Source of the DNA: Eublepharis macularius
Taxonomy: Eukaryota > Chordata > Lepidosauria > Squamata > Eublepharidae
Assembly (NCBI RefSeq): GCF_028583425.1
Contig: NC_072801.1
Coordinates: forward strand, 13,474,001 to 13,538,000
Reading direction: 5' to 3'
DNA: 64,000 nt
Shown here: piece after piece, positions 1-64,000 of the stretch
Layout of the letters: each line of letters starts with the position of its first letter
How positions within the stretch are numbered: position 1 is the first letter of the stretch
Program-made: the position numbers and the translations under genes
Notes under the pieces: model-generated
Told to the model about the DNA's origin: nothing
Databases searched by the model: none
The model's input: only the letters and a program-made list of their open reading frames with translations

Positions 1-121
1 CAACTTTGCAAAGCATACAAAGATTTTTTTGTTTCATCTGGTGTTCCCCCAGTAACTGCTCCTTCCTGCTTTATGTTTTAATTACTGTTTTTATGTTTCT
101 GCATGTGTATTTTAGGAGGGA

Positions 122-311
122 GGGCAGCATGGTCTAGCCCAATTTTGTCAGATCTCGGAAGCTAAGCAGGGTCAGTACTTGGATGGGAGACCACCAAGGG
201 AGACTCTGCAGAGGAAGGCGATGGCAAACCATCTCTGCTTCTCACTTGCCTTGAAAGCCCCAGCAGGGGTCACCATGAGTCAGTTGTGACTTGATGGCAC
301 TTTACACACAT
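122..311 (+). repeat. 5S rRNA-headed SINE
   Basis: Bases 150-192 match the internal promoter region of vertebrate 5S rRNA (GATCTCGGAAGCTAAGC, then GTACTTGGATGGGAGACC). They are followed by a non-5S body with GCGATGGCAAACC and a tail ending in TTGATGGCACTTTACACACA, which is typical of squamate SINE 3' tails. The 5S 5' part is degenerate and its 3' third is replaced, so this is a SINE, not a 5S gene. Confidence 0.8.
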
Positions 312-1334
312 TTACAGTGATGATACAAAAAGTGGACCTAAAGTAATCTCAGGTTCAATCCACACCATTGGTAAGTGAAACTTGAACCCATTCTGCACGG
401 GCCAAGTTTGCTGGTTGAGTTCCCATACTGCAGTGGGGGGGTTTTTGGTGACCATCTGCACTCAATTTGTCATGATGAGTAGTCTCTCTGGCTACCATGC
501 AGCTTTTCTCGGGAGCACTTATACCCTTTTTAAAAAAATTCTGTTTTCCAGTGTGCTGTTTCCACATGCACACTCTATCCTGCCTTCTAGTGTTCCACCA
601 TCTTCTGCCCCCCTCCCACCTTCTGCCACCCCACTTCATTGTGATTGGCCACTGTTGCCTATCCAGCCACTCCCTCTCGCTCCTTTCCATTCCTCCCTCC
701 TCTCCTCTTTCCTCTCCATTTTCCTTTCCACTCGTTTTTTTTTTAAAAAAAAATTAAATCTAGCATAGGATCAATGCACCTGCGGGTTGAGAGGGAGAAA
801 TCCAGGAAATCGGTGATGAAAGTGCCAGCACTCATCAATCCCGATGCATTTTGACACTGTGCAGTCTTAAAAGAATGGCACCGCACTGACCAAACATGAG
901 AGGTGCGAAAGGGCCCAGACAAGCTGATCCCATGCCTTTCGGCTTGACTTCTGGGATAGTGAGGAGTTATGTCCCTGGTGCAGAAGGGGCTTGAAATAGG
1001 GATTTTGAAGCTGAAACAGCAGGGATGAGAAATTGAAAAACATCCTGAGGATTCAAGTTCTCTCTCTCTCATGACAAGTAAGATCATTTACTCTGTGATG
1101 AAATACGGTTTTCTTGTTGGGGGCACACACACATGTTGAAGTTACAGGATAATGGAAGATCCCCTTCATGTTATGCAGGGAACACAACATGAAGTGATAA
1201 AGATTGCAGTGTTGTTTTGCCTGCAAATTATTACGGACAACATGGATGCAACCACACAGTGCATTTCTGCACAAGGCACAATGTTCCAAAGTAAATTATT
1301 TACTTTCTTCATTGATACACCACATGGGGACAAA
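312..1334. other. No gene or recognised repeat
   Basis: AT- and pyrimidine-rich DNA. Short open frames on both strands lack coding character and known domains. A poly-T/poly-A junction at 735-752 may mark an old retroposed end. Nothing else can be supported. Confidence 0.5.
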
Positions 1335-1512
1335 TGCAGCTTACATCTTTCTCCTCCATTTTATCCTCACAACAATAATGTGTGGTTGGTTTGGCTGAGT
1401 GTACGACTGGGCCAAGGTCACCCAGCAAACTTCCATAGCCCAATGGGATTTCAACCTGGAGTCTTCCAGATCCTAGGCTGACCCTCTAACCATGATGCTA
1501 CACTGGCTCTCA
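1335..1512 (-). repeat. tRNA-derived SINE (Sauria-SINE type)
   Basis: On the minus strand it reads GAGCCAGTGTAGC, a degenerate tRNA-like head with a B-box-like GGTTGAAATC, then GGGTGACCTTGGCCCAGTC, and near the 3' end TTGTGAGGATAAAATGGAGG. These are the hallmarks of the commonest squamate tRNA-SINE. It is diverged, so old. Confidence 0.8.
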
Positions 1513-2512
1513 GTTCCAGGGTCTGTTATGCAGATGCGAATGGGGACTGTGAATTGCAAGCGCATCCATACTGTCCACCTCTGCTTCTAAAGGAGCCTTT
1601 GAGGCAGCTGAGAAACGTTCTCCTAAAGTCCACTGGAACAGACGTTAATTCTCAAACAGCGTCTCAGCTCACAGCCTGCTGCCTGTGTTGCCATGGACCA
1701 CAGGAAGAAGTGGGTGGGAAGAGAGCAGGGAGGTACAGGGGCTGGGGGCCGTTGCATTGCTGAAATAGCTTTGGTAGAGGAGGGGCTGGCGAGAGTGAGG
1801 GAGGAAGGCCACGGAGAGACTCCCATCTGAGATGCTGTCAGGGCTTATTTCTGTCCTACGTCTCAAACCACAAGGCCTCATTGTGCCGGCTTGTTAAACA
1901 TGAATTTTCCCAGCCAAACACAAAGATCTGGCATCGATGCTTACATGCTCCCAAATTCCCATCCATCCTTTGTCCTTGTTTTCCCACCCAACCCCCTTTA
2001 TCTCTTTTAATGAATTCATTTCTTTATTTGCAGCTCTCCTTCTTGCATTAGGGCAATATTTTGCTTGAGAAGGGCTATGGAAAGGTTATACTATAGAGGA
2101 TCGGTCCCTACCAAGGAGGTGGACTCCTTCCGACAGACAGCCCGCCTCCTCAAAAAGCCTCAAGGCAATTCCCCAAAGGGGCTTTTGCTTCCCCCCACAT
2201 TCTCACACAGTAGGAACTGGTCGCTGTCCCTTTCCCCTCGCATTCCCAATGAATCACTTCCTCGATCATAAATTCTTTCTCCACTGGGTCTGACCAGATC
2301 CCCTCAAAAATAGCAAGACATTTGCTCACACTTCATAATCTGCAAGCAGGGGTTGCCAGTGAGTTTTGTGCATTACAGCAACTTGGCATGGTTTCCTCAA
2401 GGATGGAAAAGGAAAATGTGGGACCATCTACGGCTGAGCAACAGATGCCAGGAGACCCCATGAGCAGGACTTTAAATTGCAGTGGTGTGTCAGGAGGAGG
2501 ATGGCATACTGT
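1513..2512. other. No gene or recognised repeat
   Basis: Mixed-composition DNA with only short, unconvincing open frames. No splice-bounded exon, TIR or SINE hallmark was seen. Confidence 0.45.
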
Positions 2513-2705
2513 GTGTGTTATGTGCCGTCAAGTCGTTTCCGACCTATGGCGACCCTATGAATGAAAGACCTCCAAAACGTTCTATCTCTAACAGACCTAC
2601 TCAGATCCTGCAAACTGGAGGATGTGGCTTCTTTTATTGAGTCAAGCCACCTCGTTTTAGGTCTTCCTCTTTTCCTGCTGCCTTCCACTTTCCCACTATA
2701 CCGTC
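2513..2705 (-). mobile_element. BovB/RTE LINE 3' fragment
   Basis: The minus strand encodes the extreme C-terminus of a BovB-type ORF2 (GKVEGSRKRGRPKTRWLDSI, then SVRDRTFWRSFIHRV) followed by the short RTE 3' tail. The same 3' sequence recurs at 25549. It is heavily 5'-truncated. Confidence 0.8.
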
Positions 2706-2839
2706 CAAAAAACCACACTGAACCAAATAGGGTTTGGGGGGCAAGAGGGGGGCTCAGGCCCAATCATGTGACACCTGTGAGAAGTGGTGGTACTAAAAAG
2801 CACCAAGGAAGCAGATGACAGACATCGAAGTTTTAATTG

Positions 2840-3028
2840 TTCTTATCTTTTTGCACATGTATTTTAGCTTTGGTTTGAATTGTGGTAATGATGTATTCTG
2901 TTTGATATTCATGTTTTTAAGACATGTTTTTTATTATATTTTTTAACCTGTTATCCATCCACCTTGGTGGCCCTGATGAGAGACAGAAAGCAGGGTATGA
3001 ATTGTTGTAAATAAAATAATACTTTTGA
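2840..3028 (+). repeat. LINE-type 3' tail (L2/CR1-like)
   Basis: T-rich 3' UTR-like sequence followed by CCTTGGTGGCCCTGATGAG and AAAGCAGGGTATGAATTG..AAATAAAATAATA. This resembles the 'cgccctgagc..aggcgggatataaat' ends of vertebrate L2/CR1-like LINEs and associated SINEs. The family is uncertain. Confidence 0.45.
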
Positions 3029-4298
3029 ATTCTTTGGCATGTAACAAGCTTCCTCCATTTAGTACACTCGCTAGATCTAAAAGGAATGTACTCCAATATA
3101 TCTCCTAAATGTTCCTTTATAGCAAATTTGCTATTGAATATTTTCCACATTTCCAGTTCTCATTCAACCATGCTTTCATGGGATGTCGGAACTGAGTTAT
3201 GCACTCCAGGCCTATACCACATGACTATCAATGCCATGTTTTTTATGGGGCTGATTTCGGACAATCACCTTTCCATGTAAACGTGATGTAGTACAGCCCC
3301 TATATGAGAACCACAGCCGCTCCACTTCAAACACTCATGTATGGCAGCATAGGATCTGTCTCCTTGTGGTGTTATGCTATGTGGTTCCAGATATATAAAT
3401 ACCAGAACCACATGGGAGGGGCTTAGCACATTGTACTTTTCTGGCTTATCTTTGCTCTCCGTCCTCCTGCAACGGAAGTGATTGGATAGCATTTGGCCCT
3501 TGTATTTGGCTCTGCCCTGCCCATACAACTCTGGAATTCACATGTATTCTGCAACTGTTTGGTATGCTACATAGGGAAGAGAGCCCCATCCATCTGTGTC
3601 TGTGTGTGAGTGTGAGCAAGAGAAAGAGATGGAATGGGTCCTATATCCCTCAGAAACACACACAGGAATTGGCCCATGTGCGGGGGAGAGGGAAAAGCAT
3701 AACACACGGAGAAAAAGAAAACAGTTAACAAAACAACAGAGATTTTGGCTGCTTTCCCTCCCTAATGCATTCCCCTTATTTAAATTATTGCATTTAATGC
3801 TGTGCATATCCGGTGGGATTTCAGCCCGGGAGGGGGGAAAAATCTTGTTTTGATTTAAATAGGACTCTTTTGGCCAAATCAGATAGCCTTTTCTGCCAAA
3901 GAGAAACATTTATTCTTCTCTCTCCCCATGTAGATTTTTTTCTGTGCTGTTTTTGATGCCCTCCGCCCTTGTGTCCCCCTCCCACTTCCCCACATATCCC
4001 TCATTCCAGACTGGAGTTTGGGCTGGGGCCAAAACTTCAGGGCTATAGAAACTTTTTTGGGGGAAAAGAAACACCGCTATCCCAGCCAGAAGAAAGAAGA
4101 GTGAAAGAGCTGGAGACTCCAACCTCAGTAACAAAACCCAAGACAGAGAAAAACAGACTGCGTTCACACAGAGAATCGCATGCAACACAGAGATTGTCTG
4201 CCCACTTTTGGCTATCCAAAGCTGGGCTTTCCTGCTTTGCTACTAAAATTTTAAAGGGGGGAAATACATGTTTTTAAAGAACATGTCTCCTCTTCTTT
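3029..4298. other. No gene or recognised repeat
   Basis: Single-copy-looking DNA. The AT-rich part around 3720-3910 has little repeat character and could be conserved non-coding sequence, but this cannot be judged without alignment. Confidence 0.4.
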
Positions 4299-4306
4299 GA
4301 TATACT

Positions 4307-4551
4307 CAGGGCTTTTTTTCAGCAGGAACGCGGGGGAACGGAGTTCCAGAACCTCTTGAAAATGGTCACATGGCTGGTGGCCCCGCCCCCTGATCTCCAG
4401 ACAGAGGGGAGTTGAGATTGCCCTCCGCGCTGGGCAATCTCAACTCCCCTCTGTCTGGAGATCAGGGGGCGGGGCCACCAGCCATGTGACCATTTTCTCC
4501 GAGGGCAACCCACTGAGTTCCGCCACCTCTTTTCCCAGAAAAAAAGCCCTG
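4307..4551 (+). mobile_element. hAT miniature element, family A (short form)
   Basis: Ends are CAGGGCTTTTTTTC and its complement AAAAAAAGCCCTG. It is flanked by a perfect 8 bp duplication GATATACT (4299-4306, 4552-4559), the hAT signature. The interior is a long palindrome centred near 4425 built on CTCCAGACAGAGGGGAGTTG. It has no coding capacity. This is the short subfamily, lacking the ACGTCACTTTGGGTCAGCTG module. Confidence 0.9.
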
Positions 4552-4770
4552 GATATACTAATGCCAAAGCAGGGATCCTGGAATCAAAGAGTGAAACCAA
4601 GTGGTTAAACACTCTCTTCCCCCTCCCTGAATGGCCAGAAGGAAATCTGAGGCTATAGGAGCCTGCAGTTTGGAGGGTGTGGACAGAAGATGTGTCATCT
4701 TTATCTCATCCATTTGAGTCTATTCTGGGTCTAACTAGATGTGATGGCATGTTTGCCACAGGTCACCACT

Positions 4771-4995
4771 GCCTTTTTAAAGTGATTTTAAAAATGCTGC
4801 AAGGCCACTATTCTGACAGAGCCTACAGTGCAGTGAGCAGAGGCGCTCTCCTTCCCCTCGCCTGCCACACCTTTTCAAGTACCAAAAACGGCCACACATA
4901 CACCCTTGTGGCTGTTTTGGCACTTGAAAAGTGTGAGGGAGGACCCCCCACCCCCCACCCCCCCACACGGCATTTTTAAATCACTTTAAAATGGT
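4771..4995. repeat. Foldback (palindromic) miniature element
   Basis: Nested inverted repeats. The outer arms are 4771-4797 and 4969-4995 (TTTTTAAAGTGATTTTAAAA type). The inner arms are 4867-4896 and 4907-4935 (CTTTTCAAGTACCAAAAACG type). It is non-coding, and the true ends may lie somewhat further out. No target duplication was identified. Confidence 0.6.
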
Positions 4996-5635
4996 AGCAG
5001 AATCTCATTGCAGACTGGAGGATGCCGTCATGTCATTGGCTCCCTATCTGGTTGTCATTTGTGGAATCCTTTTCTGGGTGCCAGATATGGGGAAGGGGTA
5101 TCCTTTTCGTGGAACAGACAATGGAACTCCCTCCCAAAAAGTGTTCACCTTTTGTCAGCGCTGAGGAGTGAGGCAAAGTCTACAGTCTCAGAGAGGCTAA
5201 ATCCAACATGGCGGCGGGTTCAAGGACTTGACAGTTGGTGCCACTAAGCTACAGTTGGAGCAATGACAACATTCCGCTGTCAAGGACTCCTGCTGGGCTC
5301 TACTGTGAATGGGATACACTGGTTTAATTATTTGTCACAAAGAGGACGTTGTGAACTTTTGTCACTTTGGCACCGAATCCAGCAACCTGTATTGAAAGGA
5401 AAACACTCACCTCCAGAGACGCATCCAAATTAATATTTCCTCAGCTGAAGGAAAAACAGTGCGTCAAAGACTACCATGGTGAGCTATTGTGACACACAGA
5501 GAGAAAGAACAAGAGATGAAATGTGTGGAGTGATAAATAGCCTGTTTGTATAAACATTTTTTTTTAATGGCAACATTGGGATTTTTCATTCTCCAAAGCA
5601 AATGGGCTCAGTCTGGTAACTCATTGAGAATACTT
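4996..5635. other. No gene or recognised repeat
   Basis: Single-copy-looking DNA ending in the left copy of the 13 bp target duplication of the next LINE (5623-5635). Confidence 0.4.
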
Positions 5636-6900
5636 TATCCCTGCTATCTGAGTCTGAGGCCTTCTCAAAAATAAAATCCAGTCTTTGGGGATTAGAGTTA
5701 CAAATAGAGGTGGGCACGATCCCCCCCAAAATACCAATCAAGCTGATCGTGGAATGGCACCGGCGAAAATCCCAAATTAACGATCCACACCGGTCATCTC
5801 CCATTTCTGATTTGTGGATCGTGGATCGTGGATCATGGAGGCAAAAGCGGAGGGGCGCCCCACTGTTCCCAGCGATACAGGAATGGTGGCTGATGCCGGC
5901 GACATCTGTGTTTGTGTTTGGCTGTCTGTGTTTGGCCGTCAGAGCTGCCTATCAGGGTTTGCAGGGATGAGATTGGAGTGCCCATGGCTACAGAACACCC
6001 CCTTCCCCCTCCCTCCCTTGGGTGTCTTCTCCCAGCTGGTGACTGCTTTGCTGCTCCGTGGTTGGAAGGAAGCCCTGCTGATCAAGGCAAGCTGGACTTC
6101 CATTTGGGTTTCCAGGGCGACAGAAGGAGGGCAAACACAGCTCAGGCATTCCCCTGGCTCCATTGCCAGGGGAATAGATTGCTGGCTTCCCGATCCAAGC
6201 ACGATCGCTCCGATCAAGCCCCAATCCAGCCCCCCTCCTGACCACTGGATCATTGGCCGTGCCCGAGCATGATCCACCGGGTCCCAATCACGCAATCGCC
6301 ATTATCGTGGGTTTTTTCCGATCATAATGCGGATCGTGCCCATCTCTAGTTACAAACACTCTATAGTTCTGCTAATAGAACTTGTTCTCCTCTAAACTTG
6401 GGGATTGTCCCCAGTGTAAGTCTCCCAGCAGTATACCTTTGCCAACTCCTGGCTCCCAATTTACGTAGAGCCTTTTCTCTTGCCAGATTTAATGTTCTTC
6501 CTTCAGCCATTTTATCTGGTAGATTTCATGGGATTCCTTATTATAGCAGGTGTTGTCCTTGTTTGATGGGCTGTGTTGAAACTGTTTCTCATGTTCTTCT
6601 CCAGTGCTCCTTTTATCTGGCGCCACGCCGGGATCTTCTACATCCTATATTATCCCAACTTTCAGAGTTTTCTGATGATTTTAAGGTTCAGTTTCTGCTT
6701 GACAACCCAGATGGAGAAATAACTGAAATAGTAGCATTCTCTACAGTGCCATGGCTATACGCCCTGACATGTAATATTCTATACTGATTTTGCTGCACTG
6801 TTGCCCTTTTCCTGTCTGTAATTTTAATCTCATTCTGTATGGACTCATTTCTGTATTTAAAATCTTATATTTTATATACGCCAATAAAGGCTTGCTTATG
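5636..6900 (+). mobile_element. 5'-truncated LINE, interrupted by a hAT element
   Basis: A perfect 13 bp duplication ATTGAGAATACTT flanks it (5623-5635 and 6901-6913). The right part encodes a LINE ORF2 C-terminal zinc-binding-type region (CCPCLMGCVETVSHVLLQC, about 6545-6610) in a degraded frame, then a short 3' UTR ending GCCAATAAAGGCTTGCTTATG. The left piece is 5636-5704 and the right piece 6349-6900. The exact clade (L2, Tx1 or other) is uncertain. Confidence 0.75.
5705..6348. mobile_element. Non-autonomous hAT-like element (GGGCACGATC termini)
   Basis: TIRs are TAGAGGTGGGCACGATC and GATCGTGCCCATCTCTA, with a perfect 8 bp duplication GTTACAAA (5697-5704, 6349-6356). The 644 bp interior is rich in repeated GGATCGTGGATC words near both ends and encodes no transposase. 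It sits inside the LINE at 5636-6900, so it is younger than that LINE. Confidence 0.88.
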
Positions 6901-6913
6901 ATTGAGAATACTT

Positions 6914-7369
6914 CCACTCTCACCTCCTGCATTCCCCCCTTCTGTCACCCACGTTTCACTTTTCTTCCTACAGTGCTGATCATTGGAAGCCCTTCTAAAC
7001 TTATGTCAAGTGTCAGCATTGTGCAAAGTCTTCCCAAAACAATTCCTGTAGGAAGACTTTGCTCACTGCACATACCTAGTTACAAATTCCATGTTGCAGC
7101 AAAAACCAAAAAAAGGAATCTTGTAGAGTCTTAAAGAATAACTGGTTTGTTAGGAATGAAATCAGATTGTCTTTAAGGCACTTCAAGACTCTTTTTTTAA
7201 TTTTGTGTTTACCTGGTATCTGTAATTTAAATCTCCACACGACCATGGAGTCTAGTGAATAACCTTGGAACAGTCACTTTCTTTCAGCCTAACGTTCCTT
7301 ACAAGATGTCATGTCTGTGTTCCATCCATGCCACTACTTAATGCTGACCTGTTGTTTCTGAACCAATGT
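6914..7369. other. No gene or recognised repeat
   Basis: AT-rich flank between the LINE and the DIRS element. No supported feature. Confidence 0.4.
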
Positions 7370-7566
7370 TCATCTTCGTTCTTCTGTGCCTCCACACATG
7401 GGGTACTGCGCACGCGCAGGCCAGCCGCCGGAAGATTTTTTTATCGCTTTCCCAGCTCCGAAGGGGCCGTTTGCCGCGCGCCTCAGCGACCGTTTCCCGC
7501 CCAAACGGTCACATGCTCCTCCAGCGGCCAACGGCCCCTTCCCTCAGTTCTCTTCTTGCCGCCGCT
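7370..7566. repeat. DIRS left inverted terminal repeat
   Basis: About 197 bp that reappear in reverse complement at 13232-13430 with only a few differences. It begins TTCATCTTCG and is GC-rich with the CGCACGCGCAGGCCAGCCGC block. The outermost bases differ from the right copy (CCTCCAC against CCGACAC), and this difference identifies each end in the internal complementary region. Confidence 0.92.
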
Positions 7567-7713
7567 TGAGGAGAACGTTCGCTTGTAGCTCCGTGCTTAT
7601 TTGTGTCTTTGGATTGCCTTTTCGTGACTGACTTGGATCTGGATTTTGACTTCTCTTCTGCTTACTGATTTGGACGGACTGATCTTGGTAGTGTATTTGA
7701 CCCGGACTGTTTT

Positions 7714-9909
7714 TTGACTTCGCGTTTGTTTTTGCCCCTCGGAATGGCTTCTACGGCCCTGTTTAAGCACTGTGCCCAGTGCCGTGCTAAAATGGCTCAA
7801 ACGGATGGGCATAGCCTTTGCCTGCTTTGCCTGGGGGAGGGACATGTAGTCCCCACTTGCAAGATCTGCCAGGGCTTTACGCATAAAGCCAGGCAGGAGC
7901 GGTCCGCCCGCCTCAAGGCTTCGCTGTGGCAGCGGGTCTTGGACGCCCCTGGGCCCTCCGAGGCGGAGAAACCCGGAGCCGCGGAGAAGGCTGGCCGAAC
8001 CCCCACCCATGCTGGAAGCCGGTCTCGAGCGGGCTCTGTAGCCTCTTCCAAATCGGTGGCTACATCCCGCCCGGCGGACAAGCCGGCGTCGAGGGCAAGC
8101 TCGGTGGCGAGGTCTGCGAAGTCCCCGCACAAGTCGGCGTCGGTGAGGTCGGAACCGGGGAGGTCGGCTCCGAGGCCGGAACCGAGCGAGTCGGATCCGA
8201 TACGGTCAGCCCCGGCGTCGATCGAAGGGCCTGTGACAGTCCCGGGACCGGAGGCTGCACGGAAGGCGTCGACCAAGAGGACATCGGTTCCGAAAGCTTC
8301 CTCCGAATCGGTTCCGAAGAAGAAGGCTAAGAAGACCAAGCATCGCTCTCGGTCCCCTCGGCGCCGGTCTACAGAGGAGGTGGTCCTGGTGTCTCCACCC
8401 ACACCATCACCTCACCTGGACTCCCCTGACCGTCCCCTCCTCGAGGAAGAGATGCCGGATCCGGGGGCCTATGTGGTCCTGTCGAGTGAACGGCGTTCGC
8501 CAACACCGGAATCGAGCCCGGCTCCACGTCGTCGGATCCGAGGGACGACCAGGGATCCGTCGCCTGCACAGTCTGCCCATAGCCAACGGTGTTGGTCGGA
8601 GGGCAGTGTCGGATCCGAGCGAGTCGGATCCGAGCGGTCCGTGGCTGCGCGTCACCGACAGGCTACAGGTCTACCAGAGGCCTATCGGTGCCAGTGGAAA
8701 GGGGCTCCACCTGGCTTCAGGTCATCGGATCCGGGGCCGTCATCGCCTGGCCATCGTGAGTGGCTGCCGCCACCCTTCCCAGAGGGGGAACTGTCAGCTC
8801 CAGCCTCTGATGAGGATGACGAGGACGTAGGGTCCGGCTACCGCTCTGAGTCGCTCTCCGAGCCATCTCCGGACGACAATGTCGGCCCTTCCACCAGCTC
8901 TCCCTTCGAGGACCTGCGGATTTATGCAGACCAAATGGCTCGCATGTCCAAGGCCTTGGAGATTGACGTGTCTTCTGTGGTCCCGAAGACGAAGGACAAG
9001 TTGCTGTGCAGAATCTATGGGGAGAACCCGGCTACAGTAGGTTTTCCTATGTTGGAGGGCTTGGAGGAGATCATCGACAAGGTCTGGAAGTCACCATCTG
9101 ACCTGCCTGCCACGTCCAAACGCATCGAACAGATGTATAAGATCAAACAGGGGACGTGGCAGTCTCTCATCAAGCACCCTCCACCGTCATCCCTGATAGC
9201 CGAGGAGATTCAGCACAAGAGGTCGGGGTCCTCCTCCGTCCCACCGGATAAGGAGGGAAAGAAGATGGACGCACTGGGTAGACGTCAGTACTCAGTTGCT
9301 GCTTTAGCCCTCCGGATAGCCAACTATCAAACGATTATGGCGGGCTACCAGCTCTACCTATGGGAAAAGCTGGCGAACTATGTCACTGACCTCCCTGCTG
9401 ATAAGAAGGCGGTGGTGTCGTTGCTGCAGACGGAGGCAGTACGATTATCGAAGCAACAGATGAATGCCGGGAGTCATGCGGCTGACACGGCTGCTCGGGG
9501 TATGGCGTCAGCGGTGCTTCTGAGGAGGCACTCATGGTTGCGGTCGACCGCCCTCCCGCAGGAGGTGAAGGCCAAGATCGAACGTCTGCCCTTCGAGGGT
9601 GACTCCCTCTTCTCTACCACCACCGACGAGGCGCTTAAAAAGAAGAAGGAGGACCGGCAGACGGCACGCTCCCTGGGGGTCACTCCGGCAGACAGGTCCA
9701 CGTTCAAGCCTCGGTACTCGTCGAGGTATAATCCCTACCAGTACCGCAGCAGATATCAACCCCGTCCGTACTATCAGCAGTACCCTACCTCGCAGCGCCA
9801 GTATACCCCAGCGCAACACCAGGGCAGGAGGCGTAGGCCATTCAAGCCCCGCTCGTTTCAACCTCCGCCCCAGCAAAAAGATCCGCAAGGGGCTGGAAGG
9901 CAGTTCTGA
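7714..9909 (+). CDS. DIRS ORF1, Gag-like protein (731 aa)
   Basis: First long frame of the DIRS element. The N-terminal 20-52 region has a Cys/His-rich cluster (C20, C23, H33, C36, C39, H44, C49, C52), as in vertebrate DIRS Gag-like proteins. A long Ser/Pro/Arg-rich disordered region follows (about 90-380). Next comes a more structured part (about 400-600) and a Tyr/Gln/Arg-rich basic tail likely to bind nucleic acid. The alternative start at 7744 (MASTALF) is equally plausible. Domain function is inferred from position and composition. Confidence 0.82.
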   Translation: MTSRLFLPLGMASTALFKHCAQCRAKMAQTDGHSLCLLCLGEGHVVPTCKICQGFTHKARQERSARLKASLWQRVLDAPGPSEAEKPGAAEKAGRTPTHAGSRSRAGSVASSKSVATSRPADKPASRASSVARSAKSPHKSASVRSEPGRSAPRPEPSESDPIRSAPASIEGPVTVPGPEAARKASTKRTSVPKASSESVPKKKAKKTKHRSRSPRRRSTEEVVLVSPPTPSPHLDSPDRPLLEEEMPDPGAYVVLSSERRSPTPESSPAPRRRIRGTTRDPSPAQSAHSQRCWSEGSVGSERVGSERSVAARHRQATGLPEAYRCQWKGAPPGFRSSDPGPSSPGHREWLPPPFPEGELSAPASDEDDEDVGSGYRSESLSEPSPDDNVGPSTSSPFEDLRIYADQMARMSKALEIDVSSVVPKTKDKLLCRIYGENPATVGFPMLEGLEEIIDKVWKSPSDLPATSKRIEQMYKIKQGTWQSLIKHPPPSSLIAEEIQHKRSGSSSVPPDKEGKKMDALGRRQYSVAALALRIANYQTIMAGYQLYLWEKLANYVTDLPADKKAVVSLLQTEAVRLSKQQMNAGSHAADTAARGMASAVLLRRHSWLRSTALPQEVKAKIERLPFEGDSLFSTTTDEALKKKKEDRQTARSLGVTPADRSTFKPRYSSRYNPYQYRSRYQPRPYYQQYPTSQRQYTPAQHQGRRRRPFKPRSFQPPPQQKDPQGAGRQF

Positions 9910-9960
9910 AGACCCGGCCCTGCGGCAGCCCTGAACTTTTCGGACAGACTCAGTCCTTAC

Positions 9961-11802
9961 TTGTCTGAATGGGAGTCAATAACATCTGACTCATGGGTCT
10001 TAACGATTGTTGATAAGGGGTACGGGCTGGAATTCACTGAACTGCCGATGTGTACTTCACCGCTGAGTGCGGTGAATAATACCTTGGTTGAGCTGGAGGA
10101 TGAAATTAGGTCCCTCTTGGCTAAGGGTGCTGTGGAAGAGGTGCAATTTGTGGAGTCTGAGAAGGGTTTCTTTTCCCGGTTCTTCCTGGTCCCTAAGAAG
10201 GATGGGGGTCTACGTCCCATTTTGGATCTTAGGGGCCTAAATGCCTTTCTAAGGGTCACCAAGTTTAGGATGATCACACTGCCTGCTGTAATTGCCCTTT
10301 TGAAGAGGGGGGATTGGTTCGCTGTCCTGGATTTAAAGGACGCGTATTTCCACGTGGGGATCTTGGAGGAGCACAGGAGATTTCTGTGCTTTGTTTACAA
10401 GCAGCGGGTATTCCGTTACAAGGTTCTCCCCTTCGGCCTTTCCACAGCCCCACGTGTGTTTACTAAGTGCGTGGCTCCTGTGGTTTCCTTTCTTCGAGAG
10501 CGGGGCTGTACCATCTACCCCTATCTCGATGATTGGCTTATAACAGCGGGCTCGGAGGTTAAGCTGCTGCAAGATGTGGCATTGGTGCTAGACACTTGCG
10601 AACGCTTGGGCCTCCTGGTTAACTTTGAAAAATCTAAGCTGACGCCTAGCCGTGTTGTGCCTTATATTGGGGCAGTGTTCGACTCATTGGAGGCCAAGGC
10701 TTTATTGCCTCCGGAGCGGGCACGTTCCTTGAAGAGACTGGTGTCCTTGTTTAAACGAAATCGTTTTCAGCCAGTGCGCATGATTCAATGCTTGCTAGGG
10801 CATATGGCTGCTGCCACCCCGGTGGTCCCTTTTGCGAGGCTGCGGATGCGCCCGCTCCAGAATTGGTTTGTGAGGAGATACGATGCTCTACAGCATCCTC
10901 CGACTGCTAAATTCTCTGTTCCCAGAGCCGTTATATCCTCTCTTGACTGGTGGTTGTCGGATATTAATTTGTTTAAAGGGACCCCATTTGGTTTCCATCA
11001 TCCCGAGTTCTCCGTAACCACGGACGCCTCTCTGCAAGGGTGGGGGGCTTTCTGTGGGGAGCTATGTGTTCAGGATGTGTGGTCTGAGAGAGAAAGGGGT
11101 CTCCATATTAATGTGCTGGAACTGAGGGCTGTTCGTTTTGCACTTATGTCGTTCACAGCAATCTTGCAGAACCATCAGGTGCTGGTGCAGACGGACAACA
11201 CTACCGCTATGTATTACCTGAACCAACAGGGCGGCACGGTGTCCATGATCCTCTGCAGGGAGGCCACGCTCATTTGGGAATGGGCAATCAGGAATGGGGT
11301 GACGCTTCGCGCCATTCATGTAGCTGGGTCGGACAATGTGCAGGCGGACACTCTCAGCAGGGTGCACATGCTGAATCACGAGTGGGGGCTCAACGCAAAG
11401 TACGTTGGGCCGATCTTTCGGAAATGGGGTCGCCCGAGCATAGACGTGTTTGCGACATCGGCGAACACCAAGGCCGAGATCTTTTGTTCTCGGGCAGGAA
11501 GCGATCCCCTTTCTATTGGGGATGCCTTCCAATTTACTTGGGCCCCGGGACTACATTACATGTTTCCGCCTTTCCCTCTCATACCCAGAGTGCTGTGCAA
11601 GGTGGAGAGGGACAACACGGACTGCATCTTAGTGGCTCCGTTCTGGCCACGGCAGCTCTGGTTCCCGAAGCTGCTGGAAATGTCCGGCCGAGCTTACGTG
11701 GCCCTTCCGCCCCGGAGGGATCTCCTCCTACACGGGAAGCTCTTCCACCACGAGCCCAGGAAACTGCACCTGACCGCTTGGCGGATTCGGCCCCGTCCCT
11801 AG
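9961..11802 (+). CDS. DIRS ORF2, reverse transcriptase/RNase H (613 aa)
   Basis: The RT fingers/palm include FFLVPKKDGGLRPILDLRGL, the LDLKDAYFHV motif near residue 125 and the catalytic YLDD box at 188-191. RNase H follows, with TTDASLQGWGAF near residue 354 and QTDNTTAMYYLNQQGG. The C-terminal segment (RPSIDVFATS..., FPPFPLIPRVL, APFWPRQLWFPKL) is the conserved post-RNase H region characteristic of DIRS elements. ORF1 ends 51 bp upstream. It copies the element's RNA into a circular DNA intermediate, as known for the family. Confidence 0.93.
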   Translation: MSEWESITSDSWVLTIVDKGYGLEFTELPMCTSPLSAVNNTLVELEDEIRSLLAKGAVEEVQFVESEKGFFSRFFLVPKKDGGLRPILDLRGLNAFLRVTKFRMITLPAVIALLKRGDWFAVLDLKDAYFHVGILEEHRRFLCFVYKQRVFRYKVLPFGLSTAPRVFTKCVAPVVSFLRERGCTIYPYLDDWLITAGSEVKLLQDVALVLDTCERLGLLVNFEKSKLTPSRVVPYIGAVFDSLEAKALLPPERARSLKRLVSLFKRNRFQPVRMIQCLLGHMAAATPVVPFARLRMRPLQNWFVRRYDALQHPPTAKFSVPRAVISSLDWWLSDINLFKGTPFGFHHPEFSVTTDASLQGWGAFCGELCVQDVWSERERGLHINVLELRAVRFALMSFTAILQNHQVLVQTDNTTAMYYLNQQGGTVSMILCREATLIWEWAIRNGVTLRAIHVAGSDNVQADTLSRVHMLNHEWGLNAKYVGPIFRKWGRPSIDVFATSANTKAEIFCSRAGSDPLSIGDAFQFTWAPGLHYMFPPFPLIPRVLCKVERDNTDCILVAPFWPRQLWFPKLLEMSGRAYVALPPRRDLLLHGKLFHHEPRKLHLTAWRIRPRP

Positions 11803-12818
11803 GCTTCTCTGAGCCAGTAGAGAAGGTCCTACTGAACGCTAGGAAGCCCTCCACACGGCGTGCCTACAAGGCGAAGTGGAGTAGGTTTGAGGCTTGGGCC
11901 GCCTCTAGGAAGGTAGCGCCTCTGGATAGCCCCTTGGGGATGGTCTTGGATTATCTTTGCGAGCTGAAGGACCAGGGCCTTAGTGTAGCGTCTCTGAAAG
12001 TGCACCTTGCGGCCATCTCTGCGTTCCATGATCGGGTGGATGGCTGCACGGTTTTCTCTCACCAGAAGTCCCGCCAGTTTTTGAAGGGGATGCTTAACCT
12101 TTACCCGCCTGTGTCACCCCCTGTGCCCCAGTGGTCTCTCTCCCTGGTCCTGGCTAGGTTGATGTTGCCCCCTTTTGAGCCTTTGGCTACGTGCCCTCTG
12201 GACTTGCTCTCCTACAAGGTGGCATTCCTCGTGGCGATCACTTCCGCCAGACGAGTCAGCGAACTGGCTGCTCTTAGGGCAGACCCCCCGTTCCTTCGCT
12301 TTCATGCGAATAAGGTGGTCTTGCGACCGTGTCTTTCATTCCTGCCCAAGGTGGTGTCAACCTTCCACCTTTCACAAGAGATTTCTCTGCCTGTATTTTT
12401 CCCTGATGCTTCTACTAAAGGGGAAAAGGCCCTCCACAGTTTGGATCTGCAGAGGGCTTTGGCTTTTTATTTGGAGAGGACAAGGGTGTTCAGGAACAGT
12501 CCCTACCTTTTTGTGTGTTTTGGGGCGAAGGACAAGGGCCGCAGGGCGTCTGCACAGACGGTGTCCCGTTGGATTGTGACAGCCATTGTGAAGGCCTACG
12601 CCACGGCTAAGGTGGACTGTCCTTTGGGTGTCAGGGCTCACTCCACACGATCCCAGGCGGCATCTTCGGCACTGCTCAAGGGTATACCTTTAGCTAATAT
12701 TTGCAGGGCTGCGACTTGGTCGTCCGCCGATACCTTTGTACGGCATTACGCTGTGGATGTAAATGCCAATGAAGATGTAGCTGTTGCTAGGGCCGTCCTC
12801 CATTCCTTGTTTCCCTAG
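11274..12818 (+). CDS. DIRS ORF3, tyrosine recombinase (514 aa frame)
   Basis: It overlaps ORF2 in another frame. The recognisable protein starts near 11800 (KPSTRRAYKAKWSRFEAWA). The N-terminal core-binding domain contains VASLKVHLAAISAFHD. The catalytic domain has the first Arg in TSARRVSELAALR (about residue 326), the H-x-x-R box in AHSTRSQAA (about 455) and the Tyr in VRHYAVDV (about 492). It would insert the circular DNA without target duplication. DIRS elements commonly express this frame through the overlap with ORF2. Confidence 0.92.
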   Translation: MGMGNQEWGDASRHSCSWVGQCAGGHSQQGAHAESRVGAQRKVRWADLSEMGSPEHRRVCDIGEHQGRDLLFSGRKRSPFYWGCLPIYLGPGTTLHVSAFPSHTQSAVQGGEGQHGLHLSGSVLATAALVPEAAGNVRPSLRGPSAPEGSPPTREALPPRAQETAPDRLADSAPSLGFSEPVEKVLLNARKPSTRRAYKAKWSRFEAWAASRKVAPLDSPLGMVLDYLCELKDQGLSVASLKVHLAAISAFHDRVDGCTVFSHQKSRQFLKGMLNLYPPVSPPVPQWSLSLVLARLMLPPFEPLATCPLDLLSYKVAFLVAITSARRVSELAALRADPPFLRFHANKVVLRPCLSFLPKVVSTFHLSQEISLPVFFPDASTKGEKALHSLDLQRALAFYLERTRVFRNSPYLFVCFGAKDKGRRASAQTVSRWIVTAIVKAYATAKVDCPLGVRAHSTRSQAASSALLKGIPLANICRAATWSSADTFVRHYAVDVNANEDVAVARAVLHSLFP

Positions 12819-13034
12819 GAGTATGCTGATTAATATGCTCCAATGGGGAGGTGGAGGCGCTGTATATAGTGTATATTATATATATATATTTATACATGCT
12901 GGATGTTGTGGGTTGGTATGTTTTTTCTTTTGCCACATATGTATATGTGTATATATGCTGTCTTGTTTTTTCCTGTTGTATAATAAAATTGAGTTGGATT
13001 TCACCCCACCTTCCTTATTATGTGAAGCTTGGTA

Positions 13035-13130
13035 CTCTCCCATGTGTGGAGGCACAGAAGAACGAAGATGAAAACAGGGTTAACATACCTGTAACTTATG
13101 TTCATCGAGTTCTTCTGTGCCGACACACAA
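13035..13130. repeat. DIRS internal complementary region
   Basis: 13041-13073 is the reverse complement of the left terminus (CATGTGTGGAGGCACAGAAG...). 13074-13128 is the reverse complement of the right terminus, including the extension absent from the left repeat (ACAGGGTTAACATACCTG). The two fuse into a copy of the circle junction. This is the template used in DIRS replication to restore the termini, and its match to both unlike ends is diagnostic of the family. Confidence 0.92.
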
Positions 13131-13231
13131 CCCTCCCTCCTACCCCGCTGTGAACTCCAACACAGATTGCTGTACTATGGCTGGGCTATGGCTCTAGTCT
13201 TTATCGGGGTTCTGGCTCTGTGTATTGGATG

Positions 13232-13456
13232 AGCGGCGGCAAGGGAGAACTGAGGGAAGGGGCCGTTGGCCGCTGGAGGAGCATGTGACCGTTTGGGCGG
13301 GAAACGGTCGCTGAGGCGCGCGGCAAACGGCCCCTTCGGAGCTGGGAAAGCGATAAAAAAATCTTCCGGCGGCTGGCCTGCGCGTGCGCAGTACCCCATG
13401 TGTGTCGGCACAGAAGAACTCGATGAACATAAGTTACAGGTATGTTAACCCTGTTT
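13232..13456. repeat. DIRS right inverted terminal repeat with extension
   Basis: 13232-13430 is the inverted copy of the left repeat. The last ~26 bp (ACATAAGTTACAGGTATG..) have no counterpart in the left repeat but are present in the internal complementary region. This one-sided extension is a known DIRS feature. Confidence 0.9.
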
Positions 13457-13942
13457 TTCATGCTATAACTTGATGTCATATTGCCAATGCCATAACTGTT
13501 TCCTTTTACAGGCTTATTGAAGCTGCAGGTGCCTTATCTAATGGATTGTAGAAGCTCTCAGTGCTTCTGACCTTGTATACTGCTCACTCCCATGCACTGC
13601 TATGTCTCAACTTTGATTTCTTGCTTTCTCAGTGTCTTGACTTGATAGTACAAATATGTAAGACGGTCTCAGGACAAGTTCGCGCCAAAAGTCCTGTTTT
13701 ACTGTTGTGATGGGGAAGGAGCAAATGTGTGTGTTAAGAGGAAGGATTTTCCCACAGGTTACCATTCCTGTTAACCTGTTCTTACTGCTTAGATGCTTAC
13801 CTTGCTTCTGAGTAATCCTATGGACATATCTGTGGATATGATCTGATTTCTGAATAAAGCCATTTAACCAAGAGCCTGGATTTCTTGCTGCAATGGTACA
13901 GGGATCTATCTGCCATAGCCTGTCTTCCGTAGCCTGACACCA
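13457..13942. other. No gene or recognised repeat
   Basis: Right flank of the DIRS element. AT-rich, no supported feature. Confidence 0.4.
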
Positions 13943-14162
13943 GGTGAGGTTCATTTTGAACCATCAATTGCCATAACATAGGACAACTGTTGGGAACCAC
14001 TTTGAACTCTTAATTGAAGAGAAGCAATATTAAAAAATCAAATAAATAAACAAGGCATAGAAGCCTTCGCCTGATGCGTTGTCTGATTTTAGGCTCAAGC
14101 TATTAGACAAACATCATTGTCCTATGTTATGATAACTGATGGTTCAAAATGAACCTCACCCA
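13943..14162. repeat. Inverted repeat, possible miniature element
   Basis: Arms of about 40 bp at 13943-13983 (AGGTGAGGTTCATTTTGAAC...) and 14120-14160 (...GTTCAAAATGAACCTCACC), separated by ~137 bp that includes an A-rich run. No target duplication is clear. Confidence 0.6.
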
Positions 14163-14499
14163 CAGTGAAACAGCAAGCCATGCACCACATAGGGCCACAG
14201 AGCTCACGCGCATGCATTTGCAAGCATATATGGTACTTTCAAGGCGCATCTAATTCCCACCCAGAGATTTAATTTCCAGATGTCTAGGAAGTGACTAAAC
14301 CTGAAGGTGGCATATACATTTTCTCAATAAATAAATAAACTCTAATCCTTCTGTATGCAAATTGTTTATAGACATCCTAAAGTAAACTGCAAAAGACAAA
14401 AGAAGGAGAAATTTATTTTTAATTAGTAACAAAGCCCATTGTGGGGAAAAATACAATGGGCTCTAGAAAGGGGAGGGTGGGCAGCCAGGCATTCCCTCC
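14163..14499. other. No gene or recognised repeat
   Basis: AT-rich DNA with short AATAAATAAATAAA runs, preceding the minisatellite. Confidence 0.4.
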
Positions 14500-15385
14500 T
14501 CCTCCATCACTTATCCCAGCCAGATGAAGTCAGGGGAGGCAGGCATGGCAACCTCCTCTGCACCTGATCCCGGCCAAGTGAAGGGGAGAGCACTGCCACC
14601 TGCTCTGCTCCTGATCCTGGCTGGGTGAATGGGGGACGGGCATCACCACCTGCTCCACACCTGATCCCGGCTGGGTGAAGGGGGTGGGCATTGCCACCTG
14701 CTCCATTCCTGATCCTGGTCGGGTGAAGGAGCAGGTCCTGCTGTCTGCCCCATACGTAATCCTGGCTGGGTGAAGTGGGGGTGGGCATTGCCACCTGCAT
14801 CCTCCATTATCCCAGCTGGATGAAGGTGGAGGGCGGGCATTGTCACCTGCTTTGCTCCTGATCCCAGCTGGGTGAATGTGGGGGGTGGGCATTGCCACCT
14901 TCTTTGCTCCTGATCCCAGCTGGGTGAAGGCGGGGGTCGAGCATTGCCACCTGCTCCACTCCTGATCCCAGCTGGATGAAGGTGGGGGGCAGGCATTGCC
15001 CCCTCTCTGCTCCTGATCCCAGCTGAGTGAAGGCAGGGGGCGGGCATTGCCACCTTCTCCACTCCTGATCCCAGCTGGGTGAAGACAAGGGCTGGTCATT
15101 GCCACCTGCTTTACTCCTTATCCCAGCTGGGTGAAGGCGGAGGACAGGCATTGCCACCTGCTCCACTCCTGATCCCAGCTGGGTGAAGGCAGGGGTTGGG
15201 CATTGCCACCTGCTCCCCTCCTGATCCCAGCTGGGTGAATGCAGGGGGGTGGGCATTGCCACTTGCTTCCCTCCTGATCCCAGCTGGTTGAAGGGCAGGC
15301 GGGCATTGCCACCTGCTCCACTCCTGATCCAGCTGGCTGAAGGTGGGGGGCAGGCATTACCGCCTGCTCCATGTCTGATATCGCC
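14500..15385. repeat. GC-rich minisatellite, unit ~54 bp
   Basis: About 16 diverged tandem units of the type GGCATTGCCACCTGCTCC / ACTCCTGATCCCAGCTGGGTG / AAGGCGGGGG. Units vary by substitution and a few bp in length. Because the unit is near a multiple of three, long stop-free frames appear on the minus strand, but they are an artefact of the repeat. Confidence 0.92.
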
Positions 15386-15519
15386 CTGGGCTTCCTCCTG
15401 TGGCGCACTCTCTGGAGGTCTTACTGCCTCATCTGGGCTTCTCTTCACAGCAGCGCCCTCTGGTGGCGCACTAGGGTAGGAAGTGAGTTATCCTGAATAT
15501 GCTTAGCCTTTTACGTAGT

Positions 15520-15665
15520 AGGATTTATTTTATTTCATTTATATCCCAGCTTTCACTTCAGTGGGGACTCGAAGTGGTTTAAATCATTCTCCTCTCTTCC
15601 ATTTTGTCCTCACAACACCCCTGTGACGTAGGTCAGACTGTTTGTGTGTGTGTATGTGTGTGTGT

Positions 15666-15741
<76 letters not shown>

Positions 15742-15833
15742 CCCCAGGTCAGCGGATAAGCTTCCATGGCAGAATGGGGATTTGAATCTGGGTCTCCCAG
15801 ACCCTAGTCCAACACTGTAACCACTATACCACA
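15520..15833 (-). repeat. tRNA-derived SINE with internal GA expansion
   Basis: The minus strand starts GTGTGGTATAGTGGTTACAG (tRNA-like head), has GGGTCTCCCA..GGACTAGG turned around a B-box-like GATTTGAATC, and ends with TTGTGAGGACAAAATGGAAG and AAATAAAATAAATCC. A (GA)n/(GT)n microsatellite (15641-15740) has grown in the middle. Confidence 0.85.
15668..15740. repeat. (GA)n microsatellite
   Basis: Uninterrupted GA dinucleotides for about 73 bp, inside a SINE. Confidence 0.97.
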
Positions 15834-17454
15834 CAAAAAGAGAAAGTTACCAGAACAGTTTGGACTGCTTCCACTATTTATTCTAGACTCAGTTTAATGA
15901 TACTGTTGCTCAGTAGGGTATTTTTGATGCTCAGAGTACTAAAAAGATGGTTGCTGTATCAAACTAACAAACAAGAAAATCTTAACATCCCCCAGAGCCC
16001 TGGAAGGCCTACAAGCAGGAGCGGACAGGCCAAAGCCAGTCCTGTCTCCACAGGGCTTCACCCCAGCAACTAATATTCAGGGATATGCCACCGTGAGTAG
16101 CTTTTAGAGGCTCCAATACGGTAGCCATAACATAAAAATCCCTCCCTCCAAAACGGCACAGAAGGCTTGCATTATGTTGTGTTGCCCTCGAGGCTCCTTT
16201 TTTTGCATCCAAATGATACGGAAAATGCCTTCTCCATCCCCTCTGAACATGTTCAGGCGCATAATGAAAAGCCCAGCTAGTTCAATAGGCCGAGCTCTTA
16301 TGGTGCTGAAGAGCTCTTGGGCACATCGGCAAAACCCTCTGACGGGTGATTTTCCCAAAGCCCTCGGAAGGGAGAGGGGGGGTTGAAAAAAATTCCGGCA
16401 AAGAAAGTGCATCTTGTCAGTGAATTCTCTTATCGAGGCCCAAAGGGTCCTTCCCACACATGATTAGTGTGTTTACCCTTGTAACATGGGTAAAGTCGCA
16501 CAATGGGGGCCTCTGAAGAGACATTTCCCGCCATTTTCTCCCCCTTCATTGTGGCCTTTCTCTTCCCGCTTGCAACTATTTTTTTCTTCCTTCCCCCCCA
16601 CCTCCTCTTCTTTTTCTTCTTCCAAGGGAGATAAAAGGCTGAATTTGTGAATCACTCTGTTACAAAAGAGGGCACCACAAAGGCGAAGGGAGACGAATCT
16701 TAAATGCGCCTCCTCTCCCCCCCCCCAAATGAAAGTAGGGTGAAGGGTTTGGAGAGCCCCTGGCGGGTGCAGTGCACATTCCCGCTCTTCCATTATTGTG
16801 GAGGTATGAGGTTTGCAGTGGAGGATGGGGACACGGCTGCTGTGAGGGGGTTTTATCTGAAATAAAACAGCAGCTGGGGGATTCCGGAGGGCCGCCATGC
16901 AGGGCTAACTGGCAGGCAGAGCGAATGGCGAAAGATCACCCCAGGCCTCCCTGAGGGCCCCGGCCCTTGAACTCCATGAACTTTAGTTGTGAAGTAATCC
17001 TTCCCAGCAAGAAAATTAAGGCTAGGCTTCACACACAATAGGAGAAAGAATAGCAGGTGTTTGGGGGGGGGGCATAGGTTAATGTACCCCTCTGACACAG
17101 GTCAGAGCAAAATAGGTACATGGGTTTTTATGTTCAGCAAAAAGCGGTCAGGGAAGCCTTTCAGAGCTACGAAGGACTCCCAAATTGTTTTGCGCGCCAC
17201 ACCTCTTCAATAATAATTATTCACCAACATCTCTCTCTGTTTGATGTTTATCTTGTCCTTCCCTGAAGGGCAGCATACAGGAGCACTGGCTAAGCTTACT
17301 GTACTTTTCAGAACTTGCAAAGGATTTCCACGGCCATGGTTTAGGCTGACACATTTTTGTGCAATGTCAAAACAAATGTGCATCACGAAATGCATTTTTC
17401 GTGCAGTTGGGATTTCTTAAAAAGAAATGAGATTTATTTATAGGTTTCATTTCT
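15834..17454. other. No gene or recognised repeat; candidate non-coding conserved DNA
   Basis: 1.6 kb without TIR, SINE or LINE hallmarks. The part around 16160-16460 is unusually repeat-free. No exon with convincing splice sites and coding character was found. Conservation cannot be assessed here. Confidence 0.35.
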
Positions 17455-17674
17455 AGGGTTGCCAGCTCCGGGCTGGGAAATTACTGGAGATTTTGGAGGT
17501 AGAGTCTGGGAAGGTCAGGGCTTGGGGAAGAGCCTCGACAAGGTATAATGCCATAGGCCCACCACCACCACCCATCAAAGCAGCCCCTTTCTCCAGAGGA
17601 ACTGAATTATGCGACCATGAGATCAGTTGTAATTCTGGGAGATCTACAGGGCCCACCTGGAGGTTGGCAACCCT
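17455..17674. repeat. Miniature element, family C (AGGGTTGCCA termini)
   Basis: Starts AGGGTTGCCAGCTCC and ends GGAGGTTGGCAACCCT, with the internal words GAAATTACTGGAGATTT and GATCAGTTGTAATTC. Many copies of this ~220 bp, TIR-bounded, non-coding element occur in the window. Confidence 0.8.
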
Positions 17675-17683
17675 ACTTATATC

Positions 17684-17846
17684 TCTTTTTTCTGCTCAAT
17701 GGGGTCCCCAAGTGGTTTACATCGTTCTCCTCTATCTTATCCTCACAACAACCCTGCTGTTGGTTGTTAGGCTGACAATATGTGACTGGCCCAAGGTCAC
17801 CCACCTTGATGAGTATGCGTTTGAACGAGGCTCTCCCAGATCCTAG
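17684..17846 (-). repeat. tRNA-derived SINE, truncated
   Basis: The minus strand carries TGACCTTGGGCCAGTCAC and TTGTTGTGAGGATAAGATAG. The tRNA head is largely lost. Confidence 0.75.
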
Positions 17847-18113
17847 ATTTTTTTAAAAGACAGAAAATGATGAATGTTGTTTCCTTTCAAAATCCATCAC
17901 CTTATCTTTCATCAAACTGATTATTTGACTAGTCAAAGGCATTTTTACCCCTATTGAATTCTGCTGAAAACAGCGGCTTTAGATCCTACCATGCCACATT
18001 AGGGAAGTTTGAAGCCTCCTCCCAGCAAAAGAAGAGTCGTTTCTCTTTGAGGGAAGCTCTTTGGTCTTGAAGGTGGCTTCAAACTTTGCTGAGAGGATCA
18101 GCAGGATACAACT

Positions 18114-18338
18114 AGGGTTCCCATCCTCCAGGTGGTGCCTGGAGAGCTCCTGGAATTACAACCCATTTCCATGTGACAGAGATCACTTCCCCAGGAGAAA
18201 ATGGTTGTCTTGGAAGGTAGACTCTATGGCATTAAACCCTGCTAAGATCCCTCCCTCCCCAAATCCTGCCCTCTCCAGTCTGTACCCCACCCCCCACCCC
18301 AAATCTCCAGGAATTCCCAACCTGGAGCTAACAACCTA
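18114..18338. repeat. Miniature element, family C
   Basis: CTAGGGTTCCCATCCTCCAGGTG start, GGAGAAAATGGTTGTCTTGG interior and AACCTGGAGCTAACAACCTAG end. Diverged copy of the AGGGTTGCC family. Confidence 0.75.
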
Positions 18339-18428
18339 GATACAAGACAATGTATATGTACAACATATTATTAATATTACATATTACCATTACTCAGGAA
18401 ACAAACAGAAAAAAAGATAGTAAGGAAT

Positions 18429-18650
18429 AGGGTTGCCAGCCAGCAGGTAGTGGATCTCCCAGAATTATAACTTGTCTCCAGGCCACAGAGATCAGTTCAC
18501 CTGGAGAAAATGGCTACTTGGGGGGGATGGACTTTATGGAATTTTGCCAAGCCAAGGTCCTTTCCCTCCCCAAACCCCACTTCCTCCAGGTTTCTCCAGC
18601 TTTCACCCCCCAGATCTCCAGGAATTTCCCAATTTGGAGCTGGCAACCCT
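18429..18650. repeat. Miniature element, family C
   Basis: AGGGTTGCCAGCCAGCAGG start and GGAGCTGGCAACCCT end. The flanks TAAGGAAT and TAAGGAGT (the latter two bases after the end) suggest an 8 bp target duplication, so the family may be hAT-mobilised. Confidence 0.8.
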
Positions 18651-18654
18651 AGTA

Positions 18655-18768
18655 AGGAGTCCAGTAGCACCTTTAAGACTAACCAACTTTATTGTAGCAT
18701 AAGCTTTCGAGAACCACAGCTCGCTTTGTCAGATGCATCTGACAGACTAACACGGCGAACTCCTCCAG
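18655..18768 (-). mobile_element. Penelope-like terminal foldback, short
   Basis: GAGTCCAGTAGCACC...AGCATAAGCTTTCGAGAACC...TCAGATGCATCTGAC, followed directly by the element's outer tail AGACTAACACGGCGAACTCC. The right arm is reduced to a few bases. It belongs to the same family as the copies at 41.2, 44.9, 56.2, 60.7 and 63.4 kb. Confidence 0.75.
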
Positions 18769-18794
18769 AAACAAAGATGGCACAGCGCATATAA

Positions 18795-19022
18795 TAACAA
18801 CAACAACAGTTGTGCTTATATACCTCTTCTAGACAGATTAGTGCCTCATCCAGAGCGGTGAACAAGTTAGTGTTATTATTATCCACACAATACAGCTGGG
18901 GAGCTGGGGCTGAGAGGAGTGGCTGACCCAAGGCCACCTAGTGAGGTCGTGGCAGTAGACGGATTTGAACCAGTAAAGTGCTGATTTGCAGCCGAACCAC
19001 TTAACCACTGTGCTACAGCAGC
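18795..19022 (-). repeat. tRNA-derived SINE
   Basis: The minus strand begins GCTGTAGCACAGTGGTTAAG, has GGTTCAAATCCG (B box) and GGCCTTGGGTCAGCCAC, and ends with a (TTG)n-like tail TTGTTGTTGTTATTA. This is the SINE variant with GAGCGGTGAACAAGTTAGTG. Confidence 0.85.
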
Positions 19023-19220
19023 TCTCTGTGAAAGTCAGGGTTCCCCCCCACCCCCCAGCATTTAACAGTTCCCCTCAGCCCCTGGGCATGCTCGGGTCTC
19101 ATCCAGCAAAGGAGCCCAAGGCCAAGCCCCCAACTTTCCTTCCAGCCCTTCATGAAGGCTCCTTGGCCTTCTCCAGCCCTTCTACCTCCCCATGGCAGCC
19201 TCAGAAGCAGAGGGACAGGC

Positions 19221-19268
19221 CGTGTGTGTGCGTGCGTGCGTGCGCGCGCGCGCGCGCGCGCGCGCGCC
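19221..19268. repeat. (GTGC)n/(GC)n microsatellite
   Basis: Alternating purine-pyrimidine tract, GT-rich passing into pure CG. Potential Z-DNA former. Confidence 0.95.
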
Positions 19269-19270
19269 CT

Positions 19271-19455
19271 AGGGTTGCCAGGTTCAAGTTGGGAAATTCC
19301 TGGAGATCTGGGGGGTAAAACCTGGAGAAACCTGGAGAAAGTGGGGTTTGGGGAGGGAAAAGACCTTGGCAATGCATAATTCCATAGAGTTCACCCCCCC
19401 CCCCCAAAGTAGCCATTTTCTCCAGGTGAACTGATCTCTGTAGCCTGGAGACCAG
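19271..19455. repeat. Miniature element, family C, partial
   Basis: AGGGTTGCCAGGTTCAAG start and a GGAGATCTGGGGGGTAAAAC interior. It stops at GTAGCCTGGAGACCAG, where unrelated CpG-rich DNA begins. Confidence 0.75.
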
Positions 19456-19993
19456 GGCCAATTCCAGACGGGCACAAATAAAGCGAGTGCTTTCGCTTTT
19501 CCAGCGACCTCACTCGTAAAAACCCGTAATGTCCCGTCCCTGCTTACCTCCGGTTCATGGCGCTGTGTTGCGCTCCAGAAGCGGACGGTGTGAACGCCGT
19601 ATTGCGGGTTTGCACACTTCTGGACGCTTCGTCACCGTGGAGAGGCCCTCCCCTTTCCCTCCTTCCTTTGCCGGCTGGCCGGCAACAATATTCCCTTAAT
19701 TTTTTTTTTAAACCGGGCACCATTTGCGCAGTTGCACGTTTGCGCACATCGAACTGCGCAAATGCGCACAAATGCACAAAAGCTGACGCTGCGTATTCGC
19801 ATACCTGCACATTTGCGCATTTGCGCATTTGCGCAAAACACGTAAAAAAAATTTTTTTAAAAAAAACTGAAATGCGAACCAATGAAGGCCGCCGACGTCA
19901 ACTGGGACGGGGAGGAAACAACCAATCCCGGGTACCTCAGTTGGTCGTGCGAACATCCGGAAGCGGGATGGCACGGCACGCTGCGAGACAAAG
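19456..19993. other. CpG-rich insert with clustered TGCGCA words
   Basis: CpG density far above the neighbours. 19725-19850 repeats TTTGCGCA / TGCGCAAATGCGCA words about eight times. A CCGGAAG word lies near 19957. It sits between two partial family C copies. No TIR was recognised and no coding sequence is supported. Confidence 0.5.
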
Positions 19994-20110
19994 CGGATGG
20001 AGTCCACCCCCAAATGTAGCCATTTTCTCCAGGTGAACCGATCTCTGTGGCCTGGAGACCAGTTGTAATTCCAGGAGATCTCCAGCCACTACCTGGAGGC
20101 TGGCAACCCT
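19994..20110. repeat. Miniature element, family C, partial
   Basis: AGCCATTTTCTCCAGGTG...CTACCTGGAGGCTGGCAACCCT. The right two-fifths of a copy. Its first ~70 bp duplicate 19385-19455 with several differences. Confidence 0.75.
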
Positions 20111-20329
20111 AGCGCCTTGACATGTTGCATTCTGGTAGGTGAATACAATGATTTTATTCCAGAGGGCATTTAGTGGAGGATGGACTATCTGGAAGATGTG
20201 GCTGCATTCTTAACTGTGTGTATTGACATGTAACTGTGAATTATTTTTAATTGTGCATTTTAGTTGTGATGGACTGTATTCCGTTATGGGTTTTAATTGT
20301 GGGATGTTGCTAGACACTTGGAATATTTT

Positions 20330-21800
20330 TGTGTCCCTGACTCTGCTGCTGGTTTGATAAATGTCAAGGCATGTCAGACTAACCTTATATCTTTTTTTGA
20401 GAAAGTTACTACCTTGCTGAATCAGGGGAATGCTGTAGACATAGTTTATCTCAATTTCAATAAGGCTTTTGATAAGATCCCATATAATATCCTTGCGGAC
20501 AAGTTGGTAAAATGTGGTTTGGATCCTATTACTGTTAGGTGGATCTGTAATTGGTTGACAGATCGCACCAAAATAATATTTGTTAAAAGTTCCTCATCCT
20601 CTTGGAGAAGAGTGACAAGTGGAGTGCCCCAGGGATCGGTCTTGGGACTTACCTATTCTGTTCAACATTTTTGTAAATGATTTGGATGAAGGAATAGAGG
20701 GAATGCTTATTAAATTCCCAGATGATACTAAACTGGGGTAGAAAATATGGTAAGAGTTTAGGATACAGGATGATCTTGACAGGCTGGAAAGCTGGGCTAA
20801 AACAAATAAAATGAATTTCAACAGAGATAAATGTAAAGTTCCGCATTTAGGTAGGAAAAATAAAATGCGTAATTATAGGATAGGGGACACTAGTCTTGAC
20901 AGTAGTATGTGCGAAAAGGATCTAGGGGTCTTAGTAGACCATACACTGAACATGAGTCAGCAGTGTGATGTGGTTGCTAAAAAGGCAAATGCAATTTGGG
21001 GCTGTATCAGTTCAACAGAAGTATAGTGTCCAGATCATGTGAAGTGATGGTATTGCTCTATTCTGCTCTGGTTAGACGTCACCTAGAGTATTGCGTTCAG
21101 ATTTGGGCACCACAGTTTAAGAAGGATATAGACAAGCTGGAACGTGTCCAGAGGAGGGCAATGACGATGGTGAGGAGTCTGGAGATCAAGTCCGATGAGG
21201 AAAGGTTGAAGGAGCTTGATATGTTTAGAGGAGATGACTGAGAGATGATGATAACTATCTTCAAATACTTGAAAGGCTGTCATACAGAGGAACGCACAGA
21301 GTTGTTTTCCATTGCCCCAAGTGGACAGACCAGAACCAATGGGCTGAAATTAAATCAAAAGAGTTTTTGGCTAAACATTAGGAAGAACTTCTTGACAGTT
21401 AGAGTGGTCCTTCAGTGGAACCAGCTCCTTGGGAGGTGGCGGGCTCTCCTTCTTTGGAGGTTTTTAAGCAGAGGCTAGATGGCCATCTAACACCAATGCT
21501 TATTCTGAGAATCTAGACAGATCATGAGAGGGAGGGCAGGAAGGGTTACATCAGTGCTTAGTTCTTGTGGCCCCTTCTTACATGCCCAGGGTAATACCAA
21601 TCACCACTTTGGGGTCAGGAAGCAATTTTCCCCAGGCCAGTTTGGCTAGGGATCCTGACAGTGTTTTGCCATCTTCTGGGCATGGAGCAGGGGGCACTGG
21701 GGGTGTGAGGAGGAGGCAATTGTGAATTTCCTGCATTGTGCAGGGGGTTGGACTAGATGACCCTGGAGATCCCTTCCAACCCTATGATTCTATGATTTTA
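20330..21800 (+). mobile_element. CR1 LINE, 3' half, degraded
   Basis: Encodes CR1-type reverse transcriptase fragments in shifting frames: DIVYLNFNKAFDKIPYNILA, then SGVPQGSVLG (about 20620), an FPDDTK remnant of the catalytic FADDTK box (about 20720), and [20 protein letters not shown] (about 21100). It ends with the CR1 3' UTR (CATTGTGCAGGGGGTTGGAC) and the terminal microsatellite TATGATTCTATGATTTTATGA. At least three frame shifts make it non-functional. It is 5'-truncated, as usual for CR1. Confidence 0.92.
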
Positions 21801-22675
21801 TGAACTGTCTTGAGTATGAAGAGATGGGAGAGGCATAAATATTTTAAATAGATAGATATGAACGATCCGCTCCAAGCCAAGTTCCTAGTTTCCCAAACTA
21901 TCATTAAAATAAATCAGGTTTAACTTTATGTCTGAAATTGAGCAGTAGAAAGTAAATCACATTTATTCTGAAATTATTATGGGGTGGGGGAAGCAAACAG
22001 CACAGCAGTAAAGCCATTTGGAGTGGCAATGAAGTCGTACTGATATGTTATTTCTGATACTTGTGGGACTCAAAACACACAGTGAACACCCACACATGAT
22101 TATGCTACGCTGTTTGGCTATTTTTTTGGAACCAGATTCTCTCATATAGGGCGGGCTGTGCCTGCTTTCCCTGCCCCCAGTCCTCTTACCTCCTCCACCC
22201 CACGCATCTGTTTGGGCCCCCACGGCTTTCCAGGGGCTGACTGAGCCCCTGACAGCTGGGGAAGACTGAACTTAGCCGGGCATAGCGGCAAATTCTTTAC
22301 ATTCATGGCTACTTACAGCCTCTGAGAAAAGGACCTGGGATTGGAGAGGGGAGGGGGAGCCCGAGCAAAGCACTCTTTATTGAATGCTTATTATTAAAAC
22401 TCTCTCATTAGCACAGGGCCGATGCCTGCTTCTGCTAAACCCACCTGCTTTGTGAAATAATGTACTCCAATTCTGGAGCCCACGGCGAAGCTTTCCACCT
22501 TTGTGGGGCCCGGGACAGGGATTCGGTGCATTTAACAGTGGCAATGGCAGGGAAATATTTAACCAGTGATATTTTTTCACATGAATTTATTTCCATTCCA
22601 AGGCCAGTTATCTTGGTGTGCCTTCTGAACTTTGTTAAAGGCAGCCACCAAAAATGGCCGTTTGATTTGTAGCGA
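21801..22675. other. No gene or recognised repeat; candidate conserved non-coding DNA
   Basis: 22370-22670 is a repeat-free block (for example CAGTGATATTTTTTCACATG) with the even composition often seen in conserved non-coding elements. No coding exon is supported. Confidence 0.35.
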
Positions 22676-22870
22676 TATTTATTTATTTACATTACATTAT
22701 TTATAGTCCGCCTTTCAACTCAAGGCAAATTACACCATGTAAGTCAATACGTTCAACAGGGTGGCACAGTCGATAAACAATACAATAGGCTTTAGATGGT
22801 GGAAATTTGAAAACAAGCAGAAATCTGAAACAAGAGATGAAAACGACACAAAGTCCTTGAAGGAACAAGA
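22676..22870 (+). repeat. Dispersed repeat with 'AGTCCGCCTTTC' start (family E)
   Basis: TTATTTATAGTCCGCCTTTC, CAATACAATAGGC and GAAAACAAGCAGAAATCTG recur in order at 29755 and 44795. A non-coding interspersed repeat of unassigned class. Confidence 0.7.
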
Positions 22871-22916
22871 TAAAAATGATTGGACAGATAGATATTCAGA
22901 ATTCTTATCTCATGAC

Positions 22917-23247
22917 CAGGGCTTTTTTTCTGGGAAAAGAGGTGGTGGAACTCAGTGGTGGAACTCAGGACCGCACAATGACGTCACTTTGGGTCAGCTG
23001 GAACAAGGGGGGAGTTTTTAAAAGTTTAAATCGCCCTTGGCGAAAATGGTCACATGGCCGGTGGCCCCACCCCCTGATCTCCAGACAGAGGGGAGTTTAG
23101 ATTGCCCTCTGTGCCGCCAAGAGGCGCGGAGGGCAATCTCAACTCCCCTCTGTCTGGAGATCAGGGGGCGGGGCCACCAGCCATGTGACTATTTTCAAGA
23201 GGTTCTGGAACTCCGTTCCACCGCATTCCTGCTGAAAAAAAGCCCTG
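22917..23247 (+). mobile_element. hAT miniature element, family A (long form)
   Basis: CAGGGCTTTTTTTCTGGG...AAAAAAAGCCCTG with a perfect 8 bp duplication CTCATGAC (22909-22916, 23248-23255). Includes the GACGTCACTTTGGGTCAGCTG module and the central palindrome around CTCCAGACAGAGGGGAG. Confidence 0.92.
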
Positions 23248-23309
23248 CTCATGACAATCTTTACCAACGAACGTCTGCATACTGAGTGGAGACTGAAGGT
23301 GCAAGATCA

Positions 23310-23533
23310 GTTCCGGCCTGGTTTCCTCCTGGTGACACGCTGCCTGGAGTTATCCCAGAATTATGACTGATCTGCAGACCAGAGAGATCATTTCCCCTAG
23401 AGAAAATGGCAGCTTTGAAGGGACTCTAGGACATCACATCTCTGCTAAATTATCTCCCCTCTGCAAACTCTGCCCTACCTAGACTCTGCCCCCAAATCTC
23501 CTGGGAGTTCCCAACTCAGAGTTGGCAACCCTA
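23310..23533. repeat. Miniature element, family C, diverged
   Basis: CCTGGAGTTATCCCAGAATTA, GAGAAAATGGCAGCTTTG and CAGAGTTGGCAACCCT. The left end is degraded. Confidence 0.7.
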
Positions 23534-24884
23534 CTTTCTATGCCTCTGTCTGTTGCTTTTCTTCCTTCTCCCATTCCCTCCCTCTTTACTCTGAATTTCC
23601 TCCTGCTCATATTTTTGAGGTTTTCCCCCCCCCCTCTGATTTTCTGCTCGCTATTAAATTAATTGGCTGCACCTGCCAGCAAGAACCATAAAATTGGAGA
23701 AGTCGCCATGGCCGGCTGAGATGGATATGATTTGGATATGCCCAGCCTCCAGATTGTTTAAATTAGGTAAGCCTTTGTCATGGGTTCTCACACCAGAGTG
23801 CTGCACCAAAGATGTTCTTCACAATCAGACTTTTTTTTTTGGGTCAAATTGTGGAGTTTAGTAGCTTCTTACAGGGCTCTGGACCAAAGGACTGCTTCTT
23901 AAGGGTTCTTCAAAGGCCCAGCTCAGACATAACATGAAATCTTACTTTATATTAAACAACTATTTATCAGCATGCAAATGATCATTCAAATTCAAGTTTG
24001 CCTTATCAAATGTTAGTTTCATAGTCTTTGTTCTGTAGCTGGGGAAGCAGTGCTGGGACTCAAGCAGGGCTGCCAATCATCCACTTGCAGCCAGAAAGAG
24101 GCTGGGGAGTGGAGGCTGAAAAAATGGCATCACACAATGTTACTTCTGGGCAACTACCCATAAGTGGCATCTCTGTATTACTTGATGCTCTAGCAATTTC
24201 CCCAGTATCTACAGTAAAAATCAAAGAGTTTGGGTAAATTCTTAGAGAGTCACATGACACAGTGACATCACTTCTGGATACTCACTTGGAAGTGATGGTT
24301 GGATGACACTGCTTCCTGTCCCTCCATTTTTGCTCCTGCTGCTCGTTCAAGCAGCAGCAGGGGCCAGAGCCTGGCAGCAGGAGATTGCCTGCCAAAGTAG
24401 GAAATGTGGCATCTCTAGGTAGAAGCTAGGTGTTTGCATTCATATAACATACAAAACTATCATTAAGACTATGGTTAGTAAACTAACTTCAAGCCATGGT
24501 TTCAAATCCTGGTTTGACCGCTGTTCGTGAATCGGCCTGTGTTCAGACACTCATACTAACTATAGCGAGTTTAAACAGACCATGGTTTTGGCGGTATCAG
24601 AACTGAGGCCTTCCCTGATACCACCTCAGCATCAGTTCCAGAGCTGGATCTATGTAATAGCCAAACCAACCAAGAGCCTTGTGGCTCCTTCAAGACTGTC
24701 AGTTGCATTGCAGTAGAAGCTTTGGGGAGCCAGCGCCCAAACTGTTACATGCATGAAATGTTTCCCACAGTGGGCAGAAGTCTATCTATTCGAGGGTAGA
24801 AACAGAAGAAAGGTGGGTGAGGGAGAGTTATCAAACAAAAAGAAGCCAGAAGGCCTAGCATTCCAAGATATGTTGCAAAGCAAA
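23534..24884. other. No gene or recognised repeat
   Basis: Heterogeneous DNA. 24450-24600 has CCATGGTTT words in both orientations and may be a decayed palindromic element. No coding exon was found. Confidence 0.4.
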
Positions 24885-24892
24885 GGTAAAAA

Positions 24893-25209
24893 CAGGCTTT
24901 TTTTTCCAGCTGGAACACAGTGGAATGGAGTTCCGGCACCTCTTGAAAATGGTCACATGGCCGGTGGCCCCGCCCCCTGATCTCCAGACAGAGGGGAGTT
25001 GAGATTGCCCTCTGCGCCACTTCGGCGCAGAGAGCAATCTCAACTCCCCTCTGTCTGGAGATCAGGGGGCGTGGCCACCGGCCATGTGACCATTTTCGCC
25101 GAGGGCAATTTAACCTTTTAAAAACTCCCCCCTTGTTCCAGCTGACCCAAAGTGATGTCATTGTGCGGTCCTGACTTCCACCACCTCTTTTCCCAGAAAA
25201 AAAGCCCTG
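24893..25209 (-). mobile_element. hAT miniature element, family A (long form)
   Basis: CAGGCTTTTTTTTCC...AAAAAAAGCCCTG, flanks GGTAAAAA and AGTAAAAT (6 of 8 matching). Orientation is opposite to the copy at 22917, with the GACGTCA-type module at the right. Confidence 0.88.
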
Positions 25210-25217
25210 AGTAAAAT

Positions 25218-25548
25218 TAAGACCCAGTGAAAAGAGTGAGCGGTTCAATCAGAACAGGCGCCGAGTGCAGACCACTACCAGCTCATGATGAACGCAGTGA
25301 TTTTTTGTACTGAGCTCGCTGCTCCCATTCTTCATCGCGCCCAAGTTTGATGTCTAATCTGCACATGAAGTCCATGTCAGCCTTTTCTTTCTGGAATCAC
25401 TTTTTGAAACTCCTTTTTTTTTTTTGCTTTGCTAAAGCTTTGCTAATTGACTTTGACCCTCCCCCCACACTGCTTTCTGAATGTTTCTATTTTTAATGTC
25501 TTAATTGTGTGCATTTATCCTTTTGCATAAAGACAGTCCGGTGTGCCA
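25218..25548. other. No gene or recognised repeat
   Basis: Repeat-free block that could be conserved non-coding DNA. No support for a gene. Confidence 0.35.
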
Positions 25549-25888
25549 AATGTTATGTGCTGTCCAGTTTTCTCCGACCTATGACAACCCTATGAATGAA
25601 AGACCTCCAAAACGTTCTATCTTTAACAGACTTGCTCAAATCCTGCGAACTGGAGGACGTGACTTCTTTTATTGAGTCATGTCATTTTTTCCTGCTGCCA
25701 CTTTTCCTAGCATTATTGACTTTTCCAGAGAATCTTGTCTTCTCATGATGTGACCAAAGTACGATAGCTTTAGTCTTGTCATTTTAGCTTCTAAGGAGAA
25801 TTCAGGCTTGATTTGATCTAGAATCCACTTATTTGTCTTTTTGGCTGTCCGTGGTATCCGCAGGACTCTCCTCCAGCGCCACATTTCC
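25549..25888 (-). mobile_element. BovB/RTE LINE fragment, 3' piece
   Basis: The minus strand encodes the BovB ORF2 C-terminus: MWRWRRVLRIPRTAKKTNKW, then PEFSLEAKMTRLKLSYFGHI and MRRQDSLEKSIMLGKVAAGK. It continues at 27460 beyond an inserted L1-type element. Both pieces are 5' and 3' parts of one copy. Confidence 0.9.
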
Positions 25889-27441
25889 TTTTTTTTTTTT
25901 AAATAATTTTTTTATTTTTAACATCTAAAACAGTAAACTACAAAAAACTACAATAGTACAAGGGGAGGGAAAGGAGGAAAAAAGAGAGGGGGAGGGGGGG
26001 TGGAAAAAAGGGGAAGGCAACTTACAAACACTAAACACTACACTTCAATGCTTTCCCTTCATACTGCCATAATGAAAAAATAAAGCTTAATAAAGTAATG
26101 ATGGAATGGTTAATCTTACAAAATACAAATTACAATTCAAATTAAATCTTCCCCCCCCCCCCGGGCCTCGGACGCAATTCTCTCTGAGCAGCTACAGCCG
26201 CAGCGCTCGTTGCCTCCCCCCTCCCTTCAGGCTTCGAATCTTCTTCTTTTTGCTTGGTGTCTTGCCCAAATTCTTGATTTTTGGCCACAAAATCCCTTAG
26301 CTGATCTTCCGAATTAATCTTGTAAGCTTGATCTTTATAACTAAACCCGATTCCTTCCGGAAATAGCCATTTGTACTTTATGCCATGTTCCCTCAAAAGA
26401 GCTGCCAGCCTTTTATACTTAAATCTGCTCTTCCGAACTAAAAATGGAACATCCTTCAGTATCTTGACTTTATTTCCCAGAAAGTCCAAGTCCGCATTAT
26501 ATGAGTTATATAGGATAGTGTCCCGGACCCTCCTAGATGAAAGTTCAATAACGATCTCGCGAGGCAGCTGCCGCTTCATTGCATATTTTGAAGATGCCTG
26601 ACAGACTCCCAAAATGGCGCTTTTTACTTCTTCTTTAGTTGCCCTCGCGGGTGTCGCTAAAAGTTCCGAGGCAAGATCCCTTAAATCCTCATTTTCCTCC
26701 TCTTTAACATTCTGGAGATGCAAAATGGTCTGTGTTCGCTCCACTTGCAGCCCAATCAGCTGGTTTTCCACCAACTTTAGCTCCTTGTTTGTTGCTCTCA
26801 TAAGTGACGCATTTTCCCGAGCAGACTTCTCTGCCCCCCCCCCGCTACTTCCTTGATGGCTTTCACATCGCTCTCAATTAAGCCCACCCTTTGATCTGTT
26901 TCATTCAGCTTGTCAACAAAGGGTTTTATGGCTTCGATAACCGATCTTTTCACCAATTCCTCGAGCGACTCGCCTCTTCCCTGCAGGGCAGCCAAAAATG
27001 ACTTGCCCAGAGCAGGACTCTGCTTTTTCGCTGCCATTTTAGGGGGGGGGGACCGCCAATCTTCCGAGACTCTGCGAGGGGGGAAAAATCCGAATCTTCT
27101 AAACTTCAGATCCCACCACTCCTTCAGATGCGCTTGTAGTAACAGAAGGGATTCGCTTACTTACAGGCTTCCGCCTAGTCCTGTTCTTTGCCGTTTTCCA
27201 TGGCCCGGCAGCACACAAGGTGCCGCGCACGTCTGCCGGCCTCCATAGGGACAAACGGGCAATTTACCCCCTGCCTCAATCTGCCAGAGGGCTCTTCCCG
27301 CCGCGTCCCGGACCCAGACTCCCTCCCTGGGAGCCCTGGGGGCTAACCTTTGCAGATCAGCCGCCCGGTCAGGCTGCTCAGCCGCTTCTTCTCGGACCTG
27401 CCGAGAGGAGCGTCCGACATGGCCGCGAAAACGAAACCAAA
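25889..27441 (-). mobile_element. ORF1-only L1 (HAL1-like) retroposon
   Basis: Flanked by an 18 bp duplication CTCCAGCGCCACATTTCC (25871-25888, 27442-27459) with the poly(A) at the low-coordinate end (poly-T, 25889-25903). On the minus strand it has a ~400 bp GC-rich 5' leader, an L1 ORF1 (27037-26142), ~240 bp of 3' UTR and the A tail. No part of ORF2 is present although the 5' leader and ORF1 start are, so this is not ordinary 5' truncation. Confidence 0.85.
26142..27037 (-). pseudogene. L1 ORF1p, one frame break
   Basis: Starts MAAKKQSPALGKSFLAALQG. The N-terminal part and a coiled-coil segment (heptads through MRATNKELKLVENQLIGLQV) are followed by the RNA-recognition-like domain (REIVIELSSRRVRDTILYN, KVKILKDVPFLVRKSRFKYK) and the C-terminal domain (KYKWLFPEGIGFSY). 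The two frames meet near 26800-26850, at a G10-type homopolymer (minus strand) where length slippage or a sequencing error would explain the break. Total about 295 codons, similar to known L1 ORF1p. Confidence 0.85.
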
Positions 27442-27459
27442 TCTCCAGCGCCACATTTC

Positions 27460-27661
27460 CAATGAATCAATTTTCTTCCTGTCAGCTTTCTTTACCATCC
27501 AACTTTCACATCCATACATGGCAATGGGGAATACCCTAGTTTGGATTATCTTGACCTTGGTTCCCAGAGAGACATCTTTATCTTTTGGGATCTTATCTAG
27601 CTCCCTCACAGCTGTGCCAAATGGCAGGAGGTCATTTAATTGCAGCACATACCAAACAATC
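27460..27661 (-). mobile_element. BovB/RTE LINE fragment, 5' piece
   Basis: The minus strand encodes DVSLGTKVKIIQTRVFPIAM, YGCESWMVKKADRKKIDSLE and MWRW, the segment just upstream of the piece at 25549. The reading continues across the L1 insertion, proving a single interrupted copy. Confidence 0.9.
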
Positions 27662-27983
27662 TAGACACGTCTTTCTGATGAAAAGGGTATATTGAACACA
27701 CCCAGTTTCCCAATCAGATCTGTATTTTGCACAAGGCATTTGAGGGAACTGACCAATAAAGAAAGATGGTTAGGTGGAGGCAGTAGGCCACATCCTGCCC
27801 AAATAGGTACCATTCTTTGCAGATAAAAAAGTGAGGCTGTGCTTCAGACAGTGGTTAGCTAAGCCCTCTTAAGTTCAAGTGTAGTTCTGCCGAGGCTTCT
27901 CTAGCAGCTGAAGAACTCTGAATTGTGTTGGGAGAAGAGCGGCTAGATCTGGAAAACCTGCAGGACCATTTTGCACTTAAAAT
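27662..27983. other. No gene or recognised repeat
   Basis: No supported feature. Confidence 0.4.
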
Positions 27984-28243
27984 TGGCAATAATAACAATA
28001 ACAATAACAACGTTCAATTTATACACCGCCCTTCAGGACAACTTAATGCCCTCTCAGAGCAGTTTACAAAGTATGTCATTATTATCCCCACAACAAAACA
28101 CCCTGTGAGGTGGGTGGGGCTGAGAGAAGTCCAGAGAACTGTGACTAGCTCAAAGTCACCCAGCTGGCTTCAAGTGGAGGAGTGGGGAATCAAACCCGGC
28201 TCTCCAGATTAGAGTCCCGCGCTCTTAACCACTACACCATGAT
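27984..28243 (-). repeat. tRNA-derived SINE
   Basis: The minus strand begins CATGGTGTAGTGGTTAAGAG, has GGGTTTGATTCCCC (B box) and CAGCTGGGTGAC, then CTCACAGGGTGTTTTGTTGTG and GGGCGGTGTATAAATTGAAC, with a (TTG)n(TTA)n tail. Near full length. Confidence 0.9.
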
Positions 28244-28384
28244 GCAAAAACTGCTGTAAAAACTGCCATAAAGCATACTGCTGGAAAATGAAGTTAAACT
28301 TCGCAACAGCCACTTCTAAAAAGAAGAGGTCTACATTGCTGAAGAGGCACAGGGTGAAGAAGTGTGTCTAAGATCCCTCCTTCC

Positions 28385-28556
28385 TGCTAGTTTTTATTGT
28401 TGTTTTTATGTTTTGTATGTATTTGAGCTCTAGTTTTAATTTTTTTGTTGGTTTTAATGATTTTAAAATATGTTTTTATTGTGTATGTTTTCATTTGTTA
28501 GCAGTCTTGGGGCAGAAAGGTGGAATACAAATGTTGTAAAATACATTTTTAAAAAA
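28385..28556 (+). repeat. LINE-type 3' tail (L2/CR1-like)
   Basis: T-rich 3' UTR, then CAGTCTTGGGGCAGAAAGGTG and GAATACAAATGTTGTAAAATAC. Similar to 2840-3028. Confidence 0.5.
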
Positions 28557-29656
28557 TAAGTGAGGAAAGGGTGAAACTTTTGCATTTTTTTCCTGACAAA
28601 ATATTACTTTTCTAACCTAGGCGTGTGAATTTCTCTTTGATGAAAAAACGGAACTCCACACTTTCCTAAGGAGCCCTATAACATTTTCAAAACTACTCAT
28701 TTTTATACCCCATTCTTATACCCAGGAACTCAGGACAAGAGACTTGCTTATTACTTCCCACGCAATAACCTCACAACCGTTGTTATCGTCACACCAATCT
28801 CCCCTGCGCGCACACACAGACACACACAAAATCTTTGCCAGGATATAAGTAGGACTTCCCTCTCCTCCCGCCTACCTTATCAACTCTTCCTTCCCCAGCG
28901 TTAAGATTTCATCAGTTCGGCAGGATAACTGAATTTACAACTAACTAGTCTCTTGTGGAACTTAGATACTTAGAACTTAGATATGATGCATGTGTCTCCT
29001 TAACAGTTTTTTTTAAAAAGTGATTTTCCCTAGAACTTCCCTTCCCTCTTGAGATTAATGCTACAATTACTAGGACATGCAAACCCAGTTGTACAATTGT
29101 CTAGATGGTGGTTACTGATTTGTGTGCATGCTTGTGTGTGTGTATGAGCGCTTGTGTGTGAAACTCTGTACAATTCCAAGGAAGAACCAAATATTTAGTT
29201 CCCACGAGTAAGCAAAGGAACCGAAAAGAAACAGACACTCCGTTTTGGCAGTTGTCTTCTTTTTGGCTCATATTTGCTTTATGGGAAGCTTCTAAATGCT
29301 TTTCATCTGGGAATGTCTTCCCAGGTTTTGAAGTTACGAATAATCTCGACTTTTTTTTTTTCTTAAGTGGAAACAATGTCTTTGGAATCCGTGCAGTCGC
29401 TCAACAAATGTTGCTGCTCAAGGCCCCCGATCGCCACCCCTTCCTGCCATCCTTTCCACTATACCACGCTGTGCAGGAGCTTCCCAGAAGATAGAACAGA
29501 TAATGCTCCTTTTCCCCCTCTTAAACACAGGGTGGCAAGCTGCATATGCCCCACACTGCTTCTCAAACTCTCCTGGAGGCATAAACTATCAGTGGAAACT
29601 GATGTCTTTCACACAGCTCTGTTTAACTATACTGTAGTGGTCCCAAGGGTACTCCT
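28557..29656. other. No gene or recognised repeat; candidate conserved non-coding DNA
   Basis: 29220-29360 is repeat-free, evenly composed DNA. A short (CA)n-like tract lies at 28805-28825. No exon is supported. Confidence 0.35.
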
Positions 29657-29752
29657 ATAGCTGCCAGCCTCCAGGTGGGCCTGGGAGTTCTCCAGAAATT
29701 AGAACTCCTCTCCAGATTACAGAGATAAGTTTCACTGGAGAAAACTGATGCT
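29657..29752. repeat. Miniature element, family C, partial
   Basis: AGCTGCCAGCCTCCAGGTGG...TTTCACTGGAGAAAACTGATG. The left end only. Confidence 0.65.
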
Positions 29753-29754
29753 GT

Positions 29755-29990
29755 TCTTGCTTCTTTATAGTCTGCCTTTCTCACTGAGATCCAAGGCGGA
29801 TTACATACTGCAAGTGAATACAATATAATCAATTGTTAGGACATTCACAGAACAAAAGAACAATATAATGAACATGTATTAAACATGCATTAAATGAAAA
29901 CAGATGCTCTAGGGCACGGTAGCTGCAAATTTTTAAAACTAGCGTAAAGCTGAACACAGAGATGAAACCTTTCAAAATTAAAGCATAAGT
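29755..29990 (+). repeat. Dispersed repeat, family E
   Basis: TTTATAGTCTGCCTTTCTCAC, GATCCAAGGCGGATTACATA, CAATATAATCAATTGTTAGG. Same order as the copies at 22676 and 44795. Confidence 0.7.
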
Positions 29991-30073
29991 AATTAACATG
30001 ACATCTTTAGCAACGCCAAATTACGCAGTAGGAGCGTATCTACACCAGCAAAATAACATCTTCAGATAGCTGT

Positions 30074-30306
30074 AGGGTTGAAAACTCCTGGTTGGAAAAT
30101 TTCTTGAGATTTGGGAGTGAAGTCTGGGGAAGGTAGTTTGGGGAATAGAAAGAGAGCTCAACCGGGATGTGATGTCATACAGTCCACCCTCTCACGCAGC
30201 CATTTTCTGCAGTGGAACTGATTTCTGGAGTCTGGAGATCAGCTGTAATTTAACTCCAGGAGAGCCTCAGCACCCCCCCCCCCACCTTCCCGGAGGTTGG
30301 CAACCT
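30074..30306. repeat. Miniature element, family C
   Basis: AGGGTTGAAAACTCCTGG start, CAGCCATTTTCTGCAGTGG interior and GGAGGTTGGCAACCTT end. Confidence 0.75.
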
Positions 30307-30529
30307 TACCTTGCTTACTCTGTGGCATTTCACATCTACTGATCTGAAAGAGGGGGACTGGGGGGACAGAATTATGGTAGTCCTGGAGGCCTATGGACCA
30401 AATCAAGTGCTTTGTTCTCATATGATTATAGGACTGAGTGGTGGTGGCACCCAGAGGGAGTCTTTGTCTGGGAGCTGGTGCTGGTTCTCAGCTGCTGTAT
30501 TTGTGGCCATTAATATCAATGATTATAAT

Positions 30530-30859
30530 CAGGGCTTTTTTCCTGGGAAAAGAGGTGGTGGAACTCAGTGGTGGAACTCAAGACCGCACAATGACGTCAC
30601 TCTGGGTCAGCTGGAACAAGGGGGGAGTTTTTTAAAGTTTAAATTGCCCTTGGCAAAAATGGTCACATGGCCAGTGGCCCCGCCCCCCTGATCTCCAGAC
30701 AGAGGGGAGTTTAGATTGCCCTCCATGCCACTCTGCGGTGCAGAGGGCAATTTCAACTCCCCTCTGTCTGGAGATCGGGGCAGGGCCACCGGCCATGTGA
30801 CCATTTTTAAGAGGTGCCGGAACTCTGTTCCACCGCGTTCCCGCTGAAAAAAAGCCCTG
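30530..30859 (+). mobile_element. hAT miniature element, family A (long form)
   Basis: CAGGGCTTTTTTCCTGGG...AAAAAAAGCCCTG, flanks ATTATAAT and AGTATAAT (6 of 8 matching). Same module order as 22917. Confidence 0.9.
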
Positions 30860-30867
30860 AGTATAAT

Positions 30868-31308
30868 CATTATTAGAATTAGACTCTCTGACTTTAAGTT
30901 GATGCATTGAGCCAGGCACATGAGGCATCGTGGTGCAAATTCTTTAATGTCAATGTGGCTGTGTCGAAAAAATGAAGAGGAACCATATCTTCCTGGCAAG
31001 ATCTGCTGGCACGTCATTTTCCCACCAAAAAGGAAACATCCAACATCTTCCCCTCCGTCCCCAATGGCAATTTCTGCAAGTGCTCTTCAGCTGACCCTTC
31101 CTTTTGCAGCATCTTCTGGGACATAATGGCAGCCCACAGTAACCCTTGTTGACCTGATTTCCTCAAGTGCAGCAGAGCAAATTCATCTCCCAAAGGGACT
31201 TTTCAGCTCTTGGAGAGTCACTTGCATATTAAAAACCTTTTGCTGATTGAAGAATTAGCTGTTTCTCCCCTCTCATTGTAGAGTTACCAGCCATTCAGCA
31301 GAGGAGGT
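30868..31308. other. No gene or recognised repeat; candidate conserved non-coding DNA
   Basis: Repeat-free block (31000-31280), no exon supported. Confidence 0.35.
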
Positions 31309-31487
31309 AGGGTTGCCAGCTTCAGGTTGGGAAATTCCTGGAGATTTGGGGGGTGGAGCATGGAGAGGGTAGAGTTTGGGATGGCCAGAAACCTCAGTGG
31401 GCTATAATACCATAGAGGCCACCCTCCAAAGACGCTATTTTCTCCAGGTGAACTGATCGCTGTCAGGAGATCAATTGCAATTCTTGA
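31309..31487. repeat. Miniature element, family C, interrupted
   Basis: AGGGTTGCCAGCTTCAGG start to GATCAATTGCAATTC. The missing right end (CACCTGGAGGTTGGCAAGCCT) appears at 32014-32034, so ~520 bp of other DNA appear to have been inserted. Confidence 0.65.
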
Positions 31488-32289
31488 CGCAAGAGAGCAC
31501 AGGTCTAGCTATTGTCCAGGACGGGAGAGATATGAAGTGGTGATGGTTCCTCGGAGGGGGAGTGTGACACGCTCCTGAAGAAGGTGGCACGAAATCTGTG
31601 TTCGTAGCCAGCCCCAGATTGAGCGTGGCGGTCCTTCTTTCCCCTTTACATTGAGAACGGTATCACCTACCTGGAAGAACCTGGGATTGAAATAACAGCA
31701 TGAGAAGAATGAACAAACTAACTAAAGGAAGTATTTGAAGGACTAGAGCTGGACTGAGTTTCTACCAAACCTAAATCCATTTGTATACTGCGCCGTCTTT
31801 GGATTATTGTATGTTTAGGAATTGTAGTTATGAATGGATTTGTAACAATGTTTGAAGAAGTAAGAGGCACGTGCACTTTGTAAATCAAATATTTATTATT
31901 AGAAGAGAGATTTTGCACATTGAGTGTTGTTGCTTCCTGCAGGGAATTTTCCCTTCTTCTTTCCAACCGGTATTGTTGCAGGAACAGCCATTTTTGGGTT
32001 GCATTCTGTTATCACCTGGAGGTTGGCAAGCCTAAGAAAAGGTCAGGAGGAAGGCTCCAATTTAAGCCATGCGTGCAACTCAGTTGAAGCTTGTTGCCCT
32101 ATGGGACTCTGTGACAGACCACTGAATGAATGACTGGCTCCTTGTCTGTTTAAAGACTGCCATTTGTTCCCATTTGTTCCCAGTGAGTGAAACTATCTGG
32201 GACTTCTCTACAGGTCTGCATTGCTACAGGGCCTACAAGTCTTCCAAAGATGGAAACTTTTCCTCCTCTCCGTCCTGTAGCAGCATACA
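31488..32289. other. Unclassified DNA, probably an insertion into a family C element
   Basis: The segment 31488-32013 separates the two ends of one family C copy. It contains CTCCTGAAGAAGGTGGCACG near 31573, but no convincing TIR, tail or coding sequence. The rest to 32289 is unassigned. Confidence 0.45.
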
Positions 32290-32495
32290 AGCCAGTTGGC
32301 CAGTGTTGGACTAGCCCTGCAAAGATCAGTGTTCAAATCACGACCCAACCACAAAACTCACTGAGTGACTTTGGGCCAGTCTTCCCCTGTCAGTCTTACC
32401 CTACCTGGCAGGGTTGTTGTGAACATAAAATGGAGAAGTCTGAAACTTGTACACTGCCCAGAGCTCCTTGGAGGATAAAAATTGAATAAGTAGCA
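32290..32495 (+). repeat. tRNA-derived SINE
   Basis: GGCCAGTGTTGGACTAG head, GTTCAAATCACGACC B-box region, GGGTTGTTGTGAACATAAAA core and GCTCCTTGGAGGATAAAAAT tail. Confidence 0.8.
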
Positions 32496-32957
32496 AGCTT
32501 TACTTCTTAGATGTGGTATCATCCCTATCAGCCTTTTGAGTCTCCTGTTTTTTTGAGGCACCTATAGGCCTTTTGAATAGGAATTGTACTTAGATGAGTA
32601 ATGTATTTATTTGAAATGTTTATATGCCTTTCTTTGAGCATCTCAGGTGGGCTCTCTGTCTGCCAGCATACCTGCCAATATTGTGTTTTGCATTTTGTTC
32701 TGATCATAACTGTTTGCTAAGGTTGTATTCTGTTATATCATCTGAGAGTGTGTAAACTGCTAACATGAAATGTACAGGAGAGCCAGTGGGGCCTCTCTGT
32801 TATCTGTTGAAAATATTTACTTTCACTTTTGTAGCAAGTGTCCTTGGATGCAAGCGGCCGGCAGCAAGCGATGTATCTTTTCTCAGAGACTGGGATGATT
32901 TCACTTTGTCCTCTTTCTAGCCTAAACTAATCACTTCCCATGTAATTCCTTTGGGTT
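32496..32957. other. No gene or recognised repeat
   Basis: No supported feature. Confidence 0.4.
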
Positions 32958-32965
32958 TTCATGCC

Positions 32966-33543
32966 CAGGGCCAGCGCGCCCATTGAGGGCAGGCCAGTAG
33001 CTGCCTCGAGCGCTAAGGTGCCGGAGGGGGCGCAGGCACATGCCATGGAGCTCAATTGCCCTGTGCTGCTGCATCCGGCCTGGAGCTCTGTGCTGCTGCT
33101 GCTGCCGCCACCTCCGGCAGTACTCAGCTGTGGGCCAGGCGTGGCAGGCGGCCGGGGCAATGCGTGGAGCAACTGAGCCAGAGGGAGGATGCATGCGCGC
33201 CGCCCCGGCCACCTGCCACGCCTGGCCTGCAGCTGCTGCGCCCAGCTAGGACTGCGTGCTGGCAGCGGCAGAGTGCGGAAGCTGAGCGGGCAGCCTCCCA
33301 GCCCTCCCGCTCAGTTGCTCTGTGCTGCTGCCGCCACCACCGGCACACAGCTATGGGCCAGGCACAGCAGGCAGCCAGGGAGGCAAGGGGCAACTGAATG
33401 GGAGGGCTGAGAGGCCACCCGTGCGCCATCCCTGCCCCCATGTGATGATGTCACACACAGTGATGTCATCATCCAGTCTGGGTGCGCGAGCACCAACACC
33501 CCTGATGCTGCCTCAGGCACCAGAAATGCTGGCGCCGGTCCTG
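32966..33543 (+). mobile_element. GC-rich hAT miniature element, family B
   Basis: Ends CAGGGCCAGCGCGCC and GGCGCCGGTCCTG with the 8 bp flanks TTCATGCC and TTCACGCC (7 of 8). The 578 bp interior is GC-rich with repeated CTGCTGCTGCCGCC-type and GGCCAGGCGTGGCAGG-type blocks. Open frames on both strands are composition artefacts. Confidence 0.88.
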
Positions 33544-33551
33544 TTCACGCC

Positions 33552-34451
33552 AGAATGTCAACGGACCCAAAGGGCGGGAAGTTTCCCTATAATTAGTAGT
33601 GCCCTGTTTGAATAATCACTTCTGCCAATTGCTACCTTTGTGTGAACATCTTGGACAGAATGAATCTCTAATAAAAGTTACTTCAACCAATGCACCTGAG
33701 TGCTTGCTGTGAGGGACTTGGGGATCTAACTGCCAGGGGATGACACTCTTTTTCTTTGCAAGTTTTTACGTAGAGGATGGATGGCCATTTGTCAGTAGTG
33801 CCAAGTCTATGACTCACCTAGAACGTTGTGTTGATCTGTGTGTGTGTGTGTTTGTTTCTTTCTTTCTCTCCGCTGACTCTGAAAACCCCACCACCTGTTG
33901 CGGCTCTCCCCACCGTGTTACATTCTCAAACACCCCAGCTTAGTTTCCCCTGTTAATGAAAACAGGCTTGGGAACTAGGATAAATCTGTGGGAAAGTTGC
34001 AGCGTGTGGGAAGACAGTGGGGAGCCAGGGAGAAGGGAGGGGTGGAAGCTGGCTCCCCACCCCCACCCCGCAGCTCTCTATCCCCCCCCCTCATTTAGGA
34101 GACAAAATGCCCACCCACAATTGGGAGGGAGAGAGAGAGGAGAAGACAACGAGTCAATTCAATTAGAGAGGGAAAGTACATAAAAGACAGCCTTCTTCAT
34201 GGCTTTCCTGTGACAGTTTCTAACACATCATATCTGTCTCTTTTCTCCCTTGCTGATAGAGCCCTTCTCTTCTCCCCCTTCCCCACATTCCAACAGCAGT
34301 GACTGTGAAATCTGGGCCCCCTGGGGCTTTCCCCATGGGAACACTTGCCTAGGATGGGAGTTGGTGAATCCTCAGAACTGAAAGGGACTTCGGTGATGAT
34401 CACCTCTGAGAAACACATAAAGCTGGGAGATAGGCAACATTAAAAAAAAAA
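33552..34451. other. No gene or recognised repeat
   Basis: Includes a short (TG)n tract near 33838-33853. No supported gene. Confidence 0.4.
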
Positions 34452-34628
34452 AAAGCTTGGTGGTGTAGGGGTTTAGCAGAACCAGGGAGACCCAGGTTCG
34501 AGCCCTCAATCACTGGCTGACTTGTGCCAAGACTTCTCTCTCAGCCCACATTACAGGGTTGTTGTGAGGACAAGGAAGGGAGAGGGGATCACGTGTACTA
34601 CTCAGAACTCCTTGGAAGAAGTCCTGGC
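34452..34628 (+). repeat. tRNA-derived SINE
   Basis: CTTGGTGGTGTAGGGGTTTAG head, CCCAGGTTCGAGCCC B box, GGGTTGTTGTGAGGACAAGG core. Preceded by an A13 run. Confidence 0.82.
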
Positions 34629-35084
34629 TCTCATGTTATGAAGCAGCTTTGAACATATGTTCTCATTTACCAAACACATTCCCTGTTTTCTGGCCCTTGT
34701 CAAGGACAACTATGTTTTTTCCTGCTATCGTTGCCAAAATCGCCTTCTTGGTTTTTATATCAGCAAAGGAGTGAGTGCGTGGGCTAGAACTTTTGGTGAT
34801 GTGGAACGGGGGTGGAAAACGGAGAATGGACAGGCAGACAGGAGACCTCTCCAAGTCTTCCTTGTGTATGTTTATTTGGAGCAGTGGTATTCAACCTCTC
34901 AGGCCGGATCATGAGTCCCTATAGAACTGCTTTTCTGTGGGCTGCCTTTTGGAAGGAACTCCCATCCAGAGACCAGGGTACCACATGTCCTGACTCCCTT
35001 GGCACACATGCTGCAAAGAGCAGCTGGACAGAGGTGAGGTCACTCAGTGGTAGAGAGGGCTCCTCTGGGACTTTGTGCCTTGGC
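34629..35084. other. No gene or recognised repeat
   Basis: No supported feature. Confidence 0.4.
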
Positions 35085-35822
35085 TTAGAGCCAAAACAGA
35101 CGTGACGAGATACCTAGGTTCAACTCGTGCTCTCTTACCTCAAGGTTTGTCGGGAAGAGTAGGTGTCCTTGCAGGTTAAAGTTTATGCAGCTCTGTGCCG
35201 CGCGGCTTCAGGTGGGGGCCAGGAGAGCGAGGGGGAAGATGCAGCGATGCCCTTGCCCAGCCCCCGCAGAGCGATGCCAGGCTGCACGGGGAGAGCAGGA
35301 GGAAAGGTGCCCAGAGCATTGCTGCATCTCCCCCCCCCTCTCGCCTGGACCCCACCTGAAGCCACGCGGCTCGGAGCTGCATAGCTTGCCGTCGCTCTGC
35401 GGGGGCTGGGCAAGGGGTGGGTGGAGCAACGGTCCGTGCGATCGGGGTAAAGGCAGAGCACGCCGGGCTATGCAGCTCTGGGCCATGTGGCTTTGGGCAG
35501 GGGCCAGGTGAGCGAGGGGGGAGATGCTCTGGGCGCCTTTCCTCCCGGTTCTCCCGGTGCAGCCAGGTGTTGCTCTGCAGGGGCCAGGCCGGGTGAGGGG
35601 TGGGGGGAGATGAAGCGATACTCCGTGTAAGCGGGAAAGGGAAAATGCCGTGATGCACCTCGAAAGCGGGAGGAAAGGCGCCCCATGCCTGCACTTCCCT
35701 CCTTGCTGCTCTGTAAATGCTAAAGTTTAAGCTGCAAGGACGCCTACACTTCCCGACAAACCTTGAGGTAAGAGAACACGAGCTGAACCTAGGTATCTCG
35801 TCACGTCTGTTTCGGCTCTTAG
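35085..35822. mobile_element. Non-autonomous DNA element with ~100 bp TIRs
   Basis: The left arm (35086-35185: TTAGAGCCAAAACAGACGTG, then CCTCAAGGTTTGTCGGGAAG) is matched in reverse by 35717-35821. The interior is GC-rich with repeated GCGGCTTCAGGTGGGGGCC-type blocks and no transposase. It abuts the next element at a shared TTAGAGCC. Confidence 0.82.
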
Positions 35823-36184
35823 AGCCAAGCTACAAATGATGAATTACACTGGGACTGCACGTGAAGGGAGTCGCGTTGTTAGCCAGGAAGCTGAGTTTTT
35901 AAAGATATCAGAGGGCGGTGTCAATTTCCCCTCTCTAGAGAGCCAGGGAGATCCCTACTCAGAGGGTTTGATAATTTCCTCTTTGCCTCCCAAAGGCTCT
36001 GTCAGTTTCACCTCCCCTTCTAGGAGGTGAAGAGGAAATTAACAAACCCTCTGAGCAGAGATCCCCCTGGCTTTGTAGAGGGGAAATTGACACCGCCCTC
36101 CGATCTCTTTTACAACTCAGCTTCCCATCTAACATTGTGACCTCCTTCACCTGCAGCCCTTGTGTAATTTGTAGCTTGGCTCTT
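35821..36184. mobile_element. Palindromic miniature element (family D2)
   Basis: AGAGCCAAGCTACAAATGATG...GTGTAATTTGTAGCTTGGCTCT. The inverted repeat continues nearly to the centre (CTCAGAGGGTTTGATAATTTC against GAAATTAACAAACCCTCTGAG). Non-coding. Its tip resembles the AGGGCCAAGCTAC family at 51877 and 57840. Confidence 0.82.
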
Positions 36185-37079
36185 ATTCCTCAGGGCAGTA
36201 TTACTCCAGGTTCTTGGCTAGTGCTTCCTGTCCCCACCTTTTGGGTCTGCTGCCCATGGTCCTGTCCATCATACCAGCAAGGTCAGGATCGGCCCCAAAC
36301 TAATGAGAAATGCCCTCACTCTCACTAGCTTGGATAATCACAGGAGTGGAAACCTTCCTCTTCCCAGAGGAGAAAGTGACACTGCAAGGACCCTCAGGCC
36401 CATTTCAGAATCTGTTTCGAATAAGAGAGCAAAGCTAGTCTGCCGGCCTGGAGGATTTTTTTTACAGTGGAAAATTGGGGTAGCAAAAAGTTTTATGTGC
36501 TTCAAAGCCAAGCCAGCTTCCTTTGGAGGCATTGGGCTACAGGCAGGGGTGAAATTGGGCCCAGAGGGGGGAGGAAGGCAACTCTCACATAAAAATAATT
36601 AAAAGAGGAGCAGCAGCGGCAGCTGAGGAATGTTAATGCCGTGCAGCCTTCCTTTCCACAGTCCCAGTGAAAAAAAATCACCACATGGCAGCTTCCCAAT
36701 GGATTTGCCTGTAAGCTACGCATTCCTTACGAGTGCAGAGACGTGAAACCCTCCACTGGTCTGGCTGGATCAACTACTCTGTTTGAGAATCGGCAGCAAC
36801 CACCACCACAAACCTTCTGCCATGCCTAGCTGGCGCCCAAAAAGGTTGTAATCCGTAGAGAGGATCTACTTAGTTATCTCTATCAAACAGAGCAACCAAC
36901 TCCAGGTCAATCATGAGCACTGCTGGGCCTCCTGCAGACAAAGTAGTGGTCTTGACAAACTCGTGGGAGCTTCCCAGTTATGCAGAACAAAATATAACTT
37001 TGTAAATTAACCTAAAGGAAAAAAGCCCCCACAAAACTGACCTTGTAAGGACTGAGCATGTCCTAGGAGGCATGAAATT
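36185..37079. other. No gene or recognised repeat; candidate conserved non-coding DNA
   Basis: 36400-36740 is repeat-free. No exon is supported. Confidence 0.35.
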
Positions 37080-37571
37080 AGGGTTGCCGGGTCCCCTTAC
37101 CCTCTGGGTGGGAAGTGGGAGACCTGGCGCTTACCTCAGTGCTCATGTGCAGGCCAGGTGCCACTCCTGAGAGTGCGCCTGCGCTCCACAGCGAGCCAAA
37201 TCGGGCCTGATTCAGCTCAAATCAGGCAGCTGCGGAGTGCGGGAGCAGTCCCAGGGACGGCACAACGGGCCTCGGAGTACTCCTGCGCTTTGCAGCGGCC
37301 TGATTCAGCCCCAAACTGGGCTGCTGCGGCGCATGAGCACACTGCTGGAGCAGTATGATGGGCCCCAGAGTGCTCCGGTGCTCCACAGCAGGCCGAATCG
37401 GGCCCATTTAAGGCCGAAATCAGCCTACCGCAGTGCACAGGAGCACACCGCCCAGGAGTGCCCCCAGGAGGTGCGTTCCCCCACCTTTCCCCCCGCTGGC
37501 CAGGTAAGCAGGGGCAGGAGTGGAGGGTGGGAGCAGGGGATTCTCTGCCCCCAGTGGGGACTAGCAACCCT
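37080..37571. repeat. GC-rich TIR element (AGGGTTGCCGGGTCCCC termini)
   Basis: Begins AGGGTTGCCGGGTCCCC and ends GGGGACTAGCAACCCT. The inside has repeated CTCCGCAGC / GGGCCTGATTCAG-like blocks. A related sequence lies at 58218. Target duplication unclear (ATGAAAT on both sides but offset). Confidence 0.6.
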
Positions 37572-39519
37572 GTATGAAATGTTGAGAGCAGATGAAAGGG
37601 GCTGAGAAGACATTTGCCTCCCTGAGCACCTGGGAACTTACAGAATCCTACAAGGGGAGGGGATTTGGGGGTGCAGGATTCCTTGTGGGGTCCCGATTGG
37701 TTGTCCCTACACATTCAATGTAATTTGGGACACTTTCCAGACGTTTTGAGAAAACTGTTGAGGATTTGAATGAACAGGTGTCATGCCTCAGGTAGGGTGA
37801 GCCACCATATGCTGCCACCACTCTGGGATTTAGGGTCCCCTGGGAAGGCCCAGAGTACCCTCCCGACCCTTCTGACCTCCGTAGCTTGGCCAATAAACAC
37901 CCAGCAGAGTAACAACAGACAAAAGGGTTTACTTACAAGGAGGTCAGTTAATATCAAACAAGCAAGCAAGAAAGCAAGGTGCCTTAGCAACAATAGATGG
38001 GTGAAAGCAAAATAAACCAAAGGCCCTAGCGCACTGAACTCCCTGTCCCTCTGTCTGCCAGGCCTGCTAACAGGCTTCTGAGGCCTTGCTAGACCTTCCT
38101 GGCACAGCCAGATCTTGACAACAGGCTTGTTCTTTTTAATCTATATTTGCTTTATTTAAGACTTTAGTGCCTGAGTTCAAAGGATCTCAGGCAGCAGAGT
38201 TGGGAAAGGCCCCTGCTTGGAGACCCACCGCCACTTGGCGCAGACCAGCCCTTGAAGATCGAGGACCCACCTTTAACTCTCAGGCGGACCACCGAGCTTC
38301 GTGCATGTGACATCACAGTTACATGACAGGAAGAGACGGGAGCTCAAGTTATGACCTCACTGGGGTCCAGGCCAGAACCATGGGCGGTGGACCAAGAGGG
38401 CCAGGGCCAGGAAACACCAGCTAAGCACCAGGGGTGTACCCAAACGGAAGGTCAGAGCCATACAGGAGAGCTCTCTGCCCGAGTGACCTGACCCTGCCAT
38501 TCTGCCTCCTCTCAGCATTTCAGCTAAGAGAAACAGGAGCTATGCCCTTACTTTCTAAACATGTACACTGGCGCTCATTCCAAAAAGCAAGGGGGAAAAA
38601 CTGGTGCTGTATGGGCTTAAGACATGAAGCTGAAATTGCTTCCCAGTTCCTTATTCACCGCTCCTACTTTTTTATTCGCAAATCCAAACACAAATATTGG
38701 GGGAAATTGGCAGTGGCCGTGCTGGATACACCAATGTTCCAATGCAGCGGAATATCTTGGCTGCTTGGTAAGGGGGTCAATCTCCTTGCTCCCCTTTTCT
38801 GGACCTTTTCGTTTTTTCAAAAAAGGGGGTCCTTATGCCAGCTGCTCTGCCTGCACCCACTGAATCAGGGCGAGGGGCTGGTGATAAAAACTTGGAAGGA
38901 AAACGGAGTCATTGTATTGAAGAGGCAGATTGGGAACAGATTGCCACAGTCTGGATTGTTCACAATATCCATAACAATTCTGTGATAGACTCCAGCTGCT
39001 TGCAGCCACACTGCGTCTCTTCTCCGATCCCTTTCCCTGTTTCCCACTCCTACCCTTTTGGCAGTGAGTGCCTCTTTCTAGCTGCTTTCACTGGAAAGAG
39101 AGAGACTTCAGTATACATGAAGCTCTACATAGGGCTTCATGTGTACTGCAAACCCAGATTTCGCATAGAGCTTTCCAGAGCCTCTTCCCCGTGCTCACCC
39201 TCTGTAGCTCTTCTTCCTGGCCTCATGATCCCGCTGCGAGAGAGTGGCAATGCAATTCTGGGTCCTAATCCACAGTCTGCGAACTGCTGCCCTAAGGGAT
39301 GCTTTTAGCCACTGTGCAAGGGTGGGGGCTTAACTTTCAACACTAACACAAACACGCACCCCAGTGGCATTGCTTGTTTAGAATCAATCCTGATTCTTTA
39401 CGAATCACCCATCTCGGATTTTATTTCTTGGTAATCCAAGAGTGTTTAGGGGCTGGGTTTTTCTGCGATTCATAGAAAACACAGCAGAATGGTACCCAGC
39501 CTGCCTTCTTAACTCTGAA
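37572..39519. other. No gene or recognised repeat
   Basis: Two kb without clear element hallmarks. A 183-codon frame at 38434-38985 has no recognisable domain. AATAAACACC at 37894 and a sharp change at 37800-38100 may mark an old element that I cannot name. Confidence 0.35.
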
Positions 39520-39690
39520 CACAGAATCATAGAATCATAGAGTTGGAAGGGGCCACACAGGCCTTCTAGCCCAACCCCCTGCCCAGTGCAGGATGAGCCT
39601 AAAGCATCTCTGACAAGTATTCATCCAGCCTCTTCTTGAAAACTGCCAGTGAAGGGGAGCTCACCACCTCCCTAGGCAGCTGATCCTTCC
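39520..39690 (-). mobile_element. CR1 LINE 3' end fragment
   Basis: The plus strand starts with the reversed CR1 terminal repeat (AGAATCATAGAATCATAGAG) and TTGGAAGGGGCC, CCAACCCCCTGCCCAGTGCA, CTCTTCTTGAAAACTGCCAG. This is the reversed CR1 3' UTR and ORF2 end. Confidence 0.88.
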
Positions 39691-39998
39691 CTCCATACCA
39701 CTGTTTATTTGTTATTGTGTGGATCTCTAGAGATGTTTGTTTAAGGAGGCGAATGACTGGTTTCACACTGAGTCAATTTGTTTAGTAGCAGGTCCCTAGA
39801 TGGATGCCCCCCCCTTTCCTTTGCAGTTTCCCCTGTCCAGAAGGGTCATGTTTCTGTCTGCCTTGCACTTCTGACATTGAAAGCCACGGGTCCAGTCACT
39901 GCCTTTATTTAGTCCCCCTTCCCGTCCAGTCCCCCTTCAGAGACTCCAGTCTTCCTGAATCAGTTTTTGTGAGATACGTTGTAAAACAAAGAAATCTG

Positions 39999-40180
39999 GG
40001 CCATTTTCACACTGCTTACTGGCCACGGAACATCACGCCGAGCTCCCAGAACGACAGCGTCTTCCTGGCGCGATTTTTCACGAGAACTTCCATTCTCACG
40101 CAAAATCATGCCAGGAAGACCCTGTCGTTCCGGGAGCTCGGCGTGATGTTCCACGGCCGATAAGTAGTGTAAAAACGGCC
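39999..40180. mobile_element. Palindromic miniature element
   Basis: Almost perfect inverted repeat of ~80 bp arms: GGCCATTTTCACACTGCTTA, GGAACATCACGCCGAGCTCC against the reverse at 40128-40180. CpG-rich and little diverged between arms. Confidence 0.85.
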
Positions 40181-40226
40181 ATGGAATATAGTATTGCCAG
40201 GGATCCAGAAAGGATTCTCTGAAAGG

Positions 40227-40576
40227 CAGGGCTTTTTTTCTGGGAAAAGAGGTGGTGGAACTCAGTGGGTTGCCAGCACAGGGGGCAACTCTTGGCAGGA
40301 GGTGGTGCCCCTGGTACCACATGTGCACGTGCAAAGTGCGTGCATGCTCCCAAGACCAATGATGTCATTTTGGGTCATCTGGAACAAGGGGGAGTTTTTA
40401 AATCGCCCTCGGCAAAAATGGTCACATGGCTGGCAGCCCCACCCCGATTTCCAGACAGAGGGCAATCTAAACTCCCCTCTGTCTGGAGATCAGGGGGCGG
40501 GGCCACCAGCCATGTGTCCATTTGCATGGGGTTCCGGAACTCCGTGCCACCACGTTCCCGCTGAAAAAAAGCCCTG
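40227..40576 (+). mobile_element. hAT miniature element, family A (variant with GGTACCA module)
   Basis: CAGGGCTTTTTTTCTGGG...AAAAAAAGCCCTG, flanks CTGAAAGG and CTGAAATG (7 of 8). Carries an extra module (GGGGGCAACTCTTGGCAGGA, then CTGGTACCACATGTGCACG) shared only with the copy at 42119. Confidence 0.9.
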
Positions 40577-40844
40577 CTGAAATGGGAAAAAAGAGTACAG
40601 AAGAAACGTGAGTTCTCCCAACTGAATTTTTAGCAGAAGTACCCTACCATGCATCAAGACAGCAGACATAGGGAGGTCTTGATGGGGAGGGTAGCAAAGT
40701 AGGATTTCTATCTGGCCCATGCAGCACATTAATTTATTTTAAAATGGTCGTGTACGTGTTAAATAGTCCATCTCTTCGAAGCCACTTGATTCTGAGTGTA
40801 ACATCAACAGGCACACGCTGCATGACTCTCAGGGGTTGGGATGC
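40577..40844. other. No gene or recognised repeat
   Basis: No supported feature. Confidence 0.4.
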
Positions 40845-41045
40845 TAGGGGCCGTACAGCCTTAATAGCACTTAGAGCATCAGACAGTGACCCAAGAGATT
40901 GGGTTAGAATCCTCCCTCTGCCAAGTCGCCCAGTCGACTCTCAGTCTACCTAGCCTACCTCACAGGGTTGTTAGGAAGATAAAATGAGGAAGAGAGGACC
41001 ATGGACATCTCCCTGGGCTCCCTGGACAAAAGGCTGAATAGAAAA
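40845..41045 (+). repeat. tRNA-derived SINE, diverged
   Basis: GGTTAGAATCCTCCC B-box-like part, CTACCTCACAGGGTTGTTAG and GATAAAATGAGGAAGAGAGG core. Confidence 0.75.
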
Positions 41046-41218
41046 TGCAAGTGATGCCCAGCTAGCATGTTTCCCTACATTCAGCTTTGCTAAAAAGAAC
41101 GGGACCATGTGCAACCTGATATTCATTTCAATGGGGTCCATTATTACGATGAATTATTTAAAGAGCATCATCAGCCTTCCATATCTGAATCCTGTCTTTC
41201 CTCCAAGGAAAATCAAAA

Positions 41219-41882
41219 AGAGCCCAGTAGCACCTTTAAGACTAACCAATTTTATTGTAGCATAAGCTTTCGAGAATCACGTTCTCTTCGTCAGATGCAT
41301 GGAGGGCAGAAGGAAACTGGCCAAATATAGAGGAGGAGAGGGGGGGAAGGGGGGAAGGAGGAGAGGGGGGATGTAAAGAACTCCTTTGATATGGAGATGC
41401 AGACAGCTCCTTTTGGTGTGGGGATCAGTTTGCTTGTGTAAAGGTTCAAAGGAGTTTTCCGTGTTAGTCTGTAGTAGCAAAATCAAAAAGAGTTCAGCAG
41501 CACTGCAGCACAAGCCCTCGATAACCACAGTCCTCCCCGCCAGATGCATCTGACAAAGAGAACCGTGGTCCTCGAAAGCCCACGCCAGGTGCCACTGGAC
41601 TCCCCCTGACCCCGCCTCTGTAAAGGAAATCAGTTACCTGTGATAATGAGATAACCATTCATAGTCCCTATTCAGTCCCAACTTGACAAGAGTCAAATTT
41701 GCATATGAATTCCAATTCAGCAGCTTCCCGTTGGATTTTGTTTTTGAAAGGTTTCTGTTGAACTACAGCGACCTTTAGGTCTTTGGTGGAATGTCCTGGT
41801 AGATTGAAGTGTTCTCCCACTGGTTTCTGGACGTTGCCATTTCTAATGTCAGATTTGTGTCCATTTATTCTTTTGCGTAGAG
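41219..41882 (-). mobile_element. Penelope-like element, 3' part
   Basis: The minus strand contains the C-terminal end of a Penelope-type protein and then the 3' region ending in the terminal segment GCATCTGACGAAGAGAAC..GGTGCTACTGGGCTC (41219-41300). 41446-41625 holds another small inverted terminal unit. It is truncated at ~41882, where a SINE follows. It is the only copy here with protein sequence and so assigns the foldback units to this class. Confidence 0.75.
41668..41880 (-). pseudogene. Penelope GIY-YIG endonuclease C-terminus, fragment
   Basis: Minus-strand frame NGNVQKPVGEHFNLPGHSTK followed by DLKVAVVQQKPF, then a Glu in REAAELEFICKF and a stop at 41668. The 'PVGEHFNxPGH' segment and downstream Glu are the conserved end of the GIY-YIG domain of Penelope-like elements. 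The RT domain is absent from the window. Confidence 0.78.
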
Positions 41883-41884
41883 GG

Positions 41885-42020
41885 AGCTCAGCAACTCTCC
41901 CTCCTCACAACTACCCCCAAGATAGGTTTGGCTGAAAGCAAGTGACTTGGCCAAAGTCATCCAGAATGTTTCAAAGCACAGTGGGAATTCGAACCCAACT
42001 CTCCTTGGTTCTGCCGCTAA
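41885..42020 (-). repeat. tRNA-derived SINE, partial
   Basis: The minus strand has GGGTTCGAATTCCC (B box), TGGCCAAGTCAC and TTGTGAGGAGGGAGAG. The 3' end is cut by the Penelope fragment. Confidence 0.75.
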
Positions 42021-42118
42021 CTTATAAATACCTGCATATTTTCCCTTGCAGGGCATAGAGCGACTTTGAAGGGAGAGGAACTTGCACTGAGAAAGTGGCA
42101 AAAGAAAATGGTTTAAAA

Positions 42119-42463
42119 CAGGGCTTTTTTTCAGCTGGAACGCAGTGCAACGGAGTTCCGGAACCTGGTGGCCCCGCCCCCTGATCTCCAGACAGAGGGG
42201 AGTTTAGAGTGCCCTCCGCGCCACGTGTCTGGAGATCAGGGGACGGAGCCACCGGCCATGTGTCCATTTTTGCCAAGGGTGATTTAAACTTTTTAAAACT
42301 CCCCCCTTGTTCCAGCTGACCCAAAGTGACATCATTGGTCCTGGGAGCATGCACGCACTTTGCGCGCACGTGGTACCAGGGGCACCGCCTCCCGCCAAGA
42401 GTTGCCCCCTGTGCTAGCAACCCACTGAGTTCCACCACCTCTTTTCCCAGAAAAAAAGTCCTG
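42119..42463 (-). mobile_element. hAT miniature element, family A (variant with GGTACCA module)
   Basis: CAGGGCTTTTTTTCAGC...AAAAAAAGTCCTG with a perfect 8 bp duplication GTTTAAAA (42111-42118, 42464-42471). Shares the variant module with the copy at 40227 in opposite orientation. Confidence 0.92.
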
Positions 42464-42566
42464 GTTTAAAATAAACCTCAAAGTGGCCCTGATCCAAAAC
42501 CTTCATCTCCTGTGGTTACTTATAGCCCATTTTAAAAAACTGTATGAGACCCTAATTAGTGATATC

Positions 42567-43664
42567 CAACTCTGAAATATCAAACTCTCTGGGACAGGGA
42601 TTGTGGCTTTAAAATGTCAGAAACTCAAAGGGAAAACATATGGAAAGCCAAACCACTCAATTCTAGAGCTATTAGGATTCAAACCCTTTCTTTTAAAATA
42701 TTAGCTAGATGGTATAGATATATATCCGTGTCAACTGCATAAGATTAAAAGTAGCTACAGTCCACTGTGCTGGAGGGGATGTGGTCAGCTGGGAAGTTTT
42801 ATCCACTGTTGGTGGAGCTCAGGGCTTTTTTTCTGGGAAAAGAGGTGGTGGAACTCAGTGGGTTGCCCTCGGAGAAAATGGTCACATGGCTGGTGGCTCC
42901 ACCCCCTGATCTCCAGACAGAGGGGAGTTGAGATTGCCCTCTGCGCTGCTGAGCAGCGCGTAGGGCAATCTCAACTCCCCTCTGTCTGGAGATCAGGGGG
43001 CGGGGCCACCAGCCATGTGACCATTTTCAAGAGGTTCCAGAACTCCATTCCCCCGCGTTACCCCTGGAAAAAAAGCCCTGGTGGAGCTGCCCGGCTGTTG
43101 AAACCTATTGGGGAAAAATTCTTTTGCACATTAAGAAAAGCACGGGTTATACCATCCCATCGCAACCTGAGCTTGTTCTTTTAGGCTTGTGGGAGGATGA
43201 CAGCATCCCAAAAATTAGAAGAGACTTGATTTTGTTCCTGCTGGCAGCAGCCAAATTGAATATAGCATCCTTATGGAATAAGGCCCTTTTACTCTCTCTT
43301 TCATGGTGGTATAATAAAATCCGGGACCTTTTTATAACGGAAAAGCTGGCTGACCATCTGCATTCATTAGACAATCCCCATTTTCAATCCAACTTCGCCC
43401 ATTTGTGGCTCCCGTATCTTAATTATATTATAGCTAAAGACCATTTGGAGATACCTGATAATATGATTTACATGATCTTATCTCTTTGACTTGCATATGT
43501 CTGCTATCATCAAATGTTATGTGACACGGATGTTTACTGTTTTCACCTGTGCCAATTACTAACTTAATGCTGTATTCAATTAGTGTTGTCACATATTATG
43601 TTAGTTACTGTGTTAGATTGTTTTGTTTGGTTAAATTAAAAATGGAAAATAAAGTCTTTAAAAA
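42567..43664 (+). mobile_element. 5'-truncated L1-type LINE, interrupted by a hAT element
   Basis: Flanked by AATTAGTGATATC (42554-42566) and AATTAGGGATATC (43665-43677), 12 of 13 matching, with an A-rich 3' end (GTCTTTAAAAAAATT). Encodes the end of an L1 ORF2: WKAKPLNSRAIRIQ, and after the insertion IRRDLILFLLAAAKLNIASL and WWYNKIRDLFITEKLADHL. Frames are degraded. Confidence 0.85.
42820..43080 (+). mobile_element. hAT miniature element, family A (short form)
   Basis: CAGGGCTTTTTTTCTGGG...AAAAAAAGCCCTG with a perfect 8 bp duplication GTGGAGCT (42812-42819, 43081-43088), inside the L1 at 42567. Short subfamily, as at 4307. Confidence 0.93.
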
Positions 43665-43774
43665 AATTAGGGATATCTCAAGTCATGTATGGTTTGGCCC
43701 TAAAAACGTCTTGGGTTAGCCCTGACTGCTACTTTTTTGTGCTTTTGCATGATTTCTCAGTGTCATGTGGTGAG

Positions 43775-43985
43775 AGGCTGTGGCTCAGTGGGACAGCCTT
43801 TGCTTCACACGCAGAAGGTTCCAAGTTCAGTCCCCGGTATCTCCAGGTAAAAGGACCAGGTAGTAGGTGATATGAAAGACCTCTGCTGCAGGCCTGGAGA
43901 GCTGCTGCCGGTCTGAGTAAACAGTCCTGACCTTGATGGGCCAAGGCTCTGATTCCATCCAAGGCAGCTTCATCTGTGTTCAATT
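43775..43985 (+). repeat. tRNA(Ala)-like SINE
   Basis: GGCTGTGGCTCAGTGGGACAG (A box), GGTTCCAAGTTCAGTCCCC (B-box region), ATCTCCAGGTAAAAGGACCA, TGACCTTGATGGGCCAAGG and GGCAGCTTCATCTGTGTTCA. A SINE family different from the TTGTGAGGATAAAATGG group. Not a functional tRNA. Confidence 0.85.
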
Positions 43986-44399
43986 CCAGTCCACAGGTGC
44001 GGGGTGCTTCAATCTGGATTGGACAGATAAACGCAAGCACTTTATATCACACAATGTATTAGTAGATGGAATTTGTTAACCCAGGATGTGGTCATGATGA
44101 CTGCTAGAACTGTATGTATGGCATGCAGACTTTGGTTTCCTGCTGGTCTCAGCTTTCATTCTTTTAAAGTAAGTTTCTAGCCCTTATGGGAAATATGTTT
44201 GCAAGGATGTGGAGAAGGCCACATAGTTGTATCATGACAATATAAGCAATCATTCCCAACTGGATTTTCCTGTGTGGAGAAGACGATCCAGAAAGAGAGT
44301 GACTGCTTTAGCACAAAATAGTACGATAGCCAGGGATGTATGGATGCAACCAGAGGCTTTTTAGTTTAGGAGGGTAAGAGTAACTTTTCTCTCTCTCCC
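43986..44399. other. No gene or recognised repeat
   Basis: No supported feature. Confidence 0.4.
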
Positions 44400-44526
44400 A
44401 TAATAGGAACTTGGGGGTCACCCTATAAAACTGATAGGCCATAGATTTAAGACTGACAAAAGGAAGCACTTCCTACATTCAGTAGCTAATTTGTGGAACT
44501 TATTGCCACAAGATGTAGCCATGTAG
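44400..44526 (+). mobile_element. CR1-like LINE fragment
   Basis: AGATTTAAGACTGACAAAAG, GCACTTCCTACATTCAG and TTGTGGAACTTATTGCCACA correspond to the CR1 ORF2 C-terminus (RFKTDKRKHFLHSVANLWN). Confidence 0.7.
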
Positions 44527-44725
44527 GTGGCAAACTCCCGATGAGGCCTGGATGTTTCCTGGAATTGCAACTGGGCTCTGGACTTCGGGGATTTGTTTCC
44601 TTGAAGAAAATGACTGCTTTCAAGAGTGAACTCTATGGCACTGAGGTCCCTCCCCAAACCATGCCCTCTGCAGGCTCCACCCTCAGATCTCCAGGAATTT
44701 TCCAACCCAGAACTGGCAACACTGC
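44527..44725. repeat. Miniature element, family C, diverged
   Basis: GGTGGCAAACTCCCGATG...CCAGAACTGGCAACACT. Interior CTCTATGGCACTGAGGTCCC. Confidence 0.65.
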
Positions 44726-44794
44726 TCTTCAGTCACCACTGCCAAAATCCAGGAATTCCCCAAGGTGGAGTCGATGACCTTATTTACCTTTACA

Positions 44795-45300
44795 AAAAAA
44801 TATTTATAGTGCACCTTTCTCACTGAGACTCAAGGTGGATCACAGTGTAAATCAATACAATCAACAGCTGGGACATTCCCTAAACAATGCAATGGGACAG
44901 TTGCAATAGGGTGCAAATTTGCAGAGTTCAAAACAAGCAAAATAAGTAGCACCTTTAAGACTAACCAACGTTATTGTAGCATAAGCTTTCAAGAACCATA
45001 ACTCTCTTCGTCAGATACATCGTCAGCTTCTGACAAAGAGAGCTGTGGTTCTCAAAAGCTGACGATGCATCTGTCAAAGAGAGCTGTGGTTCTCGAAAGC
45101 TGACGATGCATCTGACGAAGAGAGCTGTGGTTCTCGAAAGCTTATGCTACAATAAAGTCGGCTAGTCTTAAAGGTGCTACTGGACTCTTTACTATTTTGC
45201 AACTACAGGCTAACACGGCTAACTCCTCTGGATGGAAAACAAGCAGAAATCCAATACAGATTTGAAACAAGAGCATATGAAATTCTAAACCCGACATATC
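44795..45300 (+). repeat. Dispersed repeat, family E, interrupted
   Basis: 44795-44939 and 45246-45300 together match the order seen at 22676 (AGTGCACCTTTCTCACTGAG, CAATACAATCAACAGCTGGG, AAAACAAGCAGAAATCC). The gap is a Penelope-like foldback flanked by the duplication AAAACAAGCA. Confidence 0.75.
44940..45235. mobile_element. Penelope-like terminal foldback with target duplication
   Basis: Left arm AGTAGCACCTTTAAGACTAAC..TCGTCAGATACATCG in reverse sense, then about three ~41 bp units, then the right arm in forward sense to GGTGCTACTGGACTC and the outer tail AACTACAGGCTAACACGGC. Flanked by a perfect AAAACAAGCA (44930-44939, 45236-45245). The tail is on the right side only. Confidence 0.82.
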
Positions 45301-45429
45301 AAATAACACAGAAACTGTCTTAGATGTTTTTAAAAGGTGTTGGACTGGAAAGGTCTATCATTGGTTATTAGTGACCCACACCTTCCTGGGTCAGAGGTAG
45401 GATGCCTCTAATTGTTAGATGCAGTAGAA

Positions 45430-45950
45430 AAGGGCAAGAGCACTTCTTTATCCCTGGCTGTAGGGAGGCCCACCTTGCATTGACCAGGGCCAGGGCTTTT
45501 TCAGTCCTGGCCCCAGCCTGGTAGAACGCTCTGTCCAATGAGACCAGGGATTGGCGAGATTTGTTAGCTTTTCGTCGGCCCTGTAAGACATAGCTGTTCC
45601 GCCAGGCATATGGTTGATGCAAGGTGGTGCCCCCTAGTCGGGGGAGTACAACATATGCCGTCACTACTAGTGACACCACCTCTCATATTTCCCTGCCAAA
45701 ATGCTCCAGAGATGGGGAAAAGGTGGTCGTCTAGACTATGTGCCGCTGTGTTTACATACACATATGTATATGCATATGCATATACATATGTATGTATGTA
45801 TGTATTTTAATCTGTGGATTTAAGATGTTTTATGGTTTTAAATTGTATATACTGTGAAAATGATTTTAAACTTGGTTGTAATCCGCCCTGATCCTGCTGA
45901 TGTGGGGAGGGCGGAATATAAATTGAATATAAATAAATAAATAAAATATA
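45430..45950 (+). mobile_element. L2-type LINE 3' end
   Basis: Encodes 'LAPAWxNALxxxxxxLxSFRRPCKT' in decayed frames (CTGGTAGAACGCTCTGTCC, GCCCTGTAAGACATAGCTG) followed by a T-rich 3' UTR and AATCCGCCCTGATCCTGCTG..GGGCGGAATATAAATTGAAT with an AAATAAATAAATAAA tail. Confidence 0.7.
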
Positions 45951-46984
45951 AGAAGTGTGCTGTGGCTCACAAAAGCTGCTACCCTACCACAAATTTCATC
46001 ATTCTTATAGGTGCTACTGGGCTCTTGCTCTTTTCTACTGCAAAAACAGAGTAACAGGGCTACCCATCTTGATCTAATTGTCAGATGTCAGAGTAGTCAG
46101 CAGGGGACGGCTGATGCAAGCCGTTGGAGGGGGGGAACTGGGAAGACACTCTGCACGTTATCAGAAACACTGATTATCCCTAAGGCTGCTGACAAGCGAA
46201 TGCTGGATTAAATGACTCCGCATCTACTTCTGTATTAAGTGTCTGCTGTTTTGAGTTCCAAGGAGGGCGAGGACTTTTTTTTTAAAGCACTACATAAATA
46301 AAACAAATAAAGTGTATACGCACGAACTAAACGTTGCTTACGCCTGCAAACACATCCCAGCCAGGCGCCCACGCAGTTGCCCTACTTGGCAGCAGTTTGG
46401 GCCTTTCTGCGCGATGGAACCAGGTGTGGGGAGGGCCGGTTTCCGCACGGAGCTAAAAAGCTGTCGCACCGTCGGAGCAGGGGGAACAAACCAAGTATCC
46501 GGGATAGATAAAGAGGGTATTTTTCATGCATTTATTTCTTAAGGGGCAGGGTGTAGCGGCTTACAGTGTGTGCCAATAAGTGCTGGGCCGTGGAGCCCCA
46601 TTTGCATGCTGCAGATCTGGAAACTTGACATCCTGATGCGGGGGGGGGGGGGGGGGGGAGACGTGCATTTATTTGCACACGCTTAGAAGCTATTGTTAGC
46701 CCTTCGCTTGCCTTCTCCCCGCCTCCTATTTAAACTGAAGCAGAAATCTGGTCTCTTTCTTGCGCGTGGATTACTGCAATGCAAACAAGAGTCGTCTGAG
46801 CTGCCTTGTCTCAGATCGAGCCAGGATTTGATCACGTTCCTGCTGCCTTTCCTCCAAGAAACTCTGGGCTGTGAACGTGGTTCTCCTCTCCCATTTTATT
46901 CTTTTTTTAAAGTGACTAGGAAGAGGTCACTTCTGCTCTGTTGGGGCTTTAACCTGTGTCTTCCAGTCCTGGCTGAGCAGTGCT
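45951..46984. other. No gene supported; CpG-containing block and poly-G tract
   Basis: 46310-46560 has more CpG than its surroundings and no repeat hallmark. It could belong to a promoter region, but no transcript can be tied to it. A G18-type homopolymer lies at 46640-46659. Confidence 0.35.
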
Positions 46985-47080
46985 TTCACTGCTGAGCAGT
47001 GATTTCACCTATGCAGACTTTCTCCAGTCTAAGCCTACTGAAATCAATGGGCTTAGACTGGAGTGATGCATAGGTAATTC
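46985..47080. repeat. Palindromic miniature element (TCCAGTCTAAGCC)
   Basis: TCCAGTCTAAGCCTACTG AAATCAATGGGCTTAGACTGGA is an inverted repeat around AAATCAAT. The same sequence is at 52348. Confidence 0.75.
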
Positions 47081-47234
47081 CCTAGAGATATTGGTACAAT
47101 CCTGTCCAGTGCACTAAAATCTGGTGACAGGTATTTTTGCTAGGTATGTCATAAAATATTTGGTAATGGAGTTTGTAGGGACAGGCCCAAAAGTCTGCTC
47201 CACACTTTCTGACATCCACATTATAGCAGGGGGA

Positions 47235-47342
47235 CTTTGGCCAGAATTGGGAGGGAGGAAGGTAGTTGTGAATTTCCTGCATTGTGCAAGGGGGTTGGAC
47301 TAGATGACCCCGGAGGTACCTTCCAACCCTATGATTCTATGA
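47235..47342 (+). mobile_element. CR1 LINE 3' end fragment
   Basis: GTTGTGAATTTCCTGCATTG, GGGGGTTGGACTAGATGACC and the terminal CCCTATGATTCTATGAAT, same as 21720-21800. Confidence 0.9.
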
Positions 47343-48285
47343 ATCCAGGGTGGTCATCCCCCCTTCAGTGTGCCACCAGACATGTGCACACCAGGCTGGT
47401 GTGCCACCAGTGTGCCACCAGACATGTACAGTTCTGGGGTAGGTGGGTGGGTCCTGTTCTAAAAGAAAGCTTGTGAGTTCAAATATTCAAGCATTCTGTA
47501 TTAGGACTGTCAAATTTCCAGTTTTGAGGATTTTCTCTTACTCTTTGTAGGCTTATCAATCTTATGGAATGTGACACTTAAGCTATAAAGCATGTGCACA
47601 CACAAGGAAAACACACGAGTGTTGTAGAGGCACATGTGCGTGTAAATTAAAACACATACCACTATGCAGTTCCAAACTTTGCTTGTAAATCCCTGGGCCG
47701 TGCTGCTGTTCCTCTTTCTTAGCACTGAAGCCTGCTAACCCATTGGCAAATGAACATTGAAAGGAGCCGGAGGAAGACTTTGGGTGGTAGTGAGAAAAAG
47801 TGAATTGGTGAATGGCAGTGAGGAGACGTTTGGCACTTTCCACCACCTCACACCAGACTCTTTTTATCTTTGAATCACCAACTGCTCACTTTCATGAGAG
47901 TGGGTGGCATGAGTTTATGATAAAGTATTGATAGCATAGACACCGTGCTCCCTCCCATCTCTGTTCTTCAGATACTTTAATAACAAATATTGGATGTACT
48001 TGTGAGGTAAATTTAATCCCCCTTTTACTAAATATTTAACTGGACAGATAAGACACAGGTGAAGGTAAAACCAACATGTTTTATTTAACAGAAAAATAGC
48101 TGTTAAACAAGAGTGTTATGTGTGGAATGTTTCAGCTTAAATAGGTCAACAAACAGCGAAGAGAGATTCTCGCTTCCTTTCCCCAAAACATTACCTCAAG
48201 TTAGGAGGTTTACTCAAGATGGTTTCCAAAACACAGATTGCTTCAAAGGATTTGGTGCGTCTGGTTTTTACTAGAGTGCTTGGTG
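47343..48285. other. No gene or recognised repeat
   Basis: A short local duplication of GTGCCACCAG..ACATGT at 47370-47430. Otherwise unremarkable. Confidence 0.4.
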
Positions 48286-48390
48286 GTGGTGGAGAGTGAC
48301 CTCAAGTCATAGCTGATTTATGGTGACCCCTGGTGGGGTTTTCATGGCAAGAGACTAACAGAGATGGTTTGCCATTGCCTGCCACCAGAG
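48286..48390 (-). repeat. SINE 3' body fragment (5S-SINE type)
   Basis: The minus strand reads GGCAATGGCAAACCATCTC, CTTGCCATGAAAACCCC and GGGGTCACCATAAATC, the body also found at 215-300. Confidence 0.65.
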
Positions 48391-48531
48391 TGCTTATTTG
48401 TCAGGTAACAATAAGCTTTCTTCCCAGAGCCTACCCATCCTATCTAAGAGAGCCAAGTAAAACTGGCTAAGAGAGCCAAATAAAACTCCCTATATATACC
48501 CCAGAGGACACTTTGTTCTACACACAAAAAA

Positions 48532-48985
48532 CTTCTGGTGGTTCCTGGTCGTAGGGAGGCTTGCCTGGCCTCAGCCAGAGCCATGGCTTTTTTTGGTCCT
48601 GGCACCAGCCTGGTGGAACTCTCAGTCCAGGAAACCAGGGCCCTGCAGGGTTTATTATCTTTCCGCTGGGCCTGTAAGACAGAGGTTTTCTGCCAGGCAT
48701 ATGGCGGAGGCTAGGCTGGGCCCCCACCGGCCATACTTGACTTGACTGGAGAAGATCTGTCCACCACCCTATATATATCTATAGATATGGATATATGGGC
48801 CAAATCTGAAATGAAGTAACTCTTCCATCGCCATCTGAGAAGTTTTTATTGTTTGTAGTGTTTTAAATTTTATTGTAATGTTTTATCTGCTTTTAAGTGT
48901 TTTTATGTAAATTAAAATGTTGTGCTCTGTCATAAGCCTGCTCGGCAGGGAGGGCAGACTAAAAATCTAATCTAATAAAATAGAT
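48532..48985 (+). mobile_element. L2-type LINE 3' end
   Basis: CTGGCACCAGCCTGGTGGAAC, GGGCCTGTAAGACAGAGG, T-rich 3' UTR, CATAAGCCTGCTCGGCAGGG and a (AATCT/AATAA) tail. Same family as 45430. Confidence 0.7.
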
Positions 48986-49686
48986 ATAATAAATAAAAAA
49001 TAATAATCTGACGCCTTAACCAGAACCAGAAAAGTTTTCCCTCCCCCGGTTTGAAATGAAGCTTGCTTGCCCCCTCCGAGCTAGTGGTGTTCGATGGGCT
49101 CCAGTTGGCTGATAAACAGTTGGATTTGCATGAAGCCAAAATCACAAGATTGGTTCAGAGCCCTGAAGGTGAGGTGGGACTTTTGGGGACCACTGGCACA
49201 GACGCGGTGTGGGAGAAGCAGGCCAGAACGTATGCCACAGCTAGCCCTGTGAGCCCTGCTACACTGTCCAGGTATGACAGGAACCTTCATTGCTGTGTCA
49301 TTTGTGACTTCCTTGCATGTTGGTTATCCACAGCATTAAACCTGAGCTTAAGAAGTCCTGTTCCTAAGTAATCGTTTTGCAATCTTTTTTTCTTAATTCT
49401 GAGCTTGGAACAATTTCAAACCATTCTTCCCCTTTAAAAGGGTTTTTAACAGTGCCTTCTGATACTCAGCTTCATCTTGACAGTATTCTGAATTTTCAAA
49501 TCAAAACAAGAAGCACCTGCACCACTCAAAATATAATTTTGCTAAGAAACTGCAAACTTTTGACATCTCTTCTCTGCCAATTAGGCTGATTTCTGAGGCA
49601 AGGGGTGAGGTTGGGCGGGTCCCAGTGCTGTCATTTGGAATGCACAGGCAGAGTTTGATTTGCAAATTCTTTTCGCTTTTGCAGAC
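48986..49686. other. Upstream of ANTKMT; no promoter identified
   Basis: The first ANTKMT coding exon has a splice acceptor two bases before its ATG (CTTTTGCAG|ACATGG), so at least one 5' untranslated exon lies upstream. I could not identify it. No TATA box or CpG island is evident in this 700 bp. Confidence 0.4.
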
Positions 49687-49848
49687 ATGGATCCTGAGGA
49701 TACAGAACAGCTGGCTGCTGAGATGCGTGGAAAGACTGTCGATGGCTGGGGCCTACTGCAGATTGCCGCCGGGACTGGTCTGGCTGCCTATGTTGTGTGG
49801 GCAGGAATTCTCATGCCTGGGTTCCACAAAGTGCCTTTAAAATTACAG
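49687..49848 (+). CDS. ANTKMT: ANTKMT coding exon 1
   Basis: 54 codons, [13 protein letters not shown] to VPLKLQ. Carries the membrane-anchor/targeting segment [20 protein letters not shown]. Start chosen because it matches the family N-terminus and lies just after an acceptor. The donor is CAG|GTAAGC. Confidence 0.93.
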
Positions 49849-52800
49849 GTAAGCAACAGGTGATTTGGCAGGACTATTAAAGGGTGGGTGAAAAAGTGAA
49901 TTGATAGCTGGAAATGATTTTCTGTAGAATGGACCATCCACACACAATGTGTAGGTTGTACCCAGGCCTAGGCTTGCCAACCTCTAGGGAGAGGGCTGGA
50001 GATCTCCCAGAAATACAACTGATCTCCAGATGATAGAGATCAGTTCCACTGGAGGACATGGTTACTTTGGAGAGTGAACTCTAAGGTATTATACCCCGCT
50101 GAGGTCCCTTACCTCCCCAAGCCCTGCCGTCCCTAGGCTCTATCACCTAGGTAAAGGTAAAGGTAAGTCCCCTGTGCAAGCACCGAGTCATTACTGACCC
50201 ATGGGGGGATGTCACATCATGACATTTTCTTGGCAGACTTTTTACGGGGTGGTTTGCCATTGCCTTCCCCAGTCATCTACACTTTACCCCCAGGAAATTG
50301 GGTACTCATTTTACCGACTTCGGAAGGATGGAAGGCTGAGTCAACCTTGAGCCAGTTATCTGAACCCGGCTTCCGCCAGGATCGAACTCAGGTCATGAGC
50401 AGAACTTGGGCTGCAGTACTGCCACTTACCACTCTGCGCCACGGGCACCTCCCCAAGCCCTGCCATCCCCAGGCTCTATCACCTAGTCTACAAGAAATTC
50501 TTAACCCAGAGTTGGCAACCCCTAGCAGGACCCCTTCCAATTCAGCTGTTGCCATTCTCTCTCCTCCAAACCAGGTGCCATATATTCCAGCAAGTGCCAA
50601 ACAAGTGGAGAACGTGATGCTGCTACTGGAAGGCCGCTCTGGAAAGATGGTGGATTTAGGATCAGGAGATGGCAGAATTGTAAGAACCAGAGGCTCTTTG
50701 AACATGATTTTTTAGAGGCTTGCTACAGGCCAGGGAGAAGGGTTCTAGGTGCCTTCTCCCCGCAATACTAGTTTTCTATAAGGAAGGGGTGTGTGTGTGT
50801 GCGTGCGTGTGGACAGACATTCTGTCATGTGAGCCCATCCCTGAGGTCTGAAGAGGTGCAACCCAGGTACAAGGATACCGCTTCGGCAAGTGTTTGAAGC
50901 AACCCTGGAGATTTCAGTAGTATATTTTAAGGAAACCTGTCCCCCCACCCCATCCCACTGCTTCTCCCCATCAGTGGAGCCAAAGCACCCAACGCTCTGT
51001 CCCTCCTCATTTCTAAGGTATCCTTAAAGTCAGCACAGTAAGCTGAGCATGCCCAGTAAGGATTTCCAAACTCATGTGAACTGCTCATGCCCAGTAAGTC
51101 TTCCCAAACTTGTGCAAGTTGGGCCATATGCATATATCTGGGAATTAGGAGGAAAAGCGCATTCGGTGCCCTGGATCTGGGCAAAGGGTAGTGCTATGGA
51201 GGAGGAAGAGGGACTGGATGGCATAGAAGGAGGTGGGGGGATCTCCTGGACAAACTTCATTCGGAATGAGCAATCCTCCTCCCCTGTTCCCCCATGGCAC
51301 TCTGGGAAATAGCAGCACTGTGGGAAACGCTGGGCCTCTTTGCTCCTTTGGGAAGAGGTGGCACCTCTCTTGTGAGTCCTGCCATCTTGTGAGGTGGCAC
51401 CTCTCTTGTGAGTCCTGCCATCTTAAGGCCTTTGATACTCTGGCTGTGCTTCCAGGTCCTGGAGGCCTACAGACGAGGCTTCAGACCTGCTGTCGGCTAC
51501 GAACTCAATCCGTGGCTGCTGCGGCTGTCCAACTATCGTGCCTGGAAGGCTGGGTGCTACAGCAAGGTTTCTTACTGCCGAGAGGATCTGTGGAAGGTAA
51601 GAGCTTCCAGGAAATGGCACGGAGGAATGGGGCACAGCAACAAGGTGCAAAAGCATGACAGCACTGAGACAGTCTCCTTCACTGTCCATCTACATGTCTT
51701 TTTTGTTTCACTGATATATCAAGAACTGAGGACTGGTTGGATTCAATCAGCAGAACCAAGTGGTAAAGGCCTTTTAAAAAAACTATACTGTTTCATGCTG
51801 CAGGGGAGAGAAGGCATTGCCTACGTGGCACGGAGGGGACTTCAGCTCAGCCTGAAGAATTCATTCTAGCCTTCTAAGGGCCAAGCTACCAGTGACGAAT
51901 GACACTTGACCGGCAAGTGGCTCGAGTGGAGCGCAAGTGGAGGGCAAGCGAACAGGGAGAAATACACTTGCCGTTCAAGTGTCATTCGACACTTGTAGCT
52001 TGGCCCTAAGACTATTTTTCTGTGTGCAAAGAGTGAGCAGGGGGTCGTTGTTGTTTGTTTAATGGAGGAACAGTCTAAGTTCCTGTCTAAGTAGAGATGC
52101 TGGGGCCTTAGGCATTGGGTCATGTTAACTGTTCTGGCTGTTTCTTTTAAGGTGGATCTGTCAGACTGTTTTAATGTAACTGTGTTCCTGGCACCTAGTG
52201 TGGTAAGTACAATGTTTCTTCCTAAAACTGGCACAGGAAAAGCTAGACATTTGAGCCAGATCTCTAGAGAACTAATTAGTATAGTAGGACATACTTGAGC
52301 AGTAACAAAAAGATTAATCGAGGCTTGTAAATAACCACTGACTCACAATGCAATCCTAAGAAGAGTTACCGCGATGTATGTCCACTGAAATCAATGAGCT
52401 TAGACTGGAGTAACTCTACTGAGGGTTGCACTGTACCAATGCACTCCTAAACAGAGTTACGCCAGTCTAAGCCTGTTGATTTCAGTGAGTTTGGACCGGA
52501 GTAACTCTGTTTAGGATTGCCCTGTTAATCGTCTATGGTGAGGAAGGAGGATCTCTGGGTTACCAAAAAGCTTTACTGAGCTTGATTGTGAGGCCCACAA
52601 GCTAGGAAAACTATTTGAGGTTTAGTGCCCTTTGTACATTTATTCAGAAACTAGGATTAAGGCTGTTTTGGGAGTGACAGCTATGTTGCGCTTGCAGTGA
52701 CTTTTTTCCACTGGCTTACTGCTGGCTGTGCCTATTCATGCCATTTGTGCATCATCAGAGGAGACAATAGATGGAGGAAACATTTCCCCCTCTTTCCACA

Positions 52801-54607
52801 ATATCCCAACATGTGCTTAATAGCTTGTATCCAACTCTGTGCATGGAAGGTGCATGAAGTTTTCCAGTTCTCCTCCCCTTCCACCTACATAAAGAGCATT
52901 CCTGGAGTCACTGGATCTGCATGGAGGAAAGGGGGAGGCAAAGCGAGAAGGGAATGAAATTATCACCTCCTTCCCGGAGCGGAGCTTGCACTTGCAGAAG
53001 AAGCCGGAAGAGTGGTTTCATTCCATTGGCCTTCAAAGCTCCAGGCCTCCAAACCGTGAGCCAAGCTACAAGTGACGCCTGACCCAGGTTGGACACTTGT
53101 CAGCTTCCCTCAAGTTCTGATGGGAAATGTAGGCGTCCTGGTCTTGCAGCTGTAATGGAGAGCCAAGCTGTAAAACCAGGGCGCCTACATTTCCCATCAA
53201 GACAAGCCTGGGAATGATCTTCCTGCAGGTCAGAAGGGGCCAGAGGAATGGAGAACATGCACAGATTGTAGATCACAGGCCCGGGAAGCTGACAGGTACT
53301 AGATTCACAACAGACAAGATAATGCAGTTCTTCCCGCAGTGCATAAGTGAATTATGGAATTCACTTCCTCAAGCAGTGGTGATGCCCGCTAACCTTCAAA
53401 AGGAGAAAAGAAAAATAATCACAAAGGAGAAATCATCTGTGGCTGCTGAGCATGATGGACAAATGGTGGAATACCTGTGAATACCAGCTGCTGGACTGCA
53501 ACCATAACTGGAGTCTTGGACTCCGTGCCAGCTTTATAGACCTTTGGCAAGGGGGGAGGGACATTTTTGGCTGCTGTGTGGAAACAGATCCAGAGGCGGT
53601 CTTACAGCAATTGCAGGGCCAGCACCAGCATTTCTGGCGCCTGAGGCAACTTCAGGGGTGTTGGTGCGCACGTGCACCCAGACTGCGTGTGACGTCATCA
53701 CGCAGGGCAGGGCCACGGGTGGCCTCCCAGCCCTCCTGTTCAGTTGCCCCATGCCATCCCAGCCGCCTACCGCGCCTGGCCCACAGTTGTGTGGCGGTGG
53801 CAGTGGCGGCAGCAGCACAGAGCAACTGAGCGGGAGGGCTGGGAGGCTGCCCGCTCAGCTGCTCCACGCTGCCGCCGCCAGCATGCGCTCCTGGACAGGC
53901 ACAGCAGCCGCGGGCCAGGCGCAGCAGGTGGCTGGGGTGGCACATGTGCATCCTCCCTCCGGCTCAGATGTTCCGCGCGCCGCCCCAGCCACCTGCCGCC
54001 CCTGGCCCGCAGCTGTGTGCCAGTGGTGGCAGCGGTGGCAGCAGCGGCAGCAGCACAGAGCTCCTGGCCGGGCGCAGCAGCACGGGGCAATTGATCTCAG
54101 TGGTGCGTGCCCCTGGCGCTCCCCTTGGTGCTTTAGCGCTTGAGGCAGCTGCCGGCCCGGCCTCAATGGGCACGCTGGCCCTGAGCAACTGACACTGACT
54201 TTTCACAATTAACCCTTCTTCTCATCTCGCCCTGAATGTATTTTTTGTACTTCAAAATGGAGCTCTGCAGGCAAGGCTTGTTTTATTGATTGTGTGGCTC
54301 CCGGGGACCTTAAGTGTCATACAGAGAACTACCACGGTCAGTGGAACCAGATGTTTTTAAATAAAGGAGGACAAAAAGTCCAGCCTGAATACTACAGCTC
54401 CTTTAATTTCTTTTCCAGCTGCAGCTTCTGGAAAGAAAGCTGCTCATGGAACTTCCCGACGAGGCCCGAGTGGTAGCCGGGCGCTTTCCACTGCCCAGCT
54501 GGCCTCCCACACGTGTGGCTGGGGATGGACTGAATAAAGCCTGGGCCTATGACCTCAAGCAGGTACGGCAAGCCTGGCAGGACAATACGGAAGGAACCTC
54601 AGTATAA
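49687..54607 (+). CDS. ANTKMT: ANTKMT (FAM173A), ADP/ATP carrier lysine methyltransferase, five coding exons
   Basis: Exons 49687-49848, 50575-50679, 51456-51596, 52152-52202 and 54419-54607 are all bounded by AG/GT. Each has a whole number of codons and together they give 215 aa (the human protein is about 20 aa longer). Residues ~21-45 form a hydrophobic membrane segment. The seven-beta-strand methyltransferase fold follows, with the SAM-binding motif [13 protein letters not shown] (79-90) and the acidic end of strand 2 in VGYELNPW (E105). [10 protein letters not shown] and RFPLPSWPP are family signatures. The known family role is trimethylation of a lysine (Lys52 in mammals) in mitochondrial ADP/ATP translocases, which affects respiration. 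The N-terminal [12 protein letters not shown] favours ANTKMT over the paralogue ATPSCKMT, as does the adjacent CCDC78. The methyltransferase motifs look intact and no break is seen. In the last exon a possible donor (CAG|GTACGG, 54560) could give an alternative C-terminus. Confidence 0.94.
49974..50525. repeat. Miniature element, family C, interrupted by a SINE (ANTKMT intron 1)
   Basis: GGCTTGCCAACCTCTAG...TCCCTACCTCCCC (49974-50150), continuing at 50447 and ending AACCCAGAGTTGGCAACC. The gap is a SINE bounded by 40 bp direct repeats. Confidence 0.75.
50151..50446 (-). repeat. tRNA-derived SINE with unusually long direct repeats
   Basis: The minus strand starts with a tRNA-like head (GTGGCGCAGAGTGGTAAGTG, GAGTTCGATCCTGGCGG) and ends CCTTTACCTTTAC. 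Flanked by 40 bp direct repeats (50111-50150, 50447-50486) differing at two positions. A SINE family distinct from the TTGTGAGGATAAAATGG group. Confidence 0.85.
50575..50679 (+). CDS. ANTKMT: ANTKMT coding exon 2
   Basis: 35 codons, [14 protein letters not shown] to GDGRI. Contains most of SAM motif I. Acceptor CCAAACCAG, donor ATT|GTAAGA. Confidence 0.94.
51456..51596 (+). CDS. ANTKMT: ANTKMT coding exon 3
   Basis: 47 codons, [20 protein letters not shown] to REDLWK. Carries post-I motif residue E105. Acceptor TGCTTCCAG, donor AAG|GTAAGA. Confidence 0.95.
51877..52007. mobile_element. Palindromic miniature element, family D (AGGGCCAAGCTAC)
   Basis: AGGGCCAAGCTACCAGTGACG...GACACTTGTAGCTTGGCCCT, arms ~40 bp with AATGACACTTG words. 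In ANTKMT intron 3. Confidence 0.85.
52152..52202 (+). CDS. ANTKMT: ANTKMT coding exon 4
   Basis: 17 codons, [17 protein letters not shown]. Acceptor TTCTTTTAAG, donor GTG|GTAAGT. The short 51 bp exon is conserved in the family. Confidence 0.93.
52348..52520. mobile_element. Palindromic miniature element (GCAATCCTAA termini)
   Basis: GCAATCCTAAGAAGAGTTAC...GTAACTCTGTTTAGGATTGC with internal inverted GACTGGAGTAACTCT words. Two half-copies back to back, in ANTKMT intron 4. Confidence 0.82.
53056..53212. repeat. Rearranged palindromic element (family D-like)
   Basis: GAGCCAAGCTACAAGTGACGC followed by TGATGGGAAATGTAGGCGTCC and its inverse GGCGCCTACATTTCCCATCA. Boundaries uncertain. Confidence 0.55.
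53260..53460 (+). mobile_element. CR1-like LINE fragment
   Basis: Encodes [29 protein letters not shown] in one frame, the CR1 ORF2 C-terminal signature. Within ANTKMT intron 4. Confidence 0.65.
53614..54183 (-). mobile_element. GC-rich hAT miniature element, family B
   Basis: CAGGGCCAGCACCAGCATTTC...GGGCACGCTGGCCCTG with 8 bp flanks AGCAATTG and AGCAACTG (7 of 8). Inverted relative to the copy at 32966. It ends 235 bp upstream of ANTKMT exon 5. Confidence 0.9.
54419..54607 (+). CDS. ANTKMT: ANTKMT coding exon 5
   Basis: 62 codons plus stop, [20 protein letters not shown] to NTEGTSV. Contains the RFPLPSWPP and WAYDLKQ signatures. Acceptor TTCTTTTCCAG. Confidence 0.93.
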   Translation: MQLLERKLLMELPDEARVVAGRFPLPSWPPTRVAGDGLNKAWAYDLKQVRQAWQDNTEGTSV

Positions 54608-55055
54608 GAACTGAAGCCGATGGATGCCATTCTTGCCTACTAAGGAAGGTTGGCCCTTTGTTCAGCCAAAGGTCTCTTGAAGTGCCGGTTGCAAAGGGAG
54701 CAGAGAGGGAATGGCAACGTGTCAATCTGGCCGGCCAAACCCACGTGATCTGGGCTTCTCCCAATCGCAGTCCTGTCTGGCTGAGGATGCCAGTTCTGGA
54801 GATTCCCTTGAGCCGTTGCCCCAAAATGGGGCAGGCTAATTGATGGGGTTTTAATGCACTTACTTGTTTTAATTTATTTGCAGTGAGCTCTCCCAATATA
54901 TGCGGTACCTTGGGAAGCGACGTTTTAGGTCTAATTATCACTGAGGCGGTGCCTTTCTGTGTGGCCTTTCTCATTTTGGACAGTAGGGGAGGGCTTACTT
55001 GATCCTCTCATGCAAAAAGAAAATCCCTGCACATAGAAAGCAGGCAAGTCAGAGG
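54608..55055. other. ANTKMT 3' flank, no feature
   Basis: 3' untranslated/intergenic DNA. No AATAAA is placed convincingly downstream of the stop. Confidence 0.4.
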
Positions 55056-55479
55056 CTCTCTACACGAGACATCAGACACGTGAAGAACACGTGTCGGGAG
55101 ATGCAAATGTCAGCCGGGAAGGGAAATTTAAAAAGAGAGAGCCGGCGGCAGGGCAAAGGCTTTGCTATACTCTGGAGCTGTGTGAAGGAGCGGTGAAATG
55201 CCAGAAGGGAAACGTTAGCCCAGTATAACTGCTCCAGGTCCAAGCCTACTGGAAGGCAGCTCCAACCAGTTCCATTCCTGGCTGCCCTCTGGTTGCGATC
55301 CCACACAGTTTGACTGGACAGGTGAAATTGACAGAGCCTTCTGGGAGGGGAAGATGAAATTAACAAGCCCTCTGAGGAGCGATCTCCGCCAGCTCTGTCT
55401 TTTTAAACTACCCTTCCCGGCTATCATTGCATCTCCCTACACTTGACCAACACGTGCCGAGGTGTCTTGCGTAGAGAGA
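55056..55479. mobile_element. TIR miniature element (CTCTCTACACGAGACA termini)
   Basis: CTCTCTACACGAGACATCAG, CACGTGTCGGGAGATGCAAA against the reverse at the right end (ATTGCATCTCCCTACACTTG, CACGTGCCGAGGTGTCTTGC, GTAGAGAG). The inside shares CCCTCTGAGGAGCGATCTCC with the element at 35821. Confidence 0.72.
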
Positions 55480-56118
55480 CTGTCAGAGATACGGCTAGAA
55501 CACTCCTGCCTACCCAGCCAGTTTTCTAGGTGTGGGGTGTCTGTGTGGACAGAGGCATTTCCAGTTGTTCATTCAATCTGATGAGTGGTTGGGGTGTCTC
55601 TGTTGCCATAGCAGTAGGGCAGCTTCATCGTTTCTCTGTGTTTAATTGGCCTCTCCCCATACTTGGGACCACCTGAGCACAGGCCCTTCCCAGGAAATGT
55701 TGCTACTTACCCTTTGTAGTTTGTAATTAACAGGTTGAGAATGGACTCGGTGGATCAAGTTCAATGTCTCCGTTTGTTTAAAAACAGATTATTTTATATA
55801 CTTTAACTGTGAGCTTCTTGTAACACACTAGTGGTTCTCTCAGAGAATTACTGAGCTAGAAATTCATTTTAAAAGAAACAGAAAAGGTTGTGGTTCCTGG
55901 GATGCTGAACTGTGCATGAAAATATTGTTTTACTGTGCTTGTGTGATAGAGGTTGCTGAAACCATATATTGTTGCTTTAAAAAGCCACCCCACAAAAACC
56001 AAACTCTGCTTTGGAAACCAATGCAAGGGCATAAACTTCAGCAGTAAAGGACAATTGCTTGGAGTATGTTTGGGGGAGGATACAAATATTACATGAGAAA
56101 ACTGCTTCGGTTTGGACC
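55480..56118. other. ANTKMT-CCDC78 intergenic DNA, no feature
   Basis: No supported element or exon. Confidence 0.4.
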
Positions 56119-56149
56119 TCAAGAACCAATGTGGTGTAGTGTACAGAAT

Positions 56150-56922
56150 CAGAGGAGTGAGCCATGTTGCAAAATAGTAGAGTCCAGTAGCATCTTTAAG
56201 ACTAACCAACTTTATTGTGGCATAAGCTTTCGAGAACCTCAGCTCTCTTCGTCAGATGCATCGTCAGCTTTTGAGAACCACAGCTCTCTTCATCAGATGC
56301 ATCGTCAGCTTTTGAGAACCACAGCTCTCTTTATCAGATGCATCGTCAGCTTTCGAGAACCACAGCTCTTTGTCAGATGCATCGTCAGCTTTTGAGAACC
56401 ATAGCTCTCTTCATCAGATGCATCGTCAGCTTTTGAGAACCACAGCTCTCTTCGTCAGATGCATCGTCAGCTTTCGAGAACCACAGCTCTCTTCATCAGA
56501 GAGCATTGTCAGTTTTCGAGAACCATATCTCTCTTCGTCAGATGCACTGTCAGCTTTCGAGAACTTCAGCTCTCTTCATCAGATGCATTGTCAGCTTTCG
56601 AGAACCACAGCTCTCTTCGTCAGATGCATTGTCAGCTTTCGAGAACCACTGCTCTCTTTGTCAGATGCATCGTCAGCTTTCAAGAACCACTGCTGTCTTC
56701 GTCAGATGCATCGTCAGCTTTTGAGAACTTCAGCTTTCTTCATCAGATGCATTGTCAGCTTTCGAGAACCACAGCTCTCTTCATCAGATGCATCCATGCA
56801 TCTGACGAAAACAGCTGTGATTCTCAAAAGCTGATGATGCATCTGACAAAGAGAGCTGCGGTTCTCGAAATCTTATGCTACAATAAAGTTGGTCTTAAAG
56901 GTGCTACTGGGCTTTTTACTAA
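56150..56922. mobile_element. Penelope-like terminal foldback expanded into a minisatellite
   Basis: Flanked by TGTACAGAAT (56140-56149, 56923-56932). The left outer tail (CAGAGGAGTGAGCCATGTTG) and terminal segment in reverse sense come first, then ~13 tandem 41 bp units, then one to two units and the terminal segment in forward sense (ATGCTACAATAAAGTTGG, GGTGCTACTGGGC). The tail is on the left side only. Confidence 0.85.
56240..56790. repeat. 41 bp minisatellite derived from Penelope-like terminus
   Basis: About 13 units of CGTCAGATGCATCGTCAGCT / TTTGAGAACCACAGCTCTCTT. The orientation flips at 56790-56805 (GATGCATCCATGCATCTGAC). The unit equals part of the element's terminal segment. Confidence 0.93.
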
Positions 56923-57256
56923 TGTACAGAATGTTATCCTTATACTAGGAAGTCCCGGGTTCAGATCCCTACTCACCCTCGAAGTTCACTGGGTGATCTC
57001 GGTCCAATCATGGCTTCTTACTCTAACCTCCCTCCACCTCCAGGGCTATTGTGAAGCTTAAATGGGGAGGGGAGACAGCGTTAAGAGCTCCTTAAAGGGC
57101 AGGATTTAAAAATACTGAAAAATGGTTTTCTCGAACCACTCGTGCCCTGGAGTCCAAAACGTAAGAGCTCCAGCATCACTTTGCGGCAGACTAAGCTGCT
57201 TGTCCTCTCGATGGATGTTCTTGGCGGCACCTTCCCATCGCTTTGTGATGCAGAAA

Positions 57257-57383
57257 CTACATGTCGTTGCTCAGATTCCTTTTGGGTCTCAAAATCGGTG
57301 GAGCGTCACTAGCTCCAGCACTGAGCACTCGGGGCCCGTCTGTTCCCAGGAGTTTCCTCAGCCTCACAATCTCTTGCTTGTAT
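57257..57383 (-). CDS. CCDC78: CCDC78 last coding exon
   Basis: Starts with the A completing an Arg codon split across the intron, then YKQEIVRLRKLLGTDGPRVL to LSNDM and stop. The acceptor is TTGGCTGCAG. Confidence 0.9.
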
Positions 57384-60300
57384 CTGCAGCCAAAAAACAC
57401 GCCCCTGTGTGTCAACCCAGTGTATTGGTGGACCCGACAATACTGCCAGGGGCCCAAGACTGACATTCACCAGCCTCCAGGCCAATGGAAAGGGAGCCTG
57501 GGACTAGAGCAGAGGGAGAGGCCGGTGAGCAGAGGCACCAGAAACCCGTCTGGGGGCAGCCTTGGGGCTTCTCTCAGCAATGCAGTGCTGGGGCTGAGGG
57601 GCTTACAGTGGATTTTGAGACGATACAGCAGGCACTAGCACGGGATTGGCTCTCCAGGGCTCCCTGATTTGCAGGAAGCTTCTAGACTGTACTAGTTGCC
57701 TCTCTGTCAGTGGCTCTCTCCAACCAGATGAGTTTCCAGATAGCCACATTAGACCAAAGCAAAATAAAAGGGGTCGGGGGGAGGCGCTCATGGCTTCTGT
57801 TTGCGGATTCTACTTTAACCAGTGGCCTAACCTAGGCTCAGGGCCAAGCTAGAAGTGACGAATGACACTTGAACGGCAAGTGAACAGATTCACATGTATT
57901 CCTCCCTGTTCACTTGCGCTCTACTTATGCTCCACTCGGTCATGCAAGTGGAGCGCAAGTGAACGGGGAGGAATACATGTGAGGGCAAAACTACAAGTGA
58001 CGAATGACACTTGAACAGCAAGTGGATTGAGTGGAGGGCAAGTGAACAGGGAGAAATGCACTTGCCGTTCAAGTGTCATTCGTCACTTGTAGCTTGGCCC
58101 TAAGTCTGTTCACTTGCTGTTCAAGTGTCATTCGTCACTTCTAGCTTGGTCCTCAATTTAAACATCACGCAGCCGGATAGCAGATGTTGAGCATGTGGCA
58201 GTGCACACACCCAGTATAGGGTTCCAGGTCTCTGTACCCTCCCAGCGGGAGGCAGGGGACCTGGGACTTGCCTGTAGTAGTCCCCTCTCCACACTCCTGG
58301 TGGGGCATGATGACGTCACTTCCGGGAAGCGTCGTCATCGCGCCGATTGTGGATGTGCTCCTGCATTTTGTGCAGGGCTAATTCTGGCTCGTTTGGGGCC
58401 AAGATTGGCCCCAGCGAAGTGCAGGAGCACACCCGTGCCCAGCGTGATGACATCACTTCAGGAAGTGACGTCATCGCGCCCCACGGGGAGCATGTCTCGT
58501 GCATGCTTTCCCGGGTTGCCTGCCAGTGGTGGGCGGTTGCTGGGGGGGGTTTGCCACTTCCCACCGATCACCAGCGCTTGGCAGGCAACCGGTAAGCCAA
58601 ACCCAGCATCTCATTTAAAAAATTCTCTGATGCTACACATACTATGTTAGTAAGCTAGCGCAATGCCCGCCTGAGCTTTGGATCTCTGCTGTGCTAACTC
58701 TGCACATGGAACAGCCAAGAGCCCACTTTGAACAAGACATGGGACGTACATGGAGGCACTCATAAGTTCTTGCCTGTTAGTTTCGTTTTTAAATTGGTTC
58801 CTCAGAGTACCAAGAAGGAGGGAATTGGCGCCTGGCCTGTTTCAGGCACCTAACAGAGCCTGTTCCCCCAAGCAGCCAGAGGGAAGGCCAGCAGGGGGGA
58901 GGGGGTGTCAGGTCTTTGCATGGGGTGGCCAGAGCATGAGCAAGCTAGGGAAGAGTGCCCTCACCTCACAAGGTGCTTATCCACGTACTCGTGCAGTTCG
59001 GCAACCTGCTCTTCTGCTACCGTTGCCCGTGCTAGCAGCTGGCACCTCTCCTTCTCCAGATCTTCCTGCGCAAACACAAGCCGAGAAACAGGAAGGAGGG
59101 GAGATGATTGACCCAGTATGAATCTAGGCCACCTTGTAAATGTGTACTATGCCTCGTAGGAAAGATGCACGCATGCTTCAAACGGTATAAACCATTTCCT
59201 GCTCCATAATTGAGGGTTTGAATGAGAAAATGTGTGGGTTGACCTTTGTCCAGTAAGCTACTGCGGACTGAGCATGCTCAGACCTCAGCATAGTACGGGA
59301 GAGGGTTTCAACACTTGAGCCTTGCAATTGGCTGGGAGTACGGCACCTCTAGATTGGAATGGCCTGGAATAAATATTAGGAGCCTGGCCTTCTGGTTTTT
59401 GCCTGGTTAACAGAGCAAGGGCCTCTGCATCTTGGAATCTAGTACACCCTCCAGCCGAGATTCTGGCGTGGCCATCAGCATGTTCATGTATTCTTAAGGT
59501 GATGTTTGAAATGTGCATTCTGTATCACTGACATGTCTGTATGTATTTCGTTCTTCTGTTTCTGCAGTTTGCCCTTATGTACCCCTAAATCTGAATAAAT
59601 TTAGACGCAGCAACATCGAATATTTTGACGTTCATCTATGAGACACGCATAGTTAAAAAAAATAGATACATGCAAAACAAGTTTCACAGCTGTGCTGTTG
59701 GTCTGAGCATTTTACCTGTACAGTGTGTGTGAACTCTCGAAGCTGTTTCCTGAGATCTGCCCAGCCCTCCTCATTCAGCATGCTAGGAAGAAAAAATCTG
59801 AGTGAAGTGAAACCGGGCTAGGCACACTTAGGATACAGGCTTAGTTCCGAAAACAAAGGTGTCTTCCACACAGGGATGGGATTTTGTGGTTGCAGCTGCA
59901 TATAAAGCAACGGGGCTTCAACTTGGCAAGTTTCACAGCTGTTTCCCTGTGTCAGTTCCCCAGAAATATCTTGTCAGTTGGAGGGATAACTAACCTACTT
60001 TAGTTATTCCATCTAATGCACCAGGAGAGAGTTCTTTTACTCAGGCCACGTTGGTCCAGTGAGAAATGGAGGGGAGGTTTCCTGGAATATCAACTCTGGC
60101 CTTAGGAAAAAAGAAGATAAAAACCCTTTCTGCGTTTCTGGACCGCAGTGTCTCGAACTGTAGGGACAGGTGATTTAATGGTAGAGGCATGTGGGGCGGC
60201 CGTGGGAAAGTTCTTCTTTGTCCATCTGGGGACTGCTTAAGCAAAATATAGGTCACGGTTGAGGTTTGCGGGATTCTGGCTGTATAGAACGGATGGTATG

Positions 60301-63040
60301 AATTGAGGAATGCATTGTGCTTTAGGGTATGTGGGACATGGATGATGCGTTGAGGCTGCATGAGCGCCCTCTAGGGGGCACATGAATCATTAAGTCATGG
60401 AGAAAGGGAGCTGCATCTTGAGAATTACTAGAAGGAGGAAACGCAACACACGTTTCCCCCTCCACGTCTACGTGTGTTATCCTGCTCTTCCTCCAAGGAT
60501 CTTGGGGTGCTGTACATTGTACTCTCCCTCGTCCATTTTATCTTCACAGCGACCCTGTGGTGGCAGCTTAGGCTGGGAAGGTGTGTGAGGCCCATGGTCA
60601 CCCTGTGAACTTTGTAGCAATGCAGGGATTCGAATCCCAGGCTTCACAGATGCTACTCTGACACTCTGACCACTACCATGGTCATAGATCCAGAGGAGTC
60701 AGCTGTGTTAGTCTGTAGTTGCAAACTAGTAAAGAGTCCAATAGCACCTTTAAGACTAACCAACTTTATTGTAGCATAAGCTTTCGAGAACCACAGCTCG
60801 CTTTGTCAGATGCATCGTCAGATGCATCTGACAAAGAGAGCTGTGGTTCTTGAAAGCTTATGCTGCAATAAAGTTGCATCTGACAAAGAGAGCTGTGGTT
60901 CTTGAAAGCTTATGCTACAATAAAGTTGCATCTGACGAAGAGAGCTGTGGTTCTCAAAAGCTTATGCTACAATAAAGTTGCATCTGACGAAGAGACCTGT
61001 GGTTCTTGAAAGCTTATGCTACAATAAAGTTGCATCTGACGAAGAGAGCTGTGGTTCTCGAAAGCTTATGCTACAACAGTTGGTTTGTCTTAAAGGTGCT
61101 ACTGGACTCTATTATTTTACTGGACTCTTCACTATCTGACCGCTACATAACACTCACTTCCAATATCAACAAGTACTCACTGACGAGGTGAAGTCCTTCC
61201 GCTATTTTCACTGAACTTGACCTGCAAGGACAGAAATAAAGGCCTGATCTATTCGGTCAAAGACCCTCTTGTATGGAGATATAAAATGGCAACCCAGTTA
61301 AAGCTGCTCCTCACTCTTACAAGTTTGCAAGGGTTATTGGTAGCCGTGTTGGTCCATAGCAAAATTCCAATGGTCATGCAATTTTTTTTTGTCACGACCC
61401 ACCAAAATGGGTTGTGACAAGCTTGGGTCATTGGCAAGCTTTCCAGCTCTCTTTGCTGAAAAGTTTGCCATCTTACTACATTTTGGTGGCCCAGATACCC
61501 TGGTGAAAAATACCACCATGAGCGGGAAAACAATCAAATTAATTGTTTTGGGGGAGATACATGTCCTTCCCTGGTGCAAAAGGGATGGTAGCTTTGTGAT
61601 TACATTCAGTGGAAAGCATTAACCAAAGACAACCTCAAAACCTGTTCTGGAATGTCTGTACGTAGTTTTAACCAAGATAGGGTTACCTTTTCTGGATGCC
61701 CTTCTCTGCCATGAACACTAGAGAAATCCAACAGGTGACAATTCCCCCAGTGCAAAAATACAATGGTGAGGGTACAGCAGGGCCGGATCTAGGGTTGCCG
61801 GCGCCTGGAGCAACCCTAGTCCGACCTCATGCGTGCTGTGTGCGTGCGTGCTCCCGGTGCCGCATGATGATGTCATTTTGGTGACATCACGCCAGGTGGC
61901 GGAGGCAGCGTGCGGGGCTGGGAAGCCGCCCACGCCATTCGCCTCCCCGCAGGCAAATGGCGTGGGCGGCCTCACAGCCCCTCACACTGCCTTTCGCCTG
62001 CCCCGCAGGACAGGGGGCGGCCGGCTGCCCCCTCTCCTGTGAGGCAGGTGAATGGCGTGCATGGCTGCGCTGCCCTTTGCCTGCCCTACAGGACGGGGTA
62101 TGCGGCAAGCTGGCTGTCCCCTGTCCCGCGGGGCAGGCGAAAGGCAGCGTGGGGGGCTGCAAGGCTGCCCACGCTGCCGTCTGCGCGCTCTGGCAGCTGC
62201 TCCCGGCGCCCCCTCCCTGGTGGCGCCGGGGGCAGACTACCCCCCTGCCCCCCCTCGATCCGGCCCTGGGGTACGGTCACCATTTCTGTATTCAAAACAT
62301 TCATGGCGGACTGGGGTCTATCAATACCGATTAGCCACGATGGTTAAATGGAACTTGCCTCTTCAGGGGCTGAACGCCAGATTCTTGGGCAGACAAGAAG
62401 GGAGGCCCCTGTGCCCTGCTTGGGGTATTCCTTGAAGCACCGAGGTGGCCACTGGTGGAAACAGGACACTGAACTGAAGAGACCCTTGGTCTGACCCAAC
62501 AGAGTGTTTCTGAGGTTGAATCGGGGCCTGTAATCAACTTTTAAGGGCCACAGGATCTATGTTGGAGAAAGGGTGGCAACGGGAGTGGGTGGGCTGGATT
62601 AGCCTCTGAAGAAACAGCAAAGATGTCTTAGCTTAGATGTCTTTGCTATGCCTTGATGCCAATGCCAGGTAGCCAAGCTCAGATTTCCAAGTCCATTTAT
62701 TCAACTGCCTCCTGGATAGCACTGTCCTGAAGGGTCCTGGAGCCCCTCCTCCCCATATTGTTTTCTACTGGGGGATCATAAATCCTCTTGGCAACATCCT
62801 ACACCTTCCCAAGGGACCCGCTATCCTGGGAGCCCAAAGGCGGGAGATCTGTCCACCGTCACCACCTTCATCTGCAATTCGTGTAGCTCAGCCTCCAGCC
62901 TGGCTTTGTCTTCCCGCAGCCGGTTCAGCTCTTGAGAGGTGCTGTTCAGCAACTCAGCATCCGTGATGGCAAGGTGGTGTTCTGGAGGGCCAAGGTCCGT
63001 TTCGTTACTGCCCAGCATCCGGACCTGTTCACGCTGCATC
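57257..63040 (-). CDS. CCDC78: CCDC78, four 3' coding exons (5' part not seen)
   Basis: Minus-strand exons in order are 63040-62866, then 59782-59716, 59065-58965 and 57383-57257 (stop). Joined, the last three read LNEEGWADLRKQLREFTHTV, QEDLEKERCQLLARATVAEE, QVAELHEYVDKHLVRYKQEI, VRLRKLLG and end at NLSNDM. This closely follows the human CCDC78 C-terminus (WAQIHQKLRDF...EYVDQHLGRYKQEILRLRKL). All joints keep frame. CCDC78 is a coiled-coil protein of the deuterosome, needed for centriole amplification in multiciliated cells, and human variants are linked to a congenital myopathy. The tail-to-tail position with ANTKMT matches human. Exons expected between 59783 and 62865 were not identified, and the gene's start lies outside the window. 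Confidence 0.88.
57384..57839. other. CCDC78 intron, no repeat recognised
   Basis: No supported element. Confidence 0.4.
57840..58153. mobile_element. Family D palindromic elements, one nested in another
   Basis: The outer copy AGGGCCAAGCTAGAAGTGACG...GTCACTTCTAGCTTGGTCCT encloses an inner complete copy 57982-58101 (AGGGCAAAACTACAAGTG...CACTTGTAGCTTGGCCCT). In a CCDC78 intron. Confidence 0.82.
58218..58607. repeat. GC-rich TIR-like element (relative of 37080)
   Basis: AGGGTTCCAGGTCTCTGTACC, CCTCCCAGCGGGAGGCAGGGG, with internal inverted GATGACGTCACTTCCGGGAAG and CACTTCAGGAAGTGACGTC words. The right end is not clear. Confidence 0.55.
58608..58964. other. CCDC78 intron, no repeat recognised
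   Basis: No supported feature. Confidence 0.4.
58965..59065 (-). CDS. CCDC78: CCDC78 penultimate exon
   Basis: 101 bp, 33 codons plus AG: EDLEKERCQLLARATVAEEQ, VAELHEYVDKHLV. Heptad pattern of a coiled coil. Acceptor TTTGCGCAG, donor GAG|GTGAGG. The split codon joins exactly to the last exon. Confidence 0.92.
59066..59715. other. CCDC78 intron, no repeat recognised
   Basis: No supported feature. Confidence 0.4.
59716..59782 (-). CDS. CCDC78: CCDC78 exon WADLRKQLREF
   Basis: 67 bp: one base, then MLNEEGWADLRKQLREFTHTVQ. Acceptor TTTTCTTCCTAG, donor CAG|GTAAAA. Matches human SWAQIHQKLRDFS in place and phase. Confidence 0.9.
59783..60454. other. CCDC78 intron; expected exons not found
   Basis: Searched on the minus strand for further coiled-coil exons with AG/GT borders; none is convincing. 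Confidence 0.4.
60455..60679 (-). repeat. tRNA-derived SINE
   Basis: The minus strand has GGTAGTGGTCAGAGTGTCAG head, GGGATTCGAATCCC-like B box region, GGTGACCATGGGCC and GCTGTGAAGATAAAATGGACG. Confidence 0.82.
60680..61134. mobile_element. Penelope-like terminal foldback with forward tandem units
   Basis: Outer tail GATCCAGAGGAGTCAGCTGTG and terminal segment in reverse sense to TCAGATGCATCGTCAGATGC, then about five ~57 bp forward units ending GCTTATGCTACAATAAAGTTG, then the forward terminal segment to GGTGCTACTGGACTC. Flanks TCTGACCACTAC and TCTGACCGCTAC. The tail is on the left only. Confidence 0.82.
61149..61769. other. CCDC78 intron, unclassified
   Basis: A hairpin GTCACGACCC..GGGTTGTGAC lies near 61392. 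TTGGTAGCCGTGTTGGTCCA at 61337 resembles an outer tail of Penelope-like elements. No exon supported. Confidence 0.4.
61778..62268. mobile_element. GC-rich hAT miniature element, family B
   Basis: CAGGGCCGGATCTAGGGTTGC...CTCGATCCGGCCCTG with 8 bp flanks GGGTACAG and GGGTACGG (7 of 8). The interior repeats CTTTCGCCTGCCCCGCAGGA-type units. In a CCDC78 intron. Confidence 0.9.
62360..62525 (+). repeat. SINE-like 3' fragment
   Basis: GACCCTTGGTCTGACCCAAC followed by AGAGTGTTTCTGAGGTTGA resembles the 3' part of a CORE/tRNA SINE ('GACCCTTGGTCTGATCCAGCAGG'). Weak. Confidence 0.45.
62866..63040 (-). CDS. CCDC78: Upstream coiled-coil exon, probably CCDC78
   Basis: MQREQVRMLGSNETDLG, LAITDAELLNSTSQELNRLR and EDKARLEAELHELQMK. 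Codon use and coiled-coil heptads look real. The acceptor is GGTTGACAG. The donor AAG|GTGGTG is weak and the exon end could be a few codons later. Assignment to CCDC78 is inferred from strand and position, since I do not recall a clear human counterpart of this segment. Confidence 0.65.
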
Positions 63041-63070
63041 CTGTCAACCAATGGAGAAATTACCCATCAT

Positions 63071-63246
63071 CCTATTGGAGACTATTTATTTAGAATTATT
63101 ATTTTAGGAGTTCTAGGTAGCACTGTGACTATCTTGTTAACATTACCAACTAGTGGTACCTAGAACCCCTAAAATAATAATTCCAAATAAATAAATGAAT
63201 GAATAAATGAATGAATGAATGAATGAATAATCTACTCTCCAATAGG
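63071..63246. mobile_element. TIR miniature element next to a CCDC78 exon
   Basis: CCTATTGGAGACTATTTATTT, AGAATTATTATTTTAGG against CCTAAAATAATAATTCCAAA...CTCCAATAGG. Contains an (AATG)n tract, 63196-63228. Its left end is 30 bp from the exon acceptor at 63040. Confidence 0.8.
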
Positions 63247-63405
63247 AAACATTCCCCTAGCCGGAACTACACTTTGATGGGCTGATGGTTAAAGACCATG
63301 TGCGTTCCAGAGTTTCCTATATACCACAAAAATAACCCCAATTTGTGATAAATTTACCCACTAAGCACCTCTGCATCCTTTTAAAAAACGTTTCTAGTCT
63401 TTTAG

Positions 63406-63610
63406 AAAAGAGTCCAGTAGCACCTTTAAGACTAACCAACTTTAGCATAAGCTTTTGAGAACCCCAGCTCTCTTCGTCAGATGCATCTCATCTGACGAAG
63501 AGAGCTGTGGTTCTCCAAAGCTTATGCTACAGTAAAGTTGGTTAGTCTTAAAGGTGTTACTGGACTCTTCTATTTGGCTACTGCAGACTAACACGGCTAA
63601 CTCCTCTGGA
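63406..63610. mobile_element. Penelope-like terminal foldback, minimal unit
   Basis: The simplest copy: terminal segment in reverse sense (63410-63488), directly joined to the forward segment (63489-63567) and the outer tail CAGACTAACACGGCTAACTC. Flanked by a perfect 13 bp duplication TCTAGTCTTTTAG (63393-63405, 63611-63623). Confidence 0.88.
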
Positions 63611-63623
63611 TCTAGTCTTTTAG

Positions 63624-64000
63624 GTTGTGATGAGAGTCTTAGGACAATACCCGGTGAAATTTCCAAAGCCAAATGGAGATTCTGGTCATCAACTGGAGTG
63701 AACTTGGTGACTTGCATCATCCACGGCTATTTAGCAAACTTATTCCTGTTCTGTTAGTTAAATTTTGATTTCATGGTAGTATTGTTAATTATTGTCCATG
63801 ATCTGTTTTGGACAGCATTGATCTAAATCTTTTTAATAAGCATAGATCTTGGTACTCTGACTATCTAGAATATAAATTATGCAAATAAGGAAATATATTC
63901 AAGCTTGTATAAGCTACATGATTTCATACAGTTGCCAGTTAATGTCTGGAAAAGCCACACCAGTTTTTTACAACACTTTAAAGTCTAATAGGATCTTGTG
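63624..64000. other. No gene or recognised repeat
   Basis: AT-rich, presumably still within the CCDC78 transcription unit. No exon supported. Confidence 0.4.

What the first reader, a model, noticed from the sequence alone, without database searches (positions are those of the whole stretch)
63406..63610. Penelope-like termini insert as head-to-head foldback units
Copies at 18655, 44940, 56150, 60680 and 63406 share one architecture. The element's terminal segment appears in reverse sense and then forward sense, meeting at a GATGCATC-type palindrome, with the outer tail (CAGACTAACACGGCTAACTCC) on one side only. Four have 10-14 bp flanking duplications (TCTAGTCTTTTAG and AAAACAAGCA perfect). 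The duplications show that each whole foldback entered as one unit. This suggests snap-back self-priming of the cDNA at the palindrome, or twin priming, as the normal outcome for this family and not an accident. The mechanism is inference.
Basis: partly seen in the sequence, partly recalled or inferred. Interest (0 to 1): 0.75.

Follow-up and report, generated by a model that had tools for sequence, protein, structure and literature searches.

The report
Penelope element head-to-head foldback insertions
In this animal genome short pieces of a Penelope-like jumping gene often sit as two mirror-image copies joined head to head, probably because the element starts copying itself from both broken DNA ends at once, and one such mirror-image piece in the jumping gene itself bears what look like inherited marks of RNA editing.

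Summary
The window has five leader-type foldbacks (A, D, F, G, H), and of 39 copies fetched with a single-arm query 29 are head-to-head. Foldbacks carry target duplications (29 of 47 at p<=0.01); single-orientation copies mostly do not (1 of 10). The architecture is a published hallmark of Penelope-like elements (PMC3846280), so it is not new in itself.

Snap-back at the palindrome explains the data poorly: the tailless arm stops near one inner site (34 of 37 parsed), none of 44 assessable foldbacks has two tails, centres differ between copies, single copies end at the same ATGCAT, and two longer copies (L067, L090) are head-to-head without a palindromic join. I prefer two-sided target priming from two start sites, then joining of the cDNA ends. 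Against it, arms within a locus are more alike than between loci.

Unexpected: copy C belongs to a Penelope element (GIY-YIG domain) with many near-identical copies, whose 3'UTR holds a foldback with strand-specific A>G changes (25 of 31), an ADAR-like context and apparently stepwise accumulation.

The parts
63404..63610 (+). Copy H: simple foldback, tailless reverse arm + forward arm with tail; flanked by TCTAGTCTTTTAG (63393-63405 and 63611-63623)
44940..45235 (+). Copy D: tailless reverse arm, 41-bp forward units (array 45029-45142), forward arm with tail; flanked by AAAACAAGCA (44930-44939 and 45236-45245)
56149..56922 (-). Copy F: arm with damaged tail on the left, 13.9 x 41-bp units (56225-56794), centre near 56795, tailless right arm; flanked by TGTACAGAAT (56140-56149 and 56923-56932)
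60677..61134 (-). Copy G: tail arm on the left, 4.9 x 52-bp units (60823-61076), tailless right arm; flanked by TCTGACC[A/G]CTAC (60665-60676 and 61135-61146)
18652..18768 (+). Copy A: tailless reverse arm, perfect GTCAGATGCATCTGAC centre, forward arm nearly all missing, tail present; no target duplication found
41207..41883 (-). Copy C: 5'-truncated copy of an autonomous-type Penelope-like element: end of the ORF (stop codon 41636-41634), 3'UTR with A>G-changed hairpin, terminal arm without tail
   Evidence: GIY-YIG match made on the same region of copy L089
41447..41617 (-). Foldback hairpin in the 3'UTR of that element with strand-specific A>G changes; 39 further copies at 98-99% identity among the 40 scored of 2334 candidates
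41207..41298 (-). Terminal arm of copy C (ATGCATCTGACG...GATTTT), no A>G excess (1 A>G among 4 substitutions)
45108..45147 (+). Hammerhead-like core in an intact arm: GCAT CTGACGA A GAGAGCTGTGGTTCTC GAAA GCTT ATGC; the GCAT half of the central ATGCAT would be stem I
   Evidence: no Rfam hammerhead match
24651..24753 (-). Copy B: diverged single-orientation relative
45951..46071 (+). Copy E: diverged single-orientation relative with a different tail

Best explanation
The foldbacks are products of two-sided target-primed reverse transcription by a Penelope-like element. Inferred steps: (1) the GIY-YIG endonuclease cuts both strands of the target with a stagger of roughly 9-18 nt; (2) both 3' ends prime reverse transcription at the 'tail' region of element RNA, one at the distal start site (arm with tail) and one at the proximal start site about 30 nt earlier (arm without tail); (3) for leader-type copies each cDNA runs about 90-130 nt to where the template ends, at (G)ATGCATCTGACG, which is also stem I of a hammerhead-like motif; (4) the two cDNA 3' ends, self-complementary at ATGCAT, anneal or are otherwise joined, and filling in gives a head-to-head foldback with a target duplication. 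If only one end is primed, a single-orientation copy without duplication results. Shown here: the anatomy, the clustered ends, at most one tail per foldback, the link of duplications with foldbacks, the variable centres. Inferred: the double priming itself, and that both templates usually come from the same source locus.
For: Head-to-head form in 29 of 39 loci from a single-arm query: 27 by parser plus L050 and L067 by eye. Duplications at p<=0.01 in 14 of 27 and 15 of 20 foldbacks against 1 of 10 singles and 0 of 2 tandems (29 of 47 against 1 of 10, Fisher p=0.004; after moving L050, which has one, and L067, which has none, 30 of 49 against 1 of 8, p=0.018). The tailless arm ends 9-21 nt from the start of GGACTC in 34 of 37 parsed foldbacks; none of 47 shows a tail on both arms, 44 of them assessable. 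Single copies start at arm positions 1-6, i.e. at ATGCAT, in 8 of 8. Centres vary: 14 of 55 strict single ATGCAT, the rest mutated, abutting, overlapping, filled or truncated forms. By eye, L090 joins a 3'-end cDNA that stops near the foot of the 3'UTR hairpin to a longer cDNA with 2 nt or less of homology, and L067 joins two cDNAs beyond the palindrome. In 15 of 36 simple foldbacks the arms differ at one or more of three marker sites, L017 at two, which allows different templates. PMC11167929 (main text parts 1-3 of 4 read): the anole Poseidon protein cleaves and extends both strands, starts reverse transcription at two adjacent internal sites, and the 'tail' is the stretch between them.
Against: Arms of one locus are more alike than arms of different loci (0.945 against 0.927, 0 of 5000 permutations; 36 simple foldbacks, 35 scored), and 21 of 36 have the same marker letters in both arms. 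Two independent templates would not predict this unless both come from one source; I did not separate the two query sets in that test. Independent choice of start sites should give some foldbacks with two tails; none of 44 has them (both queries contained one tailed arm, so foldbacks with no tail at all could not be found). L045 has a reverse arm of only about 9 nt, which needs priming near the RNA 5' end. 18 of 47 foldbacks gave no duplication at p<=0.01 (9 of these at p=0.052; in three, L066, L074 and L085, the array reaches the edge of the fetched stretch). The loci were the best-scoring hits (40 scored of 2261 and of 3526 candidates), not a random sample.
Confidence: 0.6

Rival explanations
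1. Snap-back self-priming: one cDNA folds back at the ATGCAT palindrome and copies itself, making the second arm.
For: Within-locus arms are more alike than between loci; 21 of 36 have the same marker letters in both arms. Palindrome at many centres. Self-priming was proposed for rotifer Penelope elements from the same kind of junction, though on an antisense template (PMC3846280, Discussion read).
Against: A self-copied arm should run to the end of the first arm, tail included; 0 of 44 assessable do. Many centres have no loop or two abutting ATGCAT copies. L067 and L090 are head-to-head without a palindrome. Single copies end at ATGCAT too, so the palindrome does not define foldbacks. In 15 of 36 the arms differ at a marker site, though later mutation can do that.
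Confidence: 0.2
2. Inherited foldback: a foldback master locus is transcribed and each copy is an ordinary one-sided insertion of a hairpin RNA, like a SINE.
For: The element's 3'UTR hairpin is inherited as a foldback by the copies examined. Within-locus likeness.
Against: Centres and unit arrays differ between copies; a copied master would keep one centre. The tailless arm ends near one inner site next to the duplication.
Confidence: 0.12
3. L1-type twin priming on a single RNA, with the second primer annealing internally.
For: By eye, L091 has an inversion within the ORF of this general type; L045 has a very short reverse arm and a duplication TTTGAGACT.
Against: In the usual foldback both arms are the same terminal segment, not neighbouring parts of one RNA.
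Confidence: 0.06
4. Later events: a second copy inserting into the first, or inversion by recombination.
For: Tandem unit arrays show that later expansion may happen.
Against: Duplications flank the whole unit and the geometry repeats in dozens of loci.
Confidence: 0.02

Closest known systems
Penelope retrotransposons of the rotifer Adineta vaga, Pen2a_Av and others (PMC3846280; passages and Discussion read)
   Same: Inverted pLTR head-to-head with a direct pLTR, 8-10 bp duplications, optional 31-bp tail at one of the inverted pLTRs, inverted pLTR 37 bp shorter, palindrome at the junction
   Different: Here most fetched copies are pLTR-only units, about 200 bp when simple, with varied centres and some 41- or 52-bp arrays; the authors favour self-priming on antisense RNA
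Poseidon of Anolis carolinensis, PAc (PMC11167929; main text parts 1-3 of 4 read)
   Same: Penelope-type element of a lizard with a tail, two internal reverse-transcription start sites and a hammerhead motif; the protein extends both target strands
   Different: The text I read does not discuss foldback genomic copies; whether the present element is a close relative was not tested
Minimal type I hammerheads of Penelope pLTRs (PMC7761336; passages read)
   Same: Core with little or no helix III, often in tandem
   Different: The present motif has an extra A after CTGACGA and no Rfam match at E<=10; self-cleavage untested
Massive A-to-I editing of Penelope transcripts in lizard (PMC5625713; passages read)
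   Same: Penelope RNA is a major hyper-editing target in a lizard (over 40K sites)
   Different: That is RNA against DNA; here the changes are in the DNA of the element and shared by its copies

Membership tests
Endonuclease-containing Penelope-like elements | GIY-YIG endonuclease at the end of the ORF | tested here: met
   Pfam GIY-YIG 25.5 bits, cutoff 22.6, on the 203-aa end of the ORF of copy L089
Endonuclease-containing Penelope-like elements | Telomerase-like reverse transcriptase in the same ORF | not tested
   Only the last part of the ORF was fetched and searched
Endonuclease-containing Penelope-like elements | Direct and inverted pLTRs, one with a tail | tested here: met
   L090
Endonuclease-containing Penelope-like elements | Short target duplications | tested here: met
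   (29 of 47 foldbacks)
Hammerhead ribozyme (type I, minimal) | Conserved core and three helices, self-cleavage | tested here: inconclusive
   Core motif with stem I GCAT/ATGC (3-4 bp) in 8 of the 12 arms of the window's young copies, some with point changes, not found by the scan in A, G's tail arm and C's two inner arms; extra A; helix III 2 bp at most; no Rfam match; cleavage not testable here
Foldback or MITE-like DNA transposon | Two symmetrical terminal inverted repeats ending the element | tested here: not met
   One end lacks the tail in all 44 assessable foldbacks
L1-type twin priming product | Inverted and direct parts are different stretches of one RNA (recalled) | tested here: not met
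   Both arms are the same terminal segment
ADAR hyper-edited RNA, as source of the 3'UTR hairpin | A>G on one strand, confined to the duplex | tested here: met
   25 of 43 A in the duplex, 1 of 30 outside, 0 of 42 T>C
ADAR hyper-edited RNA, as source of the 3'UTR hairpin | Preference for 5' neighbour A or U over C or G (recalled) | tested here: met
   18 of 20 against 7 of 23, p=1.3e-4
ADAR hyper-edited RNA, as source of the 3'UTR hairpin | Inosine in the RNA | not testable with these tools
   No RNA data held

The most novel reading that the evidence does not exclude
Penelope-like elements normally integrate by priming from both cut ends, and the foldback is the completed product. The hairpin RNAs that follow become ADAR substrates, and an edited hairpin was reverse-transcribed back, fixed in the 3'UTR of the autonomous element and edited again in later generations, so that RNA editing wrote heritable, accumulating changes into a successful retrotransposon lineage.
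Probability: 0.45. Interest if true: 0.8.

Novelty: new variant of a known kind. Interest (0 to 1): 0.64.

Why it matters
How Penelope elements complete insertion is not settled in the papers read. The contrast seen here (foldbacks with duplications, single copies mostly without, one tailed and one tailless end) turns a known oddity into a testable two-sided model that fits published biochemistry. The A>G-changed 3'UTR hairpin would be a case in which RNA editing entered the germ line through reverse transcription and was carried to high copy number.

Tried and rejected
Rfam scan for hammerheads: no match; mostly sub-threshold microRNA-type hits, several of them on hairpins. Viral and GTDB collections: 0 hits. 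First nhmmer iterations with re-built models gave many reversed alignments and were not used; only iteration 0 was. The window-only arm comparison (eight arms of four loci) was too weak to decide anything (18 of 105 pairings as good). 'Two independent random templates' was my first reading; speaks against it, so I now assume one source locus for most copies, although 15 of 36 differ at a marker site. Search for hyper-editing in other foldbacks: none among 36, at most one sense-strand A>G per locus (sense 9, antisense 32; the latter is probably inflated by markers of the query). Search for an unedited second A-run in the same 3'UTR context: 0 matches at up to 1 mismatch. Rows dropped: the outer end of 10 of 47 foldbacks could not be parsed, and three (L066, L074, L085) reach the edge of the fetched stretch; only simple two-arm foldbacks (36 of 47) were used, and one of these gave no score. 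Searches (core-arm query, 40 scored of 1261; ORF-end query, 40 scored of 1793) were answered, but their loci were not fetched.

Full report
What is there. The window belongs to a 2.24-Gb, 72-contig assembly. I take it for a squamate reptile from recalled repeat sequences; no call names it. The repeated unit is the terminal segment (pLTR arm) of a Penelope-like element: ATGCATCTGACGAAGAGAGCTGTGGTTCTCGAAAGCTTATGC...GGACTCTTTACTATTTTGC, followed on one side by a tail ...CAGACTAACACGGCTAACTCCTCTGGATC. A search of the window with this arm finds eight loci. A, D, F, G and H are leader-type foldbacks, C is a 5'-truncated copy of an autonomous-type element, and B and E are diverged single-orientation relatives. 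D, F and H have perfect 10-, 10- and 13-bp duplications; G has 12 bp with one mismatch.

Genome-wide test. A query with one arm plus tail, blind to what lies upstream, scored 40 of 2261 candidates; the 39 other than copy D were fetched. The parser foldback, 10 single and 2 tandem. Two of the 'single' ones are head-to-head on inspection: L050, whose reverse arm stops at the GCAT next to the predicted hammerhead cut, and L067. That makes 29 of 39 head-to-head, 8 single, 2 tandem. A second set of 20, fetched from the 39 other hits of a foldback query, is foldback by construction. Duplications against a null of 1500 mismatched pairs of loci: 14 of 27 and 15 of 20 foldbacks at p<=0.01, with 6 and 3 more at p=0.052; 1 of 10 single; 0 of 2 tandem. 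With L050 (duplication TATTTCAAAG) and L067 (none) moved: 30 of 49 against 1 of 8, p=0.018. A sample of 20 stretches of 10 kb, 19 at round coordinates and one next to the window, held three high-scoring young copies besides several diverged matches: L040 foldback with an imperfect duplication, L045 with a reverse arm of about 9 nt and duplication TTTGAGACT, L043 single.

Ends and centres. In 34 of 37 foldbacks whose outer end could be parsed the tailless arm stops 9-21 nt after the start of GGACTC, well before the tail. None of 47 shows a tail on both arms; in three of these the array runs to the edge of the fetched stretch, so 44 are assessable. All 8 single copies begin at arm positions 1-6, i.e. 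at ATGCAT, and their upstream sequences show no shared stretch. So ATGCAT is where these cDNAs normally end, foldback or not. Centres: strict single ATGCAT in 14 of 55, about 24 with point changes by eye; the others are abutting (ATGCATGATGCAT), partly overlapping (ATGCATGCAT), filled (ATGCATCGTCATGCAT), truncated or otherwise changed. This variety argues for separate joining events. The longer copies L067 and L090 carry both arms past ATGCAT into the 3'UTR and are joined at unrelated points with little homology (by eye; the outer end of L090 was not fetched).

Mechanism. The published anole Poseidon protein cuts and extends both target strands and starts at two adjacent internal sites that bound the tail (PMC11167929). 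Put beside the asymmetry seen here, the simplest reading is that one target end primes at the distal site and the other at the proximal site, and that the two cDNAs meet head to head. The self-complementary ATGCAT would help but is not needed. ATGCAT also supplies stem I of a hammerhead-like core found in 8 of the 12 arms of the window's young copies, which may be why it is kept; this core has an extra A and no Rfam match, so activity is unproven. Against a free choice of templates, arms of one locus are more alike than arms of different loci. At three marker sites the two arms agree in 21 of 36 loci and differ in 15, L017 at two sites. I therefore suppose that both templates usually come from one source. 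A self-copying step cannot be excluded for part of the copies.

The A>G-changed hairpin. In copy C the inner foldback (41447-41617) differs from the arm family by 25 A>G among 31 substitutions when read on one strand. 25 of 43 A in the duplex are changed, 1 of 30 outside it, and 0 of 42 T are T>C. Changed A follow A or U in 18 of 20 cases and C or G in 7 of 23 (p=1.3e-4), the recalled preference of ADAR enzymes. 39 other copies among the 40 scored are 98-99% identical. Flanks of five of them show the end of an ORF, then this hairpin, about 150 bp of 3'UTR and a terminal arm; the ORF end of L089 matches GIY-YIG. So the hairpin is part of the autonomous-type element. A degenerate pattern finds 313 matches, control 0. 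Of the 100 listed, 76 are the major form, 13 belong to a minority form with fewer G (AAGC...), and 11 are other variants close to the major form. Copies of the minority form (L093-L097) have a full-length forward arm; L095 has 25 A>G among 30 substitutions, and the majority of these five differs from the major form by 9 A>G out of 15. I infer, without dating, that the minority form is the older. No form with an unchanged second A-run was found in this context. ADAR editing of the hairpin RNA followed by reverse transcription, probably in more than one stage, explains this best. Selection for G.U pairs alone should have used C>T as well, and only 2 of the 31 changes are C>T. No such excess was seen in 36 other foldbacks.

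What is known. Massive A-to-I editing of Penelope RNA in lizard is reported (PMC5625713, passages), and clusters of edits in genomic traces were sought before, with retrotransposon examples of the G-to-A kind in the passages I saw (PMC2873906). I found no statement of two-sided priming as the cause of Penelope foldbacks nor of an A>G-edited hairpin fixed in a retroelement; apart from the papers named, I saw only the listings of those searches. The held library lacks most subscription papers, and supplements were not readable, so this is weak evidence of absence.

Noticed in passing
41447-41617 (-), and L088-L097: 3'UTR hairpin of a Penelope-like element with strand-specific A>G changes, ADAR-like context and a less-changed minority form; 313 matches to a degenerate pattern
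   Followed up: yes
7669-12818 (+): DIRS1-like element (family name recalled) with long open frames: RVT_1 and Phage_int_SAM_1 above their cutoffs, RNase H-like and Phage_integrase below theirs; the first frame matches Pfam LAP2alpha
   Followed up: partly
45029-45142, 56225-56877, 60823-61076: 41-bp and 52-bp tandem arrays whose unit holds the hammerhead-like core and begins near ATGCAT; the 52-bp unit joins AAAGT to TGCATCTG
   Followed up: partly
L050, 430-520: Reverse arm ends exactly at TTGTAGCAT, where a hammerhead-cleaved RNA would begin, and is joined to GCATCTGACG: possible trace of ribozyme cleavage in vivo
   Followed up: no
L091: Element copy with an inversion inside the ORF (GGGGCAGAGCTG joined to TATCTACCC), of the twin-priming type
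   Followed up: no
14583-15371: 52-bp tandem array (15.5 copies, also scored with 104- and 259-bp periods), unrelated to the finding
   Followed up: no
57889-57983: Long hairpin that gives sub-threshold microRNA-type matches on both strands
   Followed up: no
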